DNA of 51,626 bases, from contig CAMDFP010000004.1 of assembly GCA_945897335.1 (NCBI GenBank), positions 1 to 51,626 on the forward strand. Reading direction: 5' to 3'. The stretch comes from Asaia bogorensis (GTDB taxonomy: Bacteria; Pseudomonadota; Alphaproteobacteria; SHVZ01). Made by a program: the position numbers and the translations under genes. A model generated the notes under the pieces. It was not told where the DNA came from and did not search any database. It saw only the letters and a list, made by a program, of their open reading frames with translations. Shown piece after piece: positions 1 through 51,626 of the stretch (positions are counted from its first letter, which is position 1; every line of letters begins with the position of its first letter).

Positions 1-647
1 GTGAAGCCTGCGAAGAGCGGACGGTCCAGCTCGCGCGACATGGCGACGGCGAAATGCTGGGCCAGCACCAGGATATCCTCGCGCCGAGCCCGGAGCGGCG
101 GCAGCGTCACCACCTCGAAGGCAAGGCGGTCGAGCAGGTCGGCGCGGAAGCGCCCGGCGGCGACTTCCGCCGGCAGATCGACGTTGGTCGCGCCGACGAC
201 GCGCACATCGACGCGCAGCGTGCGGCCACCGCCGACCCTTTCCATCTCGCCGTATTCGACCACGCGCAGGATCTTCTCCTGAACCCGGCTTGAAGCGGTC
301 GCGATCTCATCCAGCAGAAGCGTCCCGCCATCCGCCCGCTCGAAACGACCGATGCGGCGGTCACGGGCGCCGGTGAAGGCGCCGGCCTCATGGCCGAACA
401 ATTCCGAGTCCAGCAACTCCTCCGAAAGTGCCGCGCAGTTGACCGCGACGAAGGGCCGGTCCCAGCGCTTCGACAGGAAGTGAAGGCGGGCGGCGATCAG
501 CTCCTTGCCGGTGCCACGCTCGCCCACGACGAGACAGGGCCGCTCGAGCCGCGCCAGCCGGGACACCCGATCGAGAAGGTCCATGAACGCCGGGCTTTCG
601 CCCAGCGGCGTCTCTAGTTCGCGAATTTCGCCTCTCTGCATGGTCAT
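1..647 (-). CDS. pspF: PspF-like sigma-54-dependent activator (partial, 3' end outside window)
   Basis: AAA+ enhancer-binding protein that would open sigma-54 RNA polymerase complexes at the divergent psp promoter. About 215 residues are visible, beginning directly with the AAA+ domain and lacking an N-terminal sensory domain, as in PspF. Walker A (GERGTGKE, about residues 41-48), the sigma-54-contacting loop GAFTGA (encoded at 367-384) and Walker B (GGTLLLDE) are all present. The C-terminal part, including the Fis-type DNA-binding helix-turn-helix, lies beyond the left edge. Two in-frame ATGs (647 and 641) are possible starts and neither has a strong ribosome binding site. Divergence from pspA is the usual psp layout, in which PspA inhibits PspF. 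Confidence in the family is high; the symbol rests on context. Confidence 0.9.
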   Translation of the reverse strand, partial: MTMQRGEIRELETPLGESPAFMDLLDRVSRLARLERPCLVVGERGTGKELIAARLHFLSKRWDRPFVAVNCAALSEELLDSELFGHEAGAFTGARDRRIGRFERADGGTLLLDEIATASSRVQEKILRVVEYGEMERVGGGRTLRVDVRVVGATNVDLPAEVAAGRFRADLLDRLAFEVVTLPPLRARREDILVLAQHFAVAMSRELDRPLFAGF

Positions 648-692
648 TACCGCCAATATATAGCGATAATCGTCACTCAGTGCCAGGAGGAA

Positions 693-708
693 TGGCGGAA
701 GTCCGCCA
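693..708. promoter_or_regulatory. Perfect inverted repeat between pspF and pspA
   Basis: TGGCGGAAGTCCGCCA has 7-bp arms and a 2-bp centre. It lies just upstream of the -24 element of the pspA promoter and about 50 bp from the pspF start. It could be a PspF site acting on pspA or on pspF itself. It is closer to the promoter than the enhancers known in E. coli, so the role is inferred. Confidence 0.4.
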
Positions 709-717
709 CTTTCAGGC

Positions 718-732
718 TGGCACGGCCATTGC
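718..732 (+). promoter_or_regulatory. Sigma-54 (-24/-12) promoter of pspABC
   Basis: TGGCACGGCCATTGC matches the sigma-54 consensus TGGCACG-N4-TTGC exactly, with GG (719-720) and GC (731-732) separated by the obligatory 10 bp. Transcription would start around 744, about 43 bases before the pspA ATG. Together with the adjacent pspF this identifies a PspF/sigma-54-driven phage shock operon. Confidence 0.92.
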
Positions 733-786
733 CTTTAGAGGGTCAGTCGCGGCCCTTCGGCCGCAGAAATCTGGAGCTGGGGAGTC

Positions 787-1452
787 ATGAGTATCTTTTC
801 CCGTCTGACCGACATCGTGAACGCCAACCTGACCGCGCTGCTCGACCGGGCCGAAGACCCGGAGAAGATGGCGCGCCTGATGATCCAGGAGATGGAGGAC
901 ACGCTGGTCGAGGTGCGCTCGGCCGCGGTCAAGGCGATCGCCGACCGCAAGGAGCTGGGCCGCCGGGTGGCCGATGCCCGCTTCGGTCTCGAGGACTGGG
1001 AGCGGAAGGCCGAGCTCGCCGTCGCCAAAGGCAAGGAAGACCTCGCCCGTGCCGCCCTGTTCGAGAAGCGCCGCGCCGGCGACGTGCTCCGCGGCCTCGA
1101 AGCCGAGCTGGTGCAGGTCGACGAGGTCCTCGGCCGCTACGAGGACGATATCGGCCGGCTGCAGTCGAAGCTGGACGAAGCCAAGGCCAAGCGAAAGTCG
1201 CTGGAGATGCGTGCGGAAGCCGCCGGCCATTCGATCAAGGCCCGCAAGGTCCTGCACGATGCCCGCGTCGACGAGGCGCTGGCCCGCTACGACCGCATGC
1301 ACCGCCGGATCGACGAGTTGGAAGGCGAGGCCGAGGTCCTGGACAAGGGCCGGACGCCGGGTCTTTCCCAGCGCTTCGCCGAGCTGGAGAGCGAGGGCAA
1401 TGTCGAGGCTGAGCTCGAAGCGCTCCGCCGCAAGGTGAAATCCGGCTCGTAA
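787..1452 (+). CDS. pspA: Phage shock protein A (PspA/IM30 family)
   Basis: Peripheral inner-membrane protein of 221 residues that protects membrane integrity under envelope stress; when not membrane-engaged, PspA inhibits PspF. The N-terminus (MSIFSRLTDIVNANL) is the amphipathic membrane-binding helix, followed by the typical DRAEDPEKMARLMIQEMEDTL stretch and a long, highly charged coiled coil, as in ESCRT-III-like PspA proteins. Length is normal for the family. The ATG at 787 is preceded by GGGGAG at good spacing and lies about 43 bases downstream of the predicted sigma-54 transcription start. pspB follows after 19 bases. Confidence 0.95.
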   Translation: MSIFSRLTDIVNANLTALLDRAEDPEKMARLMIQEMEDTLVEVRSAAVKAIADRKELGRRVADARFGLEDWERKAELAVAKGKEDLARAALFEKRRAGDVLRGLEAELVQVDEVLGRYEDDIGRLQSKLDEAKAKRKSLEMRAEAAGHSIKARKVLHDARVDEALARYDRMHRRIDELEGEAEVLDKGRTPGLSQRFAELESEGNVEAELEALRRKVKSGS

Positions 1453-1471
1453 TCGGATAGGACATGTCCCC

Positions 1472-1705
1472 GTGTTCACATCCATGCTCTTCCTCGTGCC
1501 GGCGGTCGTCCTCCTCGGCATCGTCCTGCCGCTCTGGCTGGTGCTCCACTACGTGACCCTGTGGCGCCAGCAGAAGCGGTCGAACGGTGTCGACGACAAG
1601 ACCCTCGGCGACATCGAAACCATCGCGCGCCGTCTCGAAGACCGCATCGCCACGCTGGAACGCGTGCTCGATGCCGGCGACCCGGCGTGGAGGGACAAGG
1701 CATGA
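1472..1705 (+). CDS. pspB: Phage shock protein B
   Basis: Small inner-membrane protein of 77 residues from a GTG start; an in-frame ATG at 1484 is an alternative. Residues about 5-27 form one hydrophobic transmembrane segment (LVPAVVLLGIVLPLWLVLHY), followed by a short cytoplasmic coiled-coil region (DIETIARRLEDRIATLERVL), which matches PspB. With PspC it relieves PspA inhibition of PspF under membrane stress. The TGA stop overlaps the pspC ATG as ATGA, indicating translational coupling. Confidence 0.9.
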   Translation: MFTSMLFLVPAVVLLGIVLPLWLVLHYVTLWRQQKRSNGVDDKTLGDIETIARRLEDRIATLERVLDAGDPAWRDKA

Positions 1706-2187
1706 GCAAGTTCAAGCGCGAATGGCGCCGCCAGCAGCGCGAAGCCTGGCGCGAGCATCTTCGCCGCCACGGCATCGAACCGGACGCCGAGGACATGCCG
1801 CGCGACCGCTTCGGCCGTCGCGAGCGCGGCCCCTTCCGGCGCTATCCCGAACGCGGCATCGCTGGCGGCGTCATCGCCGGCCTCGCCCGCTGGCTCGGGT
1901 GGAGCACCTGGGCGGTCCGCGGTCCCGCGATCGCCCTCCTGGTAATCAACCCGCCGTTCTTCCTCGCCCTATATCTTACCCTGTGGGCGTTGATGGAGCG
2001 GGAAGCGGTGTTCGGCTGGATCCAGGGCCTGTTCCCGCGCCTGCCGGACGCGGTCCCGCAGTCCCGCGTCGACGACGTGCGCACGCGCCTTCGCGGCCTC
2101 GAGACCCGGGCTGCCCGGCTCGAGGAGCGCGTGACCTCCGAGGCCTTCGGCGTCAAAGGACGGTTCCGCCACCTCGACGGAACCTGA
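1702..2187 (+). CDS. pspC: Phage shock protein C (PspC domain)
   Basis: Inner-membrane stress sensor of 161 residues. An unusually basic N-terminal extension of about 45 residues, rich in Arg, precedes the PspC domain (GIAGGVIAGLARWLGWSTW, about residues 53-71), then a hydrophobic transmembrane helix (PAIALLVINPPFFLALYLTLWAL) and a C-terminal coiled coil (RTRLRGLETRAARLEERV). The ATG at 1702 is chosen because it overlaps the pspB stop and immediately precedes the recognisable basic region. With PspB it would transmit the membrane signal to PspA. Confidence 0.9.
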   Translation: MSKFKREWRRQQREAWREHLRRHGIEPDAEDMPRDRFGRRERGPFRRYPERGIAGGVIAGLARWLGWSTWAVRGPAIALLVINPPFFLALYLTLWALMEREAVFGWIQGLFPRLPDAVPQSRVDDVRTRLRGLETRAARLEERVTSEAFGVKGRFRHLDGT

Positions 2188-2217
2188 TCTCTTCCCAGGC
2201 GCGGCCTCGGGCGACTA

Positions 2218-2961
2218 ATGTCGCGCCCGATGCCGCGCCTTTCCCTGCTGATGCCGACCCTGCGCCCGGACTACGCGGAGAACGCGATCCGCCAGGTTCT
2301 GATGTGCAGCGGCCGGCACGACTATGAGCTGATCGTCGTCTCGCCCTTCGCGGTCGCAGGCGACCGCATCCGCCATGTGGCGGAGGAGACCCCGGAGGGC
2401 GACTCGGCCGCCTATGCCCGTGCGCTTGCCGTCGCCACCGGCGACATCGTGATGCCGATGATCGACGACTTCGCCCCGGCTTTCGGCTGGCTCGACGGCC
2501 TGGTCGAGGCGGTCGCCGCCGGCGAGGCAAGAGGCCTGCCGTTCTGCGGCAGCCTGCACTGGGTCAACCATCCCTGGTTCAACACCGCCTATGGCCGCTA
2601 CTACGCCTTCTTCCCGGTGATGAGCCGGCGCAGCCTCGCGCTCTCCGGCGGCTACATCGACACGGCGTTCCGCGCCAATTTCGGCGACGTCGATCTCTCG
2701 CTCCGGGTCTGGGACGCCGGCGGCCATTGCGCGCATCTGCCCAAGGCCGCGATCTACAAGGCGCGCGCCGAAGACGAGGCACGGCTTTCGCCCTACAAGC
2801 GCCACGGCGCCCAGGCTGATTTCGAGGCGCTGACCCGGCGCTGGCACCAGCGGCTCGGGCCGGAGCGTCCGCCGTCCTACGAAGGCGTCATCGGCACCCA
2901 CGATATCGCCAGCCTCGACGATCCGCGCTGGTTCGGGGGTCGCGCCGGCCATATCGGATGA
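2218..2961 (+). CDS. Glycosyltransferase family 2-like protein
   Basis: Protein of 247 residues with a GT-A-like layout. An N-terminal strand (LSLLMPTLRP) is followed by a DxD-like motif (MIDDFAP, about residues 80-86) and a later NFGDVDLSLRVWDAGG stretch that resembles the ED/GDxDL acceptor region of GT2 enzymes. The predicted reaction is sugar transfer from a nucleotide sugar; substrate unknown. No membrane segment is seen. The ATG at 2218 is used, and 2230 is an alternative. It begins 30 bases after pspC and its stop overlaps the start of the next glycosyltransferase gene by ATGA, so the two are probably co-translated. Confidence 0.7.
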   Translation: MSRPMPRLSLLMPTLRPDYAENAIRQVLMCSGRHDYELIVVSPFAVAGDRIRHVAEETPEGDSAAYARALAVATGDIVMPMIDDFAPAFGWLDGLVEAVAAGEARGLPFCGSLHWVNHPWFNTAYGRYYAFFPVMSRRSLALSGGYIDTAFRANFGDVDLSLRVWDAGGHCAHLPKAAIYKARAEDEARLSPYKRHGAQADFEALTRRWHQRLGPERPPSYEGVIGTHDIASLDDPRWFGGRAGHIG

Positions 2962-5021
2962 CCGGGCAACCGGGGCTCACGCTCGAAGCCGCCTTCGCTC
3001 TCGGCCTCGATCACCTGGAGGCCGGACGCGGCGAGACAGCGCTCCGGGTCTTCGGCGACATCCTGCAGGCGGTGCCCGGCCACCCCCAGGCAACCTATCT
3101 GCTCGGCGTAACGCTGCTTCAGGGCGGCCGCGCCGCCGACGCCTTGCCGCATCTCTCGGCCACGAGCCGGGCGGATCCGGCCAACTGGCGCATCGGACTC
3201 GCACTCGCCGGCGCGCTCGACGGCCTCGGCCGGCATCGCGAGTCGGCGACCGAGCTGCGGCGCGTCATCGCTGTCGCGCCGGACGCTGCCCAGGGCCTCG
3301 CTGCGCTCTCGGCCATCCTCGAACGTCTCGGTGAGCCGTCCCGGCGGGCGGCCACGATCGTCCGCCGCGCACTCGCGGCTGGGCTCGATCCTGGCGACCC
3401 GGCCGCCGCCTTCAACTTGGCGCGGACGCTGTTGGCCGGAGGCATCGCGCCGCCGGCAATGCGGCTGCTGCGCCGCGCCCTCAGCACCGCGCCGGCGATG
3501 CCGGAGCTGGTCAATGCGCTGGCCGCTGCCGACCTGGAAGCGCTCAGGATCTCCGCCGAGCGGACGGCGCGTCGCGCCGTGACGCTCGCGCCCGACCGCC
3601 CTGACTACCGCTACAACCTCGCCGGCTGCCTGGCGCTTCGCGGCGATACAGACGCCGCCGCCGGCCTATTCCGGCAGGTTTTGGCGCTCGCACCGGAACA
3701 TGTCGCCGCATTCAACAATCTCGGCTTGGTGCTCAGGGATCAGAGCCTCGTCGCGGCGGCGATCGATTGTCATCGCCACGCGCTGGCGGTCGAGCCGCGG
3801 AATCCCGATGTCCATCGCAACCTGCTGGCCGCCCTGCTCTATGCCTCCGAGGTCGACGAGGATCGCCGGTTTGCCTGGCACCGGGCATTCGGCCGCGCCG
3901 TCGCGCCGGCCATGCCGCCCTCGCCAACGACGACGGTACCCGGAGACCGGTTGACCATCGGCTATCTCTCCTCCGACCTTCGCGACCACCCGGTCGGCCG
4001 CTCGCTGGAGCCGGTGATCGCCGCGCATGATCGGGCCCGCATTCGCGTCGTGCTCTACCTGCAGCGCCATCGTCCCGACGACACCACCCGCCGCCTGGAG
4101 TCGATGGCGGATCTGGTCCACGATGTGAGCCAGCTCGACGACGCCGAGGCGGCCCGGCTGATCCGCGCCGACGGCGTCGACGTGCTGGTGATAGTCGCCG
4201 GCCGCTACGACCGCAACCGGCCCGGCGTCGCCGCTCATCGTGCCGCGCCCGTGCAGGTGAGCCTGCACGACCCCGCCACCAGCGGCATCGCGGAGATGGA
4301 CTTTCTCATCGCCGATCCCGACCTGGTGCCGCGCGCAAGTCCGGAACGCTTCGTCGAGCGGGTGATCCGCCTGCCGCGCTTCGTTGTCCAGTCGCCGCTG
4401 CCGGAGCATCCAATCGAGCGCTCCGCTGGGCGGCCACCGACCTTCGGCAGCTTCAACGCCCCGGCGAAGCTGTCGGAGCCGACGCTTGTGCTCTGGTCGC
4501 GGTTGCTCCGCCACGTGCCCGGCGCGCGGCTGATCCTCAAGAGCAAGAACCTGTTCGCCTCACGCGTGCTGGCCGAACGCGTCCTGCGCGTCTTCGAGGA
4601 TCACGGCGTCGCGGCCGATCGCATCGAGCTGCGCGCGGCAGTCGAGCCTCTCGACCAACACCTCGCCAACTATCGCGATGTCGACGTCGCCCTCGATCCC
4701 TTCCCGTTCAACGGCTCGACCACCAGCTTCGAAGCGCTGTGGATGGGCGTGCCGGTGGTGACTCTGCTGGGCGAACGAATGGCCGGACGCTGGAGCGCCT
4801 CAATGCTGCGTGCCCTCGACCTCGACGATCTGATCGCCGGAGACGAGACGCGCTATATCGAGATCGCATCGGCGCTGGCACAGGACCCGCCTCGCCTAGA
4901 TCGGCTGCGCACCGATCTCCGTCCGCGGCTCAAGGCTTCCTCGCTGATGGATGGTGGCGCGCGCACACGGCAGCTGGAGCGCGTCTACCGAGCGCTCTGG
5001 CGGAGATCACGAAAGTCCTGA
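2958..5021 (+). CDS. TPR protein with C-terminal O-GlcNAc transferase-like (GT41/SPINDLY) domain
   Basis: Predicted cytoplasmic glycosyltransferase of 687 residues. Residues about 1-300 are tetratricopeptide repeats (for example AFNNLGLVLRDQSLVAAAIDCHRHAL). Residues about 328-687 form the GT41 catalytic region: LSSDLRDHPVG (about 336-346) contains the conserved His, then FGSFNAPAKLS (about 495), LILKSKN (about 525) with the nucleotide-binding Lys, and LDPFPFNGSTTSFEALWMG (about 578-596). The usual GYPGTTG segment reads HDPATSG here. Family members transfer GlcNAc or another sugar to Ser/Thr of proteins; in bacteria flagellin or adhesin targets are known for some relatives. The target here is unknown, but a Ser/Thr-rich protein is encoded tail to tail just downstream. 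Confidence 0.85.
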   Translation: MTGQPGLTLEAAFALGLDHLEAGRGETALRVFGDILQAVPGHPQATYLLGVTLLQGGRAADALPHLSATSRADPANWRIGLALAGALDGLGRHRESATELRRVIAVAPDAAQGLAALSAILERLGEPSRRAATIVRRALAAGLDPGDPAAAFNLARTLLAGGIAPPAMRLLRRALSTAPAMPELVNALAAADLEALRISAERTARRAVTLAPDRPDYRYNLAGCLALRGDTDAAAGLFRQVLALAPEHVAAFNNLGLVLRDQSLVAAAIDCHRHALAVEPRNPDVHRNLLAALLYASEVDEDRRFAWHRAFGRAVAPAMPPSPTTTVPGDRLTIGYLSSDLRDHPVGRSLEPVIAAHDRARIRVVLYLQRHRPDDTTRRLESMADLVHDVSQLDDAEAARLIRADGVDVLVIVAGRYDRNRPGVAAHRAAPVQVSLHDPATSGIAEMDFLIADPDLVPRASPERFVERVIRLPRFVVQSPLPEHPIERSAGRPPTFGSFNAPAKLSEPTLVLWSRLLRHVPGARLILKSKNLFASRVLAERVLRVFEDHGVAADRIELRAAVEPLDQHLANYRDVDVALDPFPFNGSTTSFEALWMGVPVVTLLGERMAGRWSASMLRALDLDDLIAGDETRYIEIASALAQDPPRLDRLRTDLRPRLKASSLMDGGARTRQLERVYRALWRRSRKS

Positions 5022-5055
5022 GCGTCGACATGACGCAGTCCCATCGCCTCGGGCT

Positions 5056-5080
5056 CCCTCCCCCGCTGCGCGGGAGAGGG
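5056..5080. terminator. Bidirectional hairpin between convergent genes
   Basis: The arms CCCTCCCCCGC and GCGGGAGAGGG form an 11-bp stem with one mismatch and a 3-base loop. It lies between the stops of the GT41 gene (5021) and the convergent Ser/Thr-rich gene (5106). There is no long T-tract on either side. It resembles GC-rich palindromic intergenic repeats common in alphaproteobacteria; a terminator role is inferred from position. Confidence 0.5.
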
Positions 5081-5105
5081 TTCCGAAAGCGATTGTTCGT
5101 GGAGT

Positions 5106-6500
5106 CTAGCTCGCGAGATCGACGATCGCGCCCGGCTGCGACGCGGCCGGCGGTGCAGGAGGCGCGACGAAGGCGGAACTCGGCGAGTCTCCACCCGTGC
5201 GCTCGACGACGAGAGGCGGGCGGAGGCGAATTTCCTCGGGACGGCTGCGCTCGCTCGTCCGCTCGGTGCGGGACTGCCGCTCCGTCCGGCTCTCTTCTTC
5301 GTCCTCGCGGACGGTCGGCCGGCGCTCCTGCTCGTCCCGGCGGCCGCGGATCTCGTCGAGATTGGCGGCGGGGTTCGGTACCGGCTGCGGCGGCGTCGCC
5401 AGCTCCTGAAGTGGCGCCAGCAGTTGCGTGCTGCTCGAATAGGCGGCGACCTGACGGCGAACCTCGGCCCGCACCTCGGTCGGGCTCTGCGGCGTCTCCA
5501 CCGTCGCGGTCGAACTCGACGTCACCGTCGAGGTGGTGCCGGGTATCGTCGTGGTGATCGTCTCGCTGCTGGCGGGGATCACCTCGGTCACTTCGCGCGT
5601 CACCTCCTGGGTGACGGTCGGCCTCACGCGGTCGATCGTCTCCTGAAGAGCCGCGATCGCCTCAGGCCCGGCCCTGACCAGGAGATCCTCGAGCTTCCGC
5701 GAGACGTTGTCGCCGGTCGCCGCCAGGACCTTGCCGAGCGTCTGGACGACGCGGGCGCCATTCTCTTCCAACAGATCCTCGAAGGCGCTGACGCCGCGCT
5801 CGCCGCCGCGATCGAACAGGCGGTCGATGGAGCGGGTCAAGTCGCGGCCACGGTTGTCGAGGGCACGTTCCACCCGACGCTCGAGCCGGCTGCCACCACG
5901 GTCGACCGCGCGATCCAGCTCGTCCAGAAGCCGGTCGCCACGGCGCTCGACGCTGTCGGCGAGACGCGCGACACGGCGGTCCGCGGAGCGGCCGTTGCCG
6001 CGATCCTCGATCTCTCCGGCACGGCCCGAGGCGCGGTCGAGGATCGAGCGCAGCTCCTGGACACCGGCGCTCTCCGGGCCGGGGACCGTAACCGTCTCGG
6101 TCACCGTGCGCGTGACCGTCCGCTCGGGCGTCTCGATCGTAGTCGTCGTCGTCTGGTCCGGCGTGGTGACCGTACTGGTCCGCTCGCGCGTGACCGAGGC
6201 CAGCACCCGCTGCAGCTCCCGCGCGGGCGCCTCGGCGGCCTCTTCGGCGACGCTCTGCTCGCGGATGGCGAATTGCTGCGAAGACTGCTGGAGCGCCCCC
6301 AGCGTCTGCGCCGAGATCGGCGACGGCGGCACCTGGATCAGCGCCGACGTGCGGCTGCCGAAGCTCTGCGACTGAGTGAGCGCGGCCGAGACCAGCTGGG
6401 CGTTGGGCTGCGCCCTCGCCTCGGCGGACAAAGCGGGGGTGGGCACGAGCACCGTCGGCGGCGCCGCTCGCGCGTTTGCGCTCCCGAAGAGCGCCACCAC
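5106..6500 (-). CDS. Ser/Thr-rich, charged, probably exported protein of unknown function
   Basis: Not recognised. About 464 residues of strongly biased composition. A short hydrophobic N-terminus ending in ANARAA suggests a clipped signal peptide, with cleavage near ARA/APP. The order is: a Gln/Ser-rich region; a Thr-rich linker (TVTTPDQTTTTTIETPE); a central block of roughly 150 residues of Arg/Asp/Glu-rich amphipathic helices (RLLDELDRAVDRGG and similar); a second Ser/Thr linker (TTTIPGTTSTVTSSSTATV); and an Arg/Glu-rich, Pro-rich tail. The GTG at 6500 is chosen for the AGGA six bases upstream; a TTG at 6506 would lengthen the hydrophobic segment and an in-frame stop lies a little further upstream. 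The opposite strand is also open but reads as low-complexity Arg-rich shadow. Tail-to-tail placement with a GT41 enzyme suggests it may be glycosylated (inference). Confidence 0.6.
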   Translation of the reverse strand: MVALFGSANARAAPPTVLVPTPALSAEARAQPNAQLVSAALTQSQSFGSRTSALIQVPPSPISAQTLGALQQSSQQFAIREQSVAEEAAEAPARELQRVLASVTRERTSTVTTPDQTTTTTIETPERTVTRTVTETVTVPGPESAGVQELRSILDRASGRAGEIEDRGNGRSADRRVARLADSVERRGDRLLDELDRAVDRGGSRLERRVERALDNRGRDLTRSIDRLFDRGGERGVSAFEDLLEENGARVVQTLGKVLAATGDNVSRKLEDLLVRAGPEAIAALQETIDRVRPTVTQEVTREVTEVIPASSETITTTIPGTTSTVTSSSTATVETPQSPTEVRAEVRRQVAAYSSSTQLLAPLQELATPPQPVPNPAANLDEIRGRRDEQERRPTVREDEEESRTERQSRTERTSERSRPEEIRLRPPLVVERTGGDSPSSAFVAPPAPPAASQPGAIVDLAS

Positions 6501-6559
6501 GTTCAATCCTGTCAGACCTACCCCATCCCGTTTAGGGTACGCCTAACCGGGCCTTTACC

Positions 6560-7708
6560 TCAATGCTTACCGGCCACGACGCGGTCGAAAACGTCAAAGA
6601 ACCGGTCGACCTCATTAAGGTTGTTGAAGACGTGGGGACTCATCCGCAAGGACGTGCCGCGGACGGAGACGAAGCACTTCTCCTTGTTCAGCCGATCGCC
6701 GAGGCCAACCGGTACCTCGCCGCCCGAAAACTGCAATCCGATGAAGTGCTTGACCCGATGCTCCTCGGGCGGGACGGCGAGCTGGCGGGCCGCCGCATGC
6801 TCGGCGATACGCTTGGTCAGGGGTGCGATGGTCGCTTCGATTTCGTCCTGGCCCCAAGCCAGCAGTTGCTCCATCCCGACATTGGCGATCGGCAGGTGGA
6901 TGAACTGGCTCCGCTCGCCCATGTCGTAGCGCCGGGCGCCGGGTGCGTATTCGTCGCCGAAGGTCCGCTGGCCGGGCGAGTTCTGGCTGCCGGCCCGGCC
7001 GTAATTGTGCTGCTCGAGCGGCCGTCCGTCCTGACGATGCGGGGCGACGTAAAGGAAGCCGAGCCCGTAGGGCCCGAGCAGCCACTTGTAGGCCGAGCAC
7101 ATCAGGTAGTCGGGCTTCAGCTTCTTGACGTCGATCGGCTTGGCGCCCAGCGACTGGGTGACATCGGTGATGAACACCGCGCCGACCTGGTGCGCGCGGT
7201 CGCTCACCTGCTGCAGGTCGATCAGGCCGCCGTCGGTCCAGTAGCAGTTGGGGACGCCGACCCAGGCCGTCTTCTCGTCGATGGCGGCGAGGATCGCCTT
7301 GGTCCAGTCGCCGTCCTTCGGCTTCGACACCAGCTTGAGGATGGCACCCGCTTCGGCGCAACGGCGCTTGTATTCGAGCAGCGTCGAGTAGTGCTCGCCT
7401 TCGAGGCCGACCACCGACTGCCCGGCCTTGAGGCCGAGGTTCTGCGACGCCGTCGCCACGCCGTAGGAGGTGGCGGCGACCACGGCGATATCCTCGGCGC
7501 TGGCATTGATCAGGCGGGCGAAGAGGACGCGGGCGCGCTCGACGTCGTCGTAGAAATGCTTCCACTCGATGGTCCAGGGATGGACCTTGCGGTCGATCGC
7601 CCAATGCCCCATCTCGCGCTGTGCCTTCAGGTTGGGCGAGAGATAGGCGCAGTTGAAGTAGACGACATCCTCGGGGATGTCGAAGAGGGCGCGCTGGTCG
7701 GGGAGCAT
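6560..7708 (-). CDS. Class V aminotransferase / cysteine desulfurase-like PLP enzyme
   Basis: PLP-dependent enzyme of 382 residues. The predicted Schiff-base Lys is K208 (SAYKWLLGPYGLGFLYV), preceded by the cofactor-contacting Asp about residue 182 (ITDVTQS). The fold signature (VYFNCAYLSPNLKAQ at the N-terminus, ATSYGVATASQNLGL, GLEGEHYSTL) fits the broad class V group that includes kynureninase, isopenicillin-N epimerase-like and SufS-like proteins; I cannot assign the substrate. Start ATG 7708 is used because homologous sequence begins there, although its ribosome binding site is weak. A perfect TTTCCGAACGGAAA palindrome lies 70 bp upstream. Confidence 0.8.
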   Translation of the reverse strand: MLPDQRALFDIPEDVVYFNCAYLSPNLKAQREMGHWAIDRKVHPWTIEWKHFYDDVERARVLFARLINASAEDIAVVAATSYGVATASQNLGLKAGQSVVGLEGEHYSTLLEYKRRCAEAGAILKLVSKPKDGDWTKAILAAIDEKTAWVGVPNCYWTDGGLIDLQQVSDRAHQVGAVFITDVTQSLGAKPIDVKKLKPDYLMCSAYKWLLGPYGLGFLYVAPHRQDGRPLEQHNYGRAGSQNSPGQRTFGDEYAPGARRYDMGERSQFIHLPIANVGMEQLLAWGQDEIEATIAPLTKRIAEHAAARQLAVPPEEHRVKHFIGLQFSGGEVPVGLGDRLNKEKCFVSVRGTSLRMSPHVFNNLNEVDRFFDVFDRVVAGKH

Positions 7709-7777
7709 GGCTTGACTCGCGGGAAGGAAGGGGTCCCCCGAGCATGACAGGCGGCCGCGCGCGCTCGCAAGCGGCAA

Positions 7778-7791
7778 TTTCCGAACGGAAA
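7778..7791. promoter_or_regulatory. Palindromic operator candidate, copy 1
   Basis: TTTCCGAACGGAAA, extended by one further matched pair to ATTTCCGAACGGAAAT, lies in the gap between the SDR stop and the aminotransferase start. The identical 14-mer recurs at 17383-17396 upstream of the amidase gene. The TTCCG-N2-CGGAA shape resembles sites of IclR-type regulators, but the regulator is unknown and none is encoded next to either copy. Confidence 0.55.
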
Positions 7792-7793
7792 TC

Positions 7794-8474
7794 CTAGAAT
7801 TTTTCGACCGACGGCCGGAGATCGACCTCCTGCGCCCAGGCGCTCTTCGGCTGGGCATGAAGATGGAGATATGTGGCCGCGATGGCGTCGGGATCGAGCT
7901 TCCCGGCCTCATCGGCGCCGGCCCGGCCGATGCCGCCGTCGATGATCACATGCGCCACGTGCAGGCCCTTCGGCCCGAGCTCCCGCGCCAGGCTCTGCGC
8001 CAGGCCGCGCAGAGCGAACTTGCCCATGGCGAAAGGCGCCGACTCTGCATAGCCCTTCACGCTGGCGCTGGCGCCGGTGAACAGCAGGCTGCCGCGCCCG
8101 GCCGGCAGCATCAGGCGGACCGCGGCCTGCGCCACCAGGAAGCCTCCATAGGCAGAGATGTCGAGGGCCTGACGCACCGCCTCGCGGTCGAGCTCGGCGA
8201 CCGGGCCGCGTGCCCGCCGGCTGGCGTTGTAGACGACGAAGGACGGCGTGCCGAGCTCGCGGCAGACGCGTTCGAACAATGCATCCACCGAGGCACCGTC
8301 GGTCGCATCGCAGGCGATGGCCGTGGCACCGGTCGAGCGCGCGACCTCGGCGATCTTCTCCTTATCGCGGGATGCCACCGCGACCTTCATGCCGGTGGCC
8401 GCAGCCGCACGGGCCAGGGCCGCACCCAGGCCCGCGCCCGCCCCGACGATCACCGCAACGCCTGCATCCGCCAT
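7794..8474 (-). CDS. Atypical short-chain dehydrogenase/reductase lacking the catalytic Tyr
   Basis: Rossmann-fold protein of 226 residues with the nucleotide-binding GAGAGLG (residues 11-17), a NAS motif in the NNAG position (84-86) and the expected helix with Lys152. The canonical YxxxK reads FAMGK: the catalytic Tyr is Phe148 (codon TTC, complement of 8031-8033). The upstream Ser residues (136/138) remain. The usual proton donor is therefore missing, and the protein may bind cofactor or substrate only, or use a nearby Tyr (Y142). The ATG at 8474 has GGGGAG at good spacing. It follows the GST gene by 27 bases on the same strand and probably shares its transcript. Confidence 0.8.
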   Translation of the reverse strand: MADAGVAVIVGAGAGLGAALARAAAATGMKVAVASRDKEKIAEVARSTGATAIACDATDGASVDALFERVCRELGTPSFVVYNASRRARGPVAELDREAVRQALDISAYGGFLVAQAAVRLMLPAGRGSLLFTGASASVKGYAESAPFAMGKFALRGLAQSLARELGPKGLHVAHVIIDGGIGRAGADEAGKLDPDAIAATYLHLHAQPKSAWAQEVDLRPSVEKF

Positions 8475-8501
8475 GCGCAGTCTCCCCATTGACGGAGAAG
8501 A

Positions 8502-9164
8502 CTACGACGCGGTCGCCTCCGGCTCCACCGGCAGGCTCCGATGCGAATAGGGGTCGATCGAATAGGGATGAACCGGCGGCAGCGGGTTCGATTCCGCGGC
8601 GACACGGTCGAACCAGGCGCGGAGCGAGGGATGGCTCGAGAGATCGAAACCGCCCTCCTCCGCCCGGTGCACATAGGCGAAGACCGCGATGTCGGCGATC
8701 GAATAGCCGGTGTCCGTAAGGAACGCACGTCCGGCGAGATGCTGATCGAGCAGGTCCAGCACCCGCGTTCCGGCGGCCTCCCGCCCGGGCGCTTGAGCGG
8801 CATTGCGCTCGAGCTTCCCGGTCATCGTCCAGTGGCGGATGGTGGCAATGCTGGGCTGGACATAGTCCTGCTCGAAGAACAGCCACTGCATCACCTTCGC
8901 CCGCTCGAAGCGGTCGGCGGGAAGGTAGATCGTGCCCTCGGCCAGATAGCAGAGGATGGCGTTGGACTCGGCGATGAAGTGGCCGGGCCCGACCTCAAGC
9001 ACCGGCACGGCGCCGGCCGGATTCATCCGAAGGAACGCGGGCGTCCGCGACCCACCCTGGAAGATCGCGACCGGCACGGTCTCATAGGCGAGGCCAAGAT
9101 GGCCCAACAGCATGCGCACTTTGTAGGCATTCAGTGACGGCAGATAGTCATGCAGGCGAAGCAT
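8502..9164 (-). CDS. Glutathione S-transferase family protein
   Basis: Protein of 220 residues with an N-terminal thioredoxin-like domain (MLRLHDYLPSLNAYKVRMLL; the cis-Pro region NPAGAVPVLE; and the glutathione-contacting ESNAIL motif at about residues 66-71) and a C-terminal all-helical domain (SIADIAVFAYVHRAEEGG contains the N-capping box). It probably conjugates or isomerises electrophiles with glutathione in the cytoplasm; substrate unknown. The ATG at 9164 is preceded by GGAG at 7 bases. It is the first gene of a short operon with the atypical SDR and is divergent from the exporter at 9293. Confidence 0.85.
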   Translation of the reverse strand: MLRLHDYLPSLNAYKVRMLLGHLGLAYETVPVAIFQGGSRTPAFLRMNPAGAVPVLEVGPGHFIAESNAILCYLAEGTIYLPADRFERAKVMQWLFFEQDYVQPSIATIRHWTMTGKLERNAAQAPGREAAGTRVLDLLDQHLAGRAFLTDTGYSIADIAVFAYVHRAEEGGFDLSSHPSLRAWFDRVAAESNPLPPVHPYSIDPYSHRSLPVEPEATAS

Positions 9165-9292
9165 TGGGCATCTCCGGTAGGTCTGGCCCGGTGCATAGCT
9201 GGCATGCACCGTCTGCGGCTATCCGCTGCTTGCGGTGAAACCCCGAAGCTGGTTTTGTGCCGGCCGCTTCCCCCCATCCGCCTCGATCAGGA

Positions 9293-10477
9293 ATGTCCAC
9301 CTACAAGCCTTCCCTGCTGCTTGTCCTGGTCCTCGGGGCGCTGACCGCGTTCACCCCGATGTCGGTCGACATGTATCTGCCCAGCTTCCCGGCGCTCCAG
9401 CAGCATTTCGGCGCGCATCCTTCCGACGTCCAGCTGACGCTCTCCACCTTCTTCCTCGGGCTTGCCATCGGACAGGCGATCTACGGCCCGGTCTCCGACC
9501 GCTACGGCCGCCGGCCGCCGCTGATTTTCGGCGCCGTCGTCTACATCCTGGCTTCGCTCGGCTGCGCGCTCGCGCCCAGCATCCATGGGCTGATCGCATT
9601 TCGCTTCCTGCAGGCGCTCGGCGGCTGCGTCGGCATGGTGATCTCGCGCTCGATCGTGCGCGACCTGTTCGACGAGCGGGGTGCGGCGAAGATGTTCGCC
9701 ACCTTGATGGCGATCATGGGCGTCGCCCCGATCCTGGCGCCGCTGCTCGGCGGCCAGCTGCTGATCTACATGAACTGGCAGGCGATGTTCTGGATACTCA
9801 CCGGCTTCGGCTGCCTGATCCTGATCGCCGTGCTTTTCGGCCTCGAAGAGACCCTGCCGATGGAACGGCGCCGGTCGCTGCGTCCGTCATCGGTCTTCCA
9901 GACCTATGTCCGCATCCTCAGCGACCGCTACTTCATGGGCCACTCGCTGTCGCAGAGCCTGACCTTCGCCGGCATGTTCGCCTACATCACGGGATCACCC
10001 TTCGTGCTGATCTCGCTCTACGGGGTGCCGGCCGAATATTACGGCTTCGTCTTCGGCGCCAACGCCGTCGGGTTCATCGGCGCGGCGCAGATCAACGTGC
10101 GACTTCTCTCGCGCACCACGCCCGGCGTGATCCTGTCCTTCGGGCTCGCCGGGGCGGCGACCGCCGGGACCTTCGTCTTTCTCGCCGCGATCACCGGCAT
10201 CGGCGGGCTCGCCGGACTGCTGGTACCGCTGTTCTTCTTCCTGACCAGCCTGGGATTCATCGGCCCCAACTCGACCGCGCGTGCGCTGGCACCGCAGGGT
10301 GCCAATGCCGGCTCCGCATCGGCCGTGCTGGGCACCATCCAGTTCACCGCCGGCGGGATCTCCGGCGCCATCGTCGCGGCGCTGCCGAAAACCTCGGCGG
10401 TGCCGATGGCGGCGATGATCGGCGGCTGCGCGGTGCTGGGATTCATCCTGCACCGCACCCTGGTCGGTCGGCGCTAG
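9293..10477 (+). CDS. Bcr/CflA-type multidrug MFS exporter
   Basis: Inner-membrane proton-coupled exporter of about 394 residues with 12 predicted hydrophobic helices. Diagnostic features are FTPMSVDMYLPSFPALQ near the N-terminus, the MFS motif A GPVSDRYGRRP (about residues 63-73) and the long hydrophobic run around GIGGLAGLLVPLFFFLTSLGFIGPN. This signature is typical of the drug:H+ antiporter DHA1 Bcr/CflA group (bicyclomycin, chloramphenicol and similar compounds). The ATG at 9293 (MSTYKP) is preferred to an upstream GTG at 9257 because it begins directly before the first membrane helix. It is divergent from the GST gene across 128 bp in which I see no clear site. Confidence 0.88.
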   Translation: MSTYKPSLLLVLVLGALTAFTPMSVDMYLPSFPALQQHFGAHPSDVQLTLSTFFLGLAIGQAIYGPVSDRYGRRPPLIFGAVVYILASLGCALAPSIHGLIAFRFLQALGGCVGMVISRSIVRDLFDERGAAKMFATLMAIMGVAPILAPLLGGQLLIYMNWQAMFWILTGFGCLILIAVLFGLEETLPMERRRSLRPSSVFQTYVRILSDRYFMGHSLSQSLTFAGMFAYITGSPFVLISLYGVPAEYYGFVFGANAVGFIGAAQINVRLLSRTTPGVILSFGLAGAATAGTFVFLAAITGIGGLAGLLVPLFFFLTSLGFIGPNSTARALAPQGANAGSASAVLGTIQFTAGGISGAIVAALPKTSAVPMAAMIGGCAVLGFILHRTLVGRR

Positions 10478-10569
10478 CGAGCGCGCCCGCAACCCGCCAT
10501 CGATAGCGGGGGCGTCGGGCGCAACTCGCCATTGCCGCCGGGAGCCTTTCGTTTTCGCGGTTCCGTCGC

Positions 10570-10597
10570 TGGCCACCCCTCGCGACTCGGCTATAGT
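10570..10597 (+). promoter_or_regulatory. Candidate housekeeping promoter of the NHL/ABC operon
   Basis: TGGCCA (10570-10575) and TATAGT (10592-10597) are separated by 16 bp. The -10 is a good match and the -35 partial. It would start transcription about 48 bases before the GTG start at 10652. The rest of the 174-bp gap from 10478 shows no other clear signal. Confidence 0.4.
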
Positions 10598-10651
10598 GGA
10601 GACAGAAAATCGTCGGGCGCGGATCGGCGATCTCGCGAAGGAGAGAGACGG

Positions 10652-11626
10652 GTGAGCGTCATCCTCGGGACCGGCGAGTATCGCTATCGCGTCGCTGAAG
10701 GCTGGGGCCAGCTGCCGGACGGATGGCAGATCCGCGACGTCGGCGGCGTCGGTGTCGATGGCCAGGATCGCGTCTACATCTTCCACCGCGGCGCGCATCC
10801 GATGATCGTCTTCGACCGCGACGGAAATTTCCTGAAGTCCTGGGGGGACGGGATCTTCAACCGGCCGCACGGGGTCCACATGGGCCCCGACGACACGATC
10901 TATTGCACCGACGACGGCGATCACACGATGCGCAAATGCACGCTGGAGGGAAAGGTCCTGCTGCAGATCGGCATCGCTGGGCAACCCGCACCACATATGA
11001 GTGGAGCCCCTTTCCATCGCTGCACCCATACCGCCTGCGCGCCGAACGGCGACTTCTACGTCTCCGATGGCTACGGCAACGCGCGGGTGCATAAGTATTC
11101 CCCGGACGGGAAGCTGCTGTTCTCCTGGGGAGAGCCGGGAGCCGACCCCGGGCAGTTCAACCTTCCCCACAACATCACCTGCGACGCCGACGGCTGGGTC
11201 TATGTCGCCGACCGCGAGAGCCACCGCATCCAGGTCTTCGACGGCAACGGCAAGTATGAGACCCAGTGGAACAATCTCCACCGGCCGAGCGCGATCTACA
11301 TGCCGCCGGGCAAGTGTCCGATCTGCTATGTCGGCGAGATCGGCCCGTATCTGCAGAGCAACAGGAAGACTCCCAATCTCGGCCCGCGGGTGAGCATCCT
11401 CGACAACACCGGCAAGCTGCTGTCGCGACTCGGCATCGTTCCCACCGCCGGAATCGGCCCCGGCAAGTTCATGTCGCCACACGGCATCGCCGCCGACTCG
11501 AAGGGCGACCTCTATGTCGGCGAGGTGGCCGAGACCGCCTGGCCGTCGCTGTTCCCCGGCCAGCCGGCGCCGGAGCGGATGCATGCCGTGCAGAAGCTCG
11601 TACGCGTCCGCGGCGAGGCCGCCTGA
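10652..11626 (+). CDS. NHL-repeat six-bladed beta-propeller protein (peptidylglycine amidating lyase-like)
   Basis: Protein of 324 residues made of NHL-type repeats: VGGVGVDGQDRVYIFHRG, RPHGVHMGPDDTIYCTDDGDH, FYVSDGYGNARVHKYSPDGK, LPHNITCDADGWVYVADRESHRIQVFDGNG, and MSPHGIAADSKGDLYVGEV. The pattern matches the bacterial relatives of peptidyl-hydroxyglycine amidating lyase. There is no obvious signal peptide, so the location is uncertain. The GTG at 10652 is supported by AAGGAGAG 7 bases upstream. It is the first gene of a likely operon with an ABC importer beginning 4 bases later, so it may process the imported compound; this is inference. Confidence 0.8.
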   Translation: MSVILGTGEYRYRVAEGWGQLPDGWQIRDVGGVGVDGQDRVYIFHRGAHPMIVFDRDGNFLKSWGDGIFNRPHGVHMGPDDTIYCTDDGDHTMRKCTLEGKVLLQIGIAGQPAPHMSGAPFHRCTHTACAPNGDFYVSDGYGNARVHKYSPDGKLLFSWGEPGADPGQFNLPHNITCDADGWVYVADRESHRIQVFDGNGKYETQWNNLHRPSAIYMPPGKCPICYVGEIGPYLQSNRKTPNLGPRVSILDNTGKLLSRLGIVPTAGIGPGKFMSPHGIAADSKGDLYVGEVAETAWPSLFPGQPAPERMHAVQKLVRVRGEAA

Positions 11627-11629
11627 ACG

Positions 11630-12430
11630 ATGCCCGCTGCCGACGCCCGGCCCGAGGTCATCCGATATCTCGGCGTCGGGAAGACCTTCATGACCGCGTC
11701 GACCCGCCTGGAGGCCGTTCGCGACATCGACCTCTCCATCCGCGAAGGCGAGTTCGTCACGCTCGTCGGCCCGTCGGGCTGTGGCAAGTCGACCCTGCTC
11801 AACATGGTTGCCGGCATCTTCCCGCCGACCGTGGGCCAAGTCGCGTATCGCGGCAGCGAGGTCACGACCTATAACGGGCGGGTCGGCTATATGACGCAGA
11901 ATGACCATCTGCTGCCGTGGCGCGACGTTGCCGGCAACATCGCCGTGCCGCTGGAGATCAACGGCACGCCGAAGGCCGAGCTACGCCACAAGGTCGAGGA
12001 GCTGATCGAATTCGTCGGCCTCGCCGGCTTCGCAAAGAGCTACCCGTCGCAGCTCTCGGGTGGCATGCGCAAGCGCACGGTCCTCGCCCGGTTGCTGGCC
12101 TATGATCCCGAGACTCTGCTGCTCGACGAGCCTTTTGCGGCGCTGGACGCTCAGCTTCGCCTCCATTTGCAGATAGAGCTCCGCCGCATTGCGCGAACCC
12201 TGAACAAGACGACTCTCTTCGTCACCCACGACCTCGATGAGGCGGTGGCGCTGGCCGATCGCTGCGCGATCTTCACGGCGCGCCCCGGTACCATCAAGCG
12301 CGTCATCGATATTCCGTTGCCAGCCGAACGCAACCTGCTGCGTCTTCGCCACGACAAAGACTACGTTGCACTGACGGCACAGCTCTGGGACGAGATGGCT
12401 CCGGTCATCGTCGGCGGAGCGGAAGCATGA
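11630..12430 (+). CDS. ABC transporter ATPase (nitrate/sulfonate/taurine type)
   Basis: Cytoplasmic ATPase of 266 residues. Walker A is GPSGCGKST (47-55), the Q-loop lies in GYMTQNDHLLPWRDV, the signature is LSGGMRKR, Walker B is LLLDEPFAALD, and the H-loop is FVTHDLDEA. The TQNDHLLPWR Q-loop and the overall spacing match the SsuB/TauB/NrtD group. The stop overlaps the permease start (ATGA at 12427), giving translational coupling. Together with the permease and NMT1/SsuA-type binding protein that follow it forms a complete importer. Substrate cannot be read from sequence. Confidence 0.92.
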   Translation: MPAADARPEVIRYLGVGKTFMTASTRLEAVRDIDLSIREGEFVTLVGPSGCGKSTLLNMVAGIFPPTVGQVAYRGSEVTTYNGRVGYMTQNDHLLPWRDVAGNIAVPLEINGTPKAELRHKVEELIEFVGLAGFAKSYPSQLSGGMRKRTVLARLLAYDPETLLLDEPFAALDAQLRLHLQIELRRIARTLNKTTLFVTHDLDEAVALADRCAIFTARPGTIKRVIDIPLPAERNLLRLRHDKDYVALTAQLWDEMAPVIVGGAEA

Positions 12431-13200
12431 GGATGCGTCTCCATCTCTGGCGCGCGGCCCTGCTCCTCGGCTTCCTCCTTCTCTGGGAGGTCGCGTCCGA
12501 CCGGGCAATCCCGGCCTTCTTCATCAGCAGGCCCAGCCGCATCTTCGAGGTATTCTTCTCGTGGGTCGCCGACGGCAGCCTGTTCTTCCATGCCGGCATC
12601 ACCGCGACCGAGGCGTTCGCCGGGTTCCTCCTCGGCGGCACCATGGGCGTCGTCGTCGGGCTGATCCTCGGACGGATGGTCCGGCTTGCCGAGGTCGTCG
12701 ACCCGTTCATCACCGCCTTCTACAGCCTGCCGAAACTGGCGCTGGCGCCACTGTTCATTCTGTGGCTCGGCATCGGCATGGACATGAAGATCGTCTTCAC
12801 CGCGACGATCGTGTTCTTCCTTGTCTTCCTCAACACCTATACCGGCGTCCGCAACGTCAGCCGCGAGCTGGTCGCGATCCTGCGGCTGATGGGCGCGAAC
12901 GAGCGACATGTCCTCACCAAGGTGATCATCCCCTCGGCGATTACCTGGGTGTTCGCAGGGCTGCGCATATCGGTGCCCTATGCCCTGGTCGGCGCGGTCG
13001 TCGGCGAGCTCGTCGCCTCGAACCGCGGCCTAGGATACCTGCTCGCGCATTCGGCCGGCCGCTTCGACACCGCCGGCGTGTTCGCAGCCCTGGTCGCGAT
13101 AGTGATCCTATCGGCCCTGCTGAACACCGCGGTCGCCGTCGCCGCTACCCGCGCTATGCCCTGGCAGCGGATCGAGGCGGAACGCGAGGTCGGGATATGA
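12427..13200 (+). CDS. ABC transporter permease (SsuC/TauC type)
   Basis: Inner-membrane permease of 257 residues with about six hydrophobic segments. The binding-protein-dependent transport EAA loop appears as RLMGANERHVLTKVIIPSAITWVFAGLRISV. N-terminal RPSRIFEVF and a PKLALAPLFILWLGIGMDMKI stretch are typical of the nitrate/sulfonate/taurine family. It overlaps the ATPase gene by four bases and is followed after 31 bases by the binding protein gene. Confidence 0.92.
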   Translation: MRMRLHLWRAALLLGFLLLWEVASDRAIPAFFISRPSRIFEVFFSWVADGSLFFHAGITATEAFAGFLLGGTMGVVVGLILGRMVRLAEVVDPFITAFYSLPKLALAPLFILWLGIGMDMKIVFTATIVFFLVFLNTYTGVRNVSRELVAILRLMGANERHVLTKVIIPSAITWVFAGLRISVPYALVGAVVGELVASNRGLGYLLAHSAGRFDTAGVFAALVAIVILSALLNTAVAVAATRAMPWQRIEAEREVGI

Positions 13201-13231
13201 GAGTGCAATCGAGACTGAAGGGATGGAGACA

Positions 13232-14254
13232 ATGATCGCCTGGAACCGCGTCGCCGCCGCCCTCGTCGTGGCCCTGCTGGCCGCCGGGCCGGCGCTGGCT
13301 CAGGACAAGGTCCGCGTCAGCTATTCGACCGAGACCCTCGCCTACGTGCCCTACTACATGGCGCAGACGCTGGGATATTTCGACAAGTTCGGCATCCAGG
13401 TCGAGGGGGTGAAAAGCGATTCCGGGCCAAAGTCGCTGAGCGCGGTGATCAGCGGCAACGCCGAGGTGCTGCTCGGCGCGACGACGACCCCGGTCGCCGC
13501 CCGCAAGCAGGGTGCGGACATCGTGCTGTTCGCCCCGATCTACAGCCAGTACAGCTCCAACATCGTCATCAGCAAGAAGTGGCAGGATAAGAACAAGCTG
13601 ACCGACAAGAGCAGCTACGAGGAGCGGCTGGCCGCGCTCAAAGGCGCTACCATCGGCATCACCGGTCCTGGCAGCGGCACCGATCAGATCGTCCGCTACT
13701 TCGCCGACGCCGCCAAGATCAACGCCGACCGAGACCTGACGCTGGTGGCGCTGGGCGGGGATTCATCGATCCTGCTCTCGGCTTTCTCGCAGGGCCGTAT
13801 CGACGCGCTGGCGATCTCGGCGCCCACCAGCCATGTCGCCGTCAGGCAGTTTGGCGGCATGATCCTGTTCAACGTCGGCGCCGGGCAGGTGAAGGTGCTC
13901 GACGGCTACTTCCAGTCCGGATTCGCCGCCCGCGGCGACTGGCTGAAGAAGAACGAGGCCGTCGCGATCAGGTTCACCAAGGCGATGCAGATGAGCTTCG
14001 ACACGCTGCACGACGCCTCGAAGGCGAGCCAGACCCGCGACCTGATCCACAAGGCCTACTTCCCCAAGATCGACGCCGACATCTTCGCCGAGCTGTGGAC
14101 CGAGATGACCGAGGCCGCGCCGAAGACCGTCGAGCTCGACCGCAAGATGATCGCCGGCATCGTCGACTTCGCCAACAAGTTCTCGAAAGACCAGATCGAT
14201 CCGGGCCTGATCGACGCCGTCTACACCAACGAGATCGCCCGGAAGGCGCGGTAA
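13232..14254 (+). CDS. ABC transporter substrate-binding protein (NMT1/SsuA-like)
   Basis: Periplasmic binding protein of about 340 residues. A classical signal peptide (VAAALVVALLAAGPALAQ) is cleaved after AQ. The mature part starts VRVSYSTETLAYVPYYMAQTLGYFDKFGIQVE, which is characteristic of the NMT1/THI5-SsuA family that binds small organic ligands. The ATG at 13232 is chosen because TGGAGA lies just upstream; 13223 is an alternative three codons earlier. It completes the importer with the preceding ATPase and permease and precedes an SDR gene by 4 bases. Confidence 0.9.
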   Translation: MIAWNRVAAALVVALLAAGPALAQDKVRVSYSTETLAYVPYYMAQTLGYFDKFGIQVEGVKSDSGPKSLSAVISGNAEVLLGATTTPVAARKQGADIVLFAPIYSQYSSNIVISKKWQDKNKLTDKSSYEERLAALKGATIGITGPGSGTDQIVRYFADAAKINADRDLTLVALGGDSSILLSAFSQGRIDALAISAPTSHVAVRQFGGMILFNVGAGQVKVLDGYFQSGFAARGDWLKKNEAVAIRFTKAMQMSFDTLHDASKASQTRDLIHKAYFPKIDADIFAELWTEMTEAAPKTVELDRKMIAGIVDFANKFSKDQIDPGLIDAVYTNEIARKAR

Positions 14255-14258
14255 CGGC

Positions 14259-14993
14259 GTGGCCTCGCGGCTCGCCGGCAAGTCGGCCTTGGTCACGGGC
14301 GCCAGCGCCGGCATCGGGCGTGCCTCGGCGCTGGCGCTCGCGCGCGAAGGCGCTTCGATCGTCGCCACGGGCCGGCGGGTCCCTGAGCTCGAGACGCTGG
14401 TCGCCGAGATCGCTGCCGCCGGCGGCGAAGCCCGCTACCTGGCGGGCGATCTCGACCGGGAGGAGTTCCTGGTGTCGCTGGCACGGGAGGCCGGCGCAGT
14501 CGACATCTTCGTCAACAATGCCGGCATCCTTGTCTACGCGCCCTTCCTCGAGCTGCCGCCGGCGGACCTCGAGGCGATGATGCGCACCAACCTCGTGTCC
14601 GGGCTGCGGCTGACACAGCTGATCGCCGCCGGGATGGTCGAACGCGGGCGCGGCCACATCATCTACATCACCTCGGGCGCCGCTCGCCGCGCGGTGCCGC
14701 TGGGGCTGGTCTACAGCGCAACCAAGGCGGCGTTGTCGGCGGCGGCCCGGACGCTTCGGGTCGAGCTGCAGGACAAGGGCATCAAGGTCAGCGAGATCGC
14801 GCCGGGCACGGTCGACACGGAGATCCGCAAGAACAGCCACCACCCGGCCTATCTGGCGAAGATGAAGGCTCGCAAGTTCGATCCGCTGTCGGCTGAGGAC
14901 GTCGCCGCTGCGGTCGTCTTTGCGGCCGCCACTTCCGACATCTGCTCCACCGACCTCATCGAGCTCCGGCCTCGCCAGACGACCGAGCGGTGA
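14259..14993 (+). CDS. Short-chain dehydrogenase/reductase (classical)
   Basis: NAD(P)-dependent oxidoreductase of 244 residues with the full classical set: TGASAGIG (13-20), NNAG (86-89), catalytic Ser139 and YSATK (Y152, K156). GTG start at 14259, 5 bases after the binding protein stop, so it is probably expressed with the importer; its stop overlaps an alternative GTG start of the next gene. It probably oxidises or reduces an alcohol or carbonyl derived from the imported compound. Substrate is unknown. Confidence 0.88.
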   Translation: MASRLAGKSALVTGASAGIGRASALALAREGASIVATGRRVPELETLVAEIAAAGGEARYLAGDLDREEFLVSLAREAGAVDIFVNNAGILVYAPFLELPPADLEAMMRTNLVSGLRLTQLIAAGMVERGRGHIIYITSGAARRAVPLGLVYSATKAALSAAARTLRVELQDKGIKVSEIAPGTVDTEIRKNSHHPAYLAKMKARKFDPLSAEDVAAAVVFAAATSDICSTDLIELRPRQTTER

Positions 14994-15016
14994 GACACCA
15001 GAAGGACGAGACTTCC

Positions 15017-15865
15017 ATGCAGATCATGAGAGCCTCAGAGGCGCCGCGCTACGATGCCGGAAACCTCCGCCAGGGGAACGACGACAGCGAGGTCGTCCTT
15101 CTGCACGGCAAGGAAAACGCGCTGGACAATTTCCGTCTCTACTACTCAGGAACCACCGACGGCGAGTGGAAGGCGCCGCGTCACCGGCACAACTTCGAGC
15201 AGATCCGCCTGACTCTGGCCGGCGAATTCGAGTACGCCAAGGACAAGCGGCTGCCTGCCGGATGGGTCGGCTACTTTCCCGAGGCCGTTCACTACGGCCC
15301 GCAGATCCGCCTGCCCGGTCTGTCTTTGCTGACGTTACAGTTCGGCGGCGCCAGCCGCAGCGGCTACATGAGCCAGGCGCAGCGCCGCCGGGGATACGAC
15401 GAGCTCTGCGCCAGGGGGACGTTCGAGAAAGGCGCCTATACCTGGATCGACGACAAGGGTGGGCGCCATCGCCAGGATGCCTTCGAAGCGGTCTGGGAAC
15501 ACATGATGGGCCGGAAGCTCGAATATCCCGTGCCGCGATACTCCGAGCTGGTGGTGATGAACCCGGAGGGATTCGCCTGGCTCCCCGATCGCCGGGTCCC
15601 CGGCGTGTCGCGAAAGTGGCTCGGGAGCTTCACCGAGCGCGAAATCCGCACCGGCTTCCTCCGCCTCGCCGTCGGCGCGGCGGTGACGATCGGCAACGAC
15701 CGTGCCACCGAGATCCTGTTTATCACCGAAGGCGAAGTCACTCACGTGGGCGAGATCTATGGGAAGAACACCGCCTTCTGCTGCGAGCCCGGCGAGTCGA
15801 TCTCGCTGACGGCCGCGGCCGCCAGCGAGATCTTCTGCATCGAGATGCCGGGCTTCGACAGCTAG
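15017..15865 (+). CDS. Cupin-like protein
   Basis: Protein of 282 residues with two probable cupin halves. The first has an APRHRHNFEQIRLTLAGEFEY stretch, giving the HxH...E metal-binding pattern of cupin motif 1; the second (ATEILFITEGEVTHVGEIYGKNT) lacks His ligands. It is probably a non-heme metal enzyme or ligand-binding protein; function not assignable. ATG 15017 is used, with AAGGA upstream; a GTG at 14990 overlapping the SDR stop is possible. It is the last gene of the NHL/ABC/SDR run. Its TAG stop shares bases with the convergent amidase stop inside CTAG (15862-15865). Confidence 0.7.
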   Translation: MQIMRASEAPRYDAGNLRQGNDDSEVVLLHGKENALDNFRLYYSGTTDGEWKAPRHRHNFEQIRLTLAGEFEYAKDKRLPAGWVGYFPEAVHYGPQIRLPGLSLLTLQFGGASRSGYMSQAQRRRGYDELCARGTFEKGAYTWIDDKGGRHRQDAFEAVWEHMMGRKLEYPVPRYSELVVMNPEGFAWLPDRRVPGVSRKWLGSFTEREIRTGFLRLAVGAAVTIGNDRATEILFITEGEVTHVGEIYGKNTAFCCEPGESISLTAAAASEIFCIEMPGFDS

Positions 15866-17367
15866 CTGAGCGGCGTCGCCACGTTCAGCGGCGCCGACTG
15901 GTCGAACCACTCAGGTTTGGCCTTTTCCAGCTGGCGGGCGATCTGCAGCAACAGATCTTCCCTGGACCAGTTGCCGTAGAACATCGCGCCGATCGGAAGA
16001 CCGTCCGAGTCGAGGCCGGCCGGAACCGAGATGCCCGGCAGGCCGGTCTCGTTTCCCGGCATGGTGTAGCGGCAGGCATTCGCCAGGCGATCCAGCCACG
16101 GATCCAGCGCCTCGTTGGCGAGCAACGAGTAGGGCCCGTTCGCTTCCGGCACGCGTATGGCCAGCGTCGGCGTCAGCAGCACATCGTACTTTTCCATGAT
16201 GGCGCCGAAGCCGCGCGTGACCGCGTTGTTCTGCCCCATCATCTTCCAGATGTCGTACTTGTCGTAGCGGTCGGCCTCTTCCAGGTGGCGATGCGTCATG
16301 GGCCCAAGATAGCCCTTGAGATCGGGCGTGTTGATGCCGCGGTCGGCCGCCATGGTGCGGAACTGGGCGCGGCTGCCGATCCACTGACAGTAGTAGCTCG
16401 CCCACATCTGCTCCCAGTCGCAGATCTTCCTGTCATCGATCTCCTCGACTGCGTGGCCCAGGCTTTCCATCAGGCGGGCGACTTCGCGCACGCGCTTGGC
16501 CACCTGCGGATCGGTCTTGCCAGGGCGCCCCCAGGCCCCGGTCGAGAGCCCGATCTTCAGCTTCGGAGGATCTTTCCGGATCGCCTGCAGATACGAGCCC
16601 TGGAAGCGCGCCACATTCATGAAGGTGCCACCATTGGGCACGCGGGTGATGTAGTCGTAGACCGCAGCGGTATCGCGGACGCTGCGCGTGACCACGCCCT
16701 CGGCCGAGATCCGCACCATGTACTCGCTCTGCTTCACCGGCCGCGGCACCATTCCGCGCGTCGCCTTCAGGCCGACCAGACCGCAATACGAGGCCGGGAT
16801 GCGGGTCGAGCCGCCGCCGTCGGACGCCATGCTGATCGGCGTCACCCGGGCTGCCACCATCGCCGCCGAGCCGCCGGAGGAGCCGCCCGGCGTGTGCTTC
16901 AGGTTCCAAGGGCTGCGGGTGACCTTCACCTCGCCGAGATAGTCGGTGGTGGTGTCGAAGGTCATGCCGAACTCGGGCGTGGTCGAACGGCCGATCGGCA
17001 CCAGGCCGGCCGAGAGGAAATTATGGATGTTCGGATCGGTCTCCTTGGCGACCTGACCCTTGTCGAATTTAGAACCGGATTCGCGCTTGCGGCCCTTCAG
17101 CCCCGAGCCTAAGTCCTTGAGGAAGATCGGCACGCCGTAGAGGCGGCCGTCCTTGGCCGGCCCATCGGCGTCGGGATTCTTGACGACGTCGGCGAAGACC
17201 TCGAGCACGGCCGCGAGCTTCGGATTCATCAGCTCGACACCGGCCGCCACCTGGCGCGCAACCTCGCGGGCCGAGATCTTCTTCTTCTTCACGAGGTCGG
17301 CGAGCGCTATGCCGTCCTTCTTGGACCACTCTTCCCAACTCATCGCCAGACCGGACAACTTGGCCAT
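15862..17367 (-). CDS. Amidase signature family hydrolase
   Basis: Protein of 501 residues with the complete Ser-cisSer-Lys triad: Lys84 (IFLKDLGSG), Ser163 (TPGGSSGGSAAM) and nucleophile Ser187 (GGGSTRIPA). The 24-residue Ser-Ser spacing is the same as in known amidases. It hydrolyses a carboxamide; substrate unknown (aryl- or aliphatic amides, or Glu-tRNA amidotransferase-like relatives; no gatB/gatC nearby argues against the last). ATG 17367 follows GGGGAGGG. A TTTCCGAACGGAAA palindrome lies 16-29 bp upstream of the ATG, so regulation by a repressor overlapping the start region is plausible. Confidence 0.9.
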   Translation of the reverse strand: MAKLSGLAMSWEEWSKKDGIALADLVKKKKISAREVARQVAAGVELMNPKLAAVLEVFADVVKNPDADGPAKDGRLYGVPIFLKDLGSGLKGRKRESGSKFDKGQVAKETDPNIHNFLSAGLVPIGRSTTPEFGMTFDTTTDYLGEVKVTRSPWNLKHTPGGSSGGSAAMVAARVTPISMASDGGGSTRIPASYCGLVGLKATRGMVPRPVKQSEYMVRISAEGVVTRSVRDTAAVYDYITRVPNGGTFMNVARFQGSYLQAIRKDPPKLKIGLSTGAWGRPGKTDPQVAKRVREVARLMESLGHAVEEIDDRKICDWEQMWASYYCQWIGSRAQFRTMAADRGINTPDLKGYLGPMTHRHLEEADRYDKYDIWKMMGQNNAVTRGFGAIMEKYDVLLTPTLAIRVPEANGPYSLLANEALDPWLDRLANACRYTMPGNETGLPGISVPAGLDSDGLPIGAMFYGNWSREDLLLQIARQLEKAKPEWFDQSAPLNVATPLS

Positions 17368-17382
17368 GACCGTCCCTCCCCG

Positions 17383-17396
17383 TTTCCGAACGGAAA
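17383..17396. promoter_or_regulatory. Palindromic operator candidate, copy 2
   Basis: TTTCCGAACGGAAA is identical to the site at 7778-7791. It lies just upstream of the amidase ribosome binding site, a position where a bound repressor could block initiation. Two exact copies of a 14-bp palindrome, both in short promoter gaps, suggest one regulator acting on both genes. Confidence 0.55.
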
Positions 17397-17423
17397 GGAG
17401 TGCAGCGCCCTGGAGCGCTCCGG

Positions 17424-17858
17424 TCAAGCCCCGGCGAGCCGAAGCGTCAGGTCGGGAAGGCGTTCCTCGTTGCCCTGCCCGTCGCTCTCGGCGATCTGCA
17501 TGGCACCATGGGCACGGTAGAAGGCGACGGCACGGGTGTTGTGGGTGAAGACGTAGAGCTTGAGGTCGCCCGATTTCCGCGCCCAGGCCAGCAGCGCGCG
17601 GCCGATGCCCTGGCGGTGATGCTCAGGCAGGACCCAGAGATGATCGAGCCAGCCTTCACGGGTCACGGCGAAGCCGACCGGAACGCCGTCCCGCTCCGCC
17701 ACCATCACCGTCTTGCCTGCGATCAGTCCCTGGTGAAAGGCCAGGTCTTCGGCCGCCGAGTGCAGGTTCGGGATGTCGGCGGACGTGCGGGCGGCGAGCT
17801 GGATCGCCGTGAGCGCCGCAGCATCCGCCATCACCGCCCGGCGCAGGACGAGGCTCAT
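17424..17858 (-). CDS. GNAT family N-acetyltransferase
   Basis: Protein of 144 residues. The acetyl-CoA-binding motif A is LDHLWVLPEHHRQGIGRALLAWA (Q/RxxGxG as RQGIGR), with motif B near LYVFTHNTRAVAFYRAHGA. It acetylates an amine; acceptor unknown. The start ATG at 17858 overlaps the stop of the RND pump gene (ATGA), so it is translationally coupled to the pump and may modify a pump substrate or simply share the transcript. Confidence 0.88.
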   Translation of the reverse strand: MSLVLRRAVMADAAALTAIQLAARTSADIPNLHSAAEDLAFHQGLIAGKTVMVAERDGVPVGFAVTREGWLDHLWVLPEHHRQGIGRALLAWARKSGDLKLYVFTHNTRAVAFYRAHGAMQIAESDGQGNEERLPDLTLRLAGA

Positions 17859-20800
17859 GACGCCTTCGTCAACCGCCGCCGCGTCAGGAGGCGCAGCGCC
17901 ACGTAGAAGACCGGGGTGAAGAAGAGGCCGAGCAGGGTCACGCCGGCCATGCCGAAGAATACGGCGGTGCCCAGCGCCTGGCGCATCTCGGCGCCGGGGC
18001 CCGTCGCCGTCACCAGCGGCACCACGCCGAGGATGAAGGCGAGCGCCGTCATCAGGATCGGACGCAGCCTGAGCCTGGCCGCCTCGACCACCGCCTCGAT
18101 CAGGTCCTTGCCTTCGTGCTCGGCCTGCCTTGCGAACTCGACGATCAGGATCGCGTTCTTGGCGGCGAGGCCGACCAGCACCACGAGGCCGATCTGGACC
18201 AGGATGTTGTTGTCCATGCCGCGCAGCATGATGCCGCCGAGCCCTGCGAGCGCGCTCAGCGGCACGATCAGCATGATCGCCATCGGCAGCACCCAGCTCT
18301 CGTACTGAGCCGAGAGCGCGAGGAAGACGAAGACGATGGCGAGCGCGAAGATGAAGAGGGTGGCCGAGCCGCTCTCCTTTTCCTGCAGCGCCAGCTCGGT
18401 CCACTCGTAGCCCATGCCCTGCGGCAGCACGCGCTCGACGATGCCCTCCATCATGCCGAGCGCGACCGAGGAGGAGAGGCCGGGGACGCTGCTGCCCTGC
18501 ACGGGCACGGACGGGTAGGAGTTGTAGCGCTGGACCAGGTCCGGCCCGCTCGAGGACCGGATGTTGACCAGCGTGCCGAGCGGCACCAGGGCGCCGGTCG
18601 CACTCCTCACCTTGAGGCCGAGGATGTCCTCAGGCTCCATGCGGAAACCCTGGTCGGCCTGCGCCCGCACCTGGTAGATGCGCCCGAAGGCGTTGAAGTC
18701 GTTGACGTAGGCCGAGCCCAGATTGACCTGGATGGTCTCGAAGATAGCGGAGATCGGCACATTCAGGATCTGCGCCTTGGTGCGGTCGATCTCGAGGAAG
18801 AACTGCGGCGAGTTGGCGCTGAAGGTGGTGAAGACGCCGAACAGGCCCGGCGTCTGGCTCGCCTGGCCGATCACCTGATAGGCCGTTGCCAGCAAGGCCC
18901 GCGTACCCTGCCCGGTGCGATCCTGGATCTGCATCTTGAAGCCGCCGCCGGTGCCGATGCCGGGAACGGCCGGCGGCGGGACGGCGATGACGAAGGCCTC
19001 CTGCACCGCCTGCAGGCGGCCGAACAGCATGCCGACGATCTTGTCGGCGGGAAGCTGGTCGCGAATGCGCTCGGGGAAGGATTTCAGGCGAGCGAAGATG
19101 ACGGCGGAGTTGGACACAACGGTGAAGGTGGCACCGGAGAATCCGGCGAAGGACACGGTGTCCTCGACGCCGGGCGTCGACTTCACGATGTCGGCGACCT
19201 TGTGCAGCACCGCATCCGTCCGCGCCAGCGAGGCGCCGTCGGGAAGCTGGACGACGATGATGGCATAGCCGCGGTCGAGCTGCGGGATGAAGCCCGTCGG
19301 CACCTTCTGCACGGTGAACACAGTCAGCGCGGCGAGCGCCGCATAGAGCCCGAGCATGAGCGTCTTCCGGCCGACGGTGGCGCGCACCGTGCGGCTGTAA
19401 CCCCAGCCGAAGCGGTCGAAGATGCCGTTGAAGCCGCGGGCGAAAGCCTGCCCGGCCCGGCCGATGATCGTGCGCGGCGGATGGTTCGGGTCATGCGCCT
19501 TCAGCAGCAGCGCACCCAGCGCCGGCGAAAGCGTGAGCGAGTTGATCGCCGAGAGGACGGTCGCGACGGCGATGGTCAGCGCGAACTGGCGGTAGAATTG
19601 CCCGGAAATTCCCGGAAGGAAGGCGGTCGGGATGAACACCGCCGAGAGCACGATGGCGATGGCGATGACCGCGGTTCCAACCTCGTCCATGGTCTCGTGC
19701 GCCGCATCCCTCGGACTCATGCCGTCGCGGATGTTGCGCTCGATGTTCTCGACCACGACGATCGCGTCGTCGACGACGATGCCGATGGCCAGTACCAGGC
19801 CGAACAAGGTGAGGACGTTGAGATTGACGCCGAGCATCGCCATTACGGCGAAGGTGCCGATCAGCGACACCGGGATCGACAGGATCGGGATCAGGGATGC
19901 CCGCCAGGACTGCAGGAAGATGACGACGACCAGCGCCACCAGCAAGATCGCCTCGATCAGCGTCTCGTAGACCGCGTCGATCGACTCGGCGATGAAGTCG
20001 GTCGGGTTGTAGACAACGGTGTAGTCGAGCCCCCTCGGGAAGTCCTTCTTGAGATCCTCCATCCGCTTGAGGATGGCAGCCGAGGTTTCGAGCGCGTTGC
20101 TGCCGGGCCTTTGGAAGACGCCGAGCGCGACCGCAGGCTTGCCGTTGAGGTAGCTGTTGGTAACGTAGTCGCGTGCCCCCATCTCGACCCGGGCCACGTC
20201 TTCGAGCTTCACCAGGCGGCCGTCGGCGGTCGACTTGACGATGATGTCCCGGAACTGGCGCACGTCCTGAAAGCGGCCCTGGGTCGTCACCACGATCTGG
20301 AAGGCGTTGCCGGCCTGGTTCGGCGGCAGTCCGAGCGCGCCGCCCGAGACCTGGACGTTCTGTTCCTGAAGCGCCCGCACCACGTCGCCGGCGGCGAGCC
20401 CGTAGGAGGCGAGCCGGTCGGGATTGAGCCAGATCCGGAGCGAGTACTCGCGGGCACCGAAGACGATGAGGTCGCCGACGCCGTCGATGCGGGAGAGCTG
20501 GTCGCGGACGCGGAGCAGCGCATAGTTGGAGACGTAGAGCTCGTCCAGCGTGCCGTCGGTCGCCAGCATGTGGACGACCATCATCAGATCGGGCGAGCTC
20601 TTCTTGGTGGTGACGCCGAGGCGCCTGACCTCTTCGGGCAGGCGCGGCGTCGCCGAGGAGACACGGTTCTGGACCAGAACCTGGGCGGTATCGAGGTTGG
20701 TGCCCGGCCGGAAGGTCACCGAGAGCGCCATGGCGCCGTCGGAGGTCGAGTAAGACGACATGTAGAGCATGCCCTCGACGCCGTTCACCTCCTGCTCGAT

Positions 20801-20998
20801 CGGCGTCGCCACCGTCGCCGCCACCGTCTCGGCGTCGGCGCCGGGATAGACCGCGTTCACGACGATGGTCGGCGGCGCGATCTCCGGGTATTCGCTGACC
20901 GGGAGACGGGTGAAGGCGATCAGGCCGATGATCACCGTCGCGATTGAGATGACCGCGGCGAAGATCGGCCGGTCGACGAAGAAGTGTGCGAACTTCAT
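17855..20998 (-). CDS. RND efflux pump inner-membrane transporter (HAE1 family)
   Basis: Proton-driven efflux transporter of 1047 residues, the usual length for AcrB/MexB-type pumps. FFVDRPIFAAVISIATVIIG begins the first helix. Large periplasmic loops contain the TPIEQEVNGVEGMLYMSS stretch, and helix 4 carries the proton-relay Asp pair (GIVVDDAIVVVENIE). A second set of six helices follows the second loop. The ATG at 20998 is chosen over an in-frame TTG at 21004. Ten bases separate it from the upstream adaptor gene. No outer-membrane channel gene is adjacent, so it probably uses one encoded elsewhere. Likely exports hydrophobic drugs or metabolites. Confidence 0.95.
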   Translation of the reverse strand: MKFAHFFVDRPIFAAVISIATVIIGLIAFTRLPVSEYPEIAPPTIVVNAVYPGADAETVAATVATPIEQEVNGVEGMLYMSSYSTSDGAMALSVTFRPGTNLDTAQVLVQNRVSSATPRLPEEVRRLGVTTKKSSPDLMMVVHMLATDGTLDELYVSNYALLRVRDQLSRIDGVGDLIVFGAREYSLRIWLNPDRLASYGLAAGDVVRALQEQNVQVSGGALGLPPNQAGNAFQIVVTTQGRFQDVRQFRDIIVKSTADGRLVKLEDVARVEMGARDYVTNSYLNGKPAVALGVFQRPGSNALETSAAILKRMEDLKKDFPRGLDYTVVYNPTDFIAESIDAVYETLIEAILLVALVVVIFLQSWRASLIPILSIPVSLIGTFAVMAMLGVNLNVLTLFGLVLAIGIVVDDAIVVVENIERNIRDGMSPRDAAHETMDEVGTAVIAIAIVLSAVFIPTAFLPGISGQFYRQFALTIAVATVLSAINSLTLSPALGALLLKAHDPNHPPRTIIGRAGQAFARGFNGIFDRFGWGYSRTVRATVGRKTLMLGLYAALAALTVFTVQKVPTGFIPQLDRGYAIIVVQLPDGASLARTDAVLHKVADIVKSTPGVEDTVSFAGFSGATFTVVSNSAVIFARLKSFPERIRDQLPADKIVGMLFGRLQAVQEAFVIAVPPPAVPGIGTGGGFKMQIQDRTGQGTRALLATAYQVIGQASQTPGLFGVFTTFSANSPQFFLEIDRTKAQILNVPISAIFETIQVNLGSAYVNDFNAFGRIYQVRAQADQGFRMEPEDILGLKVRSATGALVPLGTLVNIRSSSGPDLVQRYNSYPSVPVQGSSVPGLSSSVALGMMEGIVERVLPQGMGYEWTELALQEKESGSATLFIFALAIVFVFLALSAQYESWVLPMAIMLIVPLSALAGLGGIMLRGMDNNILVQIGLVVLVGLAAKNAILIVEFARQAEHEGKDLIEAVVEAARLRLRPILMTALAFILGVVPLVTATGPGAEMRQALGTAVFFGMAGVTLLGLFFTPVFYVALRLLTRRRLTKAS

Positions 20999-21008
20999 GG
21001 CCAAGCCT

Positions 21009-22148
21009 TCAGCGCGACGGTGGCAAGGTCGTCAGCTGCGGCGTCACCTTGGCCCCCGGCCTCGCCCGCTGAAGGCCGTTGACGACGATGGTCTCCTCGC
21101 CGGTCAGGCCCTGGCGGACGACGCGGTAGCCGTCCTCGCGCGGGCCTGGGCGGATCACCTTCGGCGAAACGGTGCCGTCATCGGCGACCACCATGACGAA
21201 GCGTCGGTCCTGGTCGGCGGAGATCGCCTCGTCCGGCACCAGCACTGCCTTGTAGCGCGGGCTGCCCGGAATGCGGACGCGACCGAACAGGCCCGGCGCC
21301 ATCACCAGCTCCTTGTTCTCCAGCGAGGCGCGAAGCCGGATAGTGCCGCTCTGCGAATCGAGCCGGTTGTCGGCGAAATCGAGCACGCCGGGACGGTCGA
21401 GCGTCTTCTCGTCGGCGAGCCCGAGGAAGACCTGGGTCTTGGCTTCGCCGAGCGCGGTCCTGACGCCGATGGTACGCGAATAGGCGAGGAAGGAACGCTC
21501 ATCGACGTCGAAATAGAAGTGGATCGGATCGAGCGAGACGACCGTGGTGAGCAGCGTGTCGTTGGCGCGGACGAGGTTGCCTTCGGTGACCAGGCGGCGG
21601 CCGATGCGTCCGGACAAGGGCGCACGGATCTCGGTGAAGCCCAAGTCGAGCCGGGCCTGCTCCAGCGCCGCACGGGCGCCGACAAATTCGGCCTCGGCCT
21701 GGTGCGCCTGCTGGCGGCGCTCCTCCAGCGTGCGCTCGGCGGCGACGCCGGTCCGGGTCAGGTTCTCCGTCCGCTCGAGATCCGCCTTGGTGAATGTGAG
21801 CCGGGTCTGCGCCGAGGTCACCGCCGCCTGGGCGCGATTGACCGCGGCCTGATAGGGGCGCTTGTCGATGACGAAGAGGAGGTCGCCCTCCTTCACCAGG
21901 CCGCCCTCGCGGAAGTTCGAGGTCTCGAGATATCCCGCAACGCGCGCGCGGATCTCGACCGAGCTGACGGCGTCGAAGCGACCGACGAACTCGTCCCACT
22001 CGACGATCTCCTTGACCAGCGGCTTGGCGACCGTAACCGGCGGGGGACCGCCGCCACCCGGCATCTGAGCGCGCACGGGCAGGGTTGCGAGGAGACAGAT
22101 GGCAAGGCCGGCGAGCGCCAGCGGCGTCCTCTTCAGGGATGCGGGCAT
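21009..22148 (-). CDS. RND efflux periplasmic adaptor (membrane fusion protein)
   Basis: Periplasmic adaptor of 379 residues (386 if ATG 22169 is used). It has a signal peptide (LALAGLAICLLATLPVRAQ), a Gly/Pro-rich linker, a lipoyl half (VEIRARVAGYLETSNFREGGLVKEGDLLFVID), an alpha-helical hairpin, and a beta-barrel and membrane-proximal region ending with LTGEETIVVNGLQRARPGAKV. It links the pump below to an outer-membrane channel. ATG 22148 is preferred because AGAGG lies about 8 bases upstream, while 22169 has a poorly spaced GGTGGA. The unusual AT-rich palindrome upstream may regulate it. Confidence 0.92.
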   Translation of the reverse strand: MPASLKRTPLALAGLAICLLATLPVRAQMPGGGGPPPVTVAKPLVKEIVEWDEFVGRFDAVSSVEIRARVAGYLETSNFREGGLVKEGDLLFVIDKRPYQAAVNRAQAAVTSAQTRLTFTKADLERTENLTRTGVAAERTLEERRQQAHQAEAEFVGARAALEQARLDLGFTEIRAPLSGRIGRRLVTEGNLVRANDTLLTTVVSLDPIHFYFDVDERSFLAYSRTIGVRTALGEAKTQVFLGLADEKTLDRPGVLDFADNRLDSQSGTIRLRASLENKELVMAPGLFGRVRIPGSPRYKAVLVPDEAISADQDRRFVMVVADDGTVSPKVIRPGPREDGYRVVRQGLTGEETIVVNGLQRARPGAKVTPQLTTLPPSR

Positions 22149-22230
22149 CTGAAAGCCTCTTTGCTTCATTCCACCGATTCTGGCGTCGGCGGGTACGGGG
22201 ATACGCAGCTATTTGGCGCGGCGTGCCCTG

Positions 22231-22248
22231 TTTTGCAATGCAGCAAAA
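22231..22248. promoter_or_regulatory. AT-rich inverted repeat upstream of the efflux operon
   Basis: TTTTGCAATGCAGCAAAA has 6-bp arms (TTTTGC/GCAAAA) around AATGCA, about 80-100 bp upstream of the adaptor start. The 140-bp gap is distinctly AT-rich compared with its surroundings. TetR-family repressors commonly bind such sites at RND operons, but no tetR-like gene is adjacent. Confidence 0.4.
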
Positions 22249-22312
22249 ACGCAACACCGGCGGCTACAAATACATAAAATCCCGTTGAACTGATGTCCGC
22301 GGATCGAGGCGG

Positions 22313-23590
22313 TTACCGATAGAACATCGTCGGCAGCCACAGCACCATGTCCGGCCAATAGGTCACGAGGCCGAGCGTGACCACGAGCGGAATGAGGAAC
22401 GGCGCGCAGGCCCGCGTCGTCCGTTCGAACGAGATATTGGCAACTCTCGCCAGGATGTAGAGCACCATCCCGACCGGCGGGGTCAGCAGGCCGATCATCA
22501 GGTTGAGCACCATGATCACCCCGAAATGAACGGGGTCGACGCCGATCCGCTCCATCAGCGGCAGCAGCACCGGCACCAGGATGGTTATCGCCGCGATCGT
22601 CTCCATGAAGCAGCCGACGACCAGCAGGAAGATGTTCACGAGAAGCAGGATCGCCCAGGGCTGGGTGGTGATCGAGAGAACGAGCTCGGCGACGTTGTCG
22701 GTGACCTTGGTGATGGTGATCAGGTAGCCGAAGATCGACGCGCCGGCGACGATCAGCAGGATGATCGCCGTCGTTTCCGTCGTCTCCATGCTGACCTTGA
22801 TCAACCCGCGCCAGGAAAGCGTGCGGTAGACGAACATGCCGAGGATCAGCGCATAGGCGGTCGCCGCGATCGCCGCCTCGGTCGGTGTGAAGACGCCTGT
22901 CGTCATGCCGCCAATCAAGAGGACCGGCGTCATCAGCGGGAGGAAGGCGCGACGGAAGGTGTACCAGAGCCGGTCGAGCGCGAAGGTCGCATCCCGCTGG
23001 AAGCCCCGGACATGGGCATACCAGGCGACCATGACCATCATCGTCGCCGCCATCACCAGGCCGGGGATCAGGCCGGCGGCGAAGAGCTGGCCGATCGAGG
23101 CATTGGCCATGACGCCGTAGATCACCATCGGCAGCGACGGCGGGATGATCGGTCCGATAGTCGAACTCGCCCCGGTGATGCCCACGGCGAAGTCGACGTC
23201 GTAGCCGTGGTCGCGCATCGCCTTGATCTCGATATTGCCGAGGCCGCCGGCATCGGCGACCGCGGTGCCGGACATGCCGGCGAAGATCACCGAACCGACG
23301 ACGTTGACGTGACCGAGGCCGCCCTTGAGCCAACCGACCAACGCAAGAGCGAAGTCGTATATGCGTTCGGTGATGCCGCCCGAATTCATCAGGCTGCCGG
23401 CCATGATGAAGAAGGGGATGGCCAGCAGCGGGAACGAGTCGACGCCGGCGACCATGCGGTGAACGACGACGAGGTGCGGCTGCGCGTCCTCGACCATCAC
23501 CAAGAGCAGCGATGCGCCGCCGAGCGCGACCGCGACCGGAACGCCGATCACCATGAGCCCGACGAAGACGAGGATGAGGAAGCCGCTCAT
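22313..23590 (-). CDS. TRAP transporter large permease (DctM)
   Basis: Inner-membrane subunit of 425 residues with about 12 hydrophobic segments. It has family-typical motifs LLAIPFFIMAGSLMNSGGITERI, GMSGTAVADAGGLGNIEIKAM and ASSTIGPIIPPSLPMVIYGVM. It drives sodium-coupled uptake of an organic acid or related solute delivered by the DctP protein. The start overlaps the dctQ stop by ATGA (23587-23590). The substrate is unknown. Confidence 0.94.
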   Translation of the reverse strand: MSGFLILVFVGLMVIGVPVAVALGGASLLLVMVEDAQPHLVVVHRMVAGVDSFPLLAIPFFIMAGSLMNSGGITERIYDFALALVGWLKGGLGHVNVVGSVIFAGMSGTAVADAGGLGNIEIKAMRDHGYDVDFAVGITGASSTIGPIIPPSLPMVIYGVMANASIGQLFAAGLIPGLVMAATMMVMVAWYAHVRGFQRDATFALDRLWYTFRRAFLPLMTPVLLIGGMTTGVFTPTEAAIAATAYALILGMFVYRTLSWRGLIKVSMETTETTAIILLIVAGASIFGYLITITKVTDNVAELVLSITTQPWAILLLVNIFLLVVGCFMETIAAITILVPVLLPLMERIGVDPVHFGVIMVLNLMIGLLTPPVGMVLYILARVANISFERTTRACAPFLIPLVVTLGLVTYWPDMVLWLPTMFYR

Positions 23591-24153
23591 TGGGTACGCC
23601 CTTCGGCATGCACGCGCGTGAGCGCGCTCTCGCCCTCCCGCCAGTGGCGGACCGCCACCTGCACGGAGCGCAGGGTCAGGATGGCGAAGCCGAGACAGCC
23701 GACACCGAAGACAATGCTCATCGGCCAGTCGATCACGACCATGCGCTGGAACTGCATGATGCTGGCGACCTTCCAGCCGAGCCAGGTCGCATGGGCGTAG
23801 AAGAGGATGCGGAGGGCGTCGACCAGGGTTGAGAGCCAGAACGCCTGTCGCCGATTGAGGTAGACGTAGAAGAACTCGACATGGATATGCGAGTTCTTGC
23901 GCGCAGCCATGCCGGCACCGATGAAGGTGACGCAGACCAGGAGGTAGCGGGCGATCTCCTCGGTCCAGGCGAGGGAGTCGTTCAGCACATAGCGCGTGAA
24001 GAACTGAAGGAAAACGACGATCGCCAGGCTCCAGAAGAGCACGAAGGCGACCCAGTCCTCGGGGCCATAGTCGGAAAGGCGGACGTCGGCGTCATCCGCC
24101 GTGCCGATGATCGGCTGCCCGAGATCGGGCCCGCCTAGGTTTGTCCCCGTCAC
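23587..24153 (-). CDS. TRAP transporter small permease (DctQ)
   Basis: Inner-membrane subunit of 188 residues with four predicted helices (for example WVAFVLFWSLAIVVFLQFFTRYVL) and the family motif SLAWTEEIARYLLVCVTFIGAGMAARKNSHIHVEFF. GTG start at 24153, preceded by a G-rich stretch rather than a clear Shine-Dalgarno. An 81-bp gap containing a strong hairpin separates it from dctP. Confidence 0.9.
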   Translation of the reverse strand: MTGTNLGGPDLGQPIIGTADDADVRLSDYGPEDWVAFVLFWSLAIVVFLQFFTRYVLNDSLAWTEEIARYLLVCVTFIGAGMAARKNSHIHVEFFYVYLNRRQAFWLSTLVDALRILFYAHATWLGWKVASIMQFQRMVVIDWPMSIVFGVGCLGFAILTLRSVQVAVRHWREGESALTRVHAEGRTQ

Positions 24154-24188
24154 GCCGCCCCCCGGCCATTCCCGCGTCGCCCTCGACC

Positions 24189-24212
24189 GGAGGCGGGCCT
24201 TCGCCCGCCTCC
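24189..24212 (-). terminator. Intergenic stem-loop between dctP and dctQ
   Basis: GGAGGCGGGC and GCCCGCCTCC form a perfect 10-bp stem with a 4-base loop (GAAG on the transcript). No U-tract follows. In TRAP operons such a hairpin can act as a partial terminator or as a 3' stabiliser that raises dctP mRNA relative to the permease genes; that role is inferred from position. Confidence 0.5.
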
Positions 24213-24234
24213 GTCAGGAAAGATCGATCAAGCC

Positions 24235-25221
24235 TCAGCTCTTCTTGGCGAGAGCCTGCAGGCGGTCGTACTGATCCTTGGTCCAGCCGGCGCCGGCGGC
24301 CGCATCGTTGTGCAGCGGCTTGGACGCTTCGATGAAGGCCGCCTTGTCCGGGGTGACGACGGTCTTGCCCTGGGACTTGAACCATTCCGGCAGCTTCTGC
24401 TCGGAATCCCGGATCGCAGCGGTGGCGCGTACCGCAGCTTCCTTGAACACCGCATCGAAGGTCTGGCGCTCAGGCGCCGAGAGGCGGCCCCATAACGGCC
24501 CGCTGACCACCGTGACCAGGCTCTCGAAGATGTGCTCGGTCAGATTGATGTGGGTCTGCACCTCGTAGAACTTCTTCGCCTGGATGGTCGGCAACGGGTT
24601 CTCCTGGCCGTCGACCGTCTTCTGCTGGAGCGCCAGGTAGACCTCGGCGAAGGCGATGGGGGACGCGTTGGCGCCGATCGCCTTGGTGTACATGAGATAG
24701 AGCGGCGCCTGCGGCACGCGCAGCTTCATGCCCTTGGTGTCGGCCGGCGTCATGATCGCCTTGTTGGCCGTGGTGTGACGGGCGCCGTAGTAGGTCAGCG
24801 CCAGGATCTTGTTGTTCGAGGCCTTGTCGTAACCGTCCGCCAGCTCCTTGAACAACGGGCTGTCGGCATAGGCCTTCCAGTGGTCGAAGTTCTGGAACAT
24901 GTAGGGCGCGTTGGAGATCGCGATCGGCTTGAAGGTGGCTCCGGCGAAGGCGGCGCCGGTGTAGATCATGTCGATGGTGCCGAGCGGCAGCGCCTGGTTG
25001 ATCTGCTGCTCGTTGCCGAGGGCGGACGCCGGAAAGACGTCGACCTGGTATTTGTTGTTGGTGCGCTTGGCGATCTCACCGGCCGCCCACACCGCCTCGG
25101 TGTGGTAGGGCTCGTTGGTCTCGTAGACATGCGCGAATTTGAGCTTGGTCTGGGCCGCGGCCGGACCTGCGAATGCGAAGGTCGCGACGGCGATCGCCGC
25201 CAGCACATAGCGTCTCTTCAT
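24235..25221 (-). CDS. TRAP transporter substrate-binding protein (DctP)
   Basis: Periplasmic binding protein of 328 residues with a classical signal peptide (YVLAAIAVATFAFAGPAAAQ). The mature N-terminus KLKFAHVYETNEPYHTEAVWAAGEIAKRTNNKYQVDVFP and the TVDGQENPLPTIQAKKFYEVQTH motif are diagnostic of DctP family proteins. The conserved carboxylate-binding Arg is likely in KGMKLRVPQAPLY. ATG 25221 follows AGGGAGG. It is the first gene of the dctPQM operon, and a 20-bp inverted repeat lies about 60 bp upstream. Confidence 0.94.
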   Translation of the reverse strand: MKRRYVLAAIAVATFAFAGPAAAQTKLKFAHVYETNEPYHTEAVWAAGEIAKRTNNKYQVDVFPASALGNEQQINQALPLGTIDMIYTGAAFAGATFKPIAISNAPYMFQNFDHWKAYADSPLFKELADGYDKASNNKILALTYYGARHTTANKAIMTPADTKGMKLRVPQAPLYLMYTKAIGANASPIAFAEVYLALQQKTVDGQENPLPTIQAKKFYEVQTHINLTEHIFESLVTVVSGPLWGRLSAPERQTFDAVFKEAAVRATAAIRDSEQKLPEWFKSQGKTVVTPDKAAFIEASKPLHNDAAAGAGWTKDQYDRLQALAKKS

Positions 25222-25281
25222 CTTGGCCTCCCTAGGGTGCGGGGCCGCCTTTCCGGCGGACTTCTACCTTTGGAAGCACTT

Positions 25282-25301
25282 TGTCGTATCATCGTACGAC
25301 A
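25282..25301. promoter_or_regulatory. Inverted repeat operator candidate of the TRAP operon
   Basis: TGTCGTATCATCGTACGACA has 7-bp arms TGTCGTA/TACGACA and a 6-bp spacer, 61-80 bp upstream of the dctP ATG. The half-site resembles GntR (FadR/VanR-type) operators often found at TRAP operons. No intact GntR gene is adjacent. Confidence 0.5.
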
Positions 25302-25312
25302 TGGCAAGAGGG

Positions 25313-25981
25313 CTAACGCGCGCCCGCAGCCACCAGCAGGCGCTCTGTCTCGCGATGCCCGCGCTGACGGGCATGGGCCAGCGGCCTGACCCCGTCCTTG
25401 TCGGCGAGGTTCACGTCGGCCTTGGCGGCGATCAGCAGTCGGACGATCTCGACGTGCCGAGGCCCGCCGTCGGAGAGGATGATCGCCTCGAGCAGGCCGG
25501 TCCAGCCCAGTCGGTTGACGTGGTCGACGTCGACACCGGCCTCGATCAGCGTCTTCACGGTCTCGACATGGCCGCGCTCGCAGGCGGGAATGAGCGCGGT
25601 GCCGCCATAGCGGTTGGTGCTCTCGAGATCGGCGCCGTTCGCCAGGGTCAGCTTCAGGATCTCGAGGTGACCGCTGGCGCCGGCATAGAGATAGGGGCTG
25701 TCCTGGATGTCGTCCTTGGCGTTCACATCGGCGCCGGCCTCGATCAGGGCCCTCGCCGCACCGACGTGATTGCCGTGGGTCGCGGCCAGCAGCGCCGTCC
25801 GGCGGCGGCCGTCGCGCGCTGCCACATCGGCGCCCGACTCGAGCAGCCGCTCGACTTCCGCGAGATCGCCCTTCCCCGCCGCGACGATCAACTCCTGGTC
25901 GGCGCGTTCGTCGCCGACCGCCCGTGTGGCCAGCAGCGGCGCGAAAGCCAGCAGCAGCGACAGCAGAAGCGCCCGCTCCAT
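25313..25981 (-). CDS. Exported ankyrin-repeat protein
   Basis: Protein of 222 residues. A signal peptide (ALLLSLLLAFAPLLATRAVG) precedes about five to six ankyrin repeats of the form DGRRRTALLAATHGNHVGAARALIEAGADVNAKD. It is likely a periplasmic protein-protein interaction module; partner unknown. The ATG at 25981 begins two bases after the threonine aldolase stop, so it is probably translationally coupled to that gene. Periplasmic ankyrin proteins are sometimes paired with catalases or enzymes under stress, but nothing here fixes a role. Confidence 0.8.
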   Translation of the reverse strand: MERALLLSLLLAFAPLLATRAVGDERADQELIVAAGKGDLAEVERLLESGADVAARDGRRRTALLAATHGNHVGAARALIEAGADVNAKDDIQDSPYLYAGASGHLEILKLTLANGADLESTNRYGGTALIPACERGHVETVKTLIEAGVDVDHVNRLGWTGLLEAIILSDGGPRHVEIVRLLIAAKADVNLADKDGVRPLAHARQRGHRETERLLVAAGAR

Positions 25982-25983
25982 CG

Positions 25984-27021
25984 TCAGCCGCCGGCGACGA
26001 TCCGCGCCAGCACCTCGCCAGCCTTCACGCATTGCTCGCGGGTGACGTCGAGATGGGCCGTCGCCCTGACCGTGCGCTCGGCGAAGGCATTGACCATGAC
26101 GCCCTGCTCACGGGCCGTGGCCACCACGGTCGCGGCGTCGGGCGCGCCCGGTCCGGTGCGGAAGATCACGATGTTGGTCTGCACCGTCTTCATGTCGATG
26201 ATCACGCCCTTGGCGCCTGCGACCTTCTCCGCCAGGGCGCGGGCATTGGCGTGGTCCTCGGACATCCGCGAGAGATTGTGGTCGAGGGCGTAGAGGCCGG
26301 CCGCGGCCAAGATGCCGGCCTGGCGCATGCCGCCGCCGAACATGCGCCGGTGGCGGTTGGCCCGCACGATGTCGGCCTTGCGGCCGGCAAGCATGCTGCC
26401 GACGGGGCAGCCGAGGCCTTTGGAGAGCGCCACGCCCACCAGATCGAAGGGCTGGCAGAGCTCCGCCAGCGAGGCGTTGGTCGCCGCAGCCACGTTGAAG
26501 ATGCGGGCGCCGTCGAGATAACTCGAAATGCCGCGCTTTCGCGCCGCCTCGCAGATGGCGACGACGTCGGTCTGCGGGAAGATCACGCCGCCGCCGCGAT
26601 TATGGGTGTTCTCGATGACGACGGCCGAGGTCGACGGGAAGACGTGATGTCCCTTCGGCTTCGTCGCCGCCTCGAACTCGGCGACGGTGAACAATCCGCC
26701 CTGGCCGACGACGGCGAACTGGACCCCGGCATTGGCGCCGGACGCGCCGGCCTCGTGCCAGACGATGTGGCTTTCCCAGCCCACCACGACCTCTTCGCCG
26801 GGCCGCGTCAGCACCTGCAGCGCCACCTGGTTCGCCATGGTGCCGCTGGGGACGAAGAGGGCGTCTTCCTTGCCGAGCAGGGAGGCCACGCGCTCCTGCA
26901 GCCGGTTGATCGACGGATCCTCGCCGTACTGGTCGTCGCCGACCGGCGCCTCCGCCATGGCGCGCCGCATCGCCGGCGACGGCAGGGTCACGGTGTCTGA
27001 ACGAAGATCGATGCGGTCCAT
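25984..27021 (-). CDS. ltaE: Low-specificity L-threonine aldolase
   Basis: PLP enzyme of about 345 residues that cleaves L-threonine or L-allo-threonine to glycine and acetaldehyde. The N-terminus ([21 protein letters not shown]) and [11 protein letters not shown] are diagnostic, and the PLP Lys is K201 ([15 protein letters not shown]). The DGARIFN stretch holds the conserved Asp and Arg. Two adjacent ATGs (27024, 27021) are possible; 27021 has GGAG at 6 bases. Cytoplasmic. It is followed directly by the exported ankyrin protein gene. Confidence 0.88.
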
Positions 27022-27111
27022 CATCGGCTCCAGGCGAGGGTGAGGTCCGCTTAATGCCACGGGTGGGGTATCGAAGGTGAAAAATGAGGCAATCCGCGAA
27101 TGTGCTTTCGA

Positions 27112-27141
27112 TTGACAGGATTTCCCGATCGACGGTATTTT
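27112..27141 (+). promoter_or_regulatory. Candidate promoter of the receiver-domain gene
   Basis: A perfect -35 TTGACA (27112-27117) and a -10-like TATTTT (27136-27141) are separated by 18 bp, inside an AT-rich tract. The predicted start near 27148 would leave a leader of about 180 bases before the ATG at 27331. Confidence 0.42.
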
Positions 27142-27279
27142 CGCGAGTGATTTTCTAACGCTAAATCAAATCAGTAACGCAAAAACCTGCGAAATAAAGC
27201 GAGCCGCCGAGCCAGTGCCGGTCGAATCAGTTTCCCTCTTCTCTGACTATCGGTTCATGATGTCGGAGCTCCTCGTGAC

Positions 27280-27298
27280 TGGATTTAGAATAAATCCA
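27280..27298. promoter_or_regulatory. Perfect palindrome upstream of the receiver-domain gene
   Basis: TGGATTTAGAATAAATCCA has 8-bp arms and a GAA centre, 33 bp before the ATG. It could be a repressor operator or an mRNA hairpin near the ribosome binding region. The Shine-Dalgarno of that gene is poor. Confidence 0.4.
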
Positions 27299-27330
27299 AT
27301 GTCGCCCGCAAGAACTCGCAGGCCCTTCGC

Positions 27331-28347
27331 ATGACCACGGCGCTCCGTGTTCTGGTGACCGACCCCGATAAGGTCGCAAGCCAGCTGATCAAGCAGACGG
27401 TGACGGCGCGACGCGCCGCCGAAGTCATCCAGGTCGCCAACGCCGATGAAGCCCGCACCATGATCTCCGGAGATGCCGGGATCTTCGATTTGGCGTTCGT
27501 GGAGGCGGACCTGCCGGACGAGCCCGGCCTCAGGCTGGCCCGTTGGATCCGCACCGACGAGAAGAGCCACCGGCCGAACCTGCCGATCATCCTGATGTCG
27601 GGCGGCTTCACGCCCGAGAGCACCAAGGCGGCGATGCATGCCGGCGCGCGCTTCCTGCTGCCGAAGCCGTTCAACTCGGGCCGCCTCACGCTGATGATCC
27701 AGGAGGCGACCACCGCCTATCCGAACTTCATCATCAGCCCGTCCTATGTCGGTCCCGATCGCCGCGTGTCGAAGCGGCCGGTCAAGGCCGACCGGCGGGT
27801 AGCGAAGTCGGTCGCGGTCCAGATCGTCGACGAGCCTGGCAACTACGTGCTTGGCTCGGAGACCATCGTCGTCATCTTCGACTACCTCAAGCTCCGCCTC
27901 TCGGGTTCCGGCAACGACATGTTCCGGGACTTCATCCTGCGCCCGCACCTCGCCCGTGCCATGCACAACATCCCGGTGCTGCAGGACCGCCTGCTGACCA
28001 AGGTGACGCAGCAGCACACCATCTTGCAGGCGGACAACGACGCGCTCGCCAACGGCGCGAACGGCAGCACGCTGAAGCGCATGCATCGCTCGGCCCATAC
28101 CATATCGGTCGACACGGCCACCGCCGGCTTCACGCTGATGGCGGCGATCGCTACATCGCTGCACCACTACACGTCCGGCGCCTACGACATCTCCGACCGG
28201 CTGGTCCGCTTCCTGTCGACCCATGTCGTGGCGCTGAAGTCGGCGATCGCGCATCGCATCTTCGACGACGGCGGCGCGGTCGGCCACACCATCGTCTCGA
28301 CCATCGGCGCCGCCGAGGCGATCTTCCGGCGACCTGCCAACGCCTAA
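27331..28347 (+). CDS. Receiver-domain protein with Glu in place of phospho-Asp and an Hpt-like C-terminal region
   Basis: Protein of 338 residues. Residues about 5-125 form a CheY-like receiver domain: acidic residues D11/D13, the switch Ser S90 (IILMSGG) and the conserved Lys K112 (LLPKPF). The phospho-acceptor position is E58 (FVEADLP, four residues before the conserved Pro), a natural phosphomimic. After a basic linker (about 140-160) comes a helical region. One helix, AHTISVDTATAGFTLMAAIA with H256, resembles an Hpt phosphotransfer helix, but the usual K-G after the His is S-V. No DNA-binding domain is recognised. Probably a constitutively active or phosphorylation-independent signalling adaptor. 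Its stop shares bases with the convergent nitronate monooxygenase stop. Confidence 0.72.
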   Translation: MTTALRVLVTDPDKVASQLIKQTVTARRAAEVIQVANADEARTMISGDAGIFDLAFVEADLPDEPGLRLARWIRTDEKSHRPNLPIILMSGGFTPESTKAAMHAGARFLLPKPFNSGRLTLMIQEATTAYPNFIISPSYVGPDRRVSKRPVKADRRVAKSVAVQIVDEPGNYVLGSETIVVIFDYLKLRLSGSGNDMFRDFILRPHLARAMHNIPVLQDRLLTKVTQQHTILQADNDALANGANGSTLKRMHRSAHTISVDTATAGFTLMAAIATSLHHYTSGAYDISDRLVRFLSTHVVALKSAIAHRIFDDGGAVGHTIVSTIGAAEAIFRRPANA

Positions 28348-29414
28348 GAGGCCGCGAGCCGCCGGACCGTCGCTTCGGTCTCCGCGACCAGTCGCTTCAT
28401 CAGCGCCGCCGCCGATTGCCGGCGCGCGAGACCAAGCCCCTGCCCGGCCCAGAGCGACAAGAACTCGGTCCGCCCCCGCTTCCCCGCCTCGGTCCGGAGC
28501 GGCCGGGTGAGCGCGTTCTGTAAGGGGAAGCCCGGCACGTCCTGATCGCCGATCTCCGTCATCACGCGATTGACGATGCCGCGGGCCGGGCGGCCCGAGA
28601 AGGCGCGGGTGATGCGGGTCTCGTGCGCGCTCGTGGCGAGGATCGCCTGCTTGTAGGCGTCGGGTATCCCGGCCTCCTCGCAGGTGAGGAAGGCGGTACC
28701 CATCTGCACGGCGCTCGCCCCCAGCGCCAGCGCGGCGGCGATTCCGCGCCCGTCCATGATGCCACCGGACGCAATGACGGGAACGCGAACCGCGTCGACC
28801 ACCTGCGGAACCAGCGCCATGGTGCCGATCATCGCCGCCTCGAACGGCTGGGCGAAGCTGCCGCGATGGCCGCCGGCCTCGCTGCCCTGGGCGACCACGG
28901 CATCGACGCCGAGTTCGACCAGAACCGCTGCCTCCGCGGCCGTGGTAGCGGTGCCGAAGACGAGCATGCCACGCGCCTTGGCGGCGTCGATGGCGTCCCG
29001 CGGCACTGGTGCGAAGGCAAAGCTGAACACGGCGGCGCCAGAATCCAGGACAGCGCCAAGCTGGTCGGCGAACCCATAGTTCGGTGCGACGGGCGCCGAC
29101 GGCGGCGGCAGCCCAAGCTCGGCGTAGTAGGGAGCGAGCCGCGCGATGTCGGCGGCGTAGTCCTTCGGCGCCACCGGCGCCGGCAGCGGCGCGAACAGAT
29201 TGGCGGCGAACGGTCGCCTGGTCGCATCGCGGAGCGCCTTGAGCGTCTCCGCCAGCTGCGTCGGCGCCATGTACGCCCCGCCGATGGAGCCGAGGCCGCC
29301 TGCCTCCGAGACGGCGGCGGCCAGCGCCGGCGTATCCCCCCCGCCGGCCATCGGCGCCTGGATGATCGGGTGGACGAGGCCGAGACGCTCGGTCAGCGAG
29401 TTGCGGAACGGCAT
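28344..29414 (-). CDS. Nitronate monooxygenase family FMN enzyme
   Basis: FMN-dependent TIM-barrel protein of 356 residues, related to 2-nitropropane dioxygenase and FabK. HPIIQAPMAGGGDTPALAAAVSEAGGLGSIG forms the FMN-binding start, DAVVAQGSEAGGHRGSF contains the catalytic-loop His, and VPVIASGGIMDGRGIAAALALGASAVQMGTAFL is the phosphate-binding motif. It likely oxidises nitronates to carbonyl compounds and nitrite. ATG 29414. A cluster of GCCGATA repeats and the remains of a LysR regulator lie immediately upstream. Confidence 0.9.
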   Translation of the reverse strand: MPFRNSLTERLGLVHPIIQAPMAGGGDTPALAAAVSEAGGLGSIGGAYMAPTQLAETLKALRDATRRPFAANLFAPLPAPVAPKDYAADIARLAPYYAELGLPPPSAPVAPNYGFADQLGAVLDSGAAVFSFAFAPVPRDAIDAAKARGMLVFGTATTAAEAAVLVELGVDAVVAQGSEAGGHRGSFAQPFEAAMIGTMALVPQVVDAVRVPVIASGGIMDGRGIAAALALGASAVQMGTAFLTCEEAGIPDAYKQAILATSAHETRITRAFSGRPARGIVNRVMTEIGDQDVPGFPLQNALTRPLRTEAGKRGRTEFLSLWAGQGLGLARRQSAAALMKRLVAETEATVRRLAAS

Positions 29415-29490
29415 GAAGACCCTCCTCGGCGACGTGCCAGGAGAACCCTAGGCCGGGTGGTTCGCGGCGGATAACGATTTTCCGCGATAG

Positions 29491-29511
29491 CCGATATCGG
29501 ATTGGCCGATA
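29491..29511. promoter_or_regulatory. CCGATATCGG palindrome with repeated half-site
   Basis: CCGATATCGG (29491-29500) is a perfect palindrome. GCCGATA occurs at 29490-29496 and again at 29505-29511. The cluster lies in the 98-bp gap between the nitronate monooxygenase ATG and the 3' end of the regulator remnant. A regulator site is plausible. Confidence 0.35.
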
Positions 29512-29512
29512 G

Positions 29513-30133
29513 CTACTCCGCGGCGGCCTGGATCTCGGACGGCCGGGCACCATCGACGAAGGCCCGGAGCGCGCTGGAAACGAGCGCATCCTTGCGGCGG
29601 ATGAATACCGTCACGACCTCCGCGTCATCCGGCGATAACGCATGCAACGCGACTCTGCCGTCCCGCGCCACGGCCGCGACCACGCCTCTCGGCAAGAGAC
29701 TCACGCCGAGACCGGCGCCGACGCATCCGAGGATGCCGTCAATGGTGCCGCACTCGAGGTAGCGAAGGCCGACGATGCCCTTCGCCGCCAGGATCGCTTC
29801 CAGCCGCCGGCGATAGGAGCAGCCGACACGCAGCACCACGATCTTGAGGCGCGCAACGGCAGCGAGATCGGGCGGCCGCTTGATCCGAGGGTGAACGCCT
29901 TTATGGCGAAGCCGCCCGAACGCAGCGGCTCTAGCAGCCCCTCATCGGCAAGTCTGAGCAGCGCCGCCCGGACCGGCGTGCGGGAGGCGCCGATGCGCGC
30001 AACCATCGAGGGTTCGGAGATGCGCTCGCCCGGCGTCAGCGTCCCCGTCAACACGAGGTCGCGGATCGCGAGCTGGGCCCGGACGGTCTGCGAGCCGGAG
30101 CGATCCGCTTCGAGTTCGACGGCAAACGACCAT
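29513..30133 (-). pseudogene. Broken chimera: GntR N-terminal HTH joined to LysR C-terminal domain
   Basis: Reading from 30133 downward, frame shared with 30054 encodes a GntR winged helix (LAIRDLVLTGTLTPGERISE, ASRTPVRAALLRLADEGLLE). That sequence is recognisable until AIKAFTL near 29890. In another frame, from about 29895 to 29513, the protein is the end of a LysR substrate-binding domain (RIKRPPDLAAVARLKIVVLR, GCSYRRRLEAILAAKGI, GAGLGVSLLPRGVV). The only ATG in a sensible position (30133) is in a different frame from the GntR domain. No continuous product is possible, so this looks like a deletion that fused two regulators and was followed by decay. The GntR part probably once controlled the CitE operon and the LysR part the nitronate monooxygenase gene (inference). 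Confidence 0.75.
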
Positions 30134-30150
30134 CGGCTGTTTTCGGCTCC

Positions 30151-30179
30151 CCGTATCCGCCCTGCATACAGGAATACGG
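30151..30179. promoter_or_regulatory. Nested palindrome upstream of the GntR remnant
   Basis: CCTGCATACAGG (30161-30172) is a perfect inverted repeat with a 4-bp centre. It is nested in outer arms CCGTAT (30151-30156) and ATACGG (30174-30179). GntR-family operators often have such TGTATGCA-like cores, so this may be the autoregulatory site of the broken regulator. Confidence 0.4.
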
Positions 30180-30245
30180 AGAATGGCCGGCCATCAACGG
30201 GCTTTCCGGCCGACGCGGGCCGGCCGCGCCCTCGACGGTATACAG

Positions 30246-31145
30246 TCAGCCGGCCGGGTGGCCGCGCTCGGCCTGGTCGATCGCCATGCGGAAGGAGAGG
30301 ATGCGCTCCGCCAGCGCCTCGTATTGCGGGTCGATATGGGCGCCGTCGACATAGTACTCGCCGTTCGCGGGGGCACCGCGCCGGGCGATGATCACCTTCT
30401 TCGCCCAGGCGACCTCTTCCGGCGTCGGCCCGTAGGCCTCGTTGGCGACGGGGATCAACGCCGGGTCCTCGAACACCTTGCCGTCGAATCCCATCTCGCG
30501 GCTGGCGAGGCTGGCCTCGCGGAAGCCGGCCGGGCTGTCCTTGGCATCACGGAAGGAACTGTCGATTACCGCGAGCCCATTGGCGCGCGCGGCCAGGACC
30601 AGCGAGGCCAGGGCCGGCACCACCGGCCAGCGGTTCGGCGCCGGGCGCCGGAAGGCGTTCAGGCCGCGGGAGAGATCGCCGAGGCCGACCGTGAGGCCCA
30701 CCATGCGCGGCGTCGCCCGTGCGATCTCCTGCACGTTCACCAGGCCGCGAGGCGTCTCGATCATGCCCCAGAGCCGGAGCGTCGGCGGCGCACCGTTGGC
30801 GACCAGCACGGCCTCGACCGCGCGCAGCATCTCCGGCCCCTCGGTCTTCGCCAGAACGATGCCGTCGAGCGGCGCCTTCGCCAGCGCCGCGAGGTCGGCA
30901 TAGCCCCAGGGCGTGTCGAGGCCGTTGACGGTGCAGAGACGTTCCTGGCGGCGGAAACCGCCGGTGTTCAGCACGTCGACCACGCGCTTTCGTGCCTGGT
31001 CCTTGTCGCCGGGAGGGACCGAGTCCTCGATCTCGAACAGGAGAACGTCGGGGTGAAGCGACGCCGCCGCCTCGTAGGCGCCGGCGTCGACGCCGAGACG
31101 GTAGAGAACACTCCGTCTCGGCGTCGGCAGCCTGGGCTCGGCCAT
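30246..31145 (-). CDS. HpcH/HpaI aldolase, CitE-like CoA-ester lyase
   Basis: Protein of 299 residues of the citrate lyase beta-subunit-like/malyl-CoA lyase superfamily. The metal and substrate motifs are FEIEDSVPPGDKDQAR (about 37-52), the catalytic-metal Glu in RLWGMIETPRGLVNV, and GLTVGLGDLSRGL. No citD or citF genes are nearby, so it is a standalone CitE-like enzyme cleaving or condensing an acyl-CoA (for example a beta-hydroxyacyl-CoA). The ATG overlaps the stop of the upstream binding protein gene as TAATG, so the two are co-translated. Confidence 0.85.
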   Translation of the reverse strand: MAEPRLPTPRRSVLYRLGVDAGAYEAAASLHPDVLLFEIEDSVPPGDKDQARKRVVDVLNTGGFRRQERLCTVNGLDTPWGYADLAALAKAPLDGIVLAKTEGPEMLRAVEAVLVANGAPPTLRLWGMIETPRGLVNVQEIARATPRMVGLTVGLGDLSRGLNAFRRPAPNRWPVVPALASLVLAARANGLAVIDSSFRDAKDSPAGFREASLASREMGFDGKVFEDPALIPVANEAYGPTPEEVAWAKKVIIARRGAPANGEYYVDGAHIDPQYEALAERILSFRMAIDQAERGHPAG

Positions 31146-32725
31146 TACTTCTTGCTGATGTTCCAGTAGAAGCTCGACGGCGAACGCATCACGCCCTCCA
31201 GGCTCTTGCGATAGGCAATGGGCTGGAACACCTGGCCGAAGGAAATGAAGGGCAAAATCTCGTACTGCCGCTTCTGCAGCTGAACGACGATCGCCTTTTG
31301 CTTCTCCAGATCCGGCTCGGCAATCCAGGCCGCGCGCAGCTTCTGGATCTCGTCATCGCAGGGCCAGCCGTGCCAGGCCTTGTCGCAGTCGGCCGCCGCC
31401 GCGGTCGCCCACGGCGTCGCCGCCTGGAAGCCGTTCTCGGAAGTGAAGAAGATGTTCCAGCCGCCGGCGTTCGGCGCGTCCTTCTTGGTCCGGCGCTGCA
31501 GCATGGTGGCCCAGTCGATCGCCTGGAGGTCGACCTTGGCGCCGATCTTCTTGAGGTTGTCGGCGGTCAGAAGCGCCGCCGCGTGGAACATCGGGAAGTC
31601 GGTCGGATCGAGGACGACGATCGGATCGCCCTTGTAGCCCGACTCTTCAAGCAGCCTCTTTGCGGTCGCGATCCGCTTGGCCGGATCCTTCTCCTTCACC
31701 GCCTCGGCGCCGACGTCGCTCTCGAACGGCGTGCCGCAGACGAAGGCGGCCGGACAGACCTTCCAGAAGGCCTGGTCGCTGCCGGCGGCGGCGCGCAGGT
31801 ACTCCTCCTGGTCGGTCATCCACAGCAGCGCCTGGCGCGCCTTCGGATGGTTGAAGGGCGGGTGGATGTGGTTCGGGCGGATCATGGTCTGCAGGCCCCA
31901 GGGATCGGTCGAGACCACGACCACGTTCGGGTTCTTCTGCAGCACCGGCACCAGGTCGACGGCCGGCGTCTCCCAATAGTCGACCTCGCCGGCCTGAAGT
32001 GCGGCCGCCGTCGTCGCCGCGTCCGGCATGATCAGCCATTCGACGCGATCGACCTTCACCACCTTGCCGCCGGCGCCGAAGCTGGCCGGCTCGGCGCGGG
32101 GCACGTACTTCGCGTTCTTGGTGTAGACGACCTTCGATCCAGGCACCCACTCCTTCTCCTGGAAGACGAAGGGGCCGGAGCCGATATGCACCTGGATCTG
32201 CTGGAAGGCATCGGTCTTGGCGACCGCTTCCTTCATGATGAACGGCATGTTGCTGTTCATCCGCGCCAGGGATTCGAACACCTGGCCGTAGGGCTCCTTC
32301 AAGGTCATGCGGAAGCTGGTGCCGTCGACCTTGGCGACCGAGGCGACCTTGGCATAGAGCGCGATGCCCATGATGTCGCGCTTCGACCAGCGCTCCAGCG
32401 ACTGGATCACGTCCTCGGGCCGCACCGGTTCGCCGTCGCTGAAGGCGAGGCCCGGGCGGAGCTTGAAGGTGTAGGTCAGCTTGTCGGCCGACTGGGTGAA
32501 GCTCTCGACCATCTGCGGCTGCGGCGCCAGGTTGAGGTCGAGCGCGAACAGCTGGTCGTAGATCATGGCGCCGTGATTGCGGATGATCGTACCGCCGCCG
32601 AAGATCGGGTCGAGGACCCGCAAATCGGATTGCGGTACGACCTTGAGCACGGTCTGTGCGTGGGATGCGGTGACGGTGCCGGCGGCCATCGCGGCTGCGA
32701 CCAACCAACCTAACGAGTTGCGCAT
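31145..32725 (-). CDS. ABC transporter substrate-binding protein, family 5 (peptide/nickel/opine type)
   Basis: Periplasmic binding protein of 526 residues with a signal peptide (LGWLVAAAMAAGTVTASHAQ). Family 5 features are LRVLDPIFGGGTIIRNHGAMIYDQLF, LTYTFKLRPGLAFSDGEPV and a C-terminal IAYRKSLEGVMRSPSSFYWN. ATG 32725 follows GAGGAG. No permease or ATPase gene is adjacent; the only partner is the CitE-like lyase coupled to it. It is clearly paralogous to the binding protein at 35400-36986 (shared MIYDQLF, GWPCD and C-terminal blocks). Confidence 0.92.
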   Translation of the reverse strand: MRNSLGWLVAAAMAAGTVTASHAQTVLKVVPQSDLRVLDPIFGGGTIIRNHGAMIYDQLFALDLNLAPQPQMVESFTQSADKLTYTFKLRPGLAFSDGEPVRPEDVIQSLERWSKRDIMGIALYAKVASVAKVDGTSFRMTLKEPYGQVFESLARMNSNMPFIMKEAVAKTDAFQQIQVHIGSGPFVFQEKEWVPGSKVVYTKNAKYVPRAEPASFGAGGKVVKVDRVEWLIMPDAATTAAALQAGEVDYWETPAVDLVPVLQKNPNVVVVSTDPWGLQTMIRPNHIHPPFNHPKARQALLWMTDQEEYLRAAAGSDQAFWKVCPAAFVCGTPFESDVGAEAVKEKDPAKRIATAKRLLEESGYKGDPIVVLDPTDFPMFHAAALLTADNLKKIGAKVDLQAIDWATMLQRRTKKDAPNAGGWNIFFTSENGFQAATPWATAAAADCDKAWHGWPCDDEIQKLRAAWIAEPDLEKQKAIVVQLQKRQYEILPFISFGQVFQPIAYRKSLEGVMRSPSSFYWNISKK

Positions 32726-32843
32726 GAAACACTCCTCTTGGTGGGGGAGGCCGAGCGGGCCGAAGAATTTCTCGATGTGAATCCGGTAGCGGACGCGATA
32801 ATCCCTGTCCAGTTGCACCGCCGCGGTGAGGAATAGACGGACG

Positions 32844-33635
32844 ATGCTGACCCGGATTCATGCAGAAGGGGCGTCAGACCTCCTGTGGTCGCACTGGCAG
32901 GAGGGCCGCCGGTTGGCCGAGTTGCCGGCCCAGCTCCGCCCGGCGACGCGCGCCGAGGGCTATGCGATCCAGGCCGAGTTGGAGAAGCGGAGCGGCTTAC
33001 CGCTCTTCGGCTGGAAGATCGCCGCGACCAGCGTCGCCGGCCAGAAGCACATCAACGTCGAAGGGCCTCTGGCCGGACGCATCCTAGCTGAGCGCGTCCG
33101 CGACGCAGCAGCGCCGCTGCCATTCGGCGCGAACGCCATGAAGGTGGCGGAGGCGGAATTCGCCTTCCGCTTTGCGCGCGACCTGCCGCCCCGCGCCAAG
33201 CCCTACGCCGTCGCCGAGGTTCTGGACGCGGTCGCAACCCTGCATCCAGCGATCGAGGTACCGGACTCGCGCTACGACGACTTCGTCAAGGTCGGCGCCG
33301 CACAGCTGATCGCCGACAATGCCTGCGCGCACGACTTCGTTCTGGGAGCGGCGACTTCGGCGGACTGGCGGTCGATGGACCTGGTCGAGCATCAGGTCAA
33401 AGGCATCGTCGCCGGCAAGCTGGAACGGGATGGCAAGGGCGCCAATGTGCTGGGCGATCCGCGTGTGGCGCTGACCTGGCTCGCCAACGAGCTTTCCGGC
33501 CTCGGCATCACGCTGGGATCGGGGCAGGTGGTGACCACCGGCACCTGCGTGATCCCGCTGCCGATCGCGCCCGGCGACGAGGTGCTGGCCGACTTCAGCG
33601 TGCTCGGCCGCCTCGCCATCCGCTTCGCAAAATAG
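32844..33635 (+). CDS. 2-keto-4-pentenoate hydratase-like enzyme (MhpD/fumarylacetoacetase-like fold)
   Basis: Protein of 263 residues. GYAIQAELEKRSGLPLFGWKIAAT, VAEAEFAFRFARDLP with acidic metal ligands, LHPAIEVPDSRY and the C-terminal TTGTCVIPLPIAPGDEVLADF all fit the hydratase/decarboxylase group of meta-cleavage pathways. It would hydrate a 2-hydroxy-dienoate or decarboxylate an oxalocrotonate-like compound. ATG 32844 is used; GAGGA lies about 10 bases upstream. It is divergent from the family 5 binding protein gene. The attenuator promoter of the next gene begins 8 bases after its stop, so it is not the main promoter source for that gene. Confidence 0.85.
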   Translation: MLTRIHAEGASDLLWSHWQEGRRLAELPAQLRPATRAEGYAIQAELEKRSGLPLFGWKIAATSVAGQKHINVEGPLAGRILAERVRDAAAPLPFGANAMKVAEAEFAFRFARDLPPRAKPYAVAEVLDAVATLHPAIEVPDSRYDDFVKVGAAQLIADNACAHDFVLGAATSADWRSMDLVEHQVKGIVAGKLERDGKGANVLGDPRVALTWLANELSGLGITLGSGQVVTTGTCVIPLPIAPGDEVLADFSVLGRLAIRFAK

Positions 33636-33642
33636 CGCCGCC

Positions 33643-33671
33643 TTGCCATCATTCCGCGACACCGCTAAGGT
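33643..33671 (+). promoter_or_regulatory. Promoter of the DAHP synthase leader
   Basis: TTGCCA (33643-33648) and TAAGGT (33666-33671) are separated by 17 bp. The -35 is five of six to consensus and the -10 is weak. The expected start, 6-7 bases beyond the -10, falls at about 33678, the A of the first leader AUG, so the leader message may have no 5' UTR. Confidence 0.55.
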
Positions 33672-33677
33672 GGACGC

Positions 33678-33755
33678 ATGATGAAGATGCGGCCGGCAGC
33701 CGGCGCTCTCTATTTTGCGCGATACTTTACCCGCTGGTACGGACCGGCGGCTTAA
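33678..33755 (+). CDS. Aromatic-rich leader peptide of the DAHP synthase attenuator
   Basis: A 25-codon ORF ending in TAA at 33753-33755, containing Tyr12-Phe13, Tyr16-Phe17 and Trp20-Tyr21: six aromatic codons in ten positions (33711-33740). This is the hallmark of a leader peptide whose translation senses charged aromatic tRNAs. Starts at 33678, 33681 and 33687 are in frame; AGGTGG (33668-33673) could serve as Shine-Dalgarno if transcription begins upstream, but the promoter suggests a leaderless start. The last codons encode GlyProAlaAla and contain the GGCGGCTT repeat used in the antiterminator. The peptide itself probably has no enzymatic role. Confidence 0.85.
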   Translation: MMKMRPAAGALYFARYFTRWYGPAA

Positions 33756-33810
33756 GGCTCGCGCTCACGCGTAAACCCGAAGCCGCCCTTCCGAGGCGGC
33801 TTTTGTGTTT
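33746..33810 (+). terminator. Attenuator: antiterminator and intrinsic terminator of class II DAHP synthase
   Basis: Segment 2 is GGCGGCTT (33746-33753), segment 3 is AAGCCGCC (33780-33787) and segment 4 is GGCGGCTT (33795-33802), followed by a T-rich run (33801-33810). Segments 3 and 4 form a perfect 8-bp terminator stem with a 7-base loop. Segment 2 is identical to segment 4 and can form the same 8 bp with segment 3, giving the antiterminator. Segment 2 overlaps the end of the leader ORF and its stop, so a ribosome that finishes the leader would cover it and favour termination. A ribosome stalled at Tyr/Phe/Trp codons would leave it free and favour readthrough. Confidence 0.85.
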
Positions 33811-33873
33811 CTAGGGACATTCCCCGCACGAATTCCGCCGACGAAGACGCGGCCTCTCGAACAGGAGGTCGGC

Positions 33874-35262
33874 ATGACGTCGAACAATTGGTCGCCCGCG
33901 GGCTGGAGATCGAATCCGATCCGGCAGGCCCCGACCTACCCGGATGCCTCCGCGCTCGCAGCAACCGAAGACGCGCTGCGACGATCGCCGCCGCTGGTCT
34001 TCGCCGGCGAGGTCCGAAACCTGAAGGCGGCGCTGGCGCGCGTCGCCAAGGGCGAGGCCTTCCTGTTGCAGGGCGGCGACTGCGCCGAAAGCTTCGAGCA
34101 GTTCTCCGCCGATGGCATCCGCGACACCTTCAAGGTGCTGCTGCAGATGGCGGTGGCGCTGACCTTCGGCGGCGCCTCGCCGGTGGTGAAGGTCGGCCGC
34201 GTCGCCGGCCAGTTCGCCAAGCCGCGCAGCGAGAACATGGAGACCGTCGGCGGCACGAGCCTGCCCAGCTACCGCGGCGACATCATCAACGGCCACGCCT
34301 TCGACGAGGCGTCCAGAACGCCCGATCCGGCGCGGATGCTGAAGGCCTACAGCCAGTCGGCATCGACGCTGAACCTGCTCAGGGCCTTCGCCCAGGGCGG
34401 CTTCGCCGATCTCGCACGCGTGCACCAATGGACGCTCGAATTCGTCGCCAACTCGCCCCAGGGCGTTCGCTACGAGCGGCTGGCCGGCCGCATCGGCGAG
34501 GCCCTGGCCTTCATGGCCGCCTGCGGCGTGTCGTCGACGTCGGTGTCGCAGCTCGCCCAGACCGATTTCTACACCAGCCACGAAGCCCTGCTGCTGCCCT
34601 ACGAGGAGGCGCTGACCCGCGTCGATAGCCTGACCGGCGACTGGTACGACTGCTCGACCCATCTGCCCTGGATCGGCGAGCGCACGCGCCAGCTCGACGG
34701 CGCCCATATCGCCTTCTGCCAGGGGATCAAGAACCCGGTCGGCGTCAAGGTCGGGCCGACGATGACGGCGGACGAGGTCATCCGCCTGATCGACGCGCTC
34801 AACCCGGAGAACGAGTCCGGGCGGCTGACGCTCATCATCCGCATGGGCGCCGACAAGGTCGGTGCGGTGCTGCCAGGGCTGGTGCGCGCGGTCGAGCGCG
34901 AGGGCCGCAATGTGGTGTGGTCATGCGATCCCATGCACGGCAACAGGATCAAGACGCCGGGCGGCTACAATACCCGGCCCTTCGACCGCATCCTGGCCGA
35001 GGTCCGCGCCTTCTTCGACGTGCATCGGGCCGAGGGCACGCATGCCGGCGGCATCCATGTCGAGATGACCGGTCAGGACGTGACCGAATGCGTCGGCGGC
35101 GCCCAGGCGATCAGCGAAGCCCGGCTCGGCGACCGCTACCACACGCAATGCGACCCGCGCCTCAACGGCTCCCAGGCGCTCGAGCTCGCCTTCCTGCTGG
35201 CCGAGGAGCTGAAGGCCGAGCGCGACATGCGGGGGACCTCGTTGGCGGCCGTCGCTGACTAG
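33874..35262 (+). CDS. aroG: 3-deoxy-7-phosphoheptulonate synthase, class II (DAHP synthase)
   Basis: Cytoplasmic enzyme of 462 residues, the usual class II length, condensing phosphoenolpyruvate and erythrose 4-phosphate in the first step of the shikimate pathway. Metal ligands are visible as Cys in [11 protein letters not shown], His in [10 protein letters not shown], Glu in [10 protein letters not shown] and Asp in [11 protein letters not shown]. The [14 protein letters not shown] motif binds phosphoenolpyruvate. Start ATG 33874 follows an excellent AGGAGGT. Transcription reaches it only past the terminator at 33780-33810, so expression should respond to aromatic amino acid supply. Some genomes call this gene aroF; the symbol is a class II convention. 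Confidence 0.95.
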
Positions 35263-35399
35263 TGGCCCAGGACGGTCTCCCACCCGGTTGCTCGCGTGTG
35301 TCGGGCCTGCCAGAGTGAGGCGACAGGCCGGCAGCGACCGCCGTTCCGGCATCCCAGGGTTCATGCGAAGCTACTTCCGCTACCGGCAAGGAGAGCACC

Positions 35400-36986
35400 A
35401 TGGCCGACGGTTCGATGATCACGCGCACGCTTGCAGCCGCTTTGATGGGAGCGACGATCCTGGCTTCGCCGGCCGTGGCGCAGCCGAAGACGCTCATCGT
35501 CGCGCCACATGCCGAACCCAAGGTGTTCGACCCGCACCAGACCGGCGTCAACATCACGACCATGCACGCCGCCATGATCTACGACCAGTTGTTCGGCTGG
35601 GACGAGAAGATGGCCGCACAGCCGCAGGCCGTCGGCAACCACACCGTCTCGCCCGACAAGCTGACCTACACCTTCACGCTCCGGCCCGGCCAGGTCTTCC
35701 ATGACGGCACGCCGGTCACGACCAAGGACGTGATCGCGACGCTGACCCGCACGCTGAAGCGCGACACCCAGATCCAAAAACTGGCCGAAGCCATCGCCAG
35801 CATGGAGCGCGTCGACGACAAGACCTTCTTGGTCAAGCTGAAGGAGCCCTTCGGCTTCGTCGAGCACCTGATCGGCGGTTCCAACAACGTCGCCGGCGGC
35901 ATCATGCGCGAGAAGGAGGCGATGACCGATCCCTTTACGCCGATCAACGAATACATCGGCTCCGGTCCCTACAAGTTCAGCCGCGCCGAATGGGCCCCGG
36001 GCTCGAAGATCGTCTACGAGAAGCACGCGGCCTATCAACCGCGTTCGGAGCCGGCATCGGCGATGTCCGGCGGCAAGGTCGCGCGCATGGATCGCATCGA
36101 GTGGCGGATCATTCCGGATCAGTCGGTCGCCATGGCCGCGCTGCGCGCCGGCGAGATCGACTTCCTCGACGCGCCGCCGATCGACCTGGTCAACACGGTG
36201 GTCAACAACCCCGACATCGTCGTCGGCGAGGTTTGGCCGATCGAGAACCAGGGCGTGTTCCGGATGAACCAGATACATCCGCCCTTCAACAACCTGAAGG
36301 CCCGGCTCGCGGTGGCGTATGCGGTCAACCAGGTCGATTACATGACCGCCGGCGTCGGCGACAAGCGCTACTGGCGCGAATGCTACGCCTATTGGCTCTG
36401 CAGCAGCCCGAACGGCACCGAGGCCGGTTCCGAGCCGTTCCGCAAGCCCGACCTTGAGAAGGCGCGCCAGCTGGTCAAGGAATCCGGCGTCGGCAACGTG
36501 CCCGTCGTCATCATCGGCGGCAGCGACGTGCCGATGTACAACGCCATGAGCCTGCTGACGGCCGAGATGCTGAAGAAGATCGGCTTCACCGTCGACCTGC
36601 AGCTCTCGGACTGGGGGAGCGTCGCCGCACGGCGCGCCAAGAAGGACCCGCCAGGCCAGGGCGGCTGGAACATGTTCCACACCTCTGCCAACGGCGCGCA
36701 GCTGACCAGCCCGATGACCAGCCCGTCGACGATCATGACCTGCGACGGCAAGAACTTCGTGGGCTGGCCCTGCGACGAAGTCGTCGAGAAGATGCGCGAC
36801 CAGTACATCAAGGAGACCGATCCCAAGAAGCAGCAGGAGCTGGTCGAAGCCATGCACAAGCGGCTCTGGGAGGTGATTCCCTACGTGCCGCTCGGCCAGT
36901 TCAAGCAGCCCTTCCTCTGGCGGAAGAACGTCTCGGGCGTGCTGAAGGCCAACACGCTGGTGTTCTGGAACATCACCAAGAGCTGA
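35400..36986 (+). CDS. ABC transporter substrate-binding protein, family 5
   Basis: Periplasmic binding protein of 528 residues with a signal peptide (TLAAALMGATILASPAVAQ). Family 5 blocks include PKVFDPHQTGVNITTMHAAM, KLTYTFTLRPGQVFHDGTPV and a C-terminal FLWRKNVSGVLKANTLVFWN. ATG 35400 follows AAGGAG. It is a paralogue of the protein at 31145-32725 and, like it, has no permease or ATPase gene next to it; the neighbours are hydrolases, starting 2 bases after its stop. The ligand might be an ester or peptide-like compound handled by those hydrolases (inference). Confidence 0.92.
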   Translation: MADGSMITRTLAAALMGATILASPAVAQPKTLIVAPHAEPKVFDPHQTGVNITTMHAAMIYDQLFGWDEKMAAQPQAVGNHTVSPDKLTYTFTLRPGQVFHDGTPVTTKDVIATLTRTLKRDTQIQKLAEAIASMERVDDKTFLVKLKEPFGFVEHLIGGSNNVAGGIMREKEAMTDPFTPINEYIGSGPYKFSRAEWAPGSKIVYEKHAAYQPRSEPASAMSGGKVARMDRIEWRIIPDQSVAMAALRAGEIDFLDAPPIDLVNTVVNNPDIVVGEVWPIENQGVFRMNQIHPPFNNLKARLAVAYAVNQVDYMTAGVGDKRYWRECYAYWLCSSPNGTEAGSEPFRKPDLEKARQLVKESGVGNVPVVIIGGSDVPMYNAMSLLTAEMLKKIGFTVDLQLSDWGSVAARRAKKDPPGQGGWNMFHTSANGAQLTSPMTSPSTIMTCDGKNFVGWPCDEVVEKMRDQYIKETDPKKQQELVEAMHKRLWEVIPYVPLGQFKQPFLWRKNVSGVLKANTLVFWNITKS

Positions 36987-36988
36987 CG

Positions 36989-37780
36989 ATGAAGGGCTAC
37001 GAGACGCTCGGCATCGCCGCCGATCCTGCGCGGATCCGTGCCTTCGTTCGGGGCACGGGTCCGACGGTGGTGATGCTGGCTGGCATGGGGCGACCGCCGG
37101 GCGATCTCGAAGCCTTTGGCAAGACCATCGCCGATGCCGGCTACCGCGTCGCCCTGACCGAGTATCGCGGCATCGGCGAGAGTACGGGGCCGCTCGGCAA
37201 CATCACCTTCCACGATCTGGCGAAGGACGTGGCGGCGGTGATCGACAGGGTCGGCGGCGCGCCGGTGGCCCTGGTCGGCCATGCCTTCGGCAACCGCATC
37301 TGCCGGACGGTGGCCGCCGACCGGCCGGACCTGGTGACGTGCGTGGTGATGCTCGGGGCCAGCGGCAAGGTGCAACCGAGCGCCGAGGTGGCAGCAGCGA
37401 TCAAGGTCGCGCAATCGATGCACCTGCCGCGCAAGGACCGCGAGGCCGCCGTACGGCTCGCCTGGTTCGGACCCGGACGCGACATCTCGGGCTGGCTCGA
37501 CGAGAATTGGTCGCAACCCTTCATCCAGGGCGCGCTCAAGGCGGCGGACGCGACGCCGCTAGCCGAGTTCTGGACGGCCGGCAAGGCGCCTATCCTGATC
37601 GTCCAGGGCTTGGCCGACGTCTCGGCGCCGCCTGAGAACGGCCGGCTGCTCAAGGAAGAGGTCGGCGAGCGGGCGACCCTGATCGAGCTCGAAGGCGTCG
37701 GCCACTCGCTGCCGGTGGAGGCGCCCGAGGAGGTGGCGGCTCCGGTCCTCGGATACCTGGCCCGGCATCTCAAGCGATAG
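36989..37780 (+). CDS. Alpha/beta hydrolase-fold protein with nucleophile Ser replaced by Ala
   Basis: Protein of 263 residues with an alpha/beta hydrolase layout: oxyanion region MLAGMGRPPGD, then the nucleophile elbow LVGHAFGNR, where the expected GxSxG reads G-H-A-F-G (Ala99, codon GCC at 37283-37285). The Asp (GLADVSAP, D210) and His (GVGHSLP, H239) of the triad are kept. It cannot use the usual Ser nucleophile, so it may be a non-hydrolytic relative, use a different mechanism, or bind ligand. The gene starts 2 bases after the binding protein stop and is probably in its operon. Confidence 0.75.
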   Translation: MKGYETLGIAADPARIRAFVRGTGPTVVMLAGMGRPPGDLEAFGKTIADAGYRVALTEYRGIGESTGPLGNITFHDLAKDVAAVIDRVGGAPVALVGHAFGNRICRTVAADRPDLVTCVVMLGASGKVQPSAEVAAAIKVAQSMHLPRKDREAAVRLAWFGPGRDISGWLDENWSQPFIQGALKAADATPLAEFWTAGKAPILIVQGLADVSAPPENGRLLKEEVGERATLIELEGVGHSLPVEAPEEVAAPVLGYLARHLKR

Positions 37781-37857
37781 CGTACCGCTGCCGGCGGAAC
37801 TCGCTTGAAACCGGGGTCCGTCCGTGGACGCTTGTGGCGATCCAGGGGAGGACGCGC

Positions 37858-39615
37858 GTGACCAGCCAGCATCGGGACCAGCCCTTCCGCCTCATGCTGC
37901 ATCGGAAGATCCCGATGCGAGACGGCGTCGAGCTCTCGGCCGACATCTACCTGCCGAATCCCGGCGACGGCCGCTATCCCACCCTGCTGCTGCGCACGAT
38001 CTATCACAGCAAGGACCCGCGCTATGTGCGCTGGGCCGTCGGCTTCGTGAAGGCGGGATACGCCGTGGTGCTGCAGGATTGCCGCGGCCGCCATGATTCC
38101 GATGGCACCTGGGACCCGTATATCTGCGAGGTGCCGGACGGCTACGACACTCATGAGTGGATCGGCAGGCAGCCCTGGAGCACCGGCCGCATCGGCACCT
38201 TCGGCGTCTCCTATCCGGGATTCACCCAGAGCTGCCCTGCGCCCGACGGCAGCAAGCATCTGCAGGCGCTGGTGCCGATCGCTTCCCAGCAGGACAACTT
38301 CGGCCATCATCGCTGCGACGGACTGATCGCCTGGGCCAACACCGTCTTCTTCCCCAACATGATCGGCCGCACCATGCAGGGCGAGGCGCTGGCGCAGCTC
38401 GACCTGCAGGCGATCCAGCGCCGCCTGCCGCTGCACGATGTCTGGGACGACATCGGCGACTGCGCCTATGTGCGGGACGTGGTTACGAACGAGGCCTATG
38501 GACACTTCTGGTCCAACTACTCCTTGCGTCACCGCTACGACAAGGTCGAGGTGCCGTCCTACTTCATGACCGGCTGGTACGACTCTCTCCTGAACGAGAC
38601 GATCAAGGTCTTCCAGGGCTGGCGCAAGCACGCACGGTCGCCGGAGGCGCGGCGGCTGACCAAGATCATCATCGGGCCCTGGAGCCACCAGGTCGCGCCC
38701 TGGGGCCGGCCGCAGCCGGGATACCAGGTGGAGCCGGACGGCGCCTTCGACGCCGCCGTTTTCGGCCCACAGGCGCAGATGGACATCGTCGCCGAGCATC
38801 TCCGCTGGTACGACGCGCGCCTCAAGGACGTGAAGAACGGCATGGACGAGGAGCCGCCGCTCCACCTGTTCGTCATGGGCGAGAACGCCTGGCGCTTCGA
38901 AAGCGAATGGCCGCTGGCCCGCACCCGCTGGACCGACTTCTATCTCCACGCCGATGGCGGGCTCAGCCGCGACAAGCCGGGGGCCAGGGAGACACCCGAC
39001 CGCTTCCGCTACGACCCGAACGATCCGGTGCCGACCTGGGGCGGCAGCTACCAGATGAAGGACCTGGGCGGACCGAAGGATCGCCGCAAGCTCGAGGAGC
39101 GCACCGACGTGCTGGTCTACACCACGCCGCCGCTCGACCAGGATGTCGAGGTGACCGGGCCGGTGACGGCGACGATCTGGGCCCAGTCCTCGGCGCTCGA
39201 CACCGACTTCACCGCCTCGCTGATCGACGTCTATCCGGATGGCCGCGCCATCCTGCTCACCGACGGCATCTGCCGCGCCCGCTTCCGCAAGGCTGCCGAC
39301 GGATGGACGCCCGAGGATCTGCGCCAGGGCAAGGCGCCCTACGAGCGGCTTTACGAGCCGGGTTTCGTCCCGGAGATGCTGACACCGGGAACGCCGGCCG
39401 AGTTCAAGATCGACCTGTGGTCGACCTCGAACCTGTTCAGGAGGGGCCACCGCATCCGGGTCGAGATCTCGTCTTCGAACTTCCCGCGCTATGATCGGAA
39501 CCTGAACACCGGCGGCCGCGTCGGCTTCGAAGCCAAGGGCCAGCCTGCCGATCAGGCCGTGCATCATGACGACCGGATGCCGTCCCGCATCACACTTCCG
39601 GTCATTCCGCGCTAA
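37858..39615 (+). CDS. CocE/NonD family hydrolase (X-Pro dipeptidyl-peptidase-like)
   Basis: Protein of 585 residues. The alpha/beta hydrolase triad is complete: Ser in GVSYPGFTQS, Asp in MTGWYDSLLNET and His in IIGPWSHQV. The C-terminal beta-sandwich of the CocE family follows (LVYTTPPLDQDVEVTGPVTA, FDLWSTSNLFRRGHRIRVEI-like block and NTGG). The family includes cocaine esterase, amino-acid ester hydrolases and glutaryl-7-ACA acylases; the substrate here is unknown. The GTG at 37858 is chosen for GGGGAGGA six bases upstream. No signal peptide. The dioxygenase gene follows after 16 bases. Confidence 0.88.
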   Translation: MTSQHRDQPFRLMLHRKIPMRDGVELSADIYLPNPGDGRYPTLLLRTIYHSKDPRYVRWAVGFVKAGYAVVLQDCRGRHDSDGTWDPYICEVPDGYDTHEWIGRQPWSTGRIGTFGVSYPGFTQSCPAPDGSKHLQALVPIASQQDNFGHHRCDGLIAWANTVFFPNMIGRTMQGEALAQLDLQAIQRRLPLHDVWDDIGDCAYVRDVVTNEAYGHFWSNYSLRHRYDKVEVPSYFMTGWYDSLLNETIKVFQGWRKHARSPEARRLTKIIIGPWSHQVAPWGRPQPGYQVEPDGAFDAAVFGPQAQMDIVAEHLRWYDARLKDVKNGMDEEPPLHLFVMGENAWRFESEWPLARTRWTDFYLHADGGLSRDKPGARETPDRFRYDPNDPVPTWGGSYQMKDLGGPKDRRKLEERTDVLVYTTPPLDQDVEVTGPVTATIWAQSSALDTDFTASLIDVYPDGRAILLTDGICRARFRKAADGWTPEDLRQGKAPYERLYEPGFVPEMLTPGTPAEFKIDLWSTSNLFRRGHRIRVEISSSNFPRYDRNLNTGGRVGFEAKGQPADQAVHHDDRMPSRITLPVIPR

Positions 39616-39631
39616 CCCGACGGAGACGAGC

Positions 39632-40396
39632 ATGCTGACCAAGACGAATCTCGCCGACTATGCCGAGAACGGCTACGTCATCCCCGACTTCCGGGTGCCG
39701 ATGGACATCATCGAAGACATCAGGCGCGACCACGACCGGCTGATCCAGCGCCACCCGCAATTCGTCGACTACTGCCCGAGCGTGCTCGCCTACGACACCA
39801 CCTTCCTCAACTACGCCCGCATCCCGGCGATCGTCGACATGGTCGAGCAGATCCTGGGTCCGGATTTCGCGCTCTGGAACTCGAGCTTCTTCGCCAAGCC
39901 GGCCTTCAAGGGCCGGAAGACGCCCTGGCATCAGGACGGCGAGTACTGGCCCATCCGCCCGATCGCCACATGCACGGTGTGGATCGCGGTCGACCCCTCG
40001 ACCAGGGAGAATGGTTGCCTTCGCATCATCAAGGGTTCGCACAAGGAGAAGCGCCTGTTCCAGCACGCCCAGAACGACGCGACCAACCTGACGCTGAACC
40101 AGGAGCTCAACCCGGCCGAGTATAATGAGAAGGATGCGGTCGACCTCGTCCTCGAATGCGGCCAGGTCTCGCTGCACGACGTGTTCCTGATCCACGGCTC
40201 GGAAGCCAACACCTCGCCCAACCCCAGGCGCGGCATGACGCTCCGCTACATGCCGACGACCTCGGTCTTCGACCGCGACCTCGCCGACCGTCAGATGGCC
40301 GCAAAGAACCTGAAGACCGGCCACTCCCAGCGCACCCTGTTCCTGATGCGCGGCGGCGACAAGAGCGGCCGGAACGACTTCCGCGTGAGGCTGTAG
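39632..40396 (+). CDS. Phytanoyl-CoA dioxygenase family (PhyH) Fe(II)/2-oxoglutarate enzyme
   Basis: Cytoplasmic protein of 254 residues. The iron triad is H100 and D102 in WHQDGEYW and H188 in FLIHGSEANTS; R200 (NPRRGMTLR) would bind 2-oxoglutarate. KGSHKEKRLF is also typical. It hydroxylates an unknown substrate with O2 and 2-oxoglutarate. ATG 39632 is preceded by CGGAGA. It is the last of the tight run binding protein, alpha/beta protein, CocE and PhyH. Confidence 0.9.
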   Translation: MLTKTNLADYAENGYVIPDFRVPMDIIEDIRRDHDRLIQRHPQFVDYCPSVLAYDTTFLNYARIPAIVDMVEQILGPDFALWNSSFFAKPAFKGRKTPWHQDGEYWPIRPIATCTVWIAVDPSTRENGCLRIIKGSHKEKRLFQHAQNDATNLTLNQELNPAEYNEKDAVDLVLECGQVSLHDVFLIHGSEANTSPNPRRGMTLRYMPTTSVFDRDLADRQMAAKNLKTGHSQRTLFLMRGGDKSGRNDFRVRL

Positions 40397-40613
40397 CGCT
40401 TTCACCCCGCGGGTGGCCATGTCGTCGCGCGGGCGCCGGTTCCGGCTTACGTCAGGCGCGGCGACATCGCTCGCGGCGGATGTTCGAAATCATCATCGGG
40501 CACTCCTGATGACGGAAAGCTTCGCACCGAACGTCCAGGCGATCCATTCCATATCCCGGCCGCATTCGACGGTTTTCATCTACGCTGGAACGGCTTCTTC
40601 AGAGGAGGATTCG
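40397..40613. other. Intergenic region before the VOC gene
   Basis: A 217-bp stretch without a recognisable gene. It has an AGAGGAGG Shine-Dalgarno at its right end for the ATG at 40614. I see no convincing promoter or terminator hairpin with a T-tract. Confidence 0.5.
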
Positions 40614-40994
40614 ATGACCTGGAAGCATGGCCATTTTCATTGGAACGAGCTGATGACGCGTGACGCCGAGCGCGCGAAGGCCTTCTATGCCAAGATTATC
40701 TGCTGGAGCTTCGAGTCGATGACGGCAGCCGATGGCGGTACCTACTGGGTCGCGAGCCTCGACGGACGGCCGGTCGCCGGCATCTTCGACCTCAGCGGAC
40801 CGAAATTCGCGGGCGTGCCCGAGAGCTGGATGGCCTATCTCGCCGTCGACGACGTCGACAAGCGTGTGAAGGCGGCGGTCGCCGCCGGCGCCACACTCAT
40901 GCGCCCGATCTTCGACGTCCCCCATGTCGGCCGCATCGCCATCCTCTCCGAGCCCGGCGGCGCCGGCATCGGCTGGATGACGCCGGCGTCCTAG
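40614..40994 (+). CDS. VOC (glyoxalase/bleomycin resistance-like) domain protein
   Basis: Small protein of 126 residues with a single VOC module: GHFHWNELMTRDAERAKAFYAKIICWSFE at the N-terminus, and a second half VPESWMAYLAVDDVDKRVKAAVAAGATLMRPIFDVPHVGRIAILSEPGGAGIGWM. The HWNEL/AFY and C-terminal pattern matches the group often annotated as glyoxalase-like or hydroxylase-like. Metal-ligand residues cannot be confirmed. ATG 40614 follows AGAGGAGG. Its TAG stop shares the CTAG with the convergent CoA-transferase stop. Confidence 0.85.
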   Translation: MTWKHGHFHWNELMTRDAERAKAFYAKIICWSFESMTAADGGTYWVASLDGRPVAGIFDLSGPKFAGVPESWMAYLAVDDVDKRVKAAVAAGATLMRPIFDVPHVGRIAILSEPGGAGIGWMTPAS

Positions 40995-42190
40995 GCGATC
41001 ACGCCATGCTTGCTCAAGCTAGCAAGCTCGCTCGCCGATAGGCCGAGGACGTTCGCGAGAACGCCGTTCGTGTGCTGGCCGAGGATCGGCGCCGGTGCGA
41101 CGGGCAGGCGTGCCTCGCCGCCGAAGGCGAGCGGGTTTCCGGGCATCAGGTGGCGGCCGATTTCCGGATGCTCGACCTCCTGAAACAGCGGGTTGGCGAC
41201 CGAACAGCGCGGGTCCTCGGCGATCAGCTGGCGGAAATCCTGGTAGGGCCCCCAGAGGACGCCGCCGCGATCTAGCGCAGCCTTGATCTCGGTGAGCGTG
41301 CGGGCGGCGAACCACGGCGCCAGCACCGCGGCGATGGCATCGCGGGCGATGAATCGGCCGCCCTCGTCGTCGAGGTCGACCTGCATCATCGGCCCGATCA
41401 TGGCGACGCGATCGGCGAGACCGGTCGCCTCGCAAAGAGATCTGAACTGGCGCGTGGTGATGGCGACGACCATGACCCGGCGGCCGTCCCTGGTCGGGAA
41501 GTCGCGGCCGAAGGCGCCGTAGACGTCGTTGCCGACCGGCTCGCGCTGCACGCCGTTGATCTCGACCTCGGCCAAATAGCCGAGGTTGCCGACGGTGGCG
41601 AGCATGACGTCGGAGAGCGCCAGCGTAACCTGCTGGCCCTTGCCGGTGCGCGTCCGCCGCCGCTCGGCCGCCAGCAATCCGGTCGCGAGATAGAGGCCCG
41701 CCGCCACGTCCCAGGCCGGCAGCACATGGTTTACCGGCTCGCCGCCGTGGCCCGTGGCCGAAGGAAAGCCGCTGGCGCAGTTGACCGTATAGTCGAGCGC
41801 ATTGCTGCCGTCGGCATTGCCGGTGAGCCTCAGCATGATGAGGTCGGCGCGCTTGGCCGCCAGCGCGTCATAGTCCAGCCAGCGGCCGCCGAGATTGGTC
41901 GAGAGGATGCCGCCGCCGGCGCCCGGTGCGGTCGCGAGTGCCACCGCCAGCTCCCGCCCCTCCGGCTTGTCGAGGGCGAGGCACACCGACTTCTTCGCCT
42001 TGTTCAGGCTGGCCCAGTAGAGGCTGTGGCCGTCCTTGGTGACGGGCCAGCGCGTGCGATCGATGCCGCCGCCGATCGGATCGATGCGGATCACCTCGGC
42101 GCCGAGCTGCGCCAAGGTCATGCCGCCGAGAGGCGCGGCGACGAAGGCCGGGATTTCGACGATGCGCAGATCGCCCAGGATCTTGTCCAA
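40991..42190 (-). CDS. CaiB/BaiF family (family III) CoA-transferase
   Basis: Protein of 399 residues. The N-terminal DLRIVEIPAFVAAPLGGMTLAQLGAEVIRIDPIGGGIDRTRWP, then NKAKKSVCLALDKPEGREL, and the acidic-residue region AWDVAAGLYLATGLLAAERRRTRTGKGQQV are characteristic of formyl-CoA transferase/CaiB-like enzymes; the Asp in AWDV is the expected catalytic residue. It moves CoA between carboxylic acids; substrates unknown. A TTG start at 42190 is chosen because GGAGG lies about 4 bases upstream and the conserved protein begins directly there; upstream sequence (ATG 42274) has no such site. Confidence 0.85.
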   Translation of the reverse strand: MDKILGDLRIVEIPAFVAAPLGGMTLAQLGAEVIRIDPIGGGIDRTRWPVTKDGHSLYWASLNKAKKSVCLALDKPEGRELAVALATAPGAGGGILSTNLGGRWLDYDALAAKRADLIMLRLTGNADGSNALDYTVNCASGFPSATGHGGEPVNHVLPAWDVAAGLYLATGLLAAERRRTRTGKGQQVTLALSDVMLATVGNLGYLAEVEINGVQREPVGNDVYGAFGRDFPTRDGRRVMVVAITTRQFRSLCEATGLADRVAMIGPMMQVDLDDEGGRFIARDAIAAVLAPWFAARTLTEIKAALDRGGVLWGPYQDFRQLIAEDPRCSVANPLFQEVEHPEIGRHLMPGNPLAFGGEARLPVAPAPILGQHTNGVLANVLGLSASELASLSKHGVIA

Positions 42191-42215
42191 GGAACCTCCA
42201 GACGTTTCGCCCGGC

Positions 42216-42244
42216 ACTATCCATAGCCCGACCGCTGTCGTCAC
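42216..42244 (-). promoter_or_regulatory. Candidate promoter of the CoA-transferase gene
   Basis: On the minus strand, GTGACG (42239-42244) and GATAGT (42216-42221) are separated by 17 bp, each four of six to consensus. The predicted start near 42209 lies about 19 bases before the TTG. It sits in the 71-bp divergent gap with the enolase-superfamily gene. Confidence 0.35.
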
Positions 42245-42261
42245 GCGCAGTATAAGGAGCC

Positions 42262-43383
42262 ATGAGCGCCCCAAAGATCGCCTCCGTCCGCACGCTCCTG
42301 ATCCGGCTGCCCTTGGCGCGGCCGATGGCCGGGCCGTTCGGGCAGCTCGCCGCGCGGCACAACCTCCTGGCCGTCATCGAGACGGACAGCGGCACGCGCG
42401 GCATCGGCGAGGTCTGGTCCAACTTCCCGCCCTGGGGCTGCGCCGAGCGGAAGGAGATCGTCGATCGCGCGCTCAAGCCGCTGCTGATCGGCCAGACGCT
42501 CGACGATCCGACGCGCCTCTACCGGCTGATGCATCAGAAAACGCGGCTTCTGGCGCTGCAATGGGGCGCGCCCGGGCCGGTGCACCAGGCCGTCGCCGGT
42601 GTCGACATCGCCGTCTGGGATGCGCACGCCCGCCATCTCGGCCGGCCGCTTCGCAAACTCATCGCCGAGGACGCCCCGGACGAGGTCCCGGCCTATGCCA
42701 GCGGCATCGGCCCCGACGATACGATCGAGCGCATCGAGGCCTCGCGGGCTGCCGGACACTCCCGCTTCAAGATTCGCATTCCGTTCGGCGTCGAGGTGGC
42801 GCGGCGCATGCTGCGGGAAGCCCGGGCGGCCAGCGGCACCGCCCCGCTGATGGCCGATGGCAACCAGGCGCTCTCGGTCGCCGAGGCCGAAGCCCTGATC
42901 CCCGATCTCGCCGCAGCCAGGCTCGAATGGCTGGAAGAACCCTTCCCTGTCGACGACGTCGACGACTACCTGGCCTTCGCCCGCAAGTGCCCGGTGCCTC
43001 TCGCCTGGGGTGAGAACGCCCGTGGGCTGGAGGGGCTGGAACGCTGCATCGAGTCGCCGGCAAAGGTGATCCAGCCGGACATAACCAAGACGCTCGGCAT
43101 CAGCGAGGGGCTCGTCGTCGGCCGCCGCGTGCTTGCCGCCGGCAAGCGGCTCTGCTTCCACATGTATGGTGGACCGGTCGGCCTGATCGCCTCGGCCCAG
43201 CTCACCGCCGGTTTGCGTGGCGACTGGCTGGAGATGGACGGCAATCCCAACCCGCTCTACGACCGCGTGGTGGCGATGCCGCCCATGGTGCGCGGCGGAT
43301 GCCTGGTCCTGAACGACACACCGGGATTGGGCGTGACCCTTGCCCCCGAATACGAAGACCAGCTGAGGTCGATCCCCGCATGA
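42262..43383 (+). CDS. Mandelate racemase/muconate lactonizing enzyme family protein (enolase superfamily)
   Basis: Protein of 373 residues. The metal ligands are D in PLMADGNQAL, E in EWLEEPFP and E in LAWGENARG. The usual KxK on strand 2 reads KIR in FKIRIPFG. The C-terminal CFHMYGGPVGLIASAQL has a His near the mandelate racemase base. It is probably an acid-sugar dehydratase or racemase, but the substrate cannot be named. ATG 42262 follows AAGGAG. Its stop overlaps the sulfatase start (ATGA). As the first gene of an operon with sulfatase and transporter, the substrate is probably derived from a sulfated compound. Confidence 0.88.
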   Translation: MSAPKIASVRTLLIRLPLARPMAGPFGQLAARHNLLAVIETDSGTRGIGEVWSNFPPWGCAERKEIVDRALKPLLIGQTLDDPTRLYRLMHQKTRLLALQWGAPGPVHQAVAGVDIAVWDAHARHLGRPLRKLIAEDAPDEVPAYASGIGPDDTIERIEASRAAGHSRFKIRIPFGVEVARRMLREARAASGTAPLMADGNQALSVAEAEALIPDLAAARLEWLEEPFPVDDVDDYLAFARKCPVPLAWGENARGLEGLERCIESPAKVIQPDITKTLGISEGLVVGRRVLAAGKRLCFHMYGGPVGLIASAQLTAGLRGDWLEMDGNPNPLYDRVVAMPPMVRGGCLVLNDTPGLGVTLAPEYEDQLRSIPA

Positions 43384-44858
43384 CCAAGAAGCCCAATCTG
43401 CTGTTCCTGTTCTCAGACCAGCATGCGCGTCATGTGACCGGCTGCTACGGCGACAAGCTGGTGAAGACGCCGAACCTGGATCGCCTCGCCGCCGGCGGCG
43501 TCACCTTCGACAATGCCTATTGTCCCTCGCCGATCTGCGTGCCGAGCCGCATGTCGATGCTGACCGGGCGTCATCCCTCGGCGCAAGACTGCTGGACCAA
43601 CGACGACTTCCTCGCCTCCGACCGCGCGACCTGGCTGCATGCGCTGGGCGCGGCGGGTTATCGTCCACATCTCGCCGGCCGGCTGCACGCCATGGGCCCG
43701 GACCAGATGCATGGCTACGTCACGCGCAATGTCGGCGACCACAGCGCCAACTATGCAGGCATCCCGCGCCGCGACATGGGGCCTCTGCACCAGACCAACG
43801 ATCCCTGGGCCATCAGCGTCGACGTCTCCGGCGCCGGCCAGAGCTCGTACCAGGTCAAGGACATCGAGACCACGGACGCCGCCTGCGCCGAGCTCGAGCG
43901 CATCGCCGCCCAGAGGCGGAATGGCGGTAGCGATCCCTTCTGCCTCTCGGTCGGCCTGATGCTGCCGCATCCCCCCTATGTCGCCTGGGCCGAGGACTAC
44001 GCGCTCTACGCCGACAAGATCCATCCGCCGGCGCTGCCCCTTGCCGAGCACCCCTGGCTCGACTGGTGGCGGAATGATCGCGGCATCGCCACGGTCGACC
44101 CGGCGGCGGCGCTGAGGGCACGGGCCGCCTATTGGGGCCTGGTCACGCGTCTCGACATCCTGATCGGCCGGATCCTCGACACGCTGGAGCGCCTCGGCCT
44201 CGCCGAGGACACGCTGGTCGTCTACACCTCCGACCATGGCGACCAGCTCGGCGAGCGCGGGCTCTGGTGGAAGCACACCTTCTACGAGGAGTCGGCGTCG
44301 GTGCCGCTGATCCTGCGCTGGCCGGGCCATCTGCCGGCGGGCCAGCGGCGGCCTCAGGTGGTGAACCTGATCGACGTGACGGCGACGATCCTGGATGCGC
44401 TCGGCGCCTCGCCGCTGCCGCATGCGCAGGGCACCAGCCTGCTCGGCATCGCCCGCGATGCCACGACGCCGTGGATCGATGAGACCTTCTCCGAGTACTG
44501 CACCGACGCGATCCCGGCCTGGACCGGCGGCATGGCCGTCCGCCAGCGCATGATCCGCTCGGGTCGCTGGAAGCTGGTCTACTACCATGGCTATCGCCCG
44601 CAGCTCTTCGACCTCGCCGATGATCCGCGCGAGCTCGCCGATCTCGCCGAGGTATCCGCCCATCGCGCCCTGCGCGAGCAGCTCACCGCCAAGCTCCTGG
44701 CCGAATGGGACCCGGACGCCATCGAGGCCCGGATGAAAGCGCGCCGGAAGGACAAGGACGTCATCGGCGACTGGGCCCGCGCGGTCCTGCCTGCCGACCA
44801 GCATCGCTGGAAGCTGACGCCGGAGCAGAACCGCATCGACGACCGGGCCGCCGAATGA
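43380..44858 (+). CDS. Sulfatase (formylglycine type)
   Basis: Protein of 492 residues of the type I sulfatase family. The modification motif is C53-V-P-S-R57 (CxPxR), where Cys becomes formylglycine. Metal ligands are expected in FLFSDQHARH (residues 10-18) and YTSDHGDQLGERGLWWK, where the DHGDxxGE pattern is typical of choline-sulfatase- and phosphonate-monoester-hydrolase-like enzymes. No signal peptide is present, so it appears cytoplasmic, pointing to cleavage after uptake. It overlaps the enolase-superfamily gene and the next gene by ATGA at each end, indicating tight co-translation. Confidence 0.92.
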   Translation: MTKKPNLLFLFSDQHARHVTGCYGDKLVKTPNLDRLAAGGVTFDNAYCPSPICVPSRMSMLTGRHPSAQDCWTNDDFLASDRATWLHALGAAGYRPHLAGRLHAMGPDQMHGYVTRNVGDHSANYAGIPRRDMGPLHQTNDPWAISVDVSGAGQSSYQVKDIETTDAACAELERIAAQRRNGGSDPFCLSVGLMLPHPPYVAWAEDYALYADKIHPPALPLAEHPWLDWWRNDRGIATVDPAAALRARAAYWGLVTRLDILIGRILDTLERLGLAEDTLVVYTSDHGDQLGERGLWWKHTFYEESASVPLILRWPGHLPAGQRRPQVVNLIDVTATILDALGASPLPHAQGTSLLGIARDATTPWIDETFSEYCTDAIPAWTGGMAVRQRMIRSGRWKLVYYHGYRPQLFDLADDPRELADLAEVSAHRALREQLTAKLLAEWDPDAIEARMKARRKDKDVIGDWARAVLPADQHRWKLTPEQNRIDDRAAE

Positions 44859-46297
44859 CCGCGCGGCGGCAGATTCCCCGGCCCCTGGTCGGCATCACGG
44901 TGATGCCGGAATTCTTCCAGGTCGAAGGCGTCGAGGGCGTGCTCGACAACCTCGCCAAGCGCGCAGGCGCGACGGCGATCGCCACATCCCCCTATGTCAT
45001 GACGCCGGCGGCCGAGGGCGAGGGCTCGCGCGAGCCGCCGGTCGATGCCGGCGCCGGCTCGGTGCGCCTTCTCGATCGTCCCCTCTGGGGCCGGCGCGAA
45101 CTCTCGGTGCGGACCGCGCCGAGCTGGACGCCGGATGCGAGCCTCTATCGTGGGCTTCGCTACCAGCCGGCGGTGCCCGACGAGCTGACCGCCGCCCATG
45201 GCCGGGTGGTCGCCGACGCGATCCGCTCCGCCAAAGCCCGCGGCCTTCTGGTTCTGCTTCAGGTGCAGGCGGCCATCCCGCCCGGCTATCGCGTGCAGTT
45301 CGGCGGACCGATCGAGGAGGACCGCCCCCGCCTTCCCGACGGCACAACGCCGAAGGTTCGCGTCGACAACAACGCCTCGCTCGCCAGCCCGCATATCCAC
45401 GACTACGCCCGCGCACTAGTGATGGACCTGGTCCGGGCATATCCCGAGATCGACGGGCTCCGCATCGACTGGCCGGAGTACCCGCCCTACTCCCTCGACG
45501 GCGCCTTCTTCGATTTCGGCCCGCATGCCGAGGTCGCTGCGAAACGGTTCGGCTGTGACTTCACGGCGATGCGGGACGCAGCCGCTTCGCTGCGCGCCCA
45601 TCTGCTGGGCCGCCTCACCACCGCCGATCTGACCGGCGGACGGTTCAAGGTCATGCAGGCGCTGATCGACCGGCCCGGCCTTGCGCAATGGCTGTCGTTC
45701 AAGGCCGAGCTCTCCGCCGGGATCGTGCGCACCTTCCGCGAGGCGCTTTCCGAGGCGGCGCCCGGCAAGCTCCTTGTCCCCGGCGCGTTCCCGCCGCCCT
45801 GGACGGCGCTTTCCGGGTTCTCCTTCGCCCGCGCGGCGGCTCACGCCGACGCCGTGATGGTCAAGCTGTTCACCATGCACTGGCCGATGATGGTCCGCGC
45901 CTGGGGAGACGCCCTGGTAGCCGCCAATCCGGCGTTGGCCGGTCGGCCCGAGCTGCCGCGTGCCCTGGCTTCGCTGTTCGACATCGTCGACGATGACGGC
46001 TTCGACCGGCTGGAGGATTGGCGCTACCCGGAGCCGGAAGAGGCGCATCCGGTCGGCGCGGCGGCACAGGCACGTAAGCTCACCGACGCCCAGGCCGAGG
46101 CAGGCACGATGCCGGTCATCGCGCTGGCCCACGGCTATGGGCCGGTCGAGGATTTCAAGCAGCGCTTCCGCACCGCCTGGACCGCGACCGGCGGGCGCGC
46201 CTGGGTCAACCGCTACGGTTATCTCGCCGACGCCAAGCTCGATGCGATCGGCGCCGTCGTCGGAGAGACCGTACTGCCGGCACCGGGTTCTCCTTGA
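44855..46297 (+). CDS. Uncharacterised, possibly (beta/alpha)8-barrel glycoside-hydrolase-like protein
   Basis: Not recognised with confidence. The protein has 480 residues. GITVMPEFFQVEGVEGVLDNLAKRAGATAIATSPYV looks like the first strand and helix of a barrel, LLVLLQVQAAIPPGY like a middle strand, and DGLRIDWPEYPPY (about residues 198-210) has the acidic D/E arrangement often seen at glycoside-hydrolase active-site strand ends. A late strand is VIALAHGYGPVEDFKQRF. No signal peptide. Coupled to the sulfatase by ATGA (44855-44858). The context suggests it acts on the same sulfated sugar or sugar-acid substrate. The reaction is unknown. Confidence 0.6.
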   Translation: MTARRQIPRPLVGITVMPEFFQVEGVEGVLDNLAKRAGATAIATSPYVMTPAAEGEGSREPPVDAGAGSVRLLDRPLWGRRELSVRTAPSWTPDASLYRGLRYQPAVPDELTAAHGRVVADAIRSAKARGLLVLLQVQAAIPPGYRVQFGGPIEEDRPRLPDGTTPKVRVDNNASLASPHIHDYARALVMDLVRAYPEIDGLRIDWPEYPPYSLDGAFFDFGPHAEVAAKRFGCDFTAMRDAAASLRAHLLGRLTTADLTGGRFKVMQALIDRPGLAQWLSFKAELSAGIVRTFREALSEAAPGKLLVPGAFPPPWTALSGFSFARAAAHADAVMVKLFTMHWPMMVRAWGDALVAANPALAGRPELPRALASLFDIVDDDGFDRLEDWRYPEPEEAHPVGAAAQARKLTDAQAEAGTMPVIALAHGYGPVEDFKQRFRTAWTATGGRAWVNRYGYLADAKLDAIGAVVGETVLPAPGSP

Positions 46298-46354
46298 CGC
46301 CGCCGGGGTCGGGCGCGACCCTGCACGCAACAAAGCAAGTACCGGGGGGAAACG

Positions 46355-47305
46355 ATGATCCGACGATATCTGGCAGCCTTCGCTGCGGTTCTTCTTTTCG
46401 CCGCGCCGGCAGCGGCCGCCTGGCCGGAGAAGCCGATCCGCATCGTGGTGCCGTTCGGCCCTGGCGGCACCACGGACATCCTGGCCCGCAGCCTGCAGAA
46501 GGTGATGGACGAGAAGAAGCTCGTCTCCCAGCCGGTGGTGATCCAGAACGTCGGCGGCCATTTCTCGGTCGGCGCGCGCCAAGTGATGACCGCGGCGCCG
46601 GACGGCTACACCTTCCTTGCCATCCACCTGGCACTGCTGTCGGGCGAGATCGTCGATCCCCGCCGCGGCGTCGGCTACCGCGACTTCGCCCCGGTGGCGC
46701 TGACCGGCGGCTTCTGCCTGCATCCGATCGTGCGTGCGGACTCGCCCTACAAGACGCTGAAGGAGCTTCTCGACGCCGCCAAGGAGAAGCCGAACACCAT
46801 CGTCACCGGCGTCAACATCGGTGCGCTCAACCACATGCTGGGCGTGTTCCTGGAGCAGAGCTATCCGGGCGCCAGGTTCCGCTTCGTCCAGATCGGTGGC
46901 GGCGGCGAAAACTTCGCCGCGATCACCGGCGGCCACACCCAGGCGACCGTGCTCTCCAGCTCCGAATACCAGACCTACAAGGCCAACGGCATCCGGGCGC
47001 TGGCCTATTCGGGGCCCGAGCGCCTGGCGCTGGAGCCCGCCATCCCGACCACCCGCGAGCTCGGCCTCAACTTCGAGTTCTGCATCGAGAACTACTGGTT
47101 CGCGCCCAAGGGCACGCCGCAGGAAGCGATCGACGGCATGTCGAGCGCGCTGGAGAAGGCGGTCGCCACCGACGAGCTTAAGACCTTCTTCGAGAAGCAG
47201 GCGCAGACCGGCCAGTTCATGAAGGGCGAGGCCTACCGCCAGAAGCTCGACACCGTCTTCAAGGCGATCGAGCCGGTGGCCAAGGCCGCCGCGCCGCCGA
47301 ACTGA
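46355..47305 (+). CDS. Tripartite tricarboxylate transporter substrate-binding protein (TctC/Bug)
   Basis: Periplasmic protein of 316 residues with a signal peptide (YLAAFAAVLLFAAPAAAAWP) and the Bug-family hallmark WPEKPIRIVVPFGPGGTTDILARSLQKVM. Further family features are NVGGHFSVGARQVMTAAPDGYT and a C-terminal ENYWFAPKGTPQEAIDGMSSALEKAV. Binds a carboxylated compound and delivers it to TctAB. GGGGGGAAA lies before ATG 46355. It starts 57 bases after the barrel-like protein gene. Confidence 0.93.
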   Translation: MIRRYLAAFAAVLLFAAPAAAAWPEKPIRIVVPFGPGGTTDILARSLQKVMDEKKLVSQPVVIQNVGGHFSVGARQVMTAAPDGYTFLAIHLALLSGEIVDPRRGVGYRDFAPVALTGGFCLHPIVRADSPYKTLKELLDAAKEKPNTIVTGVNIGALNHMLGVFLEQSYPGARFRFVQIGGGGENFAAITGGHTQATVLSSSEYQTYKANGIRALAYSGPERLALEPAIPTTRELGLNFEFCIENYWFAPKGTPQEAIDGMSSALEKAVATDELKTFFEKQAQTGQFMKGEAYRQKLDTVFKAIEPVAKAAAPPN

Positions 47306-47309
47306 CGGG

Positions 47310-47819
47310 ATGACGGAGGATCCCGAGGCGAGCCGAAGGCGCCGCGTCGACGCGCTGTCCGCCATCGTCGTCCTCGCGGTCGCGATCGGCGTGTTCTTCG
47401 CCGCGCGGCGCGAGCCGAAGGCGCTCTATGATCCGTTCGGGCCGGGCACCGCGCCCATGGCGGTCTCCGCCACGCTGGCCGTGCTCGCCATCGTGCTGCT
47501 GGTACGCGCGCTTCTCGGCCTTCGCATCGGGCAGTCGGCGCAGAGCCTGATCCTCGGCCTCGACGGCGCGCCGCCCGCGGACTACCGGCTCCGGCCCGAG
47601 CTGGCTCTGATCTCCTTCATCGCGACTGTACTCTTCGTCGCTGCCATGGCTATCGGCCTGCCGTTCCTTTGGTCGACGCTCGCCTTCCTGTTCGCGCTGG
47701 GCACGGCGATGACCGACCGGAGGCCGCGGTCGATCGCCATCGCCGCCGCGGTCGCCGTCGTCGGCGCGGTCGCGATCGACTTCCTCTTCCGCCGCATCCT
47801 GCTCGTCCAGCTGCCGTGA
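47310..47819 (+). CDS. Tripartite tricarboxylate transporter small membrane subunit (TctB)
   Basis: Inner-membrane subunit of 169 residues with four predicted helices, for example VDALSAIVVLAVAIGVFFAA and RPELALISFIATVLFVAAMAI. Sequence conservation in TctB is low, so the assignment rests largely on size, helices and position between tctC (4 bases before) and tctA, whose GTG overlaps its stop (GTGA). Confidence 0.88.
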   Translation: MTEDPEASRRRRVDALSAIVVLAVAIGVFFAARREPKALYDPFGPGTAPMAVSATLAVLAIVLLVRALLGLRIGQSAQSLILGLDGAPPADYRLRPELALISFIATVLFVAAMAIGLPFLWSTLAFLFALGTAMTDRRPRSIAIAAAVAVVGAVAIDFLFRRILLVQLP

Positions 47820-49300
47820 CCCTGCTCGACGCGTTCCTCCATCTGCTGACACCCGGCGCCTTCGCGATCATGACGGGCGGCGTCGTCATCGGCATCGCCG
47901 TCGGCGTCATGCCCGGCATCACCGCCGGCATGCTGATGGCGCTGGCGCTGCCCTTCACCTACGGGATGAAGAGCGTGGATGCGATCATCATGCTGGTCGC
48001 CATGTTCGTCGGCGGCATCTCCGGCGGCCTGGTCACCGCGACCTTGATGCGCATCCCGGGCGAGCCTAACGCGATCATGACCACACTGGACGGCTATCCC
48101 CTGGCCAAGCGGGGATTTCCCGGCCGCGCTCTCGGCCTCGGCAATGCCGGCTCGATCGTCGGCGGCGCGCTTTCCTGGGTGGCGCTGGTGCTGCTGACCC
48201 AGCCATTGGCGAAGATCGCAGTCCTGTTCGGGCCGTGGGAGAATTTCGCCCTGGTGACGACGGCGCTGGTGCTGATCGCCTCGCTGAGCCGGGGATCATT
48301 TCTGAAAGGCATGATCGCGGCGCTGCTGGGCGTTCTCCTGGCGATGCCCGGCGTGGACGAGACCTCCGGCCTGGTCCGGCTCACCTTCGGCGTGGACGCA
48401 CTGACCAACGGCTTCCAGCTGCTGCCGGTCGTGGTCGGATTGTTCGCGCTCTCGCAGATCGTCGCCGACACGCTGCACATCGAGCAGGGCACCGACGGCG
48501 TGCGTGCCAACATGAAGGGCATCGTGCTGTCGTTCCGCGACTATGTCGTCCATGGCTGGAACATGTTGCGGTCGTCCCTGATCGGGATCTGGATCGGCAT
48601 CCTGCCCGGCGTCGGCGCCACCGTCGCCTCGATCGCCGCCTACACCACGGCGAAGAACTTCTCGAAGACGCCCGAGCTGTTCGGGACCGGCAGCGAGGAA
48701 GCGATCGTCGCGGCGGAGAGCGCCAATAACGCCACGACCGGCGGTACGCTGATCCCGCTCCTGGCGCTGGGCATCCCGGGTGGTCTCGCCGATGCCGTTC
48801 TGCTGGCGGCTTTGATCATCCACGACCTCCGTCCCGGCCCGCTGCTCTATTCGACCAGCCCCGAGATCGTGAACGCGATCATGGCGACGCATCTGACGGC
48901 GCATGTCCTGATGTTCGTCCTGATGACCGCCGGCTGCCTGTTGTTCGCGCGGCTGATGCTGATCCCGCGCGCCTTCCTGTTTCCTGTGGTCATCGTGTTC
49001 TGCGTGCTCGGCGCCTATGCGCCCGACAGCCAGATGTCGGATGTCTGGATCATGCTGGCCTTCGGCGCCGTCGGCCTCGCCATGGAATATGCGCGCTTTC
49101 CCCTGGCGCCCTTCGTCGTCGGCTTCGTGCTGGCGCCGCTGGCCGAGGGCAAACTGCGTTCCGGCTTGATGATGTCAGCCGGCTCGATCGAGCCGCTGTT
49201 CACACGGCCGATCGCGGCGACCCTGATCGCGATCGCAATCGCCACCTGTCTCTGGTCGATCGTCGGCGAGATCAGGCAGTCGCGGAGGTCAGGCGGCTGA
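47816..49300 (+). CDS. Tripartite tricarboxylate transporter large permease (TctA)
   Basis: Inner-membrane permease of 494 residues with about 12 hydrophobic segments. MTGGVVIGIAVGVMPGITAGMLMALALPFTYGM, FVGGISGGLVTATLMRIPGEPNAIMTTLDGYPLAKRG and IGILPGVGATVASIAAYTTAKNFSKTPELFGTG are classic TctA motifs. The GTG at 47816 is the correct start because it overlaps tctB and precedes the first helix. It completes an uptake system for the sulfatase/enolase cluster. Its 3' end overlaps the convergent reductase gene by 12 bases. Confidence 0.94.
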   Translation: MTLLDAFLHLLTPGAFAIMTGGVVIGIAVGVMPGITAGMLMALALPFTYGMKSVDAIIMLVAMFVGGISGGLVTATLMRIPGEPNAIMTTLDGYPLAKRGFPGRALGLGNAGSIVGGALSWVALVLLTQPLAKIAVLFGPWENFALVTTALVLIASLSRGSFLKGMIAALLGVLLAMPGVDETSGLVRLTFGVDALTNGFQLLPVVVGLFALSQIVADTLHIEQGTDGVRANMKGIVLSFRDYVVHGWNMLRSSLIGIWIGILPGVGATVASIAAYTTAKNFSKTPELFGTGSEEAIVAAESANNATTGGTLIPLLALGIPGGLADAVLLAALIIHDLRPGPLLYSTSPEIVNAIMATHLTAHVLMFVLMTAGCLLFARLMLIPRAFLFPVVIVFCVLGAYAPDSQMSDVWIMLAFGAVGLAMEYARFPLAPFVVGFVLAPLAEGKLRSGLMMSAGSIEPLFTRPIAATLIAIAIATCLWSIVGEIRQSRRSGG

Positions 49301-50326
49301 GGTGACCGTACAGGCGTCGACCAGCGCCTGAAGCGTCTCGCGGGCTTGCGGCCGGCGGCCGTCCTCGATGTCGTGGACGAGTTGTACCAGCGTCCGCAAC
49401 GCCGGCGTGTCGATGCCCGCCTCGCGGCCGAGCTCGGCGACCGCGCCGATCTGCGGATCGACCGCGGTCCGACGCTTGTGCACCGCGAGGTCGCGATAGA
49501 CGCCGGAATGAGTCTTGGCAGACGCGCGATTGAACCCGACCAGCCAGGCAATCGTCGACCGCGCCGCCTCTTCCGGCGCTCCCGGCGCGAAGGCCATCGG
49601 ATCGAAGCCACCGAAGCCGTGAGGGCTCACTCCGCGCGCCATGGCGACGGCGATCACCTCCCGTCCAAGGCGATGGAAGGCGGGGAAGCGTGCCGGATCA
49701 GCAAAATTGTCGGCCATGGAGTCGTGATTCAGCGAGGTCGCGAACAGCATGGCTGAGTAGGCGATCTTGCCCCAGAGATGTCCCCAGATGTCGTCGGTCA
49801 GCTCGGCCTTCGGCTCGAAGATCTGCAGCAGCGCATGCATGGCCCGCGTGCGCTCGCGGATCGAGCCGTCGATTTCGCCCACCACCACCGAGCCGCGGCT
49901 GCCCAGCATGATACGACCGGGCCCAAGCAGGTCGCCGGAGTAGTTCACGAAGCAGCCCATGGTGCGCTCAGGCCCGAGCTTGCGGGCGATCACGACCTCG
50001 TTGAGGCCGTTCTGCGCCGAGAGAACGAAGCCGTCCGGAGCCACGTGCTTCGCCAGCGCATCCACGGCGCCTTCGGTTTGCTGCGCCTTCACCGCCAGCA
50101 CGACACGGCGATAGACGCCGGTCAGCTCGTCCGGCGTATTGGCATGCACGACCTGGGTGAAGCTGTCGACTGGCCCTTCCATCCTGAGGCCGGTGGTGCG
50201 GCAGGCCTCGACATGGTCTCGTTGGATGTCCACCGCGACGACCGGCACTCCTGCCCGCACCCACCAGGCCGCCAGCGTGCCGCCGATGGCGCCAGCGCCC
50301 CAGATGAGGACCGGATCCTCGCTCAT
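49289..50326 (-). CDS. Ketopantoate reductase-like (ApbA/PanE family) oxidoreductase
   Basis: NADP-dependent dehydrogenase of 345 residues. The nucleotide-binding motif is IWGAGAIGGTLAAWW (residues 8-22). VVLAVKAQQT with the conserved Lys, SAQNGLNEV and WGHLWGKIAYSAML with the second catalytic Lys are all present. The length and motifs fit PanE; family members also reduce other 2-oxo acids, so pantothenate function is not assured. The ATG overlaps the upstream isoaspartyl peptidase stop (ATGA), implying translational coupling. Confidence 0.85.
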   Translation of the reverse strand: MSEDPVLIWGAGAIGGTLAAWWVRAGVPVVAVDIQRDHVEACRTTGLRMEGPVDSFTQVVHANTPDELTGVYRRVVLAVKAQQTEGAVDALAKHVAPDGFVLSAQNGLNEVVIARKLGPERTMGCFVNYSGDLLGPGRIMLGSRGSVVVGEIDGSIRERTRAMHALLQIFEPKAELTDDIWGHLWGKIAYSAMLFATSLNHDSMADNFADPARFPAFHRLGREVIAVAMARGVSPHGFGGFDPMAFAPGAPEEAARSTIAWLVGFNRASAKTHSGVYRDLAVHKRRTAVDPQIGAVAELGREAGIDTPALRTLVQLVHDIEDGRRPQARETLQALVDACTVTSAA

Positions 50327-51273
50327 GCCATGCCCATCGCGTGAACGTCATGATGCGTCGCGACGTAGACCTTTCCATCGGTCTCGATCCAGCCGCGCGC
50401 CATGCCGAGCGTGTTGAAGGGCGCATAGACCTTGCCGGCGGCATCGACCGACACCAGGCCGGCGCCGATCTGGTGCGACCCCACCGCGGCGATCACCGCA
50501 TCCGCCGCTTCGTGCAGACCAACGTCGGTGTAACGCATACGCGCCGAGACGTCGTAGGCCGCAACCCGGCGAATGAAGATCTCGCCCATGCCGGTGCAGG
50601 AGACGGCACAGCTGCCGTTGGCGGCATAGGTGCCGGCGCCGATGATCGGCGAGTCACCGACGCGGCCGCGCGGCTTGTTGTTGAATCCGCCGGTCGAGGT
50701 CCCGGCCGCAAGATTGCCTTTGGCATCGAGCGCCACCGCGCCGACGGTGCCGTGGCGCTCCGCCTCGCTCGCCATGGCAATTTCCTGGCGGGTCTTCCGC
50801 GCCTTCAGCGAGGCCAGCGCTTCCTGCCTACGCTGGGTAGTGAAATAGCTGTTCGGGACGATCTCAAGCCCGGCGCGCTTGGCGAACTCGTCGCCGGCGC
50901 TGCCGGCTAGCAGCAGCAGGTCGGATTTCTCCATGACTGCGCGCGCCGCCTTGATCGGATTGCGGATAGTCCGCACGGCGCAAAGAGCGCCGGCGCCCAG
51001 CGTCTCGCCGTCCATGATCGAGGCGTCGAGTTCGTGCTCGGCATCCTCCGTCAGCGCCGCGCCGTAGCCGGCATTGAAATGCGGGCTGTTCTCCATGACG
51101 ACGATGGCGGCTTCCACCGCCTCGACCGATCGCCCGCCATTCTTCAGGATCGTCCAAGCGGCTCGCACCGAGTCTGCTAGATGCTGCCGGGTCTCGGCCC
51201 AGTCCTTCTCGCTCAGCAGCTCCTTGGCGAGGGTGCCGCAGCCGCCGTGAATTCCGATCGCGATGTCTGCCAT
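50323..51273 (-). CDS. Isoaspartyl peptidase/L-asparaginase (plant-type, Ntn hydrolase)
   Basis: Ntn-hydrolase precursor of 316 residues. Autocleavage occurs before Thr176 in ERHGTVGAVALD, producing alpha and beta subunits. IGIHGGCGT at the N-terminus, HFNAGYGAALTEDAEHELDASIMDG and GDSPIIGAGTYAANGSCAVSCTGMGE are typical. It hydrolyses isoaspartyl dipeptides and asparagine. The start has no good Shine-Dalgarno, because a terminator's U-tract ends only four bases upstream; the next in-frame starts would delete the conserved N-terminus. Confidence 0.92.
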   Translation of the reverse strand: MADIAIGIHGGCGTLAKELLSEKDWAETRQHLADSVRAAWTILKNGGRSVEAVEAAIVVMENSPHFNAGYGAALTEDAEHELDASIMDGETLGAGALCAVRTIRNPIKAARAVMEKSDLLLLAGSAGDEFAKRAGLEIVPNSYFTTQRRQEALASLKARKTRQEIAMASEAERHGTVGAVALDAKGNLAAGTSTGGFNNKPRGRVGDSPIIGAGTYAANGSCAVSCTGMGEIFIRRVAAYDVSARMRYTDVGLHEAADAVIAAVGSHQIGAGLVSVDAAGKVYAPFNTLGMARGWIETDGKVYVATHHDVHAMGMA

Positions 51274-51276
51274 CTC

Positions 51277-51309
51277 AAAAAAACGGTGGCGCCGTTTCCG
51301 GCGCCACCG
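51277..51309 (-). terminator. Intrinsic terminator on the minus strand
   Basis: CGGTGGCGCC (51284-51293) and GGCGCCACCG (51300-51309) form a perfect 10-bp stem with a 6-base loop, followed on the minus strand by seven U residues (51277-51283). It would end transcription of the binding protein gene at the right edge. It lies directly in front of the isoaspartyl peptidase start codon. Confidence 0.9.
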
Positions 51310-51331
51310 CTCCTCTCAGGTTTGAGCCGAT

Positions 51332-51626
51332 TTACTTCGCCGGCTTGATGTTCATGGCCAGCGTGTCCTCGTCGACACGGGCCTTGATCGTGACCTTGTC
51401 CTTCTGCATCGCCCAGGCCGAACCCACGGCGACCAGCGGCAGGCGCGGCCGGTCGACGGCCATCAGTTCGTTCGCCTGCTCGAGGAACGAGCGGCGCTTG
51501 CCCTCGTCCATCTCGACCGCGGCGTCCTGGATCAGCTTGTCCATGACCGGGTTCTTGTACTCATGCACGTTGAACGCGCCGAACTTCTTGACCGGGTCGT
51601 TCGAGTGCGCGATCGACGACAGCGTG
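51332..51626 (-). CDS. ABC transporter substrate-binding protein, family 5 (C-terminal part only)
   Basis: The last 97 or so residues of a family 5 solute-binding protein; the gene continues beyond the right edge. Recognisable features are HSNDPVKKFGAFNVHEYKNPVMDKLIQDAAVEMDEGKRRSFLEQANELMAVDRPRLPLVAVGSAWAM, which is the usual C-lobe of dipeptide/oligopeptide binding proteins. A terminator follows the stop. Its permease and ATPase genes may lie upstream, outside the window. Confidence 0.85.
   Translation of the reverse strand, partial: TLSSIAHSNDPVKKFGAFNVHEYKNPVMDKLIQDAAVEMDEGKRRSFLEQANELMAVDRPRLPLVAVGSAWAMQKDKVTIKARVDEDTLAMNIKPAK

Follow-up and report, generated by a model that had tools for sequence, protein, structure and literature searches.

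Behind the phage-shock genes pspABC of an uncultured lake bacterium lie a GT2-like gene and a gene for an O-GlcNAc-transferase-like enzyme of family GT41, the latter tail to tail with a gene for a Ser/Thr-rich protein (STR). This arrangement raises the question whether the enzyme belongs functionally to the stress genes in front of it, to the protein behind it or to neither. The locus is part of a window of 51,626 nucleotides (the whole stretch of DNA analyzed), which makes up contig C4 in an assembly of 5.0 Mb and 442 contigs (G000). A sequence-only reading of the window had taken STR as a candidate acceptor of the enzyme and had suggested a link to envelope stress. On balance we lean to the view that GT2 and GT41, as the final genes of a psp operon controlled by PspF and sigma-54, form a membrane-stress-induced pair for protein O-glycosylation, for which STR is not a required partner.

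The coordinates of all features are given in Table 1. The gene pspF on the minus strand is divergent from pspA-pspB-pspC-GT2-GT41 on the plus strand, which is followed by STR, an aminotransferase gene and a short-chain dehydrogenase (SDR) gene, all on the minus strand. The features of a psp operon present are pspF, pspA, pspB, pspC and a sigma-54 promoter. The model for PspF scored 367 bits over residues 15-215 of the partial protein, which is below the cut-off set for the full-length protein. The sigma-54 site ends 54 bp before the pspA start and was found at the same place in all five genomes that have this locus, with 9-10 of 10 positions matching; of the two perfect matches that the window contains, both strands counted, the second one lies inside a gene. 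An overlap of 4 nt joins pspB to pspC, and GT2 to GT41 in all four genomes with the pair (the window and three others). pspC, GT2 and GT41 are on one strand, and the gap between pspC and GT2 is 42 nt in the window and 43-46 nt in the three relatives when counted to an ATG that is conserved in all four, or 30 nt when counted to the window ATG at 2218. At the level of the sequence, gene order, promoter and overlaps make GT2 and GT41 the probable final genes of the pspF/sigma-54 operon, and both may be co-transcribed with the psp genes, although a stable hairpin lies in the gap. It was correct that the cluster follows pspABC, with pspF divergent, and the proposed link to envelope stress was strengthened, in that GT2 and GT41 probably close this operon.

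Table 1. Features of the psp-GT2-GT41-STR locus in the window.
Feature	Position	Strand	Basis or remark
pspF, cut by window edge	3..647	-	divergent sigma-54 enhancer-binding activator; TIGR02974 phageshock_pspF
sigma-54 promoter TGGCAC-N5-TTGC, upstream of pspA	718..732	+	10/10 consensus positions
pspA	787..1452	+	PF04012 135.5 bits
pspB	1484..1705	+	TIGR02976 62.2 bits, cut-off 51.7
pspC	1702..2187	+	PF04024 39.9 bits, cut-off 25
stable RNA hairpin, pspC-GT2	2197..2240	+	predicted; relatives' conserved GT2 ATG (2230) in 3' arm
GT2-like glycosyltransferase	2218..2961	+	PF00535; possible start at 2230, the one used in relatives
TPR-GT41 (OGT-like) glycosyltransferase, 687 aa	2958..5021	+	PF13844
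STR (466 aa, rich in Ser/Thr; start codon TTG)	5106..6506	-	orthologues, dN/dS, model
class V aminotransferase, cysteine desulfurase-like, upstream of STR	6560..7708	-	PF00266 93 bits
short-chain dehydrogenase (SDR), STR strand	7794..8474	-	PF00106 111.9 bits

The description of GT41 as a TPR protein with the conserved His and Lys was confirmed. PF13844 scored 142.4 bits (cut-off 25), several TPR models were over their cut-offs, and in the structural model helical repeats span residues 9-294. Among solved structures, the TPR protein 5djs, SPINDLY, XcOGT and human OGT are closest to it, and the catalytic part aligns over its length with PDB entry 5djs (1.6e-76), SPINDLY (4.7e-53) and XcOGT (1.4e-35). 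H344 aligns with the conserved His of all three, and K504 with the Lys of SPINDLY and XcOGT, whereas 5djs has a Met there. Both residues are invariant in all four orthologues, and their roles presumably correspond to those of H498 and K842 of human OGT, as catalytic-site His and nucleotide-binding Lys. The preceding ORF was also rightly called GT2-like, with the reservation that Glycos_transf_2 (PF00535) scored 23.1 bits, just below the cut-off of 23.3. The GT2 orthologues of the three relatives share 82-84% identity and are always accompanied by GT41, for which the identity is 68-72%; dN/dS is 0.13-0.24 for GT2 and 0.21-0.28 for GT41. We infer that the pair is enzymatically active, with proteins as the probable acceptor class. 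That the two enzymes instead build or modify a lipid- or polysaccharide-linked envelope glycan after damage, with no protein acceptor, would agree with the psp context (membrane stress), with the GT2 partner gene and with a nucleotide pocket that is only partly OGT-like, as for S587, which we take to be the position of His920 in human OGT. The solved GT41 relatives, however, are OGT and SPINDLY, the enzyme has predicted TPR helices, and the characterized GT41 enzymes known to us act on proteins, so that we regard a glycan acceptor as very unlikely.

Within the genus set of six genomes, G000 included, GT2 and GT41 co-vary, as both are present in four genomes and neither in two. The GT2-GT41 cassette occurs together with STR in four of the six, STR alone in one (G002) and the cassette alone in none; G004 (82% complete) lacks cassette, STR and pspA. 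Of the five genomes that have the psp locus, one is without the pair, which is therefore dispensable. Outside the genus, 40 psp loci of other genera of Alphaproteobacteria were searched with a profile made from the catalytic part of GT41, and none had a GT41 within about 8 kb. These loci, some of them short (4.8-13 kb), come from 38 genomes among 385 genomes of the class, and the 53 PspA matches obtained also included four from within the genus and nine of low significance (E 1.6e-11 to 8.5e-4), which were left out. The pair is therefore a genus-level addition to the psp locus. A literature search of open-licence PMC papers with psp or GT41 terms returned no such operon or expansion, and the words "glycosyl" and "GT41" are absent from the main text of two surveys of the PSP system (PMC11237479, PMC9239133). 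GT41 enzymes and psp operons are each of a known kind, their combination in one putative operon is new as far as these papers show, and the pair is known from one genus of uncultured Alphaproteobacteria.

The junction of pspC and GT2 is predicted to fold into a stable RNA hairpin (-35.4 kcal/mol, z -6.3). Similar hairpins lie over the GT2 start in all four cassette genomes (G003, -32.7, z -2.8; G001, -36.1, z -5.7; G005, -40.9, z -5.4), whereas the pspC end of G002, which has no pair, shows no such hairpin (z -0.5). Stable folds are common at a GC content of about 68%, though the hairpin of the window ranks second among 264 gene starts of its own genome's loci (60-nt windows), and those of the relatives rank first to third among 70 gene starts on their psp contigs. 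The additional window ATG at 2218 is at the loop end of the stem. All bases of the GT2 ATG are paired only in G005, with one or two in a mismatch elsewhere, and the 18 nt in front of this ATG have no Shine-Dalgarno-like core. The hairpin is not proved by covariation, since the RNAalifold consensus on an automatic alignment gave a positive, unfavourable covariation term and only one of 19 pairs was changed on both sides. A terminator scan did not list it as an intrinsic terminator, and no other full copy was present among the loci searched, which speaks against a dispersed repeat. As the start codon would be locked in the hairpin without a Shine-Dalgarno sequence, translation of GT2 may depend on ribosomes that finish pspC, and the hairpin would then be a gate. 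It could equally hinder transcription, bind a protein or lower GT2-GT41 output.

The Ser/Thr-rich neighbour on the minus strand was found in four of the five other genomes of the genus and in none of 54 genomes outside it (set of 60, own genome included). A first scan of genome contigs gave no match, and an alignment scan then yielded four named MAGs of Alphaproteobacteria/Rhodospirillaceae, Baikal-deep-G52, K_Offshore_80m (two) and MAG-110. dN/dS is 0.39-0.46 and divergence peaks at third codon positions, and an antisense ORF (5424-6929) was rejected for its wrong divergence pattern. Judged by its sequence conservation, the minus-strand ORF is a real gene. It lies 84 bp from GT41, tail to tail as described before, and the stop codons of both genes overlap in the three other genomes with the pair. 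Three STR orthologues start with TTG and the other two with CTG or an uncertain codon, and all five have an in-frame stop 10-16 codons upstream. The DNA just upstream of the start (6507-6542, minus strand) is conserved, and a two-codon frame, ATGGGRTAG, precedes STR in four of the five orthologues.

Two attributes given to STR by the sequence-only reading did not hold. It had been called secreted-looking, but with its non-ATG start none of the five orthologues has a hydrophobic stretch that could serve as signal or membrane helix (best 19-residue mean at most 1.29), and the best 11-mer within the first 45 residues reaches 1.29-2.01 vs 3.00 for a protein of the window with a signal-like start; the comparison is of hydropathy only, and the 11-mer values depend on the uncertain start codon. 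A flagellar or secreted protein was also discarded, as no Pfam family was over its cut-off. The two Ser/Thr stretches had been read as linkers, but most of each is modeled as a beta-hairpin. The model (mean pLDDT 64, pTM 0.40) begins with helices, which are followed by a beta-hairpin at residues 118-142, a bundle of helices at 147-294, another beta-hairpin at 297-321 and a charged tail without order. Both hairpins are Thr-rich and, with pLDDT 84-89, comprise the larger part of the Ser/Thr stretches. STR has no PDB sequence relative of weight and no Foldseek match with E <=0.001 in PDB or BFVD. The window protein matched no PHROG, and weak matches were obtained for one other member each. In the VIA rows (best Z 7.8) the matched part of STR is mostly the helical bundle, so that no fold is claimed. 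In 385 genomes, the only addition by the STR profile was a C-terminal partial match in G375, a 215-aa protein that has the C-terminal motif in common. This protein (L057:1489-2136, minus strand) is from another alphaproteobacterial genus, lacks the Thr-rich hairpins and shares the motif PLQELATPPxPVPNPAA with the STR tail (window:5106-5483, minus strand). Used as query in the class, it retrieved one same-genus homolog, the STR proteins again and otherwise weak matches.

Is STR then a dedicated acceptor, decorated by GT41 on its Thr-rich stretches? Among 240 non-GT41 ORFs from the window and the fetched loci of its own genome, STR is the one densest in Ser/Thr (20 of 40 residues). STR adjoins the cassette in all four cassette genomes, and other GT41 arrays of the genus adjoin flagellins, which are a known type of acceptor. 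In a genome with about 46 GT41 genes, however, a place next to one of them counts for little. STR is on a separate convergent strand, which it shares with the SDR and the aminotransferase genes and not with psp (aminotransferase orthologues adjoin STR in all four relatives that have it), and the overlap of the stops is found in three of the four genomes. Furthermore, most of its Thr-rich part is modeled as beta-hairpin, and its Ser/Thr columns are kept as Ser or Thr in all five orthologues in 10 of 18 and 11 of 20 cases, no better than the other residues, which are invariant in 10 of 20 and 11 of 24. The genome G002 lacks the pair and has kept STR with its Ser/Thr residues. In this genome (L015/L050; a MAG, 88% complete) the ends of pspC and STR are 6 bp apart on one contig with nothing between them, the best GT41 match anywhere is 44% identical, and no GT2 match was found. 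An aminotransferase tree rooted on G006 groups G002 with G001 and G005 (94/95; the latter two alone 86/88), inside G000 and G003, and an unrooted three-gene DNA tree separates G000 and G003 from the rest (100/99). As G002 is nested among cassette bearers, the pair was most likely lost while STR stayed. The two STR stretches of G002 are no less dense in Ser/Thr than those of the other orthologues: the first has 20 of 38 residues (elsewhere 12-19 of 38-40) and the second 17 of 44 (elsewhere 16-22 of 44-46). Loss of the pair with retention of STR argues against an obligate enzyme-substrate pair, and on this result the acceptor role was demoted from the main reading to an unlikely one. Another of the many GT41 enzymes could replace the lost one in G002.

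The own genome has 91 PF13844 fragment matches, and gene calls in the fetched loci give 46 GT41 genes, some of them cut by contig ends; the His and the Lys are each kept in 42 of the 46, with cut genes lacking the site counted as misses. In a first look at the 385 genomes, with scoring limited to three candidates for each, the own genome (94) and G005 (93) had the most GT41 candidates, with 55 as the top value outside the family. When more candidates were scored, six relatives had 31-77 matches, where the counts for G002-G005 are lower bounds (60 candidates scored), and four other genomes had 32-53. GT41-rich loci of the own genome include L018-L028. Tandem GT41 arrays lie beside or between flagellin genes, as in L020:1457-9922 (G000 C124), and flank flagellins in at least four of seven genomes searched (G000 C124, G002 C195, G004 C59, G005 C42), which suggests an expanded flagellin glycosylation system. 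A 778-aa protein with DUF1217 and part of Flagellin_N is encoded between two GT41 genes (L028:3009-5345, plus strand), and a stretch of G006 C54 (L046-L048) has about 13 GT41 genes in 50 kb as well as FlgE- and FliK-like and sugar-nucleotide genes (GHMP kinase and others). The psp-linked enzyme might accordingly be a glycosyltransferase for flagellin or another surface protein that stands behind pspC by chance, as these arrays and the flagellin-binding TPR + GT-B enzyme FlmG (PMC7591256) would allow. In the GT41 tree, however, the psp orthologues group with one another (SH-aLRT 100) and away from the copies in flagellin arrays, no flagellin was matched on contig C4, and place, overlap and hairpin of the psp-linked gene are conserved in four genomes. 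We consider this reading quite unlikely.

For the preferred reading, a pair induced by membrane stress, the following course can be envisaged. Membrane stress would free PspF, and the psp operon would be transcribed. The ATGA overlap may couple translation of GT41 to that of GT2. With its TPR superhelix, GT41 would pick a cytoplasmic protein, to which the GT-B part may add a sugar at Ser/Thr, and GT2 probably extends this sugar. STR would belong to a separate convergent set, SDR-aminotransferase-STR. The fuller version, in which PspF and sigma-54 induce the OGT-like enzyme, the hairpin ties its synthesis to PspC translation and O-glycosylation of a cytoplasmic or membrane protein is an output of the Psp response, is a tentative proposal, about which we have more doubt than confidence. 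If true, an OGT-like enzyme in a psp operon would link membrane damage to protein glycosylation. In animals a link of this sort is provided by OGT, a stress and nutrient sensor, and the Psp effectors known to us so far act on the membrane itself. Moreover, the genus, in which a single genome of 5 Mb has some 46 GT41 genes, is a natural library for studying how TPRs choose acceptors.

Compared with OGT and SPINDLY (CAZy GT41), the window enzyme has the TPR N-terminus, the PF13844 catalytic part and the active-site His and Lys in common, but unlike them it probably belongs, with a GT2-like gene, to a psp operon and is one of about 46 paralogues in one genome. FlmG of Caulobacter crescentus, whose TPRs bind flagellin, is the nearest functional precedent. 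It is likewise a soluble TPR + GT-B enzyme of an alphaproteobacterium (PMC7591256), and the paralogues of the genus adjoin flagellins, whereas the window enzyme is away from flagellin and tied to psp; C. vibrioides matches PF13844 at the level of the organism. With pspFABC of Proteobacteria, as described in the two surveys (PMC11237479, PMC9239133), the window operon shares the divergent pspF, the sigma-54 site and the order pspA-pspB-pspC, and it differs from the arrangement given there by its probable GT2-GT41 extension.
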